From Acorus gramineus (Eukaryota > Streptophyta > Magnoliopsida > Acorales > Acoraceae): 64,000 bases of DNA. The position numbers and the translations under genes are program-made. A model generated the notes under the pieces. That model was not told the origin of the DNA. It made no database searches and saw only the letters and a list, made by a program, of their open reading frames with translations. Shown piece by piece: positions 1 through 64,000 of the stretch; positions within the stretch are counted from its first letter, which is position 1, and the number at the start of each line of letters is the position of its first letter. Where the stretch lies: the NCBI GenBank assembly GCA_030737835.1, contig JAUJYN010000026.1, positions 904,131 to 968,130 of the forward strand. The letters are read 5' to 3'.

Positions 1-72
1 ATTCTTTTGAAAATAGAACAACAATATACATTAATAAAAAATAAGGAAAATAATATTTCCATTCCCTATTGC
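1..72. other. AT-rich left flank of element F1
   Basis: This is non-coding AT-rich sequence. Bases 68-72 read ATTGC, which matches bases 11125-11129 beyond the far end of F1. It is therefore the left copy of the 5-bp target-site duplication. Confidence 0.75.
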
Positions 73-3062
73 TGTCACGCCCCAGGGCGGCCGTCCCCGA
101 GATGTGGCAATAATGAAATATCAGCTATCAATACCTGAGGTCAATAAAGACTCCAACAACAACAGACAAGGTGGCAAAGCAAGGATAATGATAACTGACT
201 GAAAAGCGGAAGCATAATATATAAACAATGTCTGTAAACCAAAACCATTATTACAGACTCGAATACACAATCACTGTCCTTTGAGAGCCAAGTCTAGATC
301 AAAGAAAATACAACCTGTGCCACATGCACGATTTACAATACATACAATGACTCTAGGACTGTTGACAGCCTCGCACTCGCCACCCGCCGAAAGAACGCTC
401 CACGCCCATAAGACCACGCCACAGGAAAGCTCCAGCTCCACGCCCAACACTGCCCCTGAAAAGAAACAGTATGCGAGGGGTGAGCTACAAGCTCAGTGAG
501 TGGTGGAAAACCAATCACCATTACAACAATTCAATACTAAAGCAATTTCCTTTCAAGGCAAACATGGGTAGAAACCCAATGGATAACAAGGTCAGGCGGC
601 GACGCGACCAACCTCACACTCACCCTCACTCCCGAAGGGAGACTCTTGGGACTTTTAGAGACAGACCATACCGTTGATTGAGGAGACCCGGGATTACTGG
701 TCTACGCAACACTATTGGATCATCAACCTCAAGATAACTGCCCAACGATGTCTTTGAACATCGATACGAGACCAGACCCAACAACTATGGGAACGGACGA
801 ACAACGAATGGGTCACGAGGCGATGTGTCTTCACCTCATCCTCACCCTCACTCCCGGAAGGAGACTCTTAGGGCTTTTGGAAGAGACTTAGACTGCTCTA
901 CACCCTTGGTCCACCGGTAGCCCTTTCCCCGGGTAGTCACTACCTGGTATACTCCCACGATCAGTACGCTTCCGAACGCCTCGGTGGTACCTACGGATGG
1001 GAGCCCTCTGTCAAGACAGCTTTTTCAACGCCGGGAAGTTCCTACATCGGATCCAACGAAGGGGAGAACGATTCCACGCTCGCAATATCATTCGTTAGCC
1101 CTCTCCTGGGTAGCCTCTACCTGGTACACTCCCACGATCAATACGCTCCCGAACGCATTGGTGGTACCTACGGATGGGAGCCCTCTGTCAGGACAGCTAC
1201 AACCTGGGCCTCTTCAACACGGATGACATTGGGAGTAAACATTCCATGCTCGCAAAGCGAACCCAATGGAAAACAACTACTCTCGATAATCACTTATCGA
1301 GATATCGAATACTACTGTACTCCCACACCGTTGCGTCGCTCAGACACAAAGGGGGTTGCCTCTGCTCTCACGTAGAAATAATCCCAAGGCACATAACCCA
1401 ACAGGCGATTCATATACACGCCTAGCACGGGTAGGCCTAGCTTAATGCCCCACTACCGGTTTAACAATCCGATAAGATAATGAATTCTCCTGAATTCCAA
1501 ACGAGTGCATCGCTCGGATGCACGGGGCGATTACATCGCTAGCGCTCTAACTAATAAGGTACAACCCGACAGCGGGTCATACCCACGCCTATTTCAGATA
1601 GGCCTATCAGTTTTAAACATGCGCATATAAATATATCCAGGAGAATTTTATATCTAGCTATGTGCATGAACCATATGCACAATCATCTAATAATTATAGG
1701 GACACTCCCTAACATGGATTTACATCATAATAAATCATACAACATGCATACATGGTCTAACTTAAGCATGCGTTGGATATCGCCAACTTAAGGTCAAACG
1801 CGATCTCGCGCATTAACAGGTGCATGCCAATATTCCAAACGAACCTGAGTCGAGTAGGAAATCGCATCTACTTACTCAGTTCATTCAGAGGGAGAAGGCG
1901 AGAGAGATCATCATCTCATGAAGCTGGTCATAGCTTTGCCCCCATTAGCATGGGCGCAACAACTACACCACGCCCTCGAGTCTTACCGCAAGGGAATATT
2001 AGGCAGGTGCCCGTTATTAACCCAGACTTATTCATGCTGGATATTCCAATTAATATGGTGGGAGTAGTATTACAATACTACCTAAGGCATGCTATATTCT
2101 ATACATCCATACACATTACCAAAAATACATGCCCATACTAGAGGGGCTCATGCAACACAATCATTCATACATGAATACAATACATGTATATAAGCCTAGC
2201 ATGCAAGATATCTACATATTATAGCTTAAGCATGGCCATACTACTTATCTACACAAGTAGTATAGCTAGGGGGCCCCATCGATGCATCCCGAGAGGGGGG
2301 GGGGGGGATTGATTGAACCACTCACCATTACCCGGGACCTCGTGCATCCCATCCGACGAGATCTTGGGAGGGGGAATGAAAGGGGGAGATTCGGGGGCCC
2401 TCGATGCACCCGCGACCACCTCAACCACCACCACCACTATGACCACCTCTACAGCCCTCCTCAGCCTCCTTTGGCTTTCTCTTCCTCCTTCACCTTCTCC
2501 TTCTCTTTGAGACATTAACACAAACACATGGGGGGGATTGAAAGAGAGAAAGAGAGACCCACAAAAAAAAATCCACATGAGGAGTGGGAGAGAGAGAGAG
2601 AGAGAGAGATATTTTCCACCGGGGGGGGGGGGGGGGGCTGAGTGTAATGGAAAAATGAGGGGGTGAACCTAACCTAAACTCACCCTCTAACAAACCAATT
2701 AACCAAGTGGTTGCTTCACCACTAAGCAAAGGGGGGGTAAGGTTACCCAAGGTCACCACATTCACCAAAATATCTCACACTATTCGACTAATCAAACCAG
2801 GAACTCTCGAAAACCCGGATACGATTCGGAACTGCATATTTTTCCAAACGTTACCGGAATTCGATGAAATTTTTATGGGTAGTACTAAACAGTACCAGGA
2901 CCCATAATATGTAGTCAGATTTCCAATCAGAGTACTCTAACTCCCGCAGGTAGCTAAAAGCCAAAATTTTAGCGGCTCCGATCGAAAAATTAAAAAGGCC
3001 CTGAATGACCCAGAAGTGACCAAGGCTTAACCGAAATGGCTCCAAATGACACAGGCATAACA
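73..3062 (-). repeat. F1 3' LTR (left copy)
   Basis: This is the 2990-bp terminal repeat of F1, near-identical along its length to 8114-11124. On the plus strand it opens TGTCACGCCCCAGGGCGG and closes CAGGCATAACA. It contains CACCCTCACCCTCAC boxes, a poly-G/GA simple-repeat patch around 2295-2640, and a conserved block near 2790-3060. Open reading frames inside it are fortuitous. Confidence 0.87.
2588..2638. repeat. (GA)n and poly-G simple repeats in F1 LTR
   Basis: A run of about eleven GA units is followed by a homopolymeric G tract. The same patch, with different lengths, occurs in the right LTR (about 10660-10702), so these tracts have expanded or contracted since insertion. Confidence 0.85.
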
Positions 3063-3082
3063 TTCTCCCCCCCTTAGGAAAT

Positions 3083-4726
3083 TTAGTCAAAATTTAAGGA
3101 AACCCAAAGGGAAGACCGAATATAGCAAGTATCATGCATATACCTTTTGTTCCCAAGTGGTCTATGCACCAGACTGGCGCTACCGACACACTGTAAACAA
3201 GGGAACGGTCTTAGCGTGGAGCCTCTTCTCATGCTGGTCTCTGACCTCGATCCACTGCTCCACGAACGACAAATCCAGCTCGAGAATGAGACGGTCGAAC
3301 GGAGTGACATGAGCAGAATCTTGGATATAATGCCTCGGCCATGAGACAAGGACGACGTCGTGGGCATGAGCCAGCTGTGGGGGAAAGGCTACATGACAAG
3401 CCACCTCCCCAATCCACTCAATGACGAGAAACAGTCCCATTAAAGAGCCAACTCAGCTTGCCCCGAACGTCGAAACATAGGATGCCCTTAAACTAGGACA
3501 CCTTCACGAAAACATGGTTGCCAAACCCAAAGGTAAGCTCCTGGCGACGATGACCTGCGTAGCCCTTCTGTCAGTTCTGGGAGGTGCAGATGCACACATG
3601 AACCAACCTGGCCACCGCAAGGTCAAACAACTAACTTGTGGCCTCTCTAACTGACGCTCCTCAACCGTCCCAACACAAGGGAGGTATAAAACTGCGCCTG
3701 TAGAGTGCCTCTCACAGATCCATCTGGATGCTCGAATGGCAGTCGTCTTGCAGGCATACCCCAACAAATGGGTGGTGCCTCACCCAACTGCCCTCATCAT
3801 CGAGCACGCAGGCACTTAGCATGTCCTCCAAGGTCTGAATCATCCTCTTTGTCTGGCTGTCCATCGGTGATGAAACGCTATACTTAAATGGAGGCTCGCG
3901 CCAAAGCCTGCCAAGGCTGCACCACAACCTCAAAGTAACCCTCGCGTCTCAACCGAAAATAGCGCCGACCAGAGTGCCATGAAGATGAACAATCGCGAAG
4001 GTGAAAACCCACGTCAAGGCGTCCAGAGACTCAATCAGTCGGATTAGGGAGGGAAGCGCGGACTTAGTCAGTCGGTCAATGATCACCTAGACGGCGTCGT
4101 GACCCGAATGTGACATTAGCGAGTCCGCAACAATCCCTGATAACCCACTCCCACGTCCACTGAGGAATCTCCATGGACTGACACTTTCCAACGCGATGAT
4201 GATTCTCGAACTTTGCCTGAGGGCATGCCAACCTGGGGAAACAAGGTCACCCACATCACCTTTTCATCGCACTACTAGCAGTCTCAATGAAGACTACCTC
4301 AAAGTAGTCCACGGAGGCCCAATAAAACTTTTGAGATCCACGAAGGCATCCGGCGCATTCGTCAACCCCGACGGCAGTACTTAAAACTCGTAGTGCCTGA
4401 ACGGTCACGAAAGGCCATCTACGGGATGTCCAACTCCCGGATCTCCAACTTGTGGTACCCTTGTGCGAAGATCGATCTAACAGCAGACACTCGCTCCCAG
4501 AGCTGGTCAAATAGATCATCAATTCACGGCAAGGGGGTACCTGATCTTCAACCCTCACGGGAAGATCAAAACAACACTTCGAACAATTAAGTCCAGATTC
4601 TGCTCCTCGAGCATGGCTAGCGCTCATGATGACACTTACATGCTTGGTAAGCCGCTCAACCGTACTTAATCCACAAGACACGCAATAAGGGGTCGTCGAA
4701 CCTCGACAATGCCTATGCGACGTCAT
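3083..4726 (-). pseudogene. Decayed Gypsy pol fragment (RT, then integrase and chromodomain)
   Basis: Read on the minus strand, 4726-4256 gives a degenerate reverse transcriptase. It can be aligned with the middle of the RT in the full-length element at 46215-56674, including the region around the DLF and TNAP motifs. A deletion near 4250 then joins it to integrase. Around 3933-3712 the [14 protein letters not shown] stretch near the third catalytic residue is still readable. The chromodomain segment lies near 3180-3440. Several frameshifts and stops break it, and gag and protease are not recognisable. It cannot encode a working polyprotein. Confidence 0.75.
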
Positions 4727-4990
4727 CTATCTGATAAGGCGGTTGAGTCTCATCACGAACGTTAGCATCGCGTCTCCTCATTTGCGACCAATGTGGGGCA
4801 AAACGCGACAGTATCCACAACTGTGCTTCACATGCCACCAGAGATAGGTCACCCTACTACAACTATTGGAACTCTAGCATCATGCACTCAATGGGCAAAT
4901 TCATCACAGGGAGTCCACGCTCTTGACATCATCCAGTAGCACTCTCCCGGTGTGGCCTCTACCTGGTAGCCTCCCAAGCCCACTATCTCT
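4727..4990. other. Unassigned internal F1 sequence
   Basis: This lies between the RT remnant and the duplicated block. The last 100 bases resemble LTR-internal sequence (compare CTCTACCTGGTA motifs in the LTRs). No coding sequence is supported. Confidence 0.4.
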
Positions 4991-5811
4991 GCCATATGGG
5001 CGCACCAACAAGCATAGTATCTAGGAGCACCTCACAGGGCTCTGGCCTCAACCGGGCAGCTACAACGCACAATGATATATCGAAGCGACTCCAGATGCCA
5101 CTATGGAACCCAGTCCACAAGCAATCGCCCACCAAGCTGCAATAGGATGTACCCAATCCCGATCGTACGCATCACCACTCGCTACAGCACCTTTCAAGTG
5201 AGAGGAAAAATCCATCATCAATTTGATGCTTCAAACGTATTCCTTGACTGGGAAAAGAACCTTGGCAGGGCACTATGAGGGCCCGATATAGGATATCCCG
5301 ACAACCAAACAAGGAACACGGAGTACCCTAGCCCGGGTCTCAACGATGACCCCGCAAGGCCCCTTAATCCTGAGTAGGAAGGCTGGAAGAAGACATCATC
5401 CCTTAATGAGCAATACGCCACATCCTCAACACTTGAAACTGGCGCCGCACACGAACTCCATGGTTACCAGCAATACCGATGCACGGGAAAGAAGCTCCAT
5501 TATCGAGACGCAATCCATACCTTAGAAATTGTGACCAATTCATCATTATCACACTACTAGGCTAGAATCTCCTACCCAAGCCTTAATCCCGCAACAAGGG
5601 ATCCAACAACTGACCCTCTTCAGCCGACCCAGTCGACAACTTAAGGGTGGGTCCAGGGGGGGTCACGTCCACATCAACGGATGCGACGAGGCATGTCAGC
5701 AACCTAAGATAACTTCTAAAACAAGCGTACTCAGATGACAATCCCATGACTCATCATCTATACGACTAGACTTAGGCTCTCATACCAACTTTTGTCACGC
5801 CCCAGGGCGGC
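4991..5811. repeat. 821-bp direct repeat, copy A
   Basis: It matches 7312-8132 at about 98 percent by eye and has the same length. It covers the non-coding internal region of F1, the primer-binding site (here mutated) and the first bases of the 5' LTR, stopping at GGGCGGC. The copies flank the 5812-7311 insert. The copy also holds an LTR-like box (GACTGGGAAAAGAACC) found again inside LTRs elsewhere in the window. Confidence 0.85.
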
Positions 5812-6376
5812 TGATAAGCGTAATATTTGCACATTTAATCCCCTTAATTTAGTTTTCTATTTCCTAATTTTATGTGTAATAATTACTAATATTCAGAATT
5901 TATTTGTTATTGCAGGTAATTGAGATAAATGATGATTATCAATGCAAAATATTCTATAAAGCATTTAAAGATATGAAGGAGAATCAAGAGGATTCTTGAA
6001 GATCCAAAATTATGCTAGATAAATATTTGGTGAAGAGAGAATCAAAAATCAAAATCCAATCAAATATTCTTCAAATCAATGTTAAAACCGTCCCACTATT
6101 TTGACCATAACTTTTGCCTCAAATATCGTATTTTGGCCCAAAATATGGCGTTGAAAAGATATTTTCAAGATCTACAAATCAATGTTTCATGAATATTTTG
6201 CAATTCCACCTTATTAGGGGTAAAAAATTCATCCGAAGATTCTGCAGAAAATTAATGACGGGAATGAAAGATTTTACCTGCTAAAATTGTCAAATATTCA
6301 TATGAGGAAGGTTGATGGCCAATCTTAACCATCCAATTCATTGCAAATCAATGGTCAAGATTCAAGGCTGGAGGCT

Positions 6377-6600
6377 ATAAAAGGAACACATATGAAGCCA
6401 AGAAAAAAAAAAAAAAAGGAGGCAAAGGGACAACCAAAGGAGAAGAAAGATTCAAGAGTTTTTGCTTTGTTTTTGTTTTTCTTTTCATCTCATATCTTTG
6501 GATGTCTGTATATATTTAGATCTGAATTTTAATATTACTTTAATATTTTTATTTTCAAGAATTTTTTAATAATATGATGTCTTTTTTTTTTATTTTTTTT
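6377..6600 (+). repeat. Left arm of about 225-bp inverted repeat
   Basis: It begins ATAAAAGGAACACATATG and is the near-perfect reverse complement of 7078-7307, apart from homopolymer length differences. A transcript across both arms could form a long hairpin. Confidence 0.85.
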
Positions 6601-7077
6601 AAAAACGGATATTAATATAAAAAGATAACTAGGGTTTTAGAATCCACCATGCAATACCAATTTAGGGGTTATATTCAAATGTGAAACTCCACCATATAAC
6701 TCAATCAATATTGACGTTAGTCAAATACCAATCAGAAATTAAATATTTAAAATCATATTAATTATTTCATAAAATGATCTATCTCCCTTCCCTTTATAAA
6801 ATCTACCAACTCAATATTCAACTTGTTAAGAAGAGCATAAAATATCAGAGAACCTAATCAAAGCATATTTTATCAAATCAAATACAAGAGATTTTTTAAG
6901 AAGGTAATAAGAAATTCACATGAAAGGTTTCAAAAGAGAATTGAAGGAGAGATTGATATTCAATAAAGCAAACAATATGGAGAATTCAGATCTAAATATA
7001 AAATCCTAAACTAGCATTGCATGGTTTCATCTTCAACCCTAGTTGAAGATTTAGCTACTAGAAAACATGATCAAACT

Positions 7078-7307
7078 AAATAAAAAATAAAAAATAAAAG
7101 ACATCATATTATTGAAAAATTCTTGAAAATAAAAATATTAAAGTAATATTAAAATTCAGATCTAAATATATACAGACATCCAAAGATATGAGATGAAAAG
7201 AAAAACAAAAACAAAGCAAAAACTCTTGAATCTTTCTTCTCCTTTGGTTGTCCCTTTGCCTCATTCTTTTTTTTTTCTTTTCTTGGCTTCATATGTGTTC
7301 CTTTTAT
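7078..7307 (-). repeat. Right arm of about 225-bp inverted repeat
   Basis: This is the reverse-complement partner of 6377-6600. It ends CATATGTGTTCCTTTTAT, directly before the second copy of the 821-bp duplication. Confidence 0.85.
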
Positions 7308-7311
7308 CTAT

Positions 7312-8132
7312 GCCATATGGGCGCACCAACAAGCATAGTATATGGGAGCACCTCACAGGGCTCTGGCCTCAATCGGGCAGCTACAACACACAATGATATA
7401 TCGAAGCGACTCCAGATGCCACTATGGAACCCAGTCCACAAGCAATCGCCCACCAAGTTGCAATAGGATGTACCCAATCCCGATCGTACGCATCACCACT
7501 CGCTACAGCACCTTTCAAGTGAGAGGAAAAATCCATCATCAATTTGATGCTTCAAAGGTATTCCTTGACTGGGAAAAGAACCTTGGCAGGGCACTATGAG
7601 GGCCCGATATAGGATATCCCGACAACCAAACAAGGAACACGGAGTACCCTAGCCCGGGTCTCAACGATGACCCCGCAAGGCCCCTTAATCCTGAGTAGGA
7701 AGGCTGGAAGAAGACATCATCCCTTAATGAGCAATACGCCACATCCTCAACACTTGAAACTGGTGCCGCACACGAACTCCATGGTTACCAGCAATACCGA
7801 TGCACGGGAAAGAAGCTCCATTATCGAGACGCAATCCATACCTTAGAAATTGTGACCAATTCATCATTATCACACTACTAGGCTAGAATCTCCTACCCAA
7901 GCCTTAATCCCGCAACAAGGGATCCAACAACTGACCCTGTTCAGCCGACCCAGTCGACAACTTAAGGGTGGGTCCAGGGGGGGTCACGTCCACGTCAACG
8001 GATGCGAAGAGGCATGTCAGCAACCTAAGATAACTTCTAAAACAAGAGTACTCAGATGACAATCCTATGACTCATCATCTATACGACTAGACTTAGGCTC
8101 TGATACCAACTTTTGTCACGCCCCAGGGCGGC
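7312..8132. repeat. 821-bp direct repeat, copy B
   Basis: This is the second copy of 4991-5811. It runs without a break into the 5' LTR of F1, so copy B is the ancestral position and copy A the extra one. The bases before each copy (CTATCTCT and TTATCTAT) share TATCT, which suggests a microhomology junction. Confidence 0.85.
8097..8108 (-). promoter_or_regulatory. Primer-binding site of F1
   Basis: On the minus strand this reads TGGTATCAGAGC, the complement of the 3' end of plant initiator tRNA-Met. It lies 5 bases inside the 5' LTR, where first-strand cDNA synthesis would be primed. Confidence 0.85.
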
Positions 8133-11124
8133 CGTCCCTGAGATGTGGCAATAATGAAATTTCAGCTATCAATTCCTGAGGTCAATAAAGACTCCAACAA
8201 CAACACACAAGGTGGCAAAGCAAGGATAATGATAACTGACTGAAAAGCGAAAGCATAATATATAAACAATGTCTGTAAACCAAAAACATTATTACAGACT
8301 CGAATACACAATCACTGTCCTGTGAGAGCCAAGTCTAGACCAAAGAAAATACAACCTATGCCACATGCACGATTTACAATACATACAATGACTCTAGGAC
8401 TGCTGACAGCCTCGCATTCGCCACCCGCCGGAAGAACGCTCCACGCCCATAAGATCACGCCACAGGAAAGCTCCAGCTCCACGCCCAACACTGCCCCTGA
8501 AAAGAAAATGTATGCGAGGGGTGAGCTACAAGTTCAGTGAGTGGCTGGAAACCAATCACCATACAACAGTTCAATACTAAAGCAATTTCTTTTCAAGGAA
8601 AACATGGGTAGAAACCCAATGGATAACAAGGTCACGCGGCGGCGCGACCAACCTCACCCTCACCCTCACTCCCGGAGGAAGACTCTTGGGACTTTTAGGG
8701 AGAGACCATACCGTTGGTCGAGGAGACCCGGGATTACTGGTCTACGCAACACTACTGGATCATCAACCTCAAGATAACTGCCCAACGATGTCTTTGAACA
8801 CCGATACGAGACCGAACCCCACAACTATGGGAACGGACGAACAACGAATGGGTCACGAGGCGATGTGTCTTCACCTCATCCTCACCCTCACTCCCGGAGG
8901 GAGACTCTTGGGACTTTTAGAAGAGACTTAGACTGCTCTACACTCTTGGTCCACCGGTAGCCCTTTCCCCGGGTAGTCACTACTTGGTATACTGCCACGA
9001 TCAGTACGCTTCCGAACGCCTCGGTGATACCTACGGATGGGAACCCTCTGCCAGGACAGCTTTTCCAATGCCGAAAAGTTCCTACATCGGATCCAACGAA
9101 GGGGAGAACGATTCCACGCTCGCAATATCATTCGTTAGCCCTCTCCCGGGTAGCCTCTACCTGGTACACTCCCACGATCAATACGCTCCCAAACGCTTTG
9201 GTGGTACCTACGGATGGGAGCCCTCTGTCAGGACAGCTACAACCCGGGCCTCTTCAACACAGATGACATTGGGAGTAAACATTCCATGCTCGCAAAGCGA
9301 ACCCAATGGAAAACAACTACTCTCGATAATCACTTATCGAGATATCGAATACTACTGTACTCCCACACCGTTGCGTCGCTCAGACACAAGGGGGTTGCCT
9401 CTGCTCTTACGTAGAAATAATCCCAAGGCACATAACCCAACAGGCGGTTCATATACACGCCTAGCACGGGTAGGCCTAGCTTAATGCCCCACTACCGGTT
9501 TAACAATCCGATAAGATAATGAATTCTCCTGAATTCCAAATGAGTGCATTGCTCGGATGCATGAGGCAATTACATCGGTAGCGCTCTAACTAATAAGGTA
9601 CAACCCGACAGCGGGTCATACCCACGCCTATTTCAGATAGGCCTATCAGTTTTTAACATGCGCATATAAATATATCCAAGAGAATTTTATATCTAGCTAT
9701 GTTCATGAACCATATGCACAATCATCTAATAATTATAGGGACACTCCCTAACATGGATTTACATCATAATAAATCATACAACATGCATACATGGTCTAAC
9801 TTAAGCATGCGTTGGATATCGCCAACTTAAAAGAAAGGGTCAAACGCGATCTCGCGCATTAACAGGTGCATGCCAATATTCCAAACGAACCTGAGTCGAG
9901 TTGGAAATTGCATCTACTTACTCAGTTCGTTCAGAGAGAGAGAGGGCGAGAGAGATCATCATCTCATGAAGCTGGTCATAGCTTTGCCCCATTAGCATGG
10001 GCGCAACAACTACACCACGCCCTCGAGTCTTATCGCAAGGGAATATTAGGCAGGTGCCCGTTATTAACCCAGACTTATTCATGCTGGATATTCCAATTAA
10101 TATGGTGGGAGTAGTATTACAATACTACCTAAGGCATGCCATATTCTATACATCCATACACATTTGCAAAAATACATGCCCATACTAGAGGGGCTCATGC
10201 AACACAATCATTCATACATGAATACAATACATGTATATAAGCCTAGCGTGCAAGATATCTACATATTATAGCTTAAGCATGGCCATACTACTTATCTACA
10301 CAAATAGTATAGCTAGGGGGCCCCATCGATGTGCGATGTGCGTCTACGCGCGTCGAGCACATCCCGAGAAGGGGGGGGGGATTGGATCAAACAATTCACC
10401 ACAACCCGTGACCTCGCGCATCCCATCCGACGAGATCTAGGGAGGGGGAATGAAAGGGGGAGATTTGGGGGCCCTCGATGCACCCGCGACCACCTCAACC
10501 ACCACTACCACTACCTCCACCTCCAGAGCCCTCCTCAGCCTCCTTTGGCTTTCTCTTCCTCCTTCACCTTCTCTTCTTTTTGAGACATTAACACAAACAC
10601 ATGGGGGGGGATTGAAAGAGAGGAAGACAGACCCCCAAAAAAAATCCACGTGGGGAGTGGGAGAGAGAGAGAGAGAGATATTTTCCACTTGGGGGGGGGG
10701 GTGAGTGTAATGGAAAAATGAGGGGGTGGACCTAACCTAAACTCACCCTCTAACAAACCAATTAACCATGTGGTTGCTTCACCACTAAGCAAAGGCGGGT
10801 AAGGTTACCCAAGGTCACCACATTCACCAAAATATCTCACACTATTCGACTAATCAAACCAGGAACTCTCGAAAACTCGGATACGATTCGGAGCTGCATA
10901 TTTTTCCAAACGTTACCGGAATTAGATGAAATTTTTATGGGTAGTATTAAATGGTACCAGGACCCATAATATGCAGTCAGATTTCCAATCAGAGTACTCT
11001 AACTCCCACAGGTGGCTAAAAGCCAAAATTTTAGCGGCTTCGATCGAAAAATTAAAAAGGCCCTGAATGACCTAGAAGTGACCAAGGCTTAACCGAAATG
11101 GCTCCAAATGACACAGGCATAACA
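8114..11124 (-). repeat. F1 5' LTR (right copy)
   Basis: This 3011-bp partner of 73-3062 has the same TG/CA ends and the same internal landmarks (CACCCTCACCCTCAC boxes, poly-G and GA patches near 10370 and 10670). Differences between the copies are scattered substitutions and small indels, so F1 is not recent. Confidence 0.87.
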
Positions 11125-12139
11125 ATTGCAGCCCCAACTGCAGACCACACCGGTTTTTTATGTTTTTTTTTTTTAAAATCATATACTCTCCAATTGAAGT
11201 ACATGCATGCATTTATATGAAATAAAATATATATTGAGATACATTAATATACTTTTTATCGCGTTAAAAAAATGATGATTTTTTGCATCATACACTATAA
11301 CATAACCCCAAACACTAAGATAACGCAATATATATTACATTATCATAGTGTATAGGATTGTAGAACATATTACACTTATTCAATATATATTACATTATCA
11401 TAGTGTATAGGGTTGCAAAACAGGCAATAAAACGGACTAAGTGTATTAGCGCCTAAAAAATACATCATCAAAGAATAAAAAAATGATGGTGGGCTGGTGG
11501 GGTCATTAGTGAGCTTAGTTGCCATTGTGACAGTAATAATTTAAATTTAAAAAAAAATAAAAATAAAAATTGATGGGGTCAATTGACCTATCATGCATGT
11601 GGCAACCCATGGTTGCGCCCCAATGCAGCAGATTATATTTTAGTATTCTAAATCCTTATTCATTTCTTTTTTGCTTGACTATTTACATATTTATATAGCG
11701 TCATTAATACATATTCATTTTTTTAAAGAAGCATCAACATTTAATGGAGTTCATCATCAAAAACTCAAATTACATTGGCACATATTTCACAAAAATCCAC
11801 CTAATCACAAATAATTTAAAGTAAGAAAAACTACCTGAGAATGTCTGGAATACATTAAAAAAGCTAAGAGGGTGAAATATTTTAACAAAGTTAAGAGGTA
11901 TGAAATATGTTAATGATCTAATTAAATAATGGTAGGTTAGTCTTTTGAATTTTCAAATTGTGAAATGAGATTTTTTTTTTGTGTAATTTTAAAAAGTGGC
12001 TGATTTGGGTATTTCTAACTTTTAGGAGACTTTTTTTTAGTCATTTTCCCTATATTTAAAGTGTGTAATTTTTTTCTTTTGAAATTTAGTTTAGTGTTTG
12101 TTTAAATTTTTTTGAATTTAAAATGAAAAATGATTGGCA
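11125..12139. other. AT-rich intergenic DNA
   Basis: The ATTGC duplication occupies 11125-11129. The rest is AT-rich with short degenerate direct repeats (for example AATATATATTACATTATCATAG near 11325 and 11381). There is no supported gene. Bases 12052-12118 resemble the two sides of the MULE insertion site at 14087-14140 and 29200 onward. Confidence 0.6.
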
Positions 12140-13345
12140 AGCCCTAATTCATAGGCCCCATGTAAGCCCCATGACATGACAGGGTTTGAATTTCCATTTA
12201 TACCCCTTAATTTAGTTTTGTAACTTCTCAAATGAAATTAATGCAAACGGTTAATACTGTCTTCTTTGGAACTGTGGTAAATTTTTAGAATTTTTTTCTT
12301 TTGAGATTGCAATTGGATTTGATTTTTTGGACAATTTTTTTAAGCGTCTAATTTGATCAAAATAATAACAAAAACAGAACAATTTGGCTACCATTAAAAT
12401 GTCTGCCGATTCAGATGTGGTGTTTATTTTTCAATTGTTTCATTTTTTTCTGTTTTTTAATGTTAATTCTAGTTGTTTCTGATGTCAAATGTGATTTTCA
12501 ATATGGCATATCCGTTGATTAACATTTGAATGTCAGTTACATATGCATACCCATGTGACAGAGAATGTAACTAACTGTTATATGGATGTTTGTATTGAAT
12601 TTTGTAACTAGCTTCATAGATTTGTGAATGTAACTAACTTATTATATAGATTTTGTAATTTAACCTAAGTTACATTCGTAAATTTTTTCTTGAATATGTT
12701 GTTTGATATTAAATATTGCAGCCTTTGATCAAGCTTTTGTTTACAATTTTTTCTTTGAATCTGGTGTTCGATGTTAAATATGTTTTTTGGAGGATTTTAT
12801 AGTGTTTGATGTTACATTGGCATATGGTTGTGTTTCATATTCAAACTAATATGAACTTTTATGCATTATTTGTGTAGTATATTTTAAAACTAAGTTACAT
12901 TAACAAAATGTAGCTGACTTTTTTTATCTGTTCTTAATGTTTCGTTAAAAGTCAGTTATATTCATCGAAAAGTGGAAATGAAGGTCGAAAAAGGTGGAAT
13001 TCGGGGGAGGATTGAAAATGTAGTCGAACCACCTCTCATATGATAGAGAGCAACGAAAGGAATCCAGTACTGGTGATGCCGTTCGTCGTTCGTCGAAGAT
13101 GAGCAGGTGGGCCGAAATGATTTTTTAAGTTGCTGATTTTTTAAAAAAAAAACAGTTAGATTTTTTTGGGATGTGTTTAGGGAAGAGAAACCGTACACAA
13201 AAATGGGATTTGACATGTCAACATGTGATTTAAATATAATTTGGTACTTTACTTTTTTGCCCTTTATTAAAATCAATTAAGCAGCCAATAAAAATTTGAC
13301 ACCTCAGAAGACTTATGTAATGGGCCTATGGTGCAGAGCTCCTTA
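12140..13345. mobile_element. X1: putative non-autonomous TIR element
   Basis: The ends are imperfect inverted repeats of about 45 bp: CATAGGCCCCATGTAAGCCC near 12157, and its diverged complement near 13285-13335. The interior has repeated GTTACATT motifs and is homologous in pieces to 30040-30265 and 37898-40060, partly inverted (a CTATCATATGAGAGGT landmark is shared). No coding capacity is seen. The long diverged ends would suit a MULE-type MITE, but no clear target-site duplication was found. Confidence 0.45.
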
Positions 13346-13554
13346 AAATAGTGCTTGTCTCTTTAGCATGTTAATCCATTTTTAAATTTCAAATATCTTT
13401 GAACAAAATGAGAAATAAATCTTGATAAATGGGAAATATCTGTGATTGTTTTCAATAAAAGAAAGCAATATCTATGAATGTCGGTATGAAACTTTTCTAG
13501 AAAAGAGAGAATCCGTTACCTGATGTTTCATTTATGCAATCCTCAATGTTAAAG

Positions 13555-13660
13555 TGTTAGATCACATATGTATTATATTAATGTGTTACATGTGTAACGT
13601 TATGAGAACATTTCTCGTAGAATAACATTTAATTATTATTTTCCTCTCTTATTCTACCCA
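13555..13660 (+). repeat. Short (106 bp) LTR-like segment, TRIM-like
   Basis: It starts TGTTAGATCACATATG, ends TTCTACCCA, and is followed at once by TGGTATCAGAGTC, the usual plant initiator tRNA-Met primer-binding site. This is the layout of a miniature (TRIM) or Copia LTR with its 5' leader. I found no second copy, so it is a 5' LTR relic at best. Confidence 0.5.
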
Positions 13661-13673
13661 TGGTATCAGAGTC
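13661..13673 (+). promoter_or_regulatory. Primer-binding site after the 106-bp LTR
   Basis: TGGTATCAGAGTC abuts the LTR-like segment with no spacer, as in plant Copia and TRIM elements. Confidence 0.5.
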
Positions 13674-13734
13674 ACCTCAATCTTTTTGTATTATTGTTGC
13701 AATGTCAATCTTTTTAGGGTTTTTTATTTTTAAG

Positions 13735-13985
13735 TTTCCATAAACTATATGATTTAGTGATTGATCATTCACTTCTTCATATTTCTATTTAAGTCTCCAA
13801 ATTTAAAAGGTATATTCCTTTTTAGTCCCTCCCAGAGACCTATCCCTAAATTATTTGATTTTCTTTTTAGTATCTGGGAGGGACTAAAAAAGAAACTAAA
13901 AAGGAACATACTATTTAAATATGGAGACTTAAACTAAAATATAAAACAGTGAGAGATCGATCATTGAATCATATAGTTCACGTGG
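13735..13985. mobile_element. MITE-like imperfect inverted repeat
   Basis: Bases 13735-13840 pair imperfectly with 13878-13985. Shared landmarks are ACTATATGAT and AAGTCTCCA on one side with their complements on the other, and TAGTCCCTCCCAGA against TCTGGGAGGGACTA around a central loop of about 35 bp. This is a foldback structure without coding sequence. Confidence 0.55.
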
Positions 13986-14131
13986 ACTTAAAACTAAAAA
14001 TCTCATCTTTTTATTAATTTGGGCAAAAATCATAAGGGGAGCATTTATTGTTTAGATATTCGAAGTCAGAAAAGTTGGCTTCTTATATTATAAGTGTGTA
14101 ATTTTTTTTCTTTTGAAGTTTATTTTAGTGT

Positions 14132-14140
14132 TTGTTTAAA
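14132..14140. other. MULE target-site duplication, left
   Basis: TTGTTTAAA here corresponds to TTGTTTAAT at 29200-29208, 8 of 9 bases identical. Nine bases is the usual Mutator-type duplication length. A related uninterrupted site is at 12098-12106. Confidence 0.75.
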
Positions 14141-15130
14141 GGAAAAAATATATATAACCCATGAAAGTTAGCGAATATCTAGATACACCCCTCATTTACT
14201 GAATTTCACAGTTCTTTCTCTTATTTCACTGTTCTTTTCAATAATTACTGTTGCTTCCATTTTTAAATGATAATTGCATGATCATGATTCAACAATATGA
14301 ATTAAAATTTGATAATTTGTTCATAATGATGAAAAAAAGTATATAATTACTTATACCCCATTGAAAGAGACTTGAAAAGCCAGGGGGTTATATGGATTTT
14401 AGACGGTTTATAGGGGGCTATTTAAATTTTTCCAAAATTATATAAAAAAAAAAACAACTGGGGAGGTGAGTGGGCAAACACTTGGTCATGGAACAGTCTT
14501 TAAGATAAAACACTTCCACCACCATCCACCTCTTCCTTCCGCCTCATCCTCCATCACACCACCTTCAAATTCCTCCCCACCACCACGGCACCACCTCCAC
14601 CTCCATATACCCTCTCAAAAAATCCCCCACCATCACCTCTGGCAGACAACTCACCCCCACCCTCCTCTTCCCCTACCCTGACATCTCAAAACCTTCCAAC
14701 CCAACGTCCTCTATCAGGGTCTCATTGGTGGGAAAGGTTGGGTGCACATTTGGGTGAAAGTGATGGGTAGAACCGTAATTTAACAATGTCTGGGTTACTT
14801 AACTACATTATAGTTTAGGTGCGTCTAACCCCACCAGCTATTTTGCTCTCCCCCCCTACTGACTGTTCCCACAACCCACAAATTTTATTATACCTAATCC
14901 CACCACACTCTTTATAACAGGCATTTAAATATCTAATCCCACCCCCACCTCCCTTATTTATCAAAAACTGACTACTCTCTCCTCTCTCCTCTCCGTCTTC
15001 TTCTCTCTGCTCTCCCTCTCGTCCTTTCCCTCTCCTCCTCCTCCTTAGCCGATCTACAAAGTCACCGCCGCTCAATCGGATCCCTCTTTCATCCTCGTAC
15101 ACCGCCGGAGATTCATCAGGAGGAAACGAA
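14141..15130 (+). repeat. Left terminal inverted repeat of the MULE
   Basis: The outer 55 bp and the inner 14795-15130 pair with the right end. Between them about 600 bp (14196-14794, CCACC-rich near 14510-14700) has no counterpart on the right and may be an insertion. The inner part ends in a leader with a possible splice donor (TTGTAG before GTAATC near 15155), which would place the PMD promoter in the TIR. Confidence 0.7.
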
Positions 15131-15822
15131 AATCATCCCTGCAAATCACATTGTAGGTAATCCATCACTCCTACTTCTTGAATCATTTGAATATTAATAT
15201 TATTGCTCAAATCTTGTTTTTAGGGTTTAGGAAAACTAAAATGTGGATTGAAAGATTGGTTATTCCAAAAAAAAGAAACTAGGGTTTTTCATTGGGCACC
15301 TAGGGTTTATGTTTAAATTGGATTGTGTGAGTTTTGGATAGAAACCTAGGGTTTTTCATAGAAACCTTGGGTTTATATTTGAATTGGACTGTGTTTAGGC
15401 TTCATCATGTGATTTCAAAGATTGGTTATTTCAAAAAAATAAAATAAAAAATAAATAAAAATAGGGGGGATTTTGGATGGAACCTATGTTTTTCATAGAA
15501 ACTTAGGGATTGTAATTGAATTGGATTGGTTTTATGTTCAATAATGAAGATGAATTTATATATTTTGTTGTGTTGACAAGACTAATGAATTGAGTGGTGG
15601 TTCATGTCCATTTATAATTCACTAATCTTAAAAAAAAAAAAATTCAATTGATTGAAATTAGAATGATTATGTTGTCACATATGTAGGGCATTACTTTTAT
15701 AATGCTTAAATTTGATTCTTCTTAATAATGAACATTGTTTACCCTTCTAGAATATCATTGTTTTTTTTTTAAATGCTTTTGCTCTATAGTTGAATGCCAA
15801 TGTTCAATCCGCTTTATGCAGG
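15131..15822 (+). other. Leader and intron region upstream of the PMD gene
   Basis: AT-rich sequence holds repeated TAGGGTTT motifs (about 15220-15500) and ends in acceptor-like pyrimidine tracts before TATAG (15789) and GCAG (15821). It is probably the 5' untranslated region and first intron. Confidence 0.45.
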
Positions 15823-17806
15823 ATGGCCTCCAAACAACGCGTCCCTCAAACCGCCTCTCTTCGAAGACGTCAATCTGAAAGGTTGGCTAAAAGCGCACCT
15901 TCAACATCAATTGTCTCACATGCTCAAGAAGAAGAAGTGGAAGATGAAGTAGTAATGTCCGATGAAGAGGGACATGAGGTCGAAGAAGAAGAGAGACAAG
16001 ATATTTTACCAGTTGACTCTGATGTAGATGAGGATAGCATAAGAGGTCCTTTCCTGGTGGGCCTGAGACCAATGAACTCCTCCTGGACTATAGGCATCAT
16101 ATCGCATATCGTGTGTAGAATGACAAGGTATATGTAACATAACAACTACTATTTATGTTAATCTATTATAAAATAAATAAGTTGTTCACTCTTTATCTAT
16201 GTTCCACTTTTTTTAGGGTGACCGATCATTGTGGTGTTGCCAACTGGCCGAGACACTAAATAGCTGAGATTTGGATAAGGAATCCCTAACCTTTACAGAT
16301 CGAATGAATCAAAGTGGGTTGTGGCTGCTGGCAATGTATTGCTTTAAGACCCTTAATAGTCCTTTAATCACTGCAATGGTGGAGCGGTGGCACCTCGAGA
16401 TAAATACCTTCCATTTGCCATTTGAGAAGATGACGATAACTTTAGATGATGTGGCCCAAATAGTCGGCATTCCAGTCATGGGGAAGGCGATAAATGTTTT
16501 GACCTCTTAAACCATTGGCGAAGCGTCAGATTTAGTCAAAGGGTGCCTGAATTTGCCACTTCCAGTGATTATGGATGAGTTGCGAAGGTACAATGGTAAT
16601 GCTGTTAGGTTGGTGTGGCTACGAGATAAGCTTGCTTATAAGTCTGCTGGGAAGTCGGGCGTGCAAATAGATTTTGCTGTTAGAGGTTACTTATTATTTT
16701 TGCTTGGCTGTACGTTATTCAGTGATAAGACCGGGTTCATTGTAATATATACATCGTTAGAAATATTATACATTTCTATGAAATAGTTCATACAATTCAT
16801 TGGAATATGTATATCATATTTTATAAAAGTATATATCTCATTATATGTGGCATGTTTTTTGTTTTAAATCCTTTATCAAAAACCCTTTGCGTAGGTTTGG
16901 GTATATGAGCATCTCCTCTTTTTGAGCCCAGCACCCGACCCTACATACGACGATCAAAGTCCTCAGTCTGATCGGTGGATTCGTAGTCGTAACATACCGG
17001 GGTTGCAAATTTTTTTTGTTGAAGTTATTCGTGAGCTCTCGACATTGCTGCACCTGATCAGGTATCCCTTGTCCAAAGCTTCTCATGTTTTATTTTTTAT
17101 ATTTTTATTTTTTTTTTACCTAAAATCCACATTAACTTGAAACAATACATTACGCAGGTTGATTGGGATCCATATTGATCCGTCCGAGACCATAGACCAC
17201 TCAGCGAGTTTACCTTCTTCAAAGGATGTCTTTGTATAAATTCTATTTTTGAGCCGTACATGCCTGACAGGGTACTCCGACAGTTTGGGCACATTCAGAC
17301 AGTCCCGAGATCACCAATTAGACCACAGAGAGTAGCAAAAAGGAATCGCTCCTCTACCGGCTATAAAGCAGAATATGGTGGTAGTGTGGAACAATTGGAG
17401 CAGTGGCATGATTCCGTCTTAAGTGTGGCTTCAAGGGGAGACATGGTTTATCAATCATGGGATGTAGTTCCAGATTACATCAAATGGTTTGAAAGAATGA
17501 GTCATAGATTCGAACAAAACCCGCATAACAGGAAATTGGCGCAAATGGCCTCTACATCCGATGTTGATACGGTATACTGTTGAATTATCCTTTATTTTCG
17601 GTGTAATTTGATTATACGAATTATTTCTCTTTTTTTATATGGAACTTGTTCATTGGTAGCGTAATGCAAATGCCGTCCAATATCTTGAGTTGCTGCTGGA
17701 TAAGAGGACAACTATCTCTGCCGCTCAATCCACGATCCGTGATGTTATTCATCACTTGAAGGATGGCACGCCACTCCTCGATGCACAAACTGTACAAATG
17801 CGGTGA
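15823..17806 (+). pseudogene. Plant mobile domain (PMD, MAIN-like) gene, decayed
   Basis: Exons inferred from GT-AG borders are 15823-16127, 16217-16741, 16895-17061, 17158-17571 and 17660-17806. The opening MASKQRVPQTASLRRRQSER is followed by an acidic stretch. Exon 2 has the PMD hallmarks NTFHLPFEKMTITLDDVAQ and GIPV; exon 3 has WVYEHL; exon 4 has EPYMPDRVLRQFGHIQ. Breaks are a frameshift near 16050, a stop just before the end of exon 1, stops in exon 2 (near 16257 and 16508) and in exon 4 (near 17237), and loss of the usual exon between WLRDKL and WVYEHL. PMD proteins are known both as host genes (MAIN/MAIL1 silencing factors in Arabidopsis) and inside transposons. Its place, opposite the transposase, suggests an accessory gene. 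Confidence 0.8.
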
Positions 17807-18039
17807 AAGCAAAGACACGATCGACACAGATGACCGAAGAATGATTCAAAGTACAGTCAATCCATGTGCCCCAATCAGAAAATTTCTTTTCTCTTGTTGG
17901 GAAAACTAAAGAATCAATACATGTTTGTGACTGAAGATCTTGTAAAATAGCCTCTCTTGAACTTCTGAACACTGAATGTTTAATGTTATGAATCGTTGAA
18001 TGTTGAAGTGTGATAAATGTACCAGTTATTTATATCTTT
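17807..18039. other. Sequence between PMD end and minisatellite
   Basis: No supported coding sequence is visible. It is probably the 3' untranslated region of the PMD gene. Confidence 0.4.
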
Positions 18040-19170
18040 GTCATAATTGGAGTGTCGACTTCATGTATGTCGAGTGGTTGAAAGCATTATTTAATTCTAT
18101 TAGGAGTGTCGACAGGGTTTCGATCGACATAAACGTCCCAGGTTGACGGGAAGTCTGTCGAGCATGATCACAAGAAATGTCTTTGATTCTGTTTTGTGTA
18201 TCGACGGGGTTTCTGTCGATCGGTATTTCCCAGGTCAACAGAACATCTATTGTGGTGAATGACAACAGTTTTGGTTCTGTTTGGTGAATCGACAAGGCTT
18301 TTGTCAACATATGTAGCCCAGGTCGACAGAAGGTCTGTCGAGGTGAATGACAACATGAGTGGGTTCTGTTTGGTGTATCGACAGGGGTTCTGTCGAGCTA
18401 TATAACCCAGGTCGACAAAAGGTCTGTCGAGCTGAATGTCAGAAATGGGTTGGTTCTGTTTGGTGTATCGACAGGGGTTCTGTCGAGCTATATAACCCAG
18501 GTCGACAAAAGGTCTGTCGAGCCGAATGTCAGAAATGGGTTGGTTCTGTTTGGTGTATCGACAGGGGTTCTGTCGAGCTATATAACCCAGGTCGACAAAA
18601 GGTCTGTCGAGCCGAATGTCAGAAATGGGTTGATTCTGTTTGGTGTATCGACATGGCTTCTGTCGACCTGTACTACCTAGGTCGACAGAAGGTCTGTCGA
18701 GTAGAATGACAACATGAGTGGGTTCTGTTTGGTGTATCGACACGGATACTGTCGATCTATATAACCCAGGTCGACAAAAGGTCTATTGATCCGAATGTCA
18801 GAAATGGGTTGGATCTGTTTGGTGTATCGACAGGGCTTTTGTCGAACTGTACAACCCAGGTCGACAGAAGGTCTGTCGAGCCCACTGGAAGAAATGGGTT
18901 GGTTCTGTTTGGTGTTTCGACAGGGAATCTGTCGATCTATATTTCCCAGGTCGACGGTATGTCTGTCGAAGTAAATGACAGAACATGTTTTTGGTTCTAT
19001 TTGGTGCATCGACAAGGGTTCTGTCGACTGGTATAACCCAGGTTGACAGAAGGTCCGTCGAGCAAAATGTCAGAACATACTTTGATTCTGACAGTTAATT
19101 CGACGGGTGTTTGGTCGACCTGTGTTTCCCAGGTCGACGAAAGACCTGTCGAATGGATTGTCAGGCTCAC
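18040..19170. repeat. About 90-bp minisatellite with paired GTCGA dyads
   Basis: Roughly 12 tandem units are present; consecutive units at 18451 and 18541 are exactly 90 bp apart. Each unit carries two short dyads: CGACAGGGGTTCTGTCG (6-bp arms) and TCGACA...TGTCGA around AAGGTC. The central units are near-identical and the outer ones diverge. Long open frames across the array on both strands arise only because 90 is a multiple of three. Confidence 0.93.
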
Positions 19171-19281
19171 AAATTTTTGCCCCCAAGAATCAGATTCCAT
19201 AATATAACATGAATCTAAACATATCTAGTTGCAAATAAGTGAATTATATACCACAAACCCAGAACATTCAGATTCATTTAC
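19171..19281. other. MULE-internal DNA before solo LTR
   Basis: Short unique sequence. Bases 19277-19281 (TTTAC) form the left target-site duplication of the plus-strand solo LTR and match 25029-25033. Confidence 0.7.
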
Positions 19282-20169
19282 TGTTATATATGTGTCACTT
19301 TTATCCTTCTGGTCACCATTGGAGCATTCTAGCAGTTTTTCAACTTTTTCATTTTTTTCGATCGGAACCGCTAAAATTTTAAACTTTTGGCTGTCACCCT
19401 GAGTTGAGGGCTCCGATTGAAAATCTAACTGCATATTATGTGTCCTGGTACTATTTCAAGCCACTCACGAAAATTTCATCGAATTCCGGTAACGTTTCAG
19501 AATTTCGCAGTTCCGAATCGTATCCAGGTTTTGACCGAGCGAAAAGTCATTGGGAGACTTGACTTGGTCAATGTGGGCCCTTGACTTGGTCAACACTTTT
19601 GTTTTCTTGTGTGGATGGGTTGACCCAAGTCAAAGTGCACCTAAAACTCACCTAAACCTAATTAATTAGGGCTAAGTTAAGTGGGTGTGAGTGTGTGTGG
19701 TGTGTGTGTGAGCATAAATAAATCCCACGACCACAAATAGAGCCTCCCCTATTCATCTTCTTCTCCACTCAAGCTCTCTCTCTCTCCCTCTCTTTAATCC
19801 CCCCTTTGACCTAGTAGAGGTGGTTAAAATCAAAAACCCTAAGAAGAGAAAAGATAGGTGAGGACCCGATCTACCTTCCTATGGTCTTGGATTCGGATTC
19901 CCTCATGTGTGACCCCCTCTCATGGTCTCTTTTCTCCTCAGGTTTCAGCCACTTCAAGGGCTGAAGGAGGGTTTGGTAGTGGTGGCCTTGGTGGTGGTAT
20001 TTCGGTGCGCGAAGAGCACCCGATCTCCTCCCCTTCCTTTCCTCTCCTTGGGTGAGTTTTCTTCCTTTCCTTTCTTGCTTAGATGCATGTATAGGAGGTG
20101 TTTATGGGTGTGCTTGGGGAGCTTGGTGGTTTGGGGGTTGTTGGGGGGCTGTTGGTGGCTAATGGTGGT

Positions 20170-20650
20170 GGTTGAGTTCAGCTCGGGCAGTGCGGGCTCG
20201 CTGGCGCGTGCGCGCAGGCAGGCAAGGCATGCTATCGAGCGAGCTGGCAGGGCACGAGCGCGTGCGCGCGGGCGGTGCGCGGTTGCTGCGCAGGGGGGGC
20301 GCAGTGCGCGCAGGGCGAGCGGGGAGTGCGTGCGGGTACTCCGCTGGGGCGCAGTGCGTGCGGATGCGCGTGCGGGGCACTGTGCTGGGGCGCAGTGCGC
20401 GCGGGTGCATCCGAGGCTGGACGCGCGGTGCTCACGGGCGCGCGCGTGCATGCGCCCGAGCGTGCGGTGTGTCTGGGCGCGCGGGCTGGGCTCTGCAGCG
20501 TGTCTGGGCATGCGGGCAGGGGGCTCGACAGTGCGTCTGGGCGCGCGGGCTGGGGCGCGGCTGTGCGCCTGGGTCGGGTGGCCGTGCGTACGGTTGCCCG
20601 GGGGTTCGGGTGAGTCGGGGTGCTCGGACTCGCGTGCGTACGGGCCGTAT
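20170..20650. repeat. GC- and CpG-rich low-complexity block in solo LTR
   Basis: Dense GCGC/GTGCGCGC sequence is open on both strands because stops are rare. Related blocks sit at the equivalent place in every long Tekay-type LTR here. It does not look protein coding. Confidence 0.85.
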
Positions 20651-21710
20651 GTACGTTTGTCCGAGTGTTGGGTATTTTTTAGCGTATTTTTGTATGTATT
20701 GTGTATTTTACTCACCGAGTTGATTACCCTGTCTTGCAGATCTTGACGGACGGTCACGCGACGACCCGGGTATTGGTGAGTGGGACGATCCAACCCAATA
20801 GGGAGGCGCTATATGCACTTGGCCGTATACTGTCCTCCCCTGGGGTACCATAGTTTAATATTAACTTGTATAATATGTAATCTATGCAAGCATGATTTGT
20901 ATGTAGTATGCATGCCACCCTAGACCTTGTATGTTAGAGACTTGCACCCTTAAGATATGTGTAAGAGCCATGCATCCTGACACCATGTTTCATGCTAGGA
21001 AAGCCTCGACCTATGCATGTGTCCTATTAGTTTAATTTATTAAATTAAATGCAAACTTATGGTATTTTTGCATGCCTTAGTAAATATTATAACCTGGTAG
21101 TTATAATATATGTTCCCCGCATCTTGGTTATGCGCCCTGGAGGAATTCTAAAGAATTCATGACATTAGAGTTGTTGAGATGCGTTGCCGACGGATCCAAG
21201 TGGATCGTATACGTGTGGATAGGCTGTTTCTGTTCCCTTCGTTGGATCCGTATAGAGACTGCCCCAGCGTTAGACAGGCCTTCCTGACAGAGGGCTCCCA
21301 TCAGTAGGCACCTCTTGATTTGGGTTCGGACTGTGCTGAATTGTGGGAGTAGACCAGGCGGCCTACGGAGTGGAGGAGAGACTATCGGTGGACCAAGGGT
21401 GATTAACAGCCTAGTCAGTCCCAATAGCCCATGTCACCTATTGGAGGGTGAGGGTGAGGGTGTGGTGGGTCGGCGATGTAGCGACCCACTGGATTGTGTA
21501 GTTCCTGCCACTTTGAGGCTTTGAATAATTAATTGTGGTTAATATGAATTGTGATGCATGGGTTGTGCTATTCACTGAGCGTGTGGCTCACCCCTCGCAT
21601 GTATATTTTTCTCCAGTGTTATCTGAGTCGGATCAACAGGAGGGGATCCCCGAGGGACTTCAGCAGTAGCAGAGCAGTGCCACATTCCCGCGAGTGTTAG
21701 AGGCTATCAG

Positions 21711-24700
21711 TGTCACGCCCCAGGCGTCCCCGGGACGCGGCAAGTGTATATATATATCAGAATCTACTCAGGAGGTCAATAATATCATACACAAGCAGCC
21801 AAAATGACACACAGACAACAAAAGCAAGGCTGACAGGATATATATACACCAAATGCGGATAACTAAAGACTGAATCTGTAATCAAAATATACTACAGACT
21901 CCATATATAATCACATGTCCTGTGAGAGCCAATATACATACAAAGACATCCAAATACAACACAAACGCGTGCCCAAGCACGGAAAATAATACATACTGGT
22001 ACAAGGGATGCTGATAGTCTCTGCAACTCGCGGGACGTGGCGCTACTCCGCTACTGATGAAGTCCCTCGGGGAGCTCCTCCTCCAGATCCGACTCAGATG
22101 ACACTGTAGAAAATATTGTGCGAGGGGTGAGCCACACGCTCAGTGAACGGCACAACCCATGCATCACAGACAATATTTACCACAATTCCATTATTTATCC
22201 AGTCTCTAAGACATAACAACATGATCCAGTGATTCGTACTTCGCCGAACCACCACACCCTCACCCTCACCCATCAATGGGTGACATAGGTTATTGGGACT
22301 GATAATAATCCATTCACAAATCCAGTAGGTCGCTCATCGCCAACCCACTACACCCTCACCCTCACCCTACCACGGGTGACATAGGATTTTGGGACTGACT
22401 ACACATAACCAGCGGGTCGCTTCCGCCAACCCGCTACACCCTCACCCTCACCCTTCAATGGGTGACATAGGATATTGGGACTAACTGCACCAAAACCAAC
22501 GGGTCGCTTCCGCCAACCCGCTACACCCTCACCCTCACCCTTCAATGGGTGACACCAGGCTCTTGGGACTGACTAGGCTGTTGGTCACCCTTGGTCCACC
22601 GATAGGCTCTCCTCCACTCCGTAGGCCGCCTGGTCTACTCCCACATTCAGCACAGTCCGTCCAAAATCAGGAGGTGCCTACTAATGGGAGCCCTCTGTCA
22701 GGAAGGCCCTGTCTAACGCTGGGGTAGTCTCTACCGGATCCAACGAAGGGAACAGAACAGCCTAACCATCGCATATGATCCACTTGGATCCGCAGACGGT
22801 ACATTATAACAACACTAATGTTCTGAATTCCTCAGAACCCACCAGGGCGCATAACTAAGATGCGGGGAAACATGCATAAGGTTATAATAGGGTGGAATAT
22901 CGTTGGGGAAAGAAACTCGGGAGGGCAGCGTGAGTTCCCGTTATAGGACACTCCGACAACCAAACAAGGAACACGGTGTACCCTAACCCGGGTCTCACCG
23001 CTGTCCTCGCAAGGCCACTCCCCTATAATATTCACTATAACATGCATTGTAAACAAATACTAGCATTTAATCAAATAAATAAACTAGTAGGGCACATGCA
23101 TCGGCCGGGCTTCCTAACATGGAAACAGGGGACATGCTGCATGGCTCATACACATATCCTATGGGTGCAAGTCCCTAACATGCAAAGTCTAGGGTAACAT
23201 GCATTCTACAATTTAATCATGCTCGCATGATATACATATCATTGCAGGTTAATATTTATCCATGACGCCCCAGGAGAGGTCGGTATACGCCCAAATGCGT
23301 ATGACCCCTCTCTACTGGGTTTGGATTGTCCCACTCACCGGGAATCGGGTCGACGCGCGACCATCCGTCGAGATCTGCAAGACAAGGTATTAACTGGTTA
23401 GAATAAATCCACAATTATCCCAAAAATACATGACACACACAAACAAACATCCAACACCCCCCCCCGGCAACCACCGCACGGCCGGCCACCACCCGCACGG
23501 CCACCCGACCGCCCGGACGCGCCGCCGCGCCTCAGCCCGCGCACTCCGCGCACCGCCCGGGGCCCCGCGCGTCCACCGAGCCCAGCCGCGGCAGCCCGCA
23601 CGCGCCCCGCACGCCGTGCGCACGCTCCTCGCCCCGCGCGCGCCCCGCGCACGCCTCGCGCACAGCTCCGCCGCTCCGCCGCGCCCCGCGCACGCCTCGC
23701 GCACAGCTCCTCGCCCCGCGCCTCCTCCGCGCGCGCCCCAGCACCTCCGCCAGCACCTCCGCGCGCACCTCGCGTGTCCAGCACCTCCGCCAGCACCTCC
23801 GCGCGCACCTCGCGCGTCCAGCACGACCAGCCCCACGCACCAGGCCCGCGCACACCCACGCACACGCCGCGCGCACGCACACCCGCGCACGCACGCGCGC
23901 ATGCCCGCGCGCGCCCGGCCTGCGCGCTGCCTGGCCGCTGCTGCTGCTGCCTGCGCCCGAGGACATCTCCCGCCTGCCGAGCACCTCCAACCACCCCTCC
24001 CACTGCCCCAACCACTTCCAACCACCCCCGACCACCCCCCGACGACCCCCACTGCCACCGACCCTCCCCCACACACAAAACCCCTCCCTAGCAATCATCT
24101 AGACAAGAAAAGAGAGGGAAAGAAGCTTACCGAGGGGGAGGAAGGGGCGTCCGGTGGATCTCCACGCGCCGAAACCTTTCCCACAAGCCTTCTCACGCCC
24201 CGATCTATCACGGCCCTTGATTTGGCTCGAAACAGAGGAGAGAGAGGGGAGGTCGGGGAGGCTAGGATCGTCGGAATTCGAATTTGAAGACACCGGAGCG
24301 TAGATCGGGACCCGATCTACACTTCCCGTGCTTTAGGTTTTTGGTTTTGAGGGGTGTAAGGGGCTCGAACGGAAGAAAATCGGAGGAGAGGAGAGAGAGA
24401 GCAGGTCGGGAAGATGATGAATAGTGCCGAGATATTTTTGATTCCTTTTAAGTAGAGCGCGACTTAAAAACCCGGATACGCCCCGGAACTGCGAAATTTT
24501 TGCAAACGATGCCAGAATTCGATAAAATTTTTATGAGTGGCTTAAAATGGCACCAGGACACCAAATATGCAGTTAGATCTTCAATCGGAGTCCTCTAGCT
24601 CAGAAGATAGCTAACAGTCTGAAATTATGCGGTTCCGATCGAAAAACCCTAAAAATTTTAAAACTGCCAGAAATGCTCCAACGGTTACCAGCAGGCTAAA

Positions 24701-24718
24701 AGTGACACATATATAACA
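21711..24718 (-). repeat. Minus-strand solo LTR nested in the plus-strand solo LTR
   Basis: It reads TGTCACGCCCCAGGCG at the left and CACATATATAACA at the right. ATCAG flanks it at 21706-21710 and 24719-24723, and removing it rejoins the host LTR cleanly. It is 3008 bp long. The GC-rich block is at 23460-23960. Unlike the host LTR it lacks the W-box cluster, so it belongs to a different subfamily. Confidence 0.92.
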
Positions 24719-25028
24719 ATCAGCATCCCTTTTTTATTGTATGTATTGTATTCTGTGCTTGGGCACCCGTTTGTATTATATTTGGATGTCGTTGTATATA
24801 TTGGCTCTCACAGGACAATTGATTATGTATCGAGTCTGTAATGTGTCTTTGAATTACAGACTCAGTCTTTTAGCTTCCGCTATTTGTGTATATATCATGT
24901 CAGCCCTGCTTTTGTCTGTGTTGTTATTGTTGATGTTGTTTAGGGTATATTATTGACCTCCTGTTTAGATTGCTGATATCATATATACACTTGCCGCGTC
25001 CCGGGGACGGCCGCCCTGGGGCGTGACA

Positions 25029-25215
25029 TTTACACTTTACAAAATCAGTCACATTATATGACATTTAGGCTATCTATACAAAATGAGTCACACTATGTGA
25101 CTTTACACTGTCTATACAAAATGAGTCACATTATATGACATGTAGGTTGTCTATACAAAATAAGTCACACTATATGACCTTTACGATGTCTATATAATCA
25201 GTAAAATATTCTGTG
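25029..25215. repeat. About 53-bp tandem repeat with GTCACATTATATGAC palindromes
   Basis: Four degenerate units carry TCTATACAAAATGAGTCACA and the near-palindrome GTCACATTATATGAC. It lies between the solo LTR and the transposase stop codon, within MULE sequence. Confidence 0.8.
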
Positions 25216-25339
25216 ACCTTCATAGAGTAGTTTACCAAAATGGAAGGCCAGCCTAGTCAATATCAACAACATCGGCCATTGCTATGTCAGTCCCTGCTAG
25301 AGCTTTGAATCGATCAATTCTTTCACTATATGGCGTTAC

Positions 25340-28152
25340 TCATGCACTTGCCACGTCAAGACGAAACCGATCCCATGATCTTGCCGCAGGAGGCAACGGA
25401 GCATCTGGTGTGAAATCCAAACCAACGAAGTGACATCCATTTACATAACCAATTGGTAGGATTCGGTGGGCACTAATTGGAGGTGGAGGATCTCTTAGTG
25501 TGAAGAATGTCAGACATTGATGTTTTGAAATATGTACAACCACAATTTTGTAACAGGAGGCAATCACAAATCCCATGTCAGGCATAGACATCCAATGCTC
25601 TCTATCGGCAACTGAAGATTGACAACGCAGAGTCCTCTTCACCTCATCCACACGATCCAACCCATAGAACACCCTTGCATACTGTTCTTCGTGTTGCTCG
25701 ATCTCAAACAGGAGATCATTCCTAACATCCCTCCAACCATCGTTTGACATGCCCAAAAAGGATGCAATCACCCGAAATCCACAATGACCATCCCCGATAA
25801 CGTCATATACGTTTCTTATGAATGGGGATAGGAAAGGGGGGAATTCAGCAATGTATTTCTCGCTTTCGATGTTTCGATTCCGGAGAACCCTTCCCCTTTG
25901 CACTGCCATCTTCGGTCGTATGGTATCAGGGTTCAATTGTGAGCCCTTCTCGCTAATAACTGTATCAACTTTCTTTGATTTCTCAATTGACTGAAGAACA
26001 TACTCAAAACCACTTGGAGATCTTTTGGTTGATTCTTCTATTAATGCTTTTGCTCTTTGCTTTCCATTTTTCTTCCGGCCTCTTGTGTTCACCTTAGCAG
26101 TTGGCTCTAAAAGGAGCGTGGCAGATGGATCACTCAATTTTTTCAAATATTTTTTAATCTCTTTTTGTTGGACAATGTTCCCATGAGTGAATCGTTTGAG
26201 GAGCATCTCAATTTCTGGGCCGATGTCAACCGAGTCGGTGAAGTCATCAATGAATGGAGTTATCCCAAGCTTTCGCCAAAATGGGTGAATTGCAGCAACG
26301 GGTATTGATCTACCTTCTTGCTTGTATTCACCAATCATATGGGCGCACGGTAGTCCACAAGTTGTATACACTGCATGATCACAAATTGTGCTATCTGGGC
26401 CAACTCCATCACTCGCCTGTATCTCGTTCTGTAGCTTCTGAAGGGAATATATAGAGACTACGCCCACAAGGTCCTGGTACAGACACCCTCGATACCTGTG
26501 AGGGATTTTTGTTAGGCTCTCCTCGAAGGAGGCCCTTATATCAGAAAATTGCAACTCCAAGAGATTATGGATGGTTCGCCAGGAGCTCACGAAATTGTGA
26601 ACCGATGTTTGCAAATGTCTCTTCAGCTTAGCATGGTGACTCTCTACGCGATTTGTAGATGTGTTACCAAGGTGCATATGTCTGTCAATCCATGCAGAGA
26701 CAAACCTTTCACGATGCTTATCCAACCAAGTTGCTTTCAAGTATGAAATCACTTTTGGATAACCAATGAATTCATTCTCTAGGCGTTGCAATTTTCTACA
26801 GAAATCAACCTCTGTCATTGCCTTCATCACTTCAGCCCATGCCCCCATAAATCTGTTCCATGTTTCTACGTCTTCAAACGATTTTCTACAGTTTTTCACC
26901 ACATTCTTTTCTATGTGCACACGACAAAGGAGGTTCACAGTCGATGGAAATACCACAGATATAGCATTCATTAGACCGACCTCATGATCTGTTATGATTA
27001 CCTTTGGGGAGGGGGATCCATCGAAGAGTGATTTGAAGCACTCCATCGCCCATGTGTAATTCTCTTCTTTCTCTGCCCGCAAATATACAAACGCAGCAGC
27101 AAATGTCCTCCCCGTCGAAGTCACTCCCACTATCTCTAAGAGTGGTAACCTGTATCTGTTGGTCTTGTAAGTAGCATCCATCATAAACACAAGAGGGAAT
27201 GCTCTCACTAGTTGAATGGAAGTGGGATGCACAAAAAAGATCTCTGACACAACCTCATCTTCATCTTCCACTCGATGTCGTTCAATATAACCATGCTCAT
27301 AAATCAACTTCATCAGCTGTTGCATCTGTGTACGCCCACATGTTTCTCGAAGTCGTAATTTTGTTCGTGCGTTATATACATTCTTTATTGAACTGACATT
27401 GGTGGGATCTCTATTCTTCAAGTGCGTTAGAATATCGCGAGGACGCATGCCGCTCACTGACATTCCCTCTAGCACAGTGTATTCCTCCTCTAGAAGCTTC
27501 CCAGCAAATGAGTGGCCCTCGAAGTTGACGATGAGGGAATGATTGTGTATACCACATAGAACTCTCAACGACCATCTCTCTGAGTGTTCAATAGCACGTA
27601 GCTTGAATAGACAACCACACTTCTTCGTACCGGTTCGACGCTTCTTTATATCCTTCTTCTTGACGTCCTTTTTTCTTGGTTTACCGTCGTATTCCCCTCC
27701 TCTCTCACATATTAGATCCACTCGTGCTGATCTACGAGGGTTTGAGGTTTCCGACCGGCCAATTACTACTATGACACCAATGTTTCTACCAACACGTTTG
27801 ACCCAATCAATTAGTTCAGCTCGGGTGTCAAAGACCTGAAAGAATGATAATATCCGTTACATTCATGTCACCTCCCATATTATATGGCTACACATTTCAT
27901 CATAACATGTTACCAAGGAAGTGGAGTCATCGTTAACATTACCAAGGGTGTGGAGAAATGCTCGGTGGTGTCAATGTTGGTGATCGCATCATTGGACATG
28001 GCCTCCATCGTGTTGGGGATGGACTCCTCGGCATCTTCAACAAATGGTATTAGATACTTCTGAAAACACAATAAACATGTCATTATTTTTTTGAATTATG
28101 AGTCTATGACGAATATATCTACGGAAGCATAAAGACTAACCTCTTTATTCAT
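25340..28152 (-). CDS. MULE transposase fused to OTU-like cysteine protease
   Basis: Model of three coding exons: 28141-28152 (starts ATGAATAAAGAG), 27943-28059 and 25340-27835, with GT-AG introns of 81 and 107 bp and phase 0 joins, giving 874 residues. Order: FDTRAELIDWVKRVG lead-in and FAR1/WRKY-GCM1-type zinc region (about 44-150; CGCLFKL, GIHNH); MULE DDE core with Asp263 (MDATYK), Asp326 (ITDHE), CRVH at 347-350 and Glu441 (NRVESHH); a SWIM-like finger ending CGLPCAH near 536-542; a basic linker; and an OTU domain (about 715-855) with Asp725-Gly-His-Cys728 and His845 (GCHFV). It should bind the TIRs and cut DNA in the nucleus; the OTU part would cleave ubiquitin-like modifiers. No internal stops. 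After the TGA the frame stays open for 28 codons, so the stop may be recent. Confidence 0.85.
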
Positions 28153-28744
28153 ACTTCAAAGCACTTGTGGTGGTTCTACAAATCAACGGTTGACCATAGC
28201 TCTATCATTTCAATACCTGTGTGAATATTTGATTGATAAACAAATTAACATGAATGGTATGTAAAGGCACAATGACACATGTTTAATGAATATAACTATG
28301 ACCAAACACCACCAATACCCCTATAAATGCCACCTACAACACCATGACCACTATCCCATCGAACATCACCATCCAATACTACCGCAAACCACCAAACCAC
28401 AACCATCCCAACCAATACATGGCATATCATCCAAACCACACATATGGCATATCACTCAAACAAACTATAAAACCACACATATCCATGGCCATCAACACTA
28501 TCATAATCACCACCAATCACGTATAAATGTCCTACACAATGACATACAAATAGAACCACCTCTAACACCATCACTACTACCATAACCCTAAACCCTTAAA
28601 ATACAAACATGACCATTGCAACAAAAATCTCAACAATCACCACCCATGCCACCATATCCACAAGAAAACACAAACAAATTTAAAAAAAAATCAAACAATG
28701 AAGAATGGATACTCACCAAAGTGATTCTTTCAAGTTAGAGCATC
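28153..28744 (-). other. Transposase leader and CCA-rich spacer
   Basis: Read on the minus strand, a leader in the right TIR has a possible splice donor (CTTTGGTGAGTAT near 28720) and an acceptor-like CACAG near 28218, just before the exon containing the start codon. Between them lies CCA/ACC-rich low-complexity DNA (28285-28690). No gene is seen in this interval. Confidence 0.45.
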
Positions 28745-29199
28745 TATTTGCACTCGTGAGAATCAATGAGGATCGTTGGGAAGGTCTTCGGGGTGTCACC
28801 GGAGGAAGTACACTGCCCGGCCGGGATGTCGATGGCGGACGTTGCGGTCGACGGTAGATAAATGGGCGGGGAGAGAGAGGGCATGTGTTTGGGGGTTTTA
28901 TTTGGATTCAGTTGGTGGGGATGGCATTCACACATTTTTGAGTTGGTGGGGAGGGGTTGATTGGTGGGGTTAATGATAAAAAAGAGAAAACACATGTTAT
29001 GCTTTATTATTTGGGTGGTTGGGGGGAAGATCAAAATGGCTAGTGGGGTTAGAGGCACCCATTATAGTTTAGGGGTGTTAACGGCAGAGGTCTACATCGA
29101 TTTTAGGGAAACCTTAGGTGGTTTATATCAATTTTCATAAAAAAGAGAGGTGTATCTGGGTATCAGGAAACTTTCACGGTGGGTATATACAATTTTACC
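28745..29199 (-). repeat. Right terminal inverted repeat of the MULE
   Basis: The reverse complement aligns with 14141-14195 (GATACCCAGATACACC against ATATCTAGATACACCCC) and with 14795-15130 (TCTAACCCCA landmarks and the CGCCGG region). It carries the 5' leader of the transposase gene. Confidence 0.75.
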
Positions 29200-29208
29200 T
29201 TGTTTAAT
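29200..29208. other. MULE target-site duplication, right
   Basis: TTGTTTAAT matches TTGTTTAAA at 14132-14140 except for the last base. Confidence 0.75.
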
Positions 29209-29332
29209 TTTTTGTTGAATGGCCTCTCTGGTGTTATTTAAGCTGGTGCTTTTCTCCGTAGTATGTTAATCTATTTTTCATGAACAGAATAGGAAATAAA
29301 TCATGATAAATAGAAAATATTTTGATTGTTTT

Positions 29333-29465
29333 ACCGAACCTCCTATTAGTATGATGGAAGAGGTGCCCCCTCTTTAGTGAGGGGACTTGGGTTTGAGTCT
29401 TACCACCTGTTGATAGAGGAAGATTTGACCAAGAAAAAAAAAATTATGCATAAATTTTTTTTTTT
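29333..29465 (+). mobile_element. tRNA-derived SINE-like insertion
   Basis: A 12-bp direct repeat TTTGATTGTTTT flanks it (29321-29332 and 29466-29477). The homologous stretch near 13440-13460 lacks the insert. Polymerase III promoter-like boxes are present: A box TAGTATGATGG and B box GGTTTGAGTCT, about 35 bp apart. The tail is A/T-rich. It is about 133 bp long. Confidence 0.72.
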
Positions 29466-29477
29466 TTTGATTGTTTT

Positions 29478-30039
29478 CAGTAAAAGAAATCAATATCTAT
29501 GAATGTCAGAATGAAACTTTTGCAGAATCCCTTACCCTTTTTCATTTTTAATTTGCAATCCTCAACTATTTGCTAAATGACCCACGTGGATTGTGAAATT
29601 ATATTATTTACTATTGGGATTGATATTGTCCCAGCCATGTGATGTGACCCCCGCTTAGCTCATGTCATTCTTTTTATATTATTTAAATGTATTTACTTCA
29701 CTGTTAATTCTTCTATTAAAAATATTACACTTAATCACATTTATCAATTAAAATTAAGATCATATAAATTTTTATTTTTTTTAAATAGTAAACATCATTT
29801 GATGAAGTATATATTTTGATAAAAAAATATATATCGCTCCATTTCGAGTTGAATGAATCTATTTTTAGTAAGTGTAAGAAAATATTTAATGAGATATTTA
29901 CATCGTTTAATGAGGTATCTATTTTACTAGATTTCTAACAATGTATATAAGACTGTATTTTGGATGATAAAAAAAAACTAAGTGTAACAACACTCTTCTT
30001 CTATAGGTAATCCAGATTGCATTACACTATTTATAAACA
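29478..30039. other. AT-rich intergenic DNA
   Basis: Bases 29478-29575 continue a segment homologous to 13450-13550. The rest is AT-rich with no supported gene or structured repeat. Confidence 0.5.
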
Positions 30040-30265
30040 ATAATGATTCACAAGCCCCATTATATAGGTCTTATATAAGCCTCATAAGGTGGCATAGGTG
30101 GTATTATCGATAATACACTCTAAAGCTATCCATCACTTCAAAAAGTCATTCCAGCTGGCCTACTCATCTCTGGCGACCAGAATCAGCACCCCTGGATTCC
30201 TCTCGCCGCTCTATCATATGAGAGGTGTTTATGTTACCTTTCGAGCTCTTCTCCTACCTCCACCT
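30040..30265. mobile_element. X2, left portion: putative non-autonomous TIR element
   Basis: It contains ACAAGCCCCATTATATAGG, whose diverged inverted copy is near 40010-40050, and the CTATCATATGAGAGGTG landmark shared (inverted) with X1 near 13035. It is cut at 30265 by the solo LTR and resumes at 37898. CACCT (30261-30265) is the left duplication of that LTR. Confidence 0.45.
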
Positions 30266-31030
30266 TGTCACGCCCCAGGGCGGCCGTCCCCGGGACGCGG
30301 CAAGCGTATATATGATATCAGCAGTCAATACAGGAAGTTAATAATATACCCTAAACAACATCAACAATTTCAACACAGACAACAAAGGGGCTGACATGAT
30401 ATATACATAGATAGCGGAAGCTAAAAGACTGAATCTGTAACTCAAAGACATAGTACAGACTCGATACACAATCAAATGTCCTGTGAGAGCCAATATATAT
30501 AAAGACATCCAAATAGAATACAAACGCGTGCCCAAGCACGGAATATAACACATACAATCAAAAGGGATGCTGATAGCCTCTAACACTCGCGGGACGTGGC
30601 GCTGCTCCGCTACTGATGAAGTCTCTCGGGGAGCTCCTCCTCTAGATCCGACTCAGATAACACTGGAGAATAATAATTATGCGAGGGGTGAGCCACACGC
30701 TCAGTGAACAGCACAACCCATGCATCACAATTTATATTAACCACCAGAAATTATTAACCACAATTTTATTCAAGCCTCAAAGTGGCAGGAACTAAACAAT
30801 CCAGTGGGTCGCTATATCGTCGACCCACTACACCCTCACCCTCACCCCTCAATATGGTGACATAGGATATTGGGACTGACTACACAAATCTAGCGGGTCG
30901 CTACATCGCTGACCCACCACACCCTCACCCTCACCCCTCAATATGATGACATAGGATATTGGGACTGACTAGGCTGTTGGTCACCCTTGGTCCACCGATA
31001 GTCTCTCCTCCACTCCGTAGCCGCTTGGCC

Positions 31031-31177
31031 TGTCATGCCCCAGAGCGGCCGTCCCCAGGACGCGGCAAGTGTATATATGATATCAGTATAAACAGGAGTT
31101 CAACGACATACCCACACAACAGCTAAAATGACAACAAAGAAGGTTACCAGAAGGTTAAAAGTGACACATATATAACA
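31031..31177 (-). repeat. D1 3' LTR remnant
   Basis: Both LTR termini are present (TGTCATGCCCC and CACATATATAACA), but nearly 2.9 kb in the middle is gone, leaving 147 bp. Confidence 0.85.
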
Positions 31178-31830
31178 TTCTTCCCCCCTTAGGAAATTTT
31201 GTCCTCAAAATAATACAAAAACATCTAGGAAGGGAAGAGATGCGGATACGCGTCACGCAAGGCATCCTCGAGCTCTCAAGGGGCCTCGGCACCGGAACGG
31301 TGCTGCCATCGCACCTTGACCAACTGGACGGTCTTGGTGCTGAGCCCTTTCTCGCGGCGGTCCAGGATCTCAATCGGCTGCTCCCCGAATGACAAGTCCA
31401 GCTCGAAGACGAGCGGCTCGAACGGGATGACGGGAGCAGGATCATGGACACAACACACACCCAACCGCGATGCCTCAGAGCAACCTGCGAACCCACCCCT
31501 CCCAGACGGAAGGGTAAGAACTGGCGCTGAGGTGAGCCTTCGCTTAAACTCCGGGAAGCTCTCCTCGCAAGACGGGGACCATTCGAACAGGACATCCTTC
31601 CGAGCGAGGCGGTTAGGAGGTACAGCCATTTTTGAGAAACCCTCGACAAACCTCCCGCAATAACCCGCCAAGCCCAGGAAGCTCTGAATCTTCGCAGGGT
31701 TCGACGGTCGACGCCAATTGACACGGCGAGCAACTTGATCGGGTCCACAGATATGCCCTTGCCGGAAATCACGTGGCCCAGAAAACCATCCGCTCGAACC
31801 AAATCTCGCACTTAAACCACCATCAGTTGA
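31178..31830 (-). pseudogene. D1 pol fragment: RT end, RNase H, chromodomain (internal deletion)
   Basis: Read on the minus strand it passes from the end of RT through RNase H (FAGCSEASRLGVCCV) and straight into the segment before the chromodomain (HDPAPVIPFEP), ending near 31210. The junction at 31446-31449 is GTCC on the minus strand. The same four bases lie at both breakpoints in the full-length copy (52325 and 53959). Most of integrase is missing, but the frame is kept across the join. Confidence 0.85.
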
Positions 31831-32639
31831 TGCTTCCAGAGTATTCCTTGACTGGGAAAAGAAACCTCGGGAGAGCAACATGAGGTCCCGATATAGGATA
31901 CCCCGACAACCAAACAAGGAACACGAAGTACCCTAGCCCGGGTCTCAACGCTGACCTCACATGGCCCCTTAAACCAGAAAAAGAACACTAGAAGAAGACA
32001 TCACTCTTAAAGAACACTACCAACCCCACTGGATCATCTACATCTAGATAATCACCCACCGATATCCTTCAACATCCATCACAAGACCGGACCCAACATC
32101 CTTGGGAACGGTCGAACAACAATTGGGTCACGAGGCGACGCGTCTCCGCCTCATCCACACCCTCACTCCCCTTAAGAGACATATTGGGACTTTGGGAGAG
32201 ACTTAGACTGCTCTACACCCCTGGTCCACCGGTAGCCTCTCCTCCACACCGTATGCCGCCTGGTCCGCTCCCACAATTCAGCACAGTCCGAACCTAAATT
32301 AGGAGGTGCCTACTGATGGGAGCCCTCTGTCAGGAAGGCCATTCTAACACTGAGGAGTCCCTACACGGATCCAACGAAGGGGAGAACGATTCCACGCCCG
32401 CGACATCTTTCATTAATCTTCTTCCGGGTAGCCTCTACCTGGCATACTCCCACGATCAGTACCCCTCCGACTGCATCGGTGGTACCTACGGATGGGAGCC
32501 TTCTGCCAGGACGGCTACAACCCGGCCTCCTCAACTCGAACAACCACTCTCGATACCCGCTCATCGAGACATCACACACATGCTTAACCGCAAACAACAC
32601 ACATATATTTATAGGGAGCTTGGAAAACAAAAATATTAC
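31831..32639 (-). other. LTR-like block replacing protease/RT in D1
   Basis: It holds LTR motifs (GACTGGGAAAAGAAACC, CCCGATATAGGATACCCCGACAA, CACCCTCACTCCC) in the middle of the element and no pol sequence. D2 has the same block at 46151-46214 plus 56675-57289. It appears to be an LTR segment captured into the coding region. Confidence 0.7.
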
Positions 32640-33973
32640 CTCGAACCATGACGCCCGGAACCTGCGCCTCCTCGGCCAAAAGCGCTGCAACTCTGCCTTG
32701 AACAAACTGCGGCTGAGATGCAGGGGCACGCCTCGCCGGCTGCACTGGCTGCCTCCACTAGTCAATACGGCCACCCTGTGGCTGCTGCTGCTGACGCTGA
32801 GGCTGCACACGGGGTCGGCCAGCATCTGGGCAATTATACGAGATATGCCCGATGCGCTGACAATGGTAACAGCGCCGCGTCTCTTGCCGCTAGGACTAGA
32901 TTGGCACTGCCGCAATGGGTGATGGATCCCATACTGACACCACATCAGCTGGAGGAGAGGCAACCGCTAACTGATCAAAACGGGGCCTCCTCCTCTTGCG
33001 CTGTCCCTGGTCCTGGCTCCTGGGAGGACTCTGATCTGCAGAAGGGGTCGGAACCCTCACGAGGATCCCGAGGTCTCGCTCGACTGTCTTCGCTCGAGAC
33101 ACCAAGTCTGAGAACCTCGAGAAAGCCTGGGAGGAGACATGCACCCGAATGGCGCTGCAGAGACCAAGCTCGAAACGACGGCACCGCGTCTCTTCGTCCA
33201 TCACCAAGGCTGGAGCGAATCTGGATAGCCTCGTGAAGCGCGTGGAGTAATCAGCGACAGACATAGAGCCCTGAGTCAGCTGTTCGAACTCCTGCATCAC
33301 GATCTGCCGCGCCGAGAACGGGAAGTACTCCTCCAGGAAATACCTCCGGAATCCCGCCCATGAAAGCTGCTCCACTCCCTCGGGGATGTCCACCACTCGG
33401 GTAGCCCACCAGTCGGCAGCGCTACCCTTCAGCATGAAGGTGGCAAGGGAGACTCGCTGGCGATCCGTGCAATGCATAGTCGAGAAGATCACCTCCACCT
33501 CCATCAACCATCGCTCTGGGGCAAGGGGATCCGCCGACTGGCCATAGAACTCGGGAGGATGGAGCTTTAGAAAGGCTGCGAGGCCACTCTGCTGCACCCT
33601 CTAGCCCCACCTCCCTCGCCAGGGGATCCTGAACTCTCGCCGCTGGAATCACCACGGGGATTGGGGGTACTTCGGGTACCACAGGCGGATCTGCCACCAA
33701 GGGGACCTGTGGAACTGCATCACGGGCCGCCCTCAGCTCCTGGATCTCCCGCGCCTGCTCTACCAACACTCTGGTCTGGGCCTCCAGTGCCCTGGTCTGA
33801 GTCTCCACCAAATCCGCTATCCGAGCGAATGCAGGTTCCCATGCGGGAGTCTCCTGTGCCGATCCTGGCCTCAGAGCCTTGGACTCTCCAGTAGCATCCT
33901 CGCCTCTAGTAGGTCCGGAAACCTCCAAAGGTCGAGAGGGACCATGTCCGTGCCGTCCTCTGTGAGGAGGCAT
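32640..33973 (-). pseudogene. D1 gag, broken
   Basis: It starts [20 protein letters not shown] at 33973 and runs through the gag capsid-like region ([34 protein letters not shown]) to a zinc-knuckle relic near 32830-32880. A stop and frame change near 33600 split it. It ends at the protease boundary. Confidence 0.85.
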
Positions 33974-34028
33974 ATCAGCAACCTAAGAAAACCAGACACT
34001 AGGATAAGAATACTCATATAGAAATCAG

Positions 34029-35460
34029 CGCCCCATCGCCGCATCCCGCGCGCACCACCCGCTCGCATCATCCGCTCGCCCAGCCCCGCTCGACCGCTCG
34101 ACCCGCTCGCATCACCCGCGCGCACTGCGCCCCAGCGCAGCGCCTCGCACGCGCACCCACCTGCACTGCGCCCCAGCGCAGCGCTTGCACACCTGCCCGC
34201 TCACACTCCCCGCTCGCACCGACTGCTCGCCCTGCGCGCACTACGCCCCCTGCGCAGCACCCGCACACCACCCGCTCGTCCACGCGCCCCTACGCAGCGC
34301 TTCACGCGCACGCCGCGCACTGCGCCTAGCGCGCCCGACCGCACGCGCCCAGCGAGCCCGTCAGCACGCGCCCAGCGTGCCTGCCCGCAGCTCACCCGCC
34401 TGCACCTGCCTGCCTGTGCCTGACCGCCTGCGCCTGCCTGCCTGCGCGCGCCGCTGCCCGCATGCTCCCGAACCGAGCTCCACCCGCGCGCACGCCCGCG
34501 CGCACGCACTCGCGCACGCCCGCGCGCAGGCCCACACTGCCCTTCCTGCGCCCGACAGCGCCCAGCCCTCACTGGCCACCAATGGCCTCTAACCGCCTCC
34601 GACCGCCACCAACGGCCACCCTCAGCCACCCACAGCCACCCCAACTCAAAAACATCCTCCTAACAAGCATCTAAAAATGAAAGGAAGGAAAGAAAGCTTA
34701 CCCAAAGAAGGAGAGGAAAGAAGGGAAAGATCGGTTGCCCTTCGCACACCGAAACACCTCTCCAAAGACCACCACCACCAAGACCTCCTTCAGCCCCAAA
34801 ACCAGCTGAAATCAGAGGAGAAAAGAGGGGGTGAGAAGGGGCTAAACACCTCGGAACTCGAATCCGAGACCACCGGTGGATAGATCGGGATGAGATCTAA
34901 CCTTTCTCTTCTTTGTGCTTTTGATTTTAACCCCTCTAGATAGGTCAAAACCAAGAAAAAGAGAGAGGGGGAGAGAGAAAATCCATTGGAGAAGAAGATG
35001 AATAGTGGGGAGAAAAGATCTTGCTCACTTATATTTAATCCCCACAATTAGATTAGCCTAACTAGGTTTAATTAGGGCTAAGAAAGGATTAGTGAGGGTT
35101 TAAGTGAGTTTTGACTTGGGTCAACTCAACCACAAATAAAAACAAAAGGGGTTGACCAAGTCATGGGCCCACTTTGACCAAGTCAACTCTCCCAATGACT
35201 TCTCGCTCGGTCAAAACCCAGATACGCCCCGGAACTGTGAAATTCTGAAACGTTACCGGAATTCAACGAAATTTTCGTGAGCGGCTTGGAATGGCACCAG
35301 GACACATAATATGCAGTTAGATTTTCAATCGGAGCCCTCAATCTCAGGGTGATAGCTAAAAGCCCAAAATTTTAGCGGTTCCGATCGAAAAACGAAAAAA
35401 CCAAAAAACTGCCAGAATGTCCCAACGGTTACCAGAAGGTTAAAAGTGACACATATAACA
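34029..35460 (-). repeat. D1 5' LTR, truncated
   Basis: This is the U3-side 1.4 kb of an LTR, ending CACATATAACA. The distal part, the primer-binding site and some leader are deleted, so gag flank joins directly to the GC-rich block (34030-34560). The W-box cluster is at 35110-35220. Confidence 0.83.
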
Positions 35461-38400
35461 TGGCCACTCCCACATTCAGCACAGTCCATCCCAAATCAGG
35501 AGGTGCCTACTGATGGGAGCCCTCTCATGGGACGGCCTTTCTAACGCTGGGGCAGTCTCTACACGGATCCAACGAAGGGAACAGAACAGCCTATCCATAC
35601 GCATTTGATCCACTCGGATCCGCGACATTCCTTAACTGAGAAAAAGAAACCTTGGGAGGGCAGCTTGTGGTCCCAATATAGGATACCCCGACAACCAAAC
35701 AAGGAACACGGAGTACCCTAGCCCGGGTCTCAACGCTGACTTCGCAGGGCCCTTTAATCCATGGAAGGAAGACTCTACTGATGTCATGAATTCTTTAGAA
35801 TTCCTCCAGGGCGCATAACCAAGATGCGGGGAACATATATTATAATAACAAGGTTATAATATTATTGGGAAAAGAAACCTTGGGAGGGCAGCATGAGGTC
35901 CCGATATAGGACATCCCGACAACCAAACAAGGAACACGGAGCACCCTAGCCCGGGTCTCAACGCTGACTTCGCAAGGCCCCTCCCTAAAATATTATCTAA
36001 GGCATGCTAATAATCATATGCTAGCATTTAATTTAATAAATTAAACTAGTAGGACACATGCATAGGTCGAGGCTTCCTTGCATGAGAACAGGGTGATGCA
36101 TGGCTCTTACACATATCCTAAGGGTGCAAGTCCCTAACATACAAAGTCTAGGGTAGCATGCATACTACACATTAATCATGCTTGCATGGATTACATATTG
36201 CACAAGTTAATATAGACTATGGTACCCCAGGAGAGGACGGTATACGCCCAAGTGCATATAGCGCCTCCCTACTGGGTTGGGTTGTACCACTCACAGTTAG
36301 TCGGGTTGTCGCGCGACCGTCCGTCGAGATCTGCAAAATAGGGTAATCAATTCGGTGAGTAAAATACACAATATATACCAAAATACTCTAAAAATACACA
36401 ACACTCGGGCAAACGTACATACGGCCGGTACGCACGCCAGCCCGAGCACCCCGACTCAATCCCGAACCCCCGGGCAGCCGCATGCACGGCCACCCGCCCC
36501 GGGCGCACAGCCGAGCCCCGGCCCGCACTCCCAGACGCACTGCCGAGGCCAGCCTGCACGCCCAGACCCGCCGCACGCCACGCGCACGCTTGCGCGTGCC
36601 CACACGCACCGCGCGTCCAGCCCCGGGTGCAACCCCGCGCACTGCGCCCCAGCGCAGCACCCCGCACGTGCACCCGCCCGCACTGAGCCCCAGCGCAGCG
36701 CCCGCATACCTGCCCGCTCGCACCGACTGCTCGCCCTGCGCGTACTGCACCCCCTGCGCAGCACCCGCACACCACCCGATCACCTCTCCGAGCGCACAGC
36801 ACGCCCTGCGCCCTTGCGCAGTGCTCCGCGTGCACGCCCCTGCCCGCACGGCGCCCAGCACCCAGCACCCGCTCGCTCGTACGCCTAACAGCACGCGCCC
36901 AGCGCGCCTGGCAGCACGCGCCCAGCGCGCCCGGCAGCACGCGCCCTGCCTGCCTGCCTACCCGAGCCGGCCTGCCAGCCCGCCTGCCCTGCCATCCTGC
37001 CCGAGCCACCCTACCACCTCTCACCGGCCACCAATGGCCACCGACGGCCACCAACCGCCACCAACAGCCACCCCCACCCAAAAACACCTCCTAAACAAGC
37101 ATCTAAACAAGAAAGGAAGGAAAGAAAGCCTTACCCAAGGAAGGAAAGGAAGGAAGGGAAGATCGGTTGCTCTTCGCGCACCGAAACACCTCCTCAAAGG
37201 CCACCACCACCAAGATCTCCCTCAGCCCTAAAAACAGCTGAAATCAGAGGAGAAAAGAGGGCGTGAGAAGGGGTCACGCATGTGGGAACTCGAATCCGAG
37301 ACCACCGGAAGGTAGATCGGGAGCTCACCTATCCTGTCTCTTCTTAAGGTTTTTGGTTTCAACCACCTTAGCTAGGTCAAAAATGAGGTTTAAAGAGAGG
37401 GAAGAGAGAGAAATTTGGGTGGAGAAGATGATGAATAGTGGGGGAGGATATTTTTAGCTCACTTATAAGTCAACTCCCACTTAGATTAGGCTAAGCTAGG
37501 TTAATTAGGGTTTAAGCTAGGATTAAAGAGGCTTAAGTGTGGTTTGACCCTAGTCAACCCAACCACACTAAAATCCAAACACATTTGACCAAGTCATGGG
37601 GCCCACTTTGACCAAGTCAAATCTCCCAATGACTTCTCGCTCGGTCAAAACCCGGATACGCTTCGGAATTGCAAAATTCTGAAACGTTACCGGAATTCGA
37701 TGAAATTTTTGTGAGCGGCTTGGAATGGCACCAGGACACATAATATGCAGTTAGATTTTTAATCAGAGTCCTCAAAATCAGGACGATAGCTAACAGTCTA
37801 AAATTTTAGCGGTTCCGATCGAAAAACGAAAAGAACCAAAAAACTGCCAGAATGTCCTAATGGTGACCCGAAAGTTAAAAGTGACACATATATAACACAC
37901 CTCCTCCTACATCCACCTGCACATTTTTTTTGACATTTAGATACGTACATTTAAAATGTATCTGACAAACCAGTTGCATTATGTTATAGGGTACGTTTTT
38001 TGTACATGTTTTTATAATTTTATGTAATGTTAGTTAATGAATGATTATTTTGTTATGTTAATTATATAATTATAAGTTATATTTTTTTGCTCTATTTATG
38101 TGGTAGTTCATCCTTTTTTCTATTTTTTTTATGTCTTTTCCCTAATAATCTAATTACATTTTCTGAAAATTAAGATACATTTCCTGAAAAATCAAGATAC
38201 ATTTGAATTTTAACTATACAATAATCTAAGATTACTGTTTTACCTCCCAGAAGTGAGCCATGTTTCATATTTTTTTGGTTTAAGTGAATGATTAATTTGT
38301 TATGTTAGCTATATAAGTTTTAGCTGCATGTTTAAATTTTGAAAATTCAGTTGCATTGAAAATTCAGTTATAATTAAATTTAGATACATCGTTCTATATC

Positions 38401-38689
38401 CAGTTACATTAAATGAAATCCATATCCAGATACATTTTGAAAACTCAATAACATTGAAAATTCAGTCATAATTAAAATTCAGATATATTATTCCATGAAA
38501 TCCATATCAACTAATGTTTTCAATGTTATAATGGTGTTATTCTATCTGTTTTTACTCATTGATTAATTACTAATATGTTAAATTTATTATACAGTCTAGT
38601 TGCACTAGCTATTTTACATTTGAAAATGTTTTTTCGGTTGTTTAACTTGATTAGTTTTTTACTAAAATCCAAATACCTTTCAATGTTTT

Positions 38690-39270
38690 AACTTTTAAAA
38701 CATATAGCAAAACCAAATGATTGCTCCCCCTTCAAATTCAGTTACACTGAAATTCAGTTTATAATTTAAATTTGGATATACATGGTGCCAGATCAAGTTA
38801 CATTCCATGAAACGCAGATGCATATATAATTTGAAAACTCAGTTATATTTAAAATTCAGTGATTTTTGAAATTCAGATACATTGTTTCAGATCCAGTTAC
38901 ATTCTTTTAATCAAATTTTTTTTCTAAAATATTCATATACTCTTTATATCATTGTTTTAAATTTTAAAGAAATTTAGTTACATTTCCATTTTGTAAATCA
39001 CTTCCATTGGAAATTTAGCTACATTTAACTTTTAAGATGTATAGCAAAACCAATTACATTTAAATTCAATTTATAATTTAAATTCAGATACATAGTGCAA
39101 GATCAAGTTACATTCTATTAAATGCAGATACATATATAATTAGACAAATTAGTTACATTTGAAATTCAGTGATACTTGAAATTTAGATAAATTTTTTCAA
39201 ATCCAGTTACATTCTTTTAAATGTACATTTTTTTTCAAAATAGTAAGATACTCTTTACATCATTGTTTTC
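38690..39270. repeat. About 335-bp degenerate tandem duplication
   Basis: Two successive units share CTTTTAA, TATAGCAAAACCAA, GATCAAGTTACATTC and TCCAGTTACATTCTTTTAA in the same order at about 335-bp spacing. Confidence 0.7.
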
Positions 39271-39748
39271 CTAGTTAACATTACATTCACTCCTATAATA
39301 TATCTGGATTGAAAAGAACATAAAAAAAAAAGCAATGCAATTGCTGTCGTTTTGATTAAAAAATAAAAACATAAAAAAAAATGTCTGCTTCAAGGCTGGG
39401 TTGTTTTGAAATAAAATATATCTGGATTTTGAAAAAAAAAAAACAATCGATTGCTGTGGATTGATTCAAAAAAAAGAAAAAAACATTAAGGCAAATCACG
39501 ATCATCGTGAATCCAATAAACATAAAAAAAATGTTTCCATTACTCAAATTTAATTAATGAATTAAAAAAATAAAAATAAAAAGATATTTACGCTTTTTGG
39601 CCATGGTATGTTTTTTAGTGGCGAAGATGATCGATCTGACATTGAATCAAAACAAAATAGTTAGATGTGTTAATTTTTTTTTATTGAGGAAGAGTGTGTG
39701 TTGTCTATTGTTTTGGACTTTCAAGTCGCACATATCTTGCATTGCTAA

Positions 39749-39775
39749 GAGAGAGAGAGAGAGAGAGAGAGAGAG
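39749..39775. repeat. (GA)n microsatellite
   Basis: About 13 uninterrupted GA units. Confidence 0.95.
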
Positions 39776-40060
39776 TTGTGTATTTATGTACAATGACTGA
39801 TGAGCATCAAATAATCGATTTGTTGATTTTTTTTTTTTTTTTTTGTAGAATTTGAAAGCACGGAAAATTACATACGTTGATTTGTGAGAAGGAGGTGAAG
39901 AGGTGGGACCGATGGAAAAAAACGTGTTTTTTTATAAGGGTGTTTAGATAATTTGATTTTTCAATATAATTTGAAAGTCAAACAGACAGTCAATTACATT
40001 GGGACACCTAATAAAGCTTACAAATGGAGCTTCTAATCTGGGGTCCATGGAGCAAGACTC

Positions 40061-40447
40061 TTTATACAATTGGTCAATAGATTTCCATTTAATTCACTTT
40101 TTAGTATTAGAATTGAGCACAAAATTGATAGGAAAATTAACTATTAGTATTTTTTTTATAAAGAAAGTAGAATCTTGTCATCGCCACTTTCATTAAAACA
40201 CAAAAAAAGGAGATTACAAATCTAAAATGAGGATGAGAACAAACATAGTACAACAAGAAAAAAAGTTGAGGCAAACAGGGATGGGTAGGACCACATTTCA
40301 TGATGTAAATGGAGTTAGTATTTGAACCCCTTTGTTAAAGTCATCGAGCTTTTTTGGGCTAAAGATATTTACGACCCCATAAACATAAGTAATCCCATAT
40401 AAATCATTATCAAAGTGGGGGTAGACATGCATACACGTCATTGAAAA
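40061..40447. other. AT-rich intergenic DNA
   Basis: No gene or clear repeat structure is visible. It ends in GAAAA immediately before the left LTR of element E. Confidence 0.5.
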
Positions 40448-42390
40448 TGTCACGCCCCAGGCGTCCCCGAGATGTGACAATAATAAAGTATAATATCAGT
40501 TATCAATACCTGAGGTCAATAAGGACACCAACAACAATACACAAGGCGGCAAAACAAGATAATGATAACTGACTGAAAAGCGGAAGCATAATATATAACA
40601 ATGTCTGTAAATCAAAAACATTATTACAGACCCGAGTACACAATCAATGTCCTGTGGAAGCCAAGTCTAGGGCAAAGAAAATACAACCTATGCCATATGC
40701 ACGATTTACAAAGCATAAAATGACTCTAGGAATGCTGACAGCCTCGCACACGCCACCCGCCAGCAGAACGCTCCACGCCCATAAGACCACGCCACAGGAA
40801 GCTCCAGCTCCACGCCCAACACTGCCCCTGAAAAGAAACAGTATGCGAGGGGTGAGCTACAAGCTCAGTGAGTGGCTGGAAACCAATCACCATTCTACAG
40901 TTCAATACATAATCAGTTCCCTTTTTCAAGGAAAAACATGGGTAGAAACCCAATGGATAACTGGGTCACGCGGCGGCGCGACCAACCTCACCCCCACCCT
41001 CACTCCCGGAGGGAGTCTTTTGGGACTTATGGGGAGAGACCATACCATCGGTCGAAGAGACCCGGATTTACTGGTCTAGAGACCATGCCGTCGGTCGAAG
41101 AGACTCGGATTTACTGGTCTACTCAACACTACTGGATCATCTACATCTAGATAACTGCCCAAAGATGTCCTTCAACATCGATCACGAGACCGGACCCAAC
41201 ATCTATGGGAACGGTCGAACAACGAATGGGTCACGAGGCGACGCGTCTTCGCCTCATCCACACCCTCACTTAAGCCTGTCAATTATCCGAAAAAATATCC
41301 GTATCCGATCCGAATCCGTATCCGAAAATGCAGAAAATATCCGATATCCGAAAATCCGTATCCGTATCCGAACTAAATAATCCGTATCCAAAAATTTTCG
41401 GATCGGATCGGATATAGCCTATATCCGATCCGAAAAATATCCGTATCCGAACTGTTATTTTATTTATATATGTTAGAATTAGTTTCAACCCTTAGATAAA
41501 AATTTAATGGCTCATGATCTAGGACAAAACACAAACCTATTTAACCATGTTGAATACTTATTTAACTATATTAAGATTTGTGTTTTTATGTCTTTAGTTG
41601 ATACCTATTTAACCATGTTAGGACTTAAGATTTTATAAAAAATTTATATTTTAATCTGGTTCGGATATTTCGGATTTTATCCGAATCCGTATCCGGATTT
41701 TCGGATCGGATACGGATATGGGTTTTGGAATATCCGTCGGATATCGGATACGGATATTTTTTCGGATATCCAATTCGGATACGGATACGGATATGGGCCT
41801 ATCCGATCCGTATCCGTCCGATTGACAGGCCTACCCTCACTCCTAAAAGGAGACATCTTGGGACTTTGGGAGAGACTTAGACTGCTCCACACCCTTGGTC
41901 CACCGGTCGCCTCTCCCACCCTCGTGGCCTCCGCCTAGTCCTCTGACAGGTATAGCCAACGCCGGGGAGTTCCTACATCGGATCCAACGAAGGGGAGAAC
42001 GATTTCCACGCTCGCGTCATCATTCGTTAACCCTCTCCCAGGTAGTATCTACAACCCGATCTCCTCAACTCAGCCTGTCCCACCCTCGTGGCCTCCGCCT
42101 AGTCCTCTGACAGGTATAGCCAACGCCGGGGAGAACGATCCCATGTTCGCAAAGCGAAACCCAATGGAAAACAATCACTCTCGATACTCGCTCATCGAGA
42201 TATCACACACATGCATAACAGCAACCAACACAGTAGTCATAGTCCCTAAACGGGAGTAACTACACAAGCTAATGGGTCGTAACATCGCCGACCCACCCCA
42301 CCCTCACCCTCACCCTTTAGGGGGGGACATGGGCCTTTTGGGACTGACTAGACTGCCTTTCACCCTTGGTCCCACCAGCTAGCCTCTCCC
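40448..42390 (-). repeat. E 3' LTR, left part
   Basis: It starts TGTCACGCCCCAGGCG and parallels 61337 onward. It is interrupted by a hAT-type MITE at 41271-41833 and terminated by D2 at 42391. A CACCCTCGTGGCCTCCGCC segment is present twice (41908 and 42080), as it is in the right LTR. Confidence 0.8.
41271..41833. mobile_element. hAT-type MITE built of ATCCGTATCCGA-like repeats
   Basis: The ends are TAAGCCTGTCAAT and ATTGACAGGCCTA (12 of 13 complementary), flanked by the 8-bp CCCTCACT at 41263-41270 and 41834-41841. An 8-bp duplication is typical of hAT. It is 563 bp, without coding sequence. Both sub-ends are dense in TCCGTATCCGA and its complement and could fold extensively; the middle is AT-rich. 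Confidence 0.85.
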
Positions 42391-45300
42391 TGTCACGCCC
42401 CAGGGCGGCCGTCCCCGGGACGCGGCAAGTGTATATATGATACCAGCAGTCTAAACAGGAGGTCAATAATATACCCTAAACAACATCAACAATTTCAACC
42501 CAGACAACTATGAGGCTGACATGATATATACACAAATAGCGGAAGCTAAAAGACTGAATCTGTAACTAAAAGACATATTACAGACTCGATACATAATCAA
42601 CTGTCCTGTGAGAGCCAATATATACAATGACATCCAAATATAATACAAACATGTGCCCAAGCACAGAATACAATACATACAAATCAAAAAGGGATGCTGA
42701 TAGCCTCTAACACTCGCGAAAATGTGGCGCTGCACCGCTACTGCTAAGGTCCCTCGGGTAGCTCCTCCTCCTGATCCGACTCAGATAGTACTGGAGAAAA
42801 ATATATGCGAGGGGTGAGCCACACGCTTAGTGAATAGCATAACCCATGCATCACAATTCATATTAACCACAATTAATTATTCAAGCCTCAAAGTGGCAGG
42901 AACTACACAACCCAGTGGGTCGCTACATCGCCGACCCACCACACCCTCACCCTCACCCCTCAATAAATGACATAGGATATTGGGACTGACTAGGCTGTTA
43001 ATCACCCTTGGTCCACCGATAGTCTCTCCTCCACTCTATAGCCGCTTGGCCTACTCCCACACTTCAGAACAGTCCGAATCCAAATCAGGAGGTACCTACT
43101 GATGGGAGCCCTTTTACGGGACGGCCTTTCTAACGCTGGTGCAATCTCTATACGGATCCAATGAAGGGAACAAAAACAGCCTATTTATACGCATACGATC
43201 CACTCGGATCCGCGGTACCCTTAACTGGAAAAAGAAACCCTGGGAAGGCACCATGAGGTCTCGATATAGGATATCCCGACAACCAAACAAGGAACACGGA
43301 GTACCCTAGCCCGGGTCTCAACTCTGACTTCGCAAGGCCCCTTAATCCAGGGAAGGGAGACTCAACTGGTGTCATGAATTCTTCAGAATTCCTCCAGGGC
43401 GCATAACCAAGATGCGGGGAACATATATTACAATAACAAGGTTATAATATTATTGGGAAAAGAAACCTTGGGAGGGCACCATGAGGTCCCGATATAGGAC
43501 ATCCCGACAACCAAACAAGGAACACGGAGTACCCTAGCCCGGGTCTCAATGTTGACCTCGCAAGGCCCCTTATAATATTCCCTAAGGCATGTTGAAATAC
43601 AAAAGTTCGCATTTAATTTAATAAATTAAACTGGTAGGACACATGCATAGGTCGAGGCTTCCTAGCATGAGAACATGATCACAAGATGCATGGCTCTTAC
43701 ACATATCCTAAGGGTGCAAGTCCCTAACATACACGGTCTAGGGTAGCATGCATACTACATATTAATCAGGTTAATAATAAACCACGGTGCCCCAGGGGAG
43801 GACGGTACACGCCCAAGTGCATATAGCGCCTCCCTACTGGGTTGGATTGTCCCACTCACCAATAACCGGGTCATCGCGCGACCGTCCGTCAAGATCTGCA
43901 AGACAGGGTAATCAACTCGGTGAGTAAAATACACAAATATACACAAAAAAATACACTAAAAATAATCTGCAAGACAGGGTAATCAACTTGGTGAGTAAAA
44001 TACACAAATATACACAAAATACCAGTAAAATACACTAAAAATACCCAACACTCGGACAATTGTACATACGGCCCGTACGCACGCAAGTCCGAGCACCCCG
44101 ACTCACCCGAAACCCCGGGCAGCCGTACGCACGGCCACCCTCCCCGGGCGCACAGCCGCGCCCCAGCCCGCGCGCCCAGACGCACTGCCGAGCCCCCTGC
44201 CCGCATGCCCAGACACGCGGCCGAGCCCCTGCCCGCACGCCCGGACACGCCGCACGCTCGGGCGCACGCACGCGCACGCCCGCGCGCACCGCGCGACCAG
44301 CCCCCCCGGGTGCACCTGCGCGCACCGCGACCCAGAGTAGCGCCTCGCGCGCACACCCGCCCGCACTGCACCCCAGCGCAGTGCCCCGCACACACTCCCT
44401 GCTTGCTCTACGCGCACTGCGCCCCCTGCGCAGCACCCGCACACCCCCCGCTCGCCTCTCCGCACGCACGACATGCACTGCGCCTCCTGCGCAGAGCTCC
44501 GCGCGCACGCCCCCGCACGGCACCCAGCGCGTAGCACCCGCGCTCCTCCCAGCGAGCAGCACCCACACGCGTGCCCGCGCGCACACCCGCGCGCACGCGT
44601 GCGTTCCCTGCCAGCCTGCCTGCCTGCGCTGCTTGCCCGACCCTACCACTTCCCAACGGCCACCAATGGCCACCAACAACCACCCAACATCCCCCAAACC
44701 CCTAAGCACACCACTCACACCCAAAAACCCTTCCTAACTTCATCTAAACAAGAAAAGGAAGGAAAGAAACCTTACCCTAGGAGAGGAAGAGAAGGGGAGG
44801 AAGAACGGGTGCTCTTCGCGCACCGAAACACCACCTCCAAGGCCCCCACCACCAAGATCTCCAACTCAGCCTAAGAGGGCTGAAATCAGAGGAGAAAAGA
44901 GGGTATTAGAGGGGGTCACACTTGAGGGAACTCGAATCCTAGACCACCGGAAGGTAGATCAGGTTTTTGGTTTCAACCTCAAGAACTAGGTCATATGGGA
45001 GGATTAAAGAGAGGGGGAGAGAGAGAAGTTTTCGAGAAGATGATGAATAGTGGGGGGGGATGTTGTCGTGGGATTTCTTTATACTCACACCCCCACCAAA
45101 CACTCTCACACCCACTTAGATTAGCCCTAATTAGGTTTAGGCTAGGGTTAGGGAGGTTTAAGTGAGGTTTGACCCTAGTCAACCCAACCACACAAAAAGC
45201 CAAACACATTTGACCAAGTCATGGGCCCACCTTGACCAAGTCAAGTCTCCCAATGACTTCTCGCTCGGTCAAAACCCGGATACGCTTCGGAACTGTGAAA

Positions 45301-45521
45301 TTCTGAAACGTTACCGGAATTCGATGAAACTTTCGTGAGTGGCTTGGAATGGCACCAGGACACATAATATGCAGTTAGATTTTCAATCGGAGCCCTCAAA
45401 CTCAGGGTGATAGCTAAAAGTCCAAAATTTTAGCGATTCCGATCGAAAAACGAAAAAAACTAAAAAACTGCCAGAATGTCTCAATGGTTACCAGAAGGCT
45501 AAAAGTGACACATATATAACA
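42391..45521 (-). repeat. D2 3' LTR
   Basis: A 3131-bp LTR, TGTCACGCCCC to CACATATATAACA, followed by the C-rich complement of the polypurine tract at 45522. It includes the duplicated GGGAAAAGAAACC box (43200-43570), a GC-rich block (44080-44620) and a W-box cluster (45170-45270). Confidence 0.88.
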
Positions 45522-46150
45522 TTCTTCCCCCCTTAGGAAATTTTGTCCTCAAAATAAATACAAAAACATCTAGGAAGGGAAGAGATGCGGATACGCGTCA
45601 CGCAAGGCATCCTCGAGCTCCCAAGTGGCCTCGGCACCGGAACGGTGCTGCCATCGCACCTTGACCAACTGGACGGTCTTGGTGTGGAGCCTCTTCTCGT
45701 GACGGTCTAGGATTTCGATCGGCGGCTTGACGAATGACAAGTCCGGCTCGAAGATGAGCGGCTCGAACGGGATGACGTGAGCAGGATCATGGACACAACC
45801 CACACCCAACCGCGATGCCTCGGAGCACACTGCGAACCCACCCCTCCCAGACGGAAGGGTAAGAACTAGCGCTGAGGTGAGCCTTCTCTTAAACTCTAGG
45901 AAGCTCTCCTCGCAAGACGGGGACCATTTGAATCGGACATCCTTCCGAGCGAGGCAGTTAGGAGGTACAGCTATCTTAGAGAAACCCTCAACAAACCTCC
46001 TGCAATGACCCGCCAAGCCCAGGAAGCTCCTAATCTCAATGGGGTTCGACGGTCGACGCCAATTTGACCGGGTCCACAGATATGCCCTTGCTGAAAATTA
46101 CGTGGCCCAGAAAACCATACGCTCGAACCAAAACTCGCACTTGATCCACC
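45522..46150 (-). pseudogene. D2 pol fragment: RT end, RNase H, chromodomain (internal deletion)
   Basis: It matches the D1 fragment, with RNase H (FAVCSEASRLGVGCV) running in frame into HDPAHVIPFEP and the chromodomain. The junction GTCC (minus strand) is at 45791-45794, the same breakpoint as D1. A short deletion near 46060 marks the RT end. Confidence 0.87.
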
Positions 46151-46214
46151 ATCAGTGTGATGCTTCTAAGGTATTCCTTGACTGGGAAAAGAAACCTTGG
46201 GAAAGGACCATGAG
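46151..46214 (-). other. D2 LTR-like block, left fragment
   Basis: The GACTGGGAAAAGAAACC box is cut after ACCATGAG by the full-length element and resumes at 56675. Bases 46210-46214 (ATGAG) are the left target-site duplication. Confidence 0.85.
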
Positions 46215-46459
46215 TGTTATATATGTGTCACTTTTAGCCTTCTGGTAACCATTGGAGCATTTTGGCAGTTTTTGAATTTTTTTCGTTTTTCGATCGGAAC
46301 CGCTAAAATTTTGGACTGTTAGCTATCGTCCTGTGTTTGAGGACTCCGATTGAAAATCTAACTGCATATTATGTGTCCTGGTGCCATTTTAAGCCACTCA
46401 CAAAAATTTCATCGAATTCCGGTAACGTTTCAGAATTTCACAGTTCCGGGGCGTATCCG

Positions 46460-46575
46460 GGTTTTGACCGAGCGAGAAGTCATTGGGAGAGTTGACTCGG
46501 TCAAAGTGGGCCCATGACTTGGTCAACCCTTTTTGTTTTTTTGTGTGGTTGAGTTGACCCAAGTCAAAGCTCACT
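46460..46575. promoter_or_regulatory. Cluster of six W-box cores in LTR
   Basis: TTGACC, TTGACT, GGTCAA, GGTCAA, TTGACC and AGTCAA occur within about 115 bp. TTGAC[C/T] is the recognised binding core of plant WRKY factors. The same cluster is at 54470-54590 in the 3' LTR and in several other LTRs of the window. Regulatory function is inferred. Confidence 0.5.
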
Positions 46576-48507
46576 TAAAACCCCCCTAATCCTCTTTTAA
46601 ACCTAATTAAACCTAGGTTAACCCTAATCTAAGTGTGTTGACTTATTTAAGTGAGTAGGAAAGTTGCTCCCCACTATTCATCGTCTTCTCCATTTGATTT
46701 TCTCTCTCCCCCTCTCTCCTTTTGTTGATTTTGAGCTAGTTGGAGTGCTTGAAATAAAAAACCCAAAGAATAGAAAGGTTAGATCCCATCCCGATCTATC
46801 TATCGATGGTTTCGGATTCAAGTTCTGGTGTGTTTAGCCCCTTCTCACCCCCTCTTTTCTCCTCTGATTTCAGCCCCTTTGAAGGCTGAGGAAGAGCTTG
46901 GTGGTGGAGGTCTTTGGGGAGGTGTTTCGGTGCACGAAGAGCTCCCGGTCCCCTTCCTTTCCTTCCCTTTCCTTGGGTAAGCCCTCTTTCCTTCCTTTTC
47001 TTGTTTAGATGCATGTTAGGAGGGTGGGTTTGAGTGTGGAGGGTGGTTGGTGGCTGTGGGTGGTGGTTGGGGGCGGTCGGAGGCCACTGGTGGCCAGTGA
47101 GTGGGGGAAAGGTGCTCGGGCAGGGTGGTTGGCTGTCTCAGGCAGGGTGGCAGCACAGGCGCAGTAGGCAACGCAGCAGGCGGAGCAGTTGGCAGGGTGA
47201 GCGCGCGCATGCGCTCGGGCGGAGCTAGAGGGCATGCTGGGCGCGTGCGCTGGGCGCTGGTGCTGGGCGCTGGGAGCTGGGTGCTGGGCGCTGGGCGCGG
47301 GTGCTGGGCGCTGGGCGCTGGGCACCGTGCGCGCGGAGCGCTGGGCAGGGGCGCAGGCGTGCTGTGCGCGCGCGATGAGGCGAGCGGTGGTGCGCGCGGG
47401 GTGCACGCAGGGCGATGCGCGGGGTGTGCGGGTGTGCGCGCGGGTTGCTGCGCTGGGGCGCAGTGAGCGCGCGGTGCACCCGGGAGGTCTCGGCAGGGTG
47501 TCCGGGCTGGGCTCGGCAGGGCGCCTGGGGGCGCGGGCCGGGGCTCGGCTGTGCGCCCGGGGCGGGCGGCCGTGCGTGCGGCTGCCCGGGGGGTTCGGGA
47601 ATGAGTTGGGGTGCTCGGGCTCGCGTGCGTACGGGCCGTATGTACGTTTGCCCGAGTGTTGTGTATTTTTAGAGTATTTTTGGTGTATTTGTGGATTTTA
47701 CTCACCAAGTTGATTACCCTGTCTTGCAGATCTTGACGGACGGTCGCGCGACGACCCGATTACCGGTGAGTGGGACAATCCAACCCAGTTGGGAGGCGCT
47801 ATATGCACTTGGGTGTATACCGTCCTCCCCTGGGGCACCATAGATTAATATTAACCTGTTTAATATGTAATCCATGCAAGCATGATTGATATGTAGTATG
47901 CATGCTACCCTAGACTGAGTATGTTAGGGACTTGCACCCTTAGGTTGTGTAAGAGCCATGCATCTTGTCACCTTGTTATCATGCTAGGAAAGCCTCGGCC
48001 TATGTATGCGTCCTATTAGTTTAATTTGTTAAATTAAATGCAACTGGTAATATTATAGCATGCCTTAGGGAATATTAAGGGGCCTTGCGAGGTCAACATC
48101 GAGACCCGGGCTAGGGTACTCCGTGTTCCTTGTTTGGTTGTCGGGATGTCCTATATCGGGACCTCATGGTGCCCTCCCAAGGTTTTTTTTCCCGTCTATA
48201 TTAATGCATGTTCCCCGCATCTTGGTTATGCGCCCTAGAGGAATTCTGATGAATTCAAGTCACTAGAGTTGTAGAGATGTGTTGTCAGCGGATCCGAGTG
48301 GATCATATGCGTATGGATAGGCTGTTCTGTTCCCTTCGTCGGATCCGTGTAGAGACTACCCCAGCGTTAGAAAGGCTGTCCCGTGGAGGGCTCCCATCAG
48401 TAGGCACCTCCTGATTTGGGACGGACTGTGCTGAATGTGGGAGTGGCCAAGCGGCCTACGGAGTGGGGAGAGACTATCGGTGGACCAAGGGCGACCATCA
48501 GCCTAGT

Positions 48508-48710
48508 CAGTCCCAATATCCTATGTCACCTATTGAGGGTGAGGGTGAGGGTGTATGGATGTGTATGGATGTTTATCAGGCTAATAAGTCCCAATATCCT
48601 ATGTCACCTATTGAGGGGTGAGGGTGAGGGTGTATGGATGTTTATCAGGCTAATAAGTCCCAATATCCTATGTCACCTATTGAGGGGTGAGGGTGAGGGT
48701 GTAGTGGTTC
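48508..48710. repeat. Triplicated 69-78 bp segment with GGGTGAGGGTGAGGGTG box
   Basis: TCCCAATATCCTATGTCACC recurs at 48511, 48589 and 48658, each followed by TATTGAGG and GGGTGAGGGTGAGGGTGT. Other LTRs in the window usually have one to four such boxes, so copy number varies. Confidence 0.9.
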
Positions 48711-49254
48711 GGCGATGTAACGGACCACTGGATTTATGTTGTTTATGCCACTTTGAGGCTGGTTGCTGATTAATTGTGGTTAATATAAACTGTGATGCAT
48801 GGGTTGCGCTATTCACTGAGCGTGTGGCTCACCCCTCGCATAATTATTTTCTCCAGTGATTACTGAGGCGGACTTGAAGGAGGAGCTCCCTGAGCGACTG
48901 CACCAGTAGCGGAGTAGCGCTACGTCCCGTGAGTTTTTGAGGCCATCAGCATCCTTTTTATTGTATGTATATATTTCTGTGCTTGGGCACCCAGTTTGGA
49001 TTGTGTTTGGATGTATGTGTATATATTGGCTCTCACAGGACATATGATTATGTATCGAGTCTGTATATGTTTTTGGATTACAGACTCAGTCTTTTAGCTT
49101 CCGCTATCTGTGTATATCATGTCAGCCTCTTTGTTGTCTGTGTGTCATTTTAGTTGTTGTTTATGGTATTTTATTGATCTCCTGTATTGACTGCTGATAT
49201 CATGTATACGCTTGCCGCGTCCCGGGGACGGCCGCCCTGGGGCGTGACAAAAGT

Positions 49255-49266
49255 TGGTATCAGAGC
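49255..49266 (+). promoter_or_regulatory. Primer-binding site of the full-length element
   Basis: TGGTATCAGAGC, complementary to the initiator tRNA-Met 3' end, begins 5 bases after the 5' LTR. Confidence 0.95.
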
Positions 49267-49367
49267 CTGGTCCTGTCAGAGCCAATTGTCTTCTTTCGTA
49301 GAGATGAGTCCTAGGATTTCTATATGAGTATTCTGATCCTAGTGTCTGGTTTTCTTAGGTTGCTGAT

Positions 49368-51806
49368 ATGCCTCCTCGCAGAGGACGGCGCGGACGAGGT
49401 CCCTCTCGACCTTTGGAGGTTTCCGGACCTGCCAGAGGCGAGGATGCTACTGGGGAGTCCTCAGCCGTGAGGCCAGGATCGGCACAGGAGCCTCCTGCCT
49501 GGGAGCGCGCGTTTGCGCGGATGGCAGATTTGGTGGAGACGCAGACCAGGGCATTGGAGGCCCAGACGAGGGTGTTGGCAGAGCAGGCACGGGAGATTCA
49601 GGAGCTGCGGGCGGCCCGCGAGGCAGTTCCGCAGGTTCCTTTGGTGGCAGATCCACCTGTGGTACCCGATGTACCCCCAGTCCCTGTGGTTGTTCCGGCG
49701 GTGAGAGTTCAGGATCGCCAGGAGAGGGAGGTGGAGCTGGAGGCGGCAGCGAGGGTGCACCAGAGTGGTCTTAGCGCCTTTCTGAAGCTCCATCCTCCCG
49801 AGTTTCATGGTCAGACGGCTGATCCCCTTGCCCCAGAGCGATGGTTGATGGAGGTGGATGCGATCTTCTCGACCATGCATTGCACGGATCGCCAGCGAGT
49901 CTCCCTGGCCACTTTTATGCTGAAGGGTAGCGCCGCCGACTGGTGGGCTACTAGATCAGTGGACATCCCGGAGGGAGTGGAGCAGCTTTTATGGGCGGGG
50001 TTCCGGAGGTATTTCTTGGAGGAGTACTTCCCGTTCTCGACGCGGCAGATCGTGATGCGGGAGTTTGAGCAGCTGACGCAGGGCTCTATGTCCGTCGCTG
50101 ACTACTCCACGCGCTTCACGAGGCTATCCAGATTTGCTCCAGCCTTGGTGATGGACGAGGAGACGAGGTGCCGTCGATTCGAGCTTGGCCTCAGCAGCGC
50201 CATTCGGGTGCATGTTACCTCCCAGGCATTCACGAGGTACTCCGACTTGGTGTCTCGAGCGAAGACAGTCGAGCGAGACCTCGGGATCCTCGTGACGGTT
50301 TCGACCCCTTCGGCAGATCAGAGGCCACCCAGGAGCCAGGACCAGGGACAGCGCAGGAAGAAGAGGGCCCGCTTTGATCGGTCAGCGGCTGCCCCTCCTC
50401 CAGCAGATGTGGTGCCAGCGCGAGGTCCAGCACCCATCGCAGCAGTGCCGGTCCAGGCGAGGCGACCAGAGTCGCGGCGCTGTTATCACTGTCAGCGCAT
50501 CGGGCATATCTTGTATAATTGCCCTGATGCTGGCCGACCCAGAGTGATGCCTCCGCAGCAGCAGCAGTTGCAGCAGCAGCCGTTTCAGCAGCCGTTTCAG
50601 CAGCAGCGCCAGCAGCAGCAGCCTCAGCGCCAGCCGCAGCAGCAGCCTCAGCGTCAGCAGCAGCCACGGGGTGGCCATGTTGACCAGAGGAGGCAGCCAG
50701 CGCAGCCGGCGAGGCGTGCCCCTGCTCCTCAGCCGCAGTTCGTGCAGGGCCGAGTGGCAGCGCTTTCGGCAGAGGAGGCTCAGGCATCAGGCAGCGTGGT
50801 CAGAGGTATTGTTCAGATCTCCCAGCTCCCTGCATATGTGTTGTTTGATTCCGGAGCCACACACTCGTTCGTGTCTCCCGCTTTTGCGAGACGGACGGGC
50901 GTGGCGTCCGCTCCTTTAGATGCTATCTTGGAGATATCATTGCCCGTGGGAGACCGTATTCTCCTCAGTTCAGTGTACCGAGGGTGTACGGTAGAGGTTG
51001 CGGAGCATGAGTTTCCAGTGGAGTTGGTGGAGCTCGCGATGACGGACTTTGATGCCATCCTGGGAATGGATTGGCTTGCGGCTAGTCACGCCAGCATCGA
51101 CTGTTTTGCCAAGTCGGTGTCTTTCCACCTTCCGGGTCGGAGGTCCTTCCAGTTCGTGGGCGATCGTGACGTAGCCCCTTTGGGGTTCGTGTCGTCCATG
51201 CAGGCGTGGAGACTCCTTCAGGGAGGATGTGAGGGCTTTCTAGCGTACATTGCTCAGGAGGATGCACCGCTGCGGGCAGATATCAGTCAGACTCCGGTCG
51301 TGGCAGAGTATCCCGAGGTTTTCCCCGATGATCTTCCGGGATTACCGCCGGATCGCGCGATCGAGTTTGAGATCAATCTGATTCCGGGGACCGAGCCGAT
51401 TTCGAGAGCTCCGTACCGGATGGCCCCTGCAGAGCTGAGGGTGCTCAAGGAGCAGTTGGAGGAGTTGCTGGAGAAGGGCTTCGCACGTCCGAGTGTTTCT
51501 CCGTGGGGAGCCCCTGTCCTATTTGTCCGGAAGAAGGACGGTTCGCTGCGGCTGTGTATTGATTACAGGCAGCTGAATAAACGGACAGTGAAGAACAAGT
51601 ACCCGTTGCCGCGGATCGACGATCTGTTTGACCAGCTCCAGGGAGCGCGTGTCTTTTCCAAGATCGATCTCCGCTCGGGGTACTACCAGCTGAAGATCCG
51701 GGAGTCAGACATTCCGAAGACGGCCTTTCGCACCCGGTATGGGCACTACGAGTTCAGAGTACTGCCATTCGGGTTGACGAATGCACCGGCGCCTTCATGG
51801 ATCTGA
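49368..51806 (+). CDS. gag-protease-RT (first part of polyprotein)
   Basis: This 812-codon frame opens [20 protein letters not shown]. The gag capsid-like domain is at about 150-290 ([28 protein letters not shown]), then a zinc knuckle [14 protein letters not shown] near 370 and a Gln-rich linker. The aspartic protease motif [12 protein letters not shown] is near 492. RT begins about 680 ([20 protein letters not shown]) with IDYRQLNKR and [11 protein letters not shown]. Gag would assemble particles and bind RNA; the protease would process the polyprotein. The start is 102 bp after the primer site, as expected. The frame is lost near 51790 by a one-base deletion just after the TNAP motif, so RT is cut before its catalytic box. 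An intact Gag is still encoded. Confidence 0.93.
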
Positions 51807-52507
51807 TGAACCGGGTGTTTCGGCCCTTCCTCGACTCCTTTGTGGTAGTATTCATCGATGACATATTGGTGTACTCGAGGAGTCTTGAGGAGCACGCTCA
51901 CCATCTTCGCACTGTCTTGGAGACTTTGGCCAGACATCAGTTGTTCGCCAAGTTCAGCAAGTGCGAGTTCTGGTTGGAGCGTATGGCCTTTCTGGGCCAT
52001 GTGATTTCCGGTGAGGGCATATCTGTGGACCCGGAGAAGACGCTCGCCGTGTCGAATTGGCGTCGACCGTCGAACCCCACAGAGATTCGGAGCTTCTTGG
52101 GCTTGGCGGGTTATTACAGGAGGTTTGTCGAGGGTTTCTCGAAGATAGCCGTTCCTCTTACCCGCCTCACTCGGAAGGATGTCCGGTTCGAGTGGTCCCC
52201 TGCTTGCGAGGAGAGCTTCCTGGAGCTGAAGCGAAGGCTCACCTCAGCGCCAGTTCTTACCCTTCCGTCTGGGAGTGGTGGGTTCGCAGTTTACACAGAT
52301 GCATCGCAGTTGGGTGTGGGTTGCGTCCTGATGCAGCACGGTAAGGTTGTGGCTTACGCGTCTCGTCAGTTGAAGCCCCATGAGCAGAATTACCCCACCC
52401 ACGACCTAGAGTTGGCAGCGATCATCTTTGCGCTGAAGATGTGGAGGCATTACCTCTATGGAGAGGAGTTCGAGCTCTTTACCGATCATAAGAGCTTGAC
52501 ATATTAG
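51797..52507 (+). pseudogene. RT catalytic box and RNase H (frame-shifted part of pol)
   Basis: After the frameshift the polyprotein continues as [15 protein letters not shown], with the RT catalytic motif [11 protein letters not shown], the [13 protein letters not shown] connection segment, then RNase H ([35 protein letters not shown]). An in-frame TAG at 52505-52507 ends it; the same frame reads on into 52529. It would not be translated as part of the polyprotein from this copy. Confidence 0.92.
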
Positions 52508-53514
52508 CAGTCCCAGCCGGAGCTCAACATGCGTCAGAGACGTTGGGTTGAGTTCCTGACGGACTATGATTGTGACATCGCTTACCATCCGGGTAAGGCG
52601 AATGTCGTGGCAGATGCGCTCAGTAGGCAGCCCTTGGGCATGGCCGCCCATATGGCTGTCCGTCGTTGGAGGCTTCTGGAGGAGGCCGCTTGCTGGATCA
52701 GTGTTCGAGAGACTCCTGCGGGTGGCTTTTTGGCCAGGCTGGTGGTGCAGCCAGTCCTTCTCGACGATATCCGCACGGCTCAGGCTCAGGATCCGCATTT
52801 TATAGTCCTCTCTGAAGGCGTCGCCCGGGGCGAGCGTCCGGACTACCAGATTCGCGCGGACGGGATCCTGCGGTTCAGAGGCCGAGTGTGCATTCCCGAC
52901 GACGCAGAGCTGAAGCGGAAGATTCTGGACGAGGCCCATCGTTCGAGGTACACAGTGCATCCTGGTGGCACGAAGATGTACAGGGGCCTTCGTCGCTACT
53001 GGTGGCGCGGGATGAAGACGGATATTGCCCGTTTCGTTGCCCGATGCCTAGTATGCCAGCAGGTGAAGTCGGAGCATCAGCGCCCTGCGGGGAAGCTGCA
53101 GTCCATTGAGATCCCTCAGTGGAAGTGGGAGCAGATCACCATGGACTTCGTCTCGGGTTTGCCGAGGTCACGTTCGGGTCGCGATGCCATCTGGGTGATC
53201 GTCGACCGGCTGACGAAGTCTGCTCATTTCCTCCCCATCCGACTCACCGATTCTCTGGACACCCTGGCGCAGTTATTTGTCTCCGAGATTGTCCGTCTCC
53301 ATGGCACTCCAGTCAGCATCATTTCCGATCGAGACGCGCGTTTTACTTCGAGGTTCTGGCGTAGCCTCCAGCACGCCCTTGGTACGAACCTCCATTTCAG
53401 TACAGCGTTTCATCCGCAGACGGACGGCCAGTCGGAGAGGACGATCCAGACTCTTGAGGATATGCTGCGAGCCTGTGTTCTCGATTTTGGGGCAGTTGGG
53501 AGAGGCACCTTCCG
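52508..53514 (+). pseudogene. RNase H end and integrase core (part of pol after stop)
   Basis: In frame with the preceding piece across the TAG. It has the end of RNase H (VVADALSR), the integrase HHCC zinc finger (His near 52940 and 52955, CLVCQQVK near 53055) and the catalytic DDE core: Asp in MDFVSGLP near 53141, Asp in ISDRDARF near 53325, Glu in GQSERTIQ near 53435. Integrase would insert the cDNA. A one-base deletion in a G run near 53490 shifts the frame, so this frame then reads meaninglessly to 53677. Confidence 0.92.
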
Positions 53515-54183
53515 TTGGTGGAGTTTGCCTACAACAACAGCTACCACTCGAGCATCCGGATGGCTCCTTACGAGGCACTCTATGGCCGCAGCTGCAGGTC
53601 CCCCTTGTGTTGGGACGAGGTCGGAGAGCGCCAGTTGGAGGGACCAGAGATCGTTCACCAGACCTCAGAGATGGTGAAGACGATTCGCGAGCGTATCCGA
53701 GTCGCTCAGAGTCGTCAGAAGTGCTACGCCGACCGTCGTCGCCGTGAGCTCACCTTCGAGGTTGGTGACCATGTCTTCTTGAAGGTGTCCCCGATGAAGG
53801 GCATCTTCCGTTTCGGTGTGCGGGGCAAGCTGAGTCCGCGTTTCATTGGGCCGTTCCTCATCCTCGAGCGAGTTGGAGAGGTGGCCTATCGCATAGCTCT
53901 GCCCCCACAGTTGGCTCAGGCTCATGACGTCTTCCATGTCTCGCAGCTGAGGCGCTATGTCCACGATCCTGCTCACGTCATCCCGTTCGAGCCGCTCGTC
54001 TTCGAGCCGGACTTGTCTTTCGTTGAGCAGCCGATTGAGATCCTGGACCGCCGCGAGAAGAGGCTCCGCACCAAGACCGTCCAGCTGGTCAAGGTGCGAT
54101 GGCAGCACCGTTCCGGTGCCGAGGCCACTTGGGAGCTCGAGGACGCCATGCGTGACGCGTATCCGCATCTTTTCCCTTCTTAG
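53515..54183 (+). pseudogene. Integrase C-terminus and chromodomain (last part of pol)
   Basis: It begins [13 protein letters not shown], a conserved integrase segment, continues through the GPY/F-type region (KLSPRFIGPFLILERVG, VFHVSQLRRY) and ends in a chromodomain: PIEILDRREKRLRTKTVQLV then VKVRWQHRSGAEATWELE. Chromodomains of chromoviruses bind modified histones and steer insertion to heterochromatin. Stop at 54181-54183. Confidence 0.93.
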
Positions 54184-54218
54184 ATGTTCTTGTATTTATT
54201 TTGAGGACAAAATTTCCT

Positions 54219-54231
54219 AAGGGGGGGAGAA
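54219..54231 (+). promoter_or_regulatory. Polypurine tract
   Basis: AAGGGGGGGAGAA directly precedes the 3' LTR; it would prime plus-strand DNA synthesis. Confidence 0.92.
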
Positions 54232-56674
54232 TGTTATATATGTGTCACTTTTTGCCTTCTGGTAACCATTGGAGCATTCTGGCAGTTTTTGAGTTTTTTT
54301 CGTTTTTCGATCGGAACCGCTAAAATTTTGGACTGTTAGCTATCGTCCTGTGTTTGAGGACTCCGATTGAAAATCTAACTGCATATTATGTGTCCTGGTG
54401 CCATTTTAAGCCACTCACGAAATTTCATCGAATTCCGGTAACGTTTTAGAATTTCGCAGTTTCGGGGCGTATCCGGGTTTTGACCGAGCGAGAAGTCATT
54501 GGGAGAGTTGACTCGGTCAAAGTGGGCCCATGACTTGGTCAACCCTTTTTGTTTTTTTGTGTGGTTGGGTTGACCCAAGTCAAACCCACTTAAAACCCCC
54601 TAATCCTCTCTTAAACCCTAATTAACTTAGTTAACCCTAATCTAAGTGTGTTGACTTATTTAAGTGAGTAAAATTGCCCCCACTATTCATCTTCTTCTCC
54701 ATGATTTCTCTCTCCCCCTCTCTCTTTTCTTGATTTTGAGCTAGTTAGAGAGCTTGAAATAAAAACCAAAGAATAGAAAGGTTAGATCCATCCCGATCTA
54801 TCTACCGGTGGTTTCGGATTCAAGTTCCGACGTGTTTAGCCCCTCTACCCCCTCTTTTCTCCCCTGATTTCAGCCATTTCGAGGGCTGAGGAAGAGCTTG
54901 GTGGTGGAGGTCTTTGGGGAGGTGTTTCGGTGCACGAAGAGCTCCCGGTCCCCTTCCTTTCCTTCCCTTTCCTTGGGTAAGCCTTCTTTCCTTCTTTTCC
55001 ATGTTTAGATGCATGTTAGGAGGGTGGGTTTGAGTGTGGAGGGTGGTTGGTGGCTGTGGGTGGTGGTTGGGGGCGGTCGGAGGCCACTGGTGGCCGGTGA
55101 GTGGTGGAAAGGTGCTCGGGCAGGGTGGTTGGCTGTCTCGGGCAGGATGGCAGCACAGGCGCAGCAGGCAGCGCAGCAGGCGGAGCAGTTGGCAGGGTGC
55201 GCGCGAGCGTGCGCGCGGGAGTGCCTCGGGCGGAGCGGGAGGGCGTGCTGGGCGCTGCGCTGGGCGCTGGGCTGGGCGCTGGGCTTGGCGCTGGGATGGG
55301 CGTGGGTGCTGGGCACCGTGCGGGAGCGTGCGCGCGGAGCGCTGCGCAGGGGCGCAGGCGTGCTGTGCGCGCGCGGTGAGGCGAGCGGTGGTGCGCGCTG
55401 GGTGCGCGCGGGGTGATGCGATGGGCGCGGGGTGTGCGGGTGTGCGCGCGGGTCGCTGCGCTGGGGCGCAGTGAGCAGGCGGTGCACCCAGGAAGTCTCG
55501 GCAGGGTGTCCGGGCGTGCGGGCTGGGCTCGGCAGGGCACCTGGGGGCGTGGGCCGGGGCTCGGCTGTGCGCCCGGGGCGGGTGGCCGTGCGTGCGGCTG
55601 CCCGGGGGTTCGGGAATGAGTTGGGGTGCTCGGGCTCGCGTGCGTACGGGCCGTATGTACGTTTGCCCGAGTGTTGTGTATTTTTAGAGTATTTTTGGTA
55701 TATTTGTGGATTTACTCACCAAGTTGATTACCCTGTCTTGCAGATCTTGACGGACGGTCGCGCGACGACCCGATTACCGGTGAGTGGGACAATCCAACCC
55801 AGTTGGGAGGCGCTATATGCACTTGGGTGTATACCGTCCTCCCCTGGGGCACCATAGATTAATATTAACCTGTTTAATATGTAATCCATGCGAGCATGAT
55901 TGATATGTAGTATGCATGCTACCCTAGACTGAGTATGTTAGGGACTTGCACCCTTAGGTTGTGTAAGAGCCATGCATCTTGTCACCTTGTTATCATGCTA
56001 GGAAAGCCTCGGCCTATGTATGCGTCCTATTAGTTTAATTTGTTAAATTAAATGCAACTTGTAATATTATAGCATGCCTTAGGGAATATTAAGGGGCCTT
56101 GCGAGGTCAACATTGAGACCCGGGCTAGGGTGCTCCGTGTTCCTTGTTTGGTTGTCGGGATGTCCTATATCGGGACCTCATGGTGCCCTCCCAAGGTTTC
56201 TTTTCCCGTCTATATTAATGCATGTTCCCTGCATCTTGGTTATGCGCCCTGGAGGAATTCTGATGAATTCAAGACACTAGAGTTGTAGGAGGACTTGAAG
56301 GAGGAGCTCCCTGAGCGACTGCACCAGTAGCGGAGTCGCGCTACGTCCCGCGAGTTTTTGAGGCCATCAGCATCCTTTTTATTGTATGTATATATTTCTG
56401 TGCTTGGGCACCCAGTTTGGATTGTATTTGGATGTCTTTGTATATATTGGCTCTCATAGGAAGTTGATTATGTATCGAGTCTGTAATGTGTTGTTGATTT
56501 ACAGATTCAGTCTTTTTAGCTTCCGCTATTTGTGTATAGATCATGTCAGCCTCTTTGTTGTCTGTGTGGTCTTTTTAGCTGTTGTTTATAGTATTTTATT
56601 GATCTCCGGTATAGACTGCTGATATCATGTATATACTTGCCGCGTCCCGGGGACGGCCGACCTGGGGCGTGACT
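54232..56674 (+). repeat. 3' LTR of the full-length Tekay element (internal deletion)
   Basis: It begins TGTTATATATGTGTCAC. Its last bases are GGGGCGTGACT, one substitution from the canonical CA end. It is 2443 bp, 592 bp shorter than the 5' LTR, because the segment equivalent to about 48275-48867 is missing at 56288. The GC-rich block (55110-55650) and W-boxes (54470-54590) are present. Confidence 0.94.
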
Positions 56675-57289
56675 ATGAGGTCCCGATATAGGATATCCCG
56701 ACAACCAAACAAGGAACACGGAGTACCCTAGCCCGGGTCTCAACGCTGTCCTCGCAAAGCCTCTTAATGCAGAAGGAACACTAGAAGAAGACATCACCCT
56801 TAAAGAACACCACTAATTCTACTGGAAACCCAAGGATCACTGGGTCACGAGGCGACGCGTCTCCGCCTCATCCACACCCGCACTCCCGAAAGGAGACATT
56901 TTCAGACTTTGGGAGAGACTTAGACTGCTCTACACCCCTGGACCACCGGTAGCCTCTCCCCTCTCCGTAGCTTATTTGGTCCTCTGACCGGGAGCCTGTC
57001 TAACGCCAGGACTGTACTACACGGATCCAACGAAGGGTAGAACGATTCCACGCTCATGACATCATTCATTAATCCTCTTCCGGGTAGCCTCTGCCTGGCA
57101 TACTCCCACGATCAGTACCCCTCCGACTGCATCGGTGGTACCTACGGATGGGAGCCTTCTGCCAGAACAGCTACAACCTGACCTCCTCAACTCGAACAAC
57201 CCCTCTCAATACTTGCTCCTCGAGATACCACACACATACATAACAACAACCAACAACGCACACACACACACATATATATATATATAGGG
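56675..57289 (-). other. D2 LTR-like block, right fragment
   Basis: It starts with the right ATGAG duplication and continues GTCCCGATATAGG and the CACCCGCACTCCC region. No pol sequence. A (CA)n(TA)n microsatellite is at 57257-57284, right where gag is joined. Confidence 0.85.
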
Positions 57290-58695
57290 AGCTGGGAAAA
57301 ACAAAACAATACCAAGGACCATGATACCCGAATCCTGCGCCTCCTCGGCCGAAAGTGCTGCCACTCGGCCCTGAACAAACTGCGGTTGAGGAGCAGGGGC
57401 ACGCCTCACAGGCTGCACTGGCTGCCTCCACTGGTCAACTCGGCCACCCTGTGGCTGATGCTGCTGACACTGAGGCTGCTGCTGCTGGAACTGCTGCTGC
57501 TGCTGCGGAGGCAGCACGCGGGGTCGGCCAGCATCTGGGCAATTATACGAAATATGCCCGATGCGCTAACAGTGGTAACAGCGCCACGTCTCCGGTCGCC
57601 AGGCCTAGACTGGCACTGCCGCAATGGGTGCTGGATCCCACACTGGCACCACATCGGCTGGAATAGCGGCAGCCGCTGGCTGATCAAAGCGGGGCCGCTT
57701 CTTCTTGCGCTGTCCCTGGTCCTGGCTCATGGGAGGTCTCTGCTCTATAGAAGGGGTTGGAACCCTCATGAGGATCCTGAGGTCTCGCTCGACTGTCTTC
57801 GCCCGAGACACCAAGTCCGAGTACCTCGTGAAAGCCTGGGAGGTGACATGCACCCGAATGGTGCTGATGAGACCCATCTCGAATCGACGGCACCTCGTCT
57901 CCTCATCCATCACCAAGGCTGGGGCGAATCTGGAAAGCCTCGTGAAGCGTGTTGAGTAATCCGTGATTGACATAGAGCCCTGCGTCAGCTGCTCAAACTC
58001 CTGCATCACTATCTAGCACGTCGAAAACGGGAAGTACTCCTCCAGGAAATACCTCCGGAACCCCGCCCATAGAAGCTGCTCCACCCCCTCTGGGATGTCC
58101 ACCGATCTAGTAGCCCACCAGTCGGCGGCGCTACCCTTCAGCATAAAGGTGGCCAGGGAGAGACTCGCTGGCGATCGGTGCAATGCATAGTCGAGAAGAT
58201 CGTGTCCACCTATATCAACCATCTCTCAGGGGCAAGGGGATCCGACGTCTGTCTGTGGAACTCGGGAGGGTAGAGCTTCAAAAAGGCAGTGAGGTCACTC
58301 TGGTGCACTCGCGCTGCAGCCTCTAGCTCCACCTCCCTCACCAGAGGATCCGGAACTCTCACCGCTGGAATCGCCACGGGAGCAGGAGGTACATCGGGTA
58401 CCACATGCGGATTTGTCACAAAGGGGGCCTGTGGAACTGCATCACGGGCCGCTCTCAGCTCCTGAATCTCTCTAGCCTGCTCAGCTAATGCCCTCGACTG
58501 GGCCTCTAATGCTCTCGTCTGAGTCTCCACCAAATCTGCTATCCGAGCGTAAGCACGCTCCCATGTAGGAGGCTCCTGTGCCAATCCTGGCCCCACCGCC
58601 GAGGACTCTCCAGTAGCATCCTCACCTCTGGTAGGTCCGGAAACCTCCAAAGGTCGGGAGGGACCACGTCCACGCATTCCTCTGCGAGGAGGCAT
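57290..58695 (-). pseudogene. D2 gag, broken
   Basis: It starts [20 protein letters not shown] at 58695. The capsid-like region is recognisable, with a frame break near 58210 and stops near 58012 and in the zinc knuckle (near 57570). It reaches [10 protein letters not shown] at the protease boundary and then joins the LTR-like block after AGCTCCCT, as D1 does. Confidence 0.87.
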
Positions 58696-58797
58696 ATCAG
58701 CAATCTATAAAAACCAGACACTAGGATCAGAATACTCATATAGAATTCCTAGGACTCATTTCTACAAAAAGAAGACCATTGGCTCTGACAGGACCAG

Positions 58798-58809
58798 GCT
58801 CTGAAACCA
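58798..58809 (-). promoter_or_regulatory. Primer-binding site of D2 (one mismatch)
   Basis: The minus strand reads TGGTTTCAGAGC, one substitution from TGGTATCAGAGC, 5 bases from the 5' LTR. Confidence 0.85.
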
Positions 58810-58814
58810 ACTTT

Positions 58815-60865
58815 TGTCACGCCCCAGGGCGGCCGTCCCCGGGACGCGGCAAGTGTATATATGATACCAGCAGTCTAAACAGGAGGTCAATAATATACCC
58901 TAAACAACATCAACAATTTCAACCCAGACAACTATGAGGCTGACATGATATATACACAAATAGCGGAAGCTAAAAGACTGAATCTGTAACTCAAAGACAT
59001 ATTACAGACTCGATACATAATCAACTGTCCTGTGAGAGCCAATATATACAATGACATCCAAATATAATACAAACATGTGCCCAAGCACAGAATACAATAC
59101 ATACAAATCAAAAAGGGATGCTGATAGCCTCTACCACTCGCGGAAATGTGGCGCTGCACCGCTACTGCTGAGGTCCCTCGGGGAGCTCCTCCTCCTTATT
59201 CGACTCAGAAAATACTGGAGAAAATATATGTGAGGGGTGAGCTACACGCTCAGTGAATAGCACAACCCATGCATCACAATTTATATTAACCACAATTAAG
59301 TATTCAAGCCTCAAAGTGGCAGGAACTACACAATCCAGTGGGTCGTAACATCGCCAACCCACCACACCCTCACCCTCACCCCTCAATAGGTGACATAGGA
59401 TATTGGGACTGACTAGGCTGTTAATCACCCTTGGTCCACCGATAGTCTCTCCTCCACTCCGTATCCGCTTGGCCTACTCCCACTTTTCAGCACAGTCCGA
59501 AACCAAATCAGGAGGTACCTACTGATGGGAGCCCTTTTACGGGACGGCCTTTCTAACGCTGGGGCAGTCTCTATACGATCCAACGAACGGAACAAAAACA
59601 GCCTATCCGTACCCATACGATCCACTCGGATCCGCGGTACCCTTACTTGGAAAAAGAAACCCTGGGAAGGCACCATGAGGTCCCGATATAGGATATCCCG
59701 ACAACCAAACAAGGAACACGGAGTACCCTAGCCCGGGTCTCAACGCTGACTTCGCAAGGCCCCTTAATCCAGAAAAGGGAGACTCTACTGGTGTCATGAA
59801 TTATTCAGAATTCCTCCAGGGCGCATAACCAAGATGCGGGGAACATATATAATAATAACGAGGTTATAATGTTATCGGGAAAGGAAACCTTGGGAGGGCA
59901 CCATGAGGTCCCAACATAGGATATCCCGACAACCAAACAAGGAACACAGAGTACCCTACCCCGGGTCTCAATGTTGACCTCGCAAGGCCCCTTAATATTC
60001 CCTAAGGCATGTTGAAATACAAAAGTTCGCATTTAATTTAATAAATTAAACTAGTAGGACACATGCATAGGTCGAGGCTTCCTAGCATGAGAACATGGTG
60101 ACAGGATGCATGGCTCTTACACATATCCTAAGGGTGCAAGTCCCTAACATACAAGGTCTAGGTAGCATGCATACTACATATTAATCAGGTTAATAATAAA
60201 CTACGGTGCCCCAGGGGAGGACGGTACACGCCCAAGTGCATATAGCGCCTCCCTACTGGGTTGGGTTGTCCCACTCACCAATAACCGGGTCATCGCGCGA
60301 CCGTCCGTCAAGATCTGCAAGACAGGGTAATCAACTCGGTGAGTAAAATACACAAATACAACAAAAAATACACTAAAAATACCCAACACTCGGACAAACG
60401 TACATACGGCCTATACGCACGCGAGTCCGAGCACTCCGACTCACCCGAACCCCCCGGGCAGCCGTACGCACGGCCACCCGACCCAGGCGCACAGCCGCGC
60501 CCCAGCCCGCACGCCCAGACGCACTGCCGAGCCCCGGCCCGCACGCCCAGACACACCGCCGAGCCCCTGCCCGCACGCCCGGACACGCCGCACGCTCGGG
60601 CGCACGCACGCGCACGCCCGCGCGCACCGCGACCCAGCGCAGCGCCTCGCGCGCACACCCGCCCACACACACTCCCCGCTCGCCCTGCGCACACTGCGCC
60701 CCTTGCGCAGCACCCGCACACCCCCCGCTCGCCTCTCCGCACGCACGGCACGCACTGCGCCCCTGCGCAGCGCTCCGCGCGCACAGCCCCGCACGGCGCT
60801 CAACGCCCAGCACCCGCGCGGCTCCCAGCGCGCAGCACCCGCACGCGTGCCCGCGCGCACGCCCG
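58815..60865 (-). repeat. D2 5' LTR, truncated
   Basis: It matches 42391-44600 at about 98 percent over most of its length, including the doubled GGGAAAAGAAACC box (59640-59995). It stops inside the GC-rich block (60410-60865), where E-internal sequence begins at GCCCGGGTCTCAACG. Confidence 0.87.
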
Positions 60866-61336
60866 GGTCTCAACGCTGACCCTGCAAGGCCCCTTAATCC
60901 TGAGTAGGAAGGCTAGAAGAAGACATCATCTCTTAATGGGCAATATGCCACATCCTCAACACTTTACACTGGCGCCGCACACGAACTCAATGGTTTCCAG
61001 CGACACCGATACACGGGAAAGAGCTCCATTATCGAGATGCAATCCATACCTTAGAAATTGCAACCAATTTATCACTATCACACCACTAGGCATAAATCGC
61101 CTACCCAAACATTAATCCCGCACAAGAGATCTAGCAACTGACCCTAACCAGTCGACCCAGTCAACAACTTAAGGGTGGTTCCAGTGGGTCACGTCCACTT
61201 CAACGGATGCGAGGAGGCATGTCAGCAACCTAAGATAACTTCTAAAACAAGAGTACTCGGATGACAATCCTACGACTCATTATCTATACGACTAGACTTA
61301 GGCTCTGACAGGACCAGGCTTTGATACCAACTTTTT
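60866..61336 (-). other. Internal remnant of element E with primer-binding site
   Basis: It parallels 7655-8113 of F1 (CTTAATCCTGAGTAGGAAGG and AAGGGTGG landmarks). The minus strand of 61318-61329 reads TGGTATCAAAGC, a one-mismatch primer-binding site. No coding sequence remains. Confidence 0.8.
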
Positions 61337-64000
61337 TGTCACGCCCCAGGCGTCCCCGAGACGTGGCAAAATAAAATATAATATCAGCTATCAATACCTG
61401 AGGTCAATAAGGACACCAACAACAATACACAAAACGCCAAAACAAGATAATGATAACTGACTGAAAAGTGGAAGCATAATATATAACAATGTCTGTAAAT
61501 CAAAAACATTATTACAGACCCTAGTACACAATCAATGTCCTGTGGAAGCCAAGTCTAGACCAAAGAAAATACAACCTGTGCCACATGCACGATTTACAAA
61601 GCATAAAATGACTCTAGGAATGCTGACAGTCTCGCACACGCCACCCGTCAGCAGAATGCTCCACGCCCATAAGACCACGCCATAGGAAGCTCCAGCTCCA
61701 CGCCCAACACTGCCCTAAAAAGAAACAGTATGTGAGGGGTGAGCTACAAGCTCAGTGAGTGGCTGGAAACCAATCACCATTCTACAGTTCAATACATAAT
61801 CAATTCCCTTTTTCAAGGAAAAACATGGGTAGAAACCCAATGATAACTGGGTCACGCGGCGGCGCGACCAACCTCACCCCCACCCTCACTCCCGGAGGGA
61901 GTCTTTTGGGACTTATGGGGAGAGACCATACCGTCGGTCGAAGAGACCTGGGATTACTGGTCTAGAGACCATGCCGTCGGTCGAAGAGACCCGGATTTAC
62001 TGGTCTACTCAACACTACTGGATCATCTACATCTAGATAATCGCCCAACGATGTCCTTCAACATCGATCACGAGACCGGACCCAACATCTATGGGAACGG
62101 TCGAACAACGAATGGGTCACGAGGCGACGCGTCTTCACCTCATCCACACCCTCACCCCTGAAAGGTGATATCTTGGGACTTTGGGAGAGACTTAGACTGC
62201 TCCACACCCTTGGTCCGCCGGTAGCCTCTCCCACCCTCGTGGCCTCCGCCTAGTCCTCTGACAGGTATAGCCAACGCCGGGGAGTTCCTACATCAGATCC
62301 AACGAAGGGGAGAACGATTCCACGCTCGCATCATGATTCGTTAACCCTCTCCCGGGTAGTATCTACAACCCGATCTCCTCAACTCAGCCTCTCCCACCCT
62401 CGTGGCCTCCGCCTAGTCCTCTGACAGGTATAGCCAACGCCGGGGAGAACGATCCCATGTTCGCAAAGCGAAACCCAATGGAAAACAACCACTCTCGATA
62501 CTCGCTCATTGAGATGTCACACACATGAATAACCACAACCAACACACTCATATTAACCTCAAAGTAGTCATAGTCCCTAAACGGGAGTAACTACACAAGC
62601 TAGTGGGTCGTAACATCGCCGACCCACCCCACCCTCACCCTCACCCTTTAGGGGGTGACATGGGCCTTTTGGGACTGACTAGACTGCTTTCCACCATTGG
62701 CCCCACCGGGTAGCCTCTCCCACCCTCGTAGCCTCTACCTGGTCCACTCCCGCTATCAGTACTGTCCGACACATCGGAGGTACCTACGGACGGGAGTCCC
62801 CTGTCAGGTCAGCCATCGCCGGGGAGTTCCTACCTCGGATCCCAACCAATAAGGAGAAGACAGCCTACTCACGCGGATATGATCCCCTTGGATCCGTCAA
62901 CAACGCTTCCTAACATTTCTAATGTCATGAATTCTCAAGAATTCCTCCAGGGCGCATAACTAAGATGCGGGGAGACATATATTATAACAACAAGGTTATA
63001 ATATTCTCTAAGGCATGCTTATCACAATATGCTTACATTTGATTTAAATAAATTAAACTAAATGGGAACATGCATGGTTCAGGGCAAGGTGTCTAGGCAT
63101 GCATAGGCCGCTATACATGACATAAGGGTGCATATCCCTAGCATACAAAGTCTAAGGTGGCATGGATACATCATATTGATCATGCATAGATCAAGGCTTT
63201 TAAGTACAGGACATGGTGTCTAGGCATGTACGGGCCTCTATACACGATACATGGATGTATATCCCTAGCATGCAAAAACGTCTACATATTAGTTAGGGGG
63301 GCCCATCGATGCGCGACGCGCGTCTACGCGGGTCGAGCGCATCCCTAGAGAGGGGGGGGGGGATTGGAATCAAACCACTCACCTTACAACCCGGGACCTC
63401 GCGCATTCCATCCGACGAGATCTTGAGAGGGAGGAGAAGAGGGAGGCCAAGCAAGGCTCATACACACATCCACCTCTTCTTTCCTTCACTCCTTCTCACT
63501 TTCTTTTGTTTCCACGGGTGGCTGCCGAGAGAGTGGGCGAGAGGAAGAAGAAGTCGATCACGAGGAGAAGAAAGAGTGGCATTTAATTCATGTAAAGTGG
63601 GTTGGTGGGGGGGAAAGACCAAATTGTCCCTGACAAGAAATTCTGCGCATGCTTCACTGGAACAGCCATAACTTCCTCGATATAGCTCTGAATTGCACAA
63701 TTCCAATTCCGTTGGAAAGCCAAGAGGATTATCTACAACTTTCATGTTTATGCCAAGATCAAATAATCCTTCTAGCTATTCCGAAATTAGAGCTAAACAT
63801 AGAACAGGGCTGCTGCCAGAATTTCCCTCCCCAGGGTATACTTGGAAAAATACCCATAACTTTTACTACAATAATCCAGTTGACCTAATTCCACTTTTGT
63901 GCGAAAGCTAACTCAAAACTAGACATCTCATAATAAAATCATATTTAAACCTCTTCATCTTGGATTTTAACAAAATCAAATCCAAATACCAAATCAGGAA
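61337..64000 (-). repeat. E 5' LTR, running off the window
   Basis: It starts TGTCACGCCCCAGGCG and follows the F1 LTR plan to about 63430 (CATCCGACGAGATCTTG, poly-G run at 63351-63362). Beyond that the sequence differs from F1 and includes a GGAAAGCCAAGAGGATT region. The LTR start is not visible, so the last 500 bp are assigned tentatively. Confidence 0.7.

Follow-up and report, generated by a model that had tools for sequence, protein, structure and literature searches.

The 64,000-nucleotide stretch of Acorus gramineus DNA analyzed here (the window) raises the question of whether an OTU-tailed transposase gene and a plant mobile domain (PMD) gene lying next to it belong to one transposon and, if so, what the second gene does for its carrier. 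PMDs are found among silencing factors of the host as well as in transposons. In this study, we show that the window contains one copy, now decayed, of a MULE family that joins two genes, the OTU-tailed transposase and a PMD gene that is separate from it and convergent with it; that this pairing holds in at least six subfamilies; and that all six subfamilies sampled carry a tandem array of dyad-symmetric sites between the genes. Whether this family also carries its own silencing-escape system is, in our judgment, evenly balanced.

The original prediction placed both genes in a single 15-kb MULE bounded at 14141 and 29199. In the assembly searched (398.6 Mb, 137 contigs), however, two near-identical copies, A (on contig C7) and B (on C1), align to the window only between 14818 and about 29060. 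The termini of copies A and B read GGGTGC(C/G)TCTAAC..., the left end in the window being one G shorter, and the right terminus GGGTGC(C/G)TCTAACCCCAC is common to nine copies, the window included, whose flanks differ. The right end (28900-29060) has 17 genomic copies at ≥91%, counting the window. The 8-11 bp duplication outside the inverted repeats that marks a MULE is present in the window (ATTATAGTTTA, 11/11), in copy B (TAAATACAT, 9/9), in copy A (TTTTAAAA, 8/8), and in a fourth complete copy, L063 (TAATAGGAT, 9/9). The nested insert has junctions consistent with TG..CA ends and a 5-bp duplication, TTTAC, and arrived later than the PMD/OTU MULE (Table 1).

Table 1. Features of the PMD/OTU MULE and of its surroundings in the window
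Feature	Position	Strand	Size or units	Remarks
Outer element, left part	14141..14817			Left end in the original prediction; itself a mosaic; unrelated to the PMD/OTU MULE
Left target-site duplication, ATTATAGTTTA	14807..14817		11 bp	Identical to right copy
PMD/OTU MULE proper	14818..29060		14.2 kb, including 5.7-kb later insert	Collinear with copies A and B; termini and target-site duplication
Left terminal inverted repeat block	14818..14859	+		86% versus right end over 42 bp
PMD gene	15823..17583	+	Four predicted exons	Borders by inspection of copy A
Tandem array	18095..19166		90-bp units	14 exact TCGACA-N7-TGTCGA dyads (18323-19009)
Nested insert	19282..25026		5745 bp	Lacking in both A and B; does not belong to the system
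Second short tandem repeat	25038..25194		39-bp unit, 4 copies	Shared with copies A, B, and L063
Transposase-OTU ORF	25343..27856	-	838 codons in the window
OTU protease-fold domain (predicted)	25343..25867	-	About residues 664-838	DGHCG at residue 689; model from copy A
MULE (DDE) domain	26903..27190	-	Residues 223-318	PF10551, E 9.1e-25
Right terminal inverted repeat block	29018..29060	-
Right target-site duplication, ATTATAGTTTA	29061..29071		11 bp	Identical to left copy
Outer element, right part	29072..29199			Right end in the original prediction

The transposase had been read as a spliced minus-strand gene; the strand is right, but the MULE ORF is one 838-codon frame with no apparent splicing within it, and in copies A and B it extends to 867 open codons. 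Its PF10551 score of 87.4 bits (cut-off 27.6) places it in the MULE superfamily. At the N-terminus of the window protein, both FAR1 (23.6 bits, cut-off 28.1) and AFT (18.8 bits, cut-off 21.6) fall below threshold, and in the homologue P0007 both exceed it; by these profiles the N-terminus would be of the FAR1/AFT type, weak in the window and clear in homologues only. The expected OTU protease tail was borne out by the predicted structure of the C-terminus (modeled from the copy A sequence), which has an OTU fold, and by the catalytic cysteine and histidine motifs GHCG and CHF, found in copy A and in all eight further Acorus OTU sequences recovered of the 10 sought, but not by Pfam, as neither the window protein nor any of eight homologues matched PF02338 at E 1. 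The cysteine is nearly invariant across 26 aligned sequences. Among 18 database relatives, DG-x-C is found in 14, indicating that some relatives have lost the OTU cysteine, and the histidine was found by a narrow pattern in six.

The predicted plus-strand PMD gene was confirmed by PF10536 matches on its exons (E 5.6e-15 and 4.8e-9; one piece at 55.8 bits, cut-off 34.9). In the window it is broken: exon 1 is frame-shifted, exon 2 contains stops, and about 670 bp after 16737 have been lost. The gene is intact in 8 of the 11 other copies examined. The predicted PMD fold, modeled from a 52%-identical A. calamus homologue and not from the element's own protein, matches VANC21, and its sole confident match among solved structures is this DNA-bound anti-silencing protein. 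At the sequence level, the PMD profile matched none of the PDB chains at E 1, VANC21 included, and none of the 120 proteins listed in the PMD search also has a MULE domain. The suggestion that the PMD protein could counter silencing thus gains support from a modeled fold.

The coupling of the two genes in convergent orientation extends well beyond the window. Among the 54 transposase places used (out of 56 matches, two short C-terminal pieces beside counted places being omitted), 47 lie within 20 kb of a PMD place, which is downstream and convergent in every case, and seven lack a listed PMD. The PMD places derive from 110 of 151 matches; the omitted remainder consists largely of matches at about 35-40% identity, plus a few short ones at 44-75%. 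Because L063 is absent from the transposase listing although its DNA aligns across the transposase region, both lists are to be taken as lower bounds. In the window, copies A and B, and L063, both genes lie between one pair of ends. Judged by coordinates, 12 of the 17 near-identical right ends have a PMD place; the five that do not include C4:20994336, C5:17679493, and C10:19761037, and of the other two, one is near a contig start and one beside unreadable sequence. As a control we took 56 other PMD places, chosen by hand from the low-identity and unpaired rows of the listing; not one came within 20 kb of the 150 best MULE-domain places.

Transposase and PMD distances are correlated over 22 pairs (r 0.92, 0/5000 permutations) and over seven representatives (r 0.815, 11/5000 permutations). 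The 22 pairs fall into six well-separated subfamilies with PMD and transposase membership concordant throughout; the one disagreement, involving L020 and L023, is in how the subfamilies join and points to exchange between families. Median dN/dS, with dS near saturation in most between-family pairs, is 0.12 both for PMD exon 2 (17 pairs in which dS was usable) and for the transposase (59 pairs), and 0.10 for OTU (38 pairs). In the young subfamily, the transposase has a pN/pS of 0.15 and PMD one of 0.39 (p 0.003). The original prediction had named one outcome that would overturn it, namely, that PMD gene and transposase belong to separate families united here by a nested insertion; this is ruled out by the 47/54 pairing, by the single pair of ends that encloses both genes in each of the four complete copies, and by the concordance of the six subfamilies.

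Between the genes, the 90-bp array is the only one in the window with a period of ≥60 and ≥5 copies, and its 14 TCGACA-N7-TGTCGA sites are the only ones in the 64 kb. It is common to copies A, B, and L063. One copy of each of five further subfamilies was sampled, pieces of L078 and L079 being excised where an array was expected, and at the corresponding place we found arrays of 88 bp x 13 (L075), 240 bp x 6 (L076), 91 bp x 15 (L077), 124 bp x 8.7 (L078), and 122 bp x 7.9 (L079). The half-site is TCGACA in the window's subfamily, TAGACA in L077, TTCGAC in L078, TCGAC in L076, CGAC in L075, and, weakest and of four letters only, TGAC in L079. Four-letter cores cluster at a 9-bp gap in five arrays (18, 16, 20, 15, and 23 matches) and at an 8-bp gap in one (22 matches), compared with 0-3 matches at every other gap from 3 to 15. 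Moreover, dyad centers alternate at about 34/56 bp in the window, 34/57 bp in L077, and 33/55 bp in L075, so that units unlike in sequence are alike in dyad geometry. In L075, the signal is at half-site length 4; at length 5 it is weak, with 7 where shuffling reached at most 6. Shuffling held composition constant just within 10-bp blocks, and the units of one array do not count as independent; the case for dyads rests on gap specificity and on its recurrence in several arrays. We infer that these arrays, with their subfamily-specific dyads, are candidate PMD targets in the manner of VANC.

Across the genome, the 19-bp pattern TCGACA-N7-TGTCGA occurs 1488 times, compared with 4 for the reversed control. 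Among the places listed for it (C1, 1.34-16.51 Mb), none lies within 20 kb of a listed PMD or transposase place, indicating that the dyad is not private to the window's MULE family. A pattern of neighboring dyads occurs 609 times against 27 in the control. The listing gives 50 such places, covering C1 and C2 up to 2.8 Mb: 19 fall in three runs of at least five, each flanked by PMD and transposase places (C1:21.991-21.992, C1:22.049-22.050, and C2:1.383-1.384 Mb), and the remaining 31 are dispersed singly or in twos.

Parts of this arrangement are already documented. The original prediction held that the pairing might be undescribed, but MULE-borne PMDs are on record. In several plant MULE groups the majority of members have one, frequently in antisense orientation (Dupeyron et al., 2019; PMC6446971). 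An anti-silencing role for MULE-borne PMDs was raised as a speculation, and the capture of genic PMD-C inferred, by Ikeda et al. (2017; PMC5418596). Groups 42 and 45-50 resemble the present family in their MULE transposase, 9-bp-class duplications, inverted repeats, and antisense PMD ORF; in the portion of that source available to us, OTU is listed for none of the plant groups, dyad arrays are not mentioned for groups 42 and 45-50, and PMD is not listed for the FAR1-type groups 35/36, in contrast to the PMD found here beside a FAR1/AFT-type N-terminus that is clear only in homologues. The PMD-C MULE fusions of grasses and Amborella, for which an anti-silencing role was proposed, have PMD fused to the transposase and not in a separate convergent gene, as far as the available part of the paper describes them (PMC5418596). 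Ubiquitin-family proteases accompany MULEs elsewhere (Kaonashi and others) as Ulp1, which the sections available place in its own gene or in VANC (PMC13317346), whereas here OTU would form the transposase tail. OTU in DNA transposons is known from the cnidarian MuDR-6_HM (Dupeyron et al., 2019, Table 1; PMC6446971) and from animal or fungal Helentrons (PMC6431247), with no mention of PMD in the parts of these sources available. A further parallel is Arabidopsis VANDAL21/Hiun, which, in the available portions of the reports (PMC5735166, PMC10398659), likewise combines a MULE with an accessory protein, VANC21, of the same predicted fold and with noncoding tandem arrays of short motifs diverged between families. 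However, the VANDAL21 motif is YAGTATTAY and not a dyad with GAC-gap-GTC cores, and no sequence similarity was found between the PMD protein and VANC21, an anti-silencing protein. The combination of OTU and PMD in MULEs was not found in the literature searched, and as far as that literature shows, an OTU tail and a convergent PMD gene together with a transposase whose N-terminus is of the FAR1/AFT type are new, as are dyad arrays between PMD and transposase genes. The predicted link between the PMD and VANC21 folds is also new there, but may have been noted with PDB 9lnj.

It is possible that this OTU-tailed MULE lineage encodes a VANC-like anti-silencing system in which a PMD dimer binds the inter-gene dyad arrays and the two co-diverge by subfamily, a claim that we make tentatively and hold to be somewhat less probable than its negation. 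In the broader explanation, which we hold to be as likely as not, the transposase would mobilize the element; the PMD protein, given its predicted VANC21 fold, would bind the dyads in the array of the family that encodes it and thereby open or demethylate copies of that family. Since half-sites and PMD appear to diverge together, the effect would be confined to self. The OTU domain probably acts on the transposase complex or on nearby chromatin proteins by removing ubiquitin-like marks, which is the least supported part of the explanation. The VANC-like mechanism is well motivated. Several observations sit uneasily with the PMD-dyad explanation: short tandem arrays are found at five of eight loci of other MULEs, none of the listed genome-wide dyads is near a listed PMD or transposase place, the fold model comes from a 52%-identical homologue, the PMD profile matches no PDB chain in sequence, 7/54 transposase places lack a listed PMD, and dS is near saturation in most between-family pairs. 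The same applies to the OTU cysteine motif, present in 14/18 relatives, and to the four-letter half-sites of L079.

If the lineage does encode such an anti-silencing system, PMDs, including those of the host proteins MAIN and MAIL1, and VANC would form one ancient class of DNA-binding silencing regulators serving both sides of the conflict between transposon and host, and the 1488 genome-wide dyads would mark further PMD-array systems. If a transposon PMD binds its own array, DNA readers of several natural specificities would be gained. The predicted fold together with the self-borne arrays would make PMD-array binding directly and cheaply testable.

The alternative that survives best, unlikely as we consider it, is that the arrays are sites for the transposase or a host factor, serving as internal or transposition enhancers, and that PMD is some other accessory, such as a dominant-negative mimic of MAIN/MAIL1. 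This would accord with the action of the PMD proteins MAIN and MAIL1 in silencing, as given in the available part of PMC5418596, with the FAR1/AFT-type N-terminus, and with the dyad occurring at many places without a listed PMD. On the other hand, dyads are missing from the end regions of copies A and B, where transposase sites are expected; each such region has one half-site at most, and the transposase gene has none, which speaks against transposase binding sites. A second point against it is that the only confident solved counterpart of the PMD fold is a DNA-bound anti-silencing protein.

It is improbable that the element is an ordinary MULE carrying a captured host PMD as cargo, its arrays being ordinary satellite-like repeats, even though gene capture by MULEs is frequent and Ikeda et al. 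inferred it for genic PMD-C (PMC5418596, available part). Repeats with a period of ≥60 and ≥3 copies occur in five of eight control loci, each of 3.3 kb, from other MULEs, as this alternative would have it; but the commonest dyads in the six of these loci checked are of the AT type, with one GATACA-N4 in L005, and array units here differ in sequence yet share dyad geometry. PMD has moreover been kept across six subfamilies. Cargo without function is rejected on the dN/dS of about 0.12 and on the intact PMD in 8/11 copies.

The single 15-kb MULE, to which we give practically no credence, has in its favor an 8/9-bp repeat, which does exist (TTGTTTAAA, 14132-14140; TTGTTTAAT, 29200-29208), and similar ends in inverted repeats that are present but diverged (44/59 alignment columns) and are not the ends of the PMD/OTU MULE; it is contradicted by the copies terminating at 14818 and 29060 and is refuted because unoccupied relatives of the outer element exist. 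The outer pieces form a small independent family that was the target of the insertion. Its right end has 16 other relatives (72-81% identity), none of which, by coordinates, is near any of the 40 PMD-MULE right ends listed. When the window's flanks are joined at the duplication, two loci match them unbroken (79% across 221 alignment columns for one, 76% across 229 for the other).

In two other copies, L020 and L023 (both on contig C52), the PMD gene clusters with the subfamily of the window element, whereas the transposase clusters with the clade of L028 and L037, and this mismatch in grouping is likely due to exchange between families. The genome also contains many more PMD genes, about 35-40% identical and with long open frames in several of them; those checked do not lie close to the MULE domains listed, and they are perhaps the PMD genes of retrotransposons.

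Within the window copy, the 39-bp repeat unit contains GTCA-N7-TGAC, and the nested insert is composed of several arms of inverted repeats together with ORFs of very high GC content (see table).

Further features of the window element
Feature	Window position	Remark
Second conserved tandem repeat, 39-bp unit	25038-25194	Beside transposase stop
Nested insert, 5.7 kb	19282-25026	Junctions fit TG..CA ends and a TTTAC duplication

The TCGACA-N7-TGTCGA dyad of the 90-bp array occurs 1488 times genome-wide (e.g., C1:10048409-10048517), some occurrences being spaced 56/34, and the dyad places listed are not close to any PMD or transposase place listed. In the left part of the outer element, 14374-14433 is the end of a common short repeat, with more than 30 places matching at about 80-92%.
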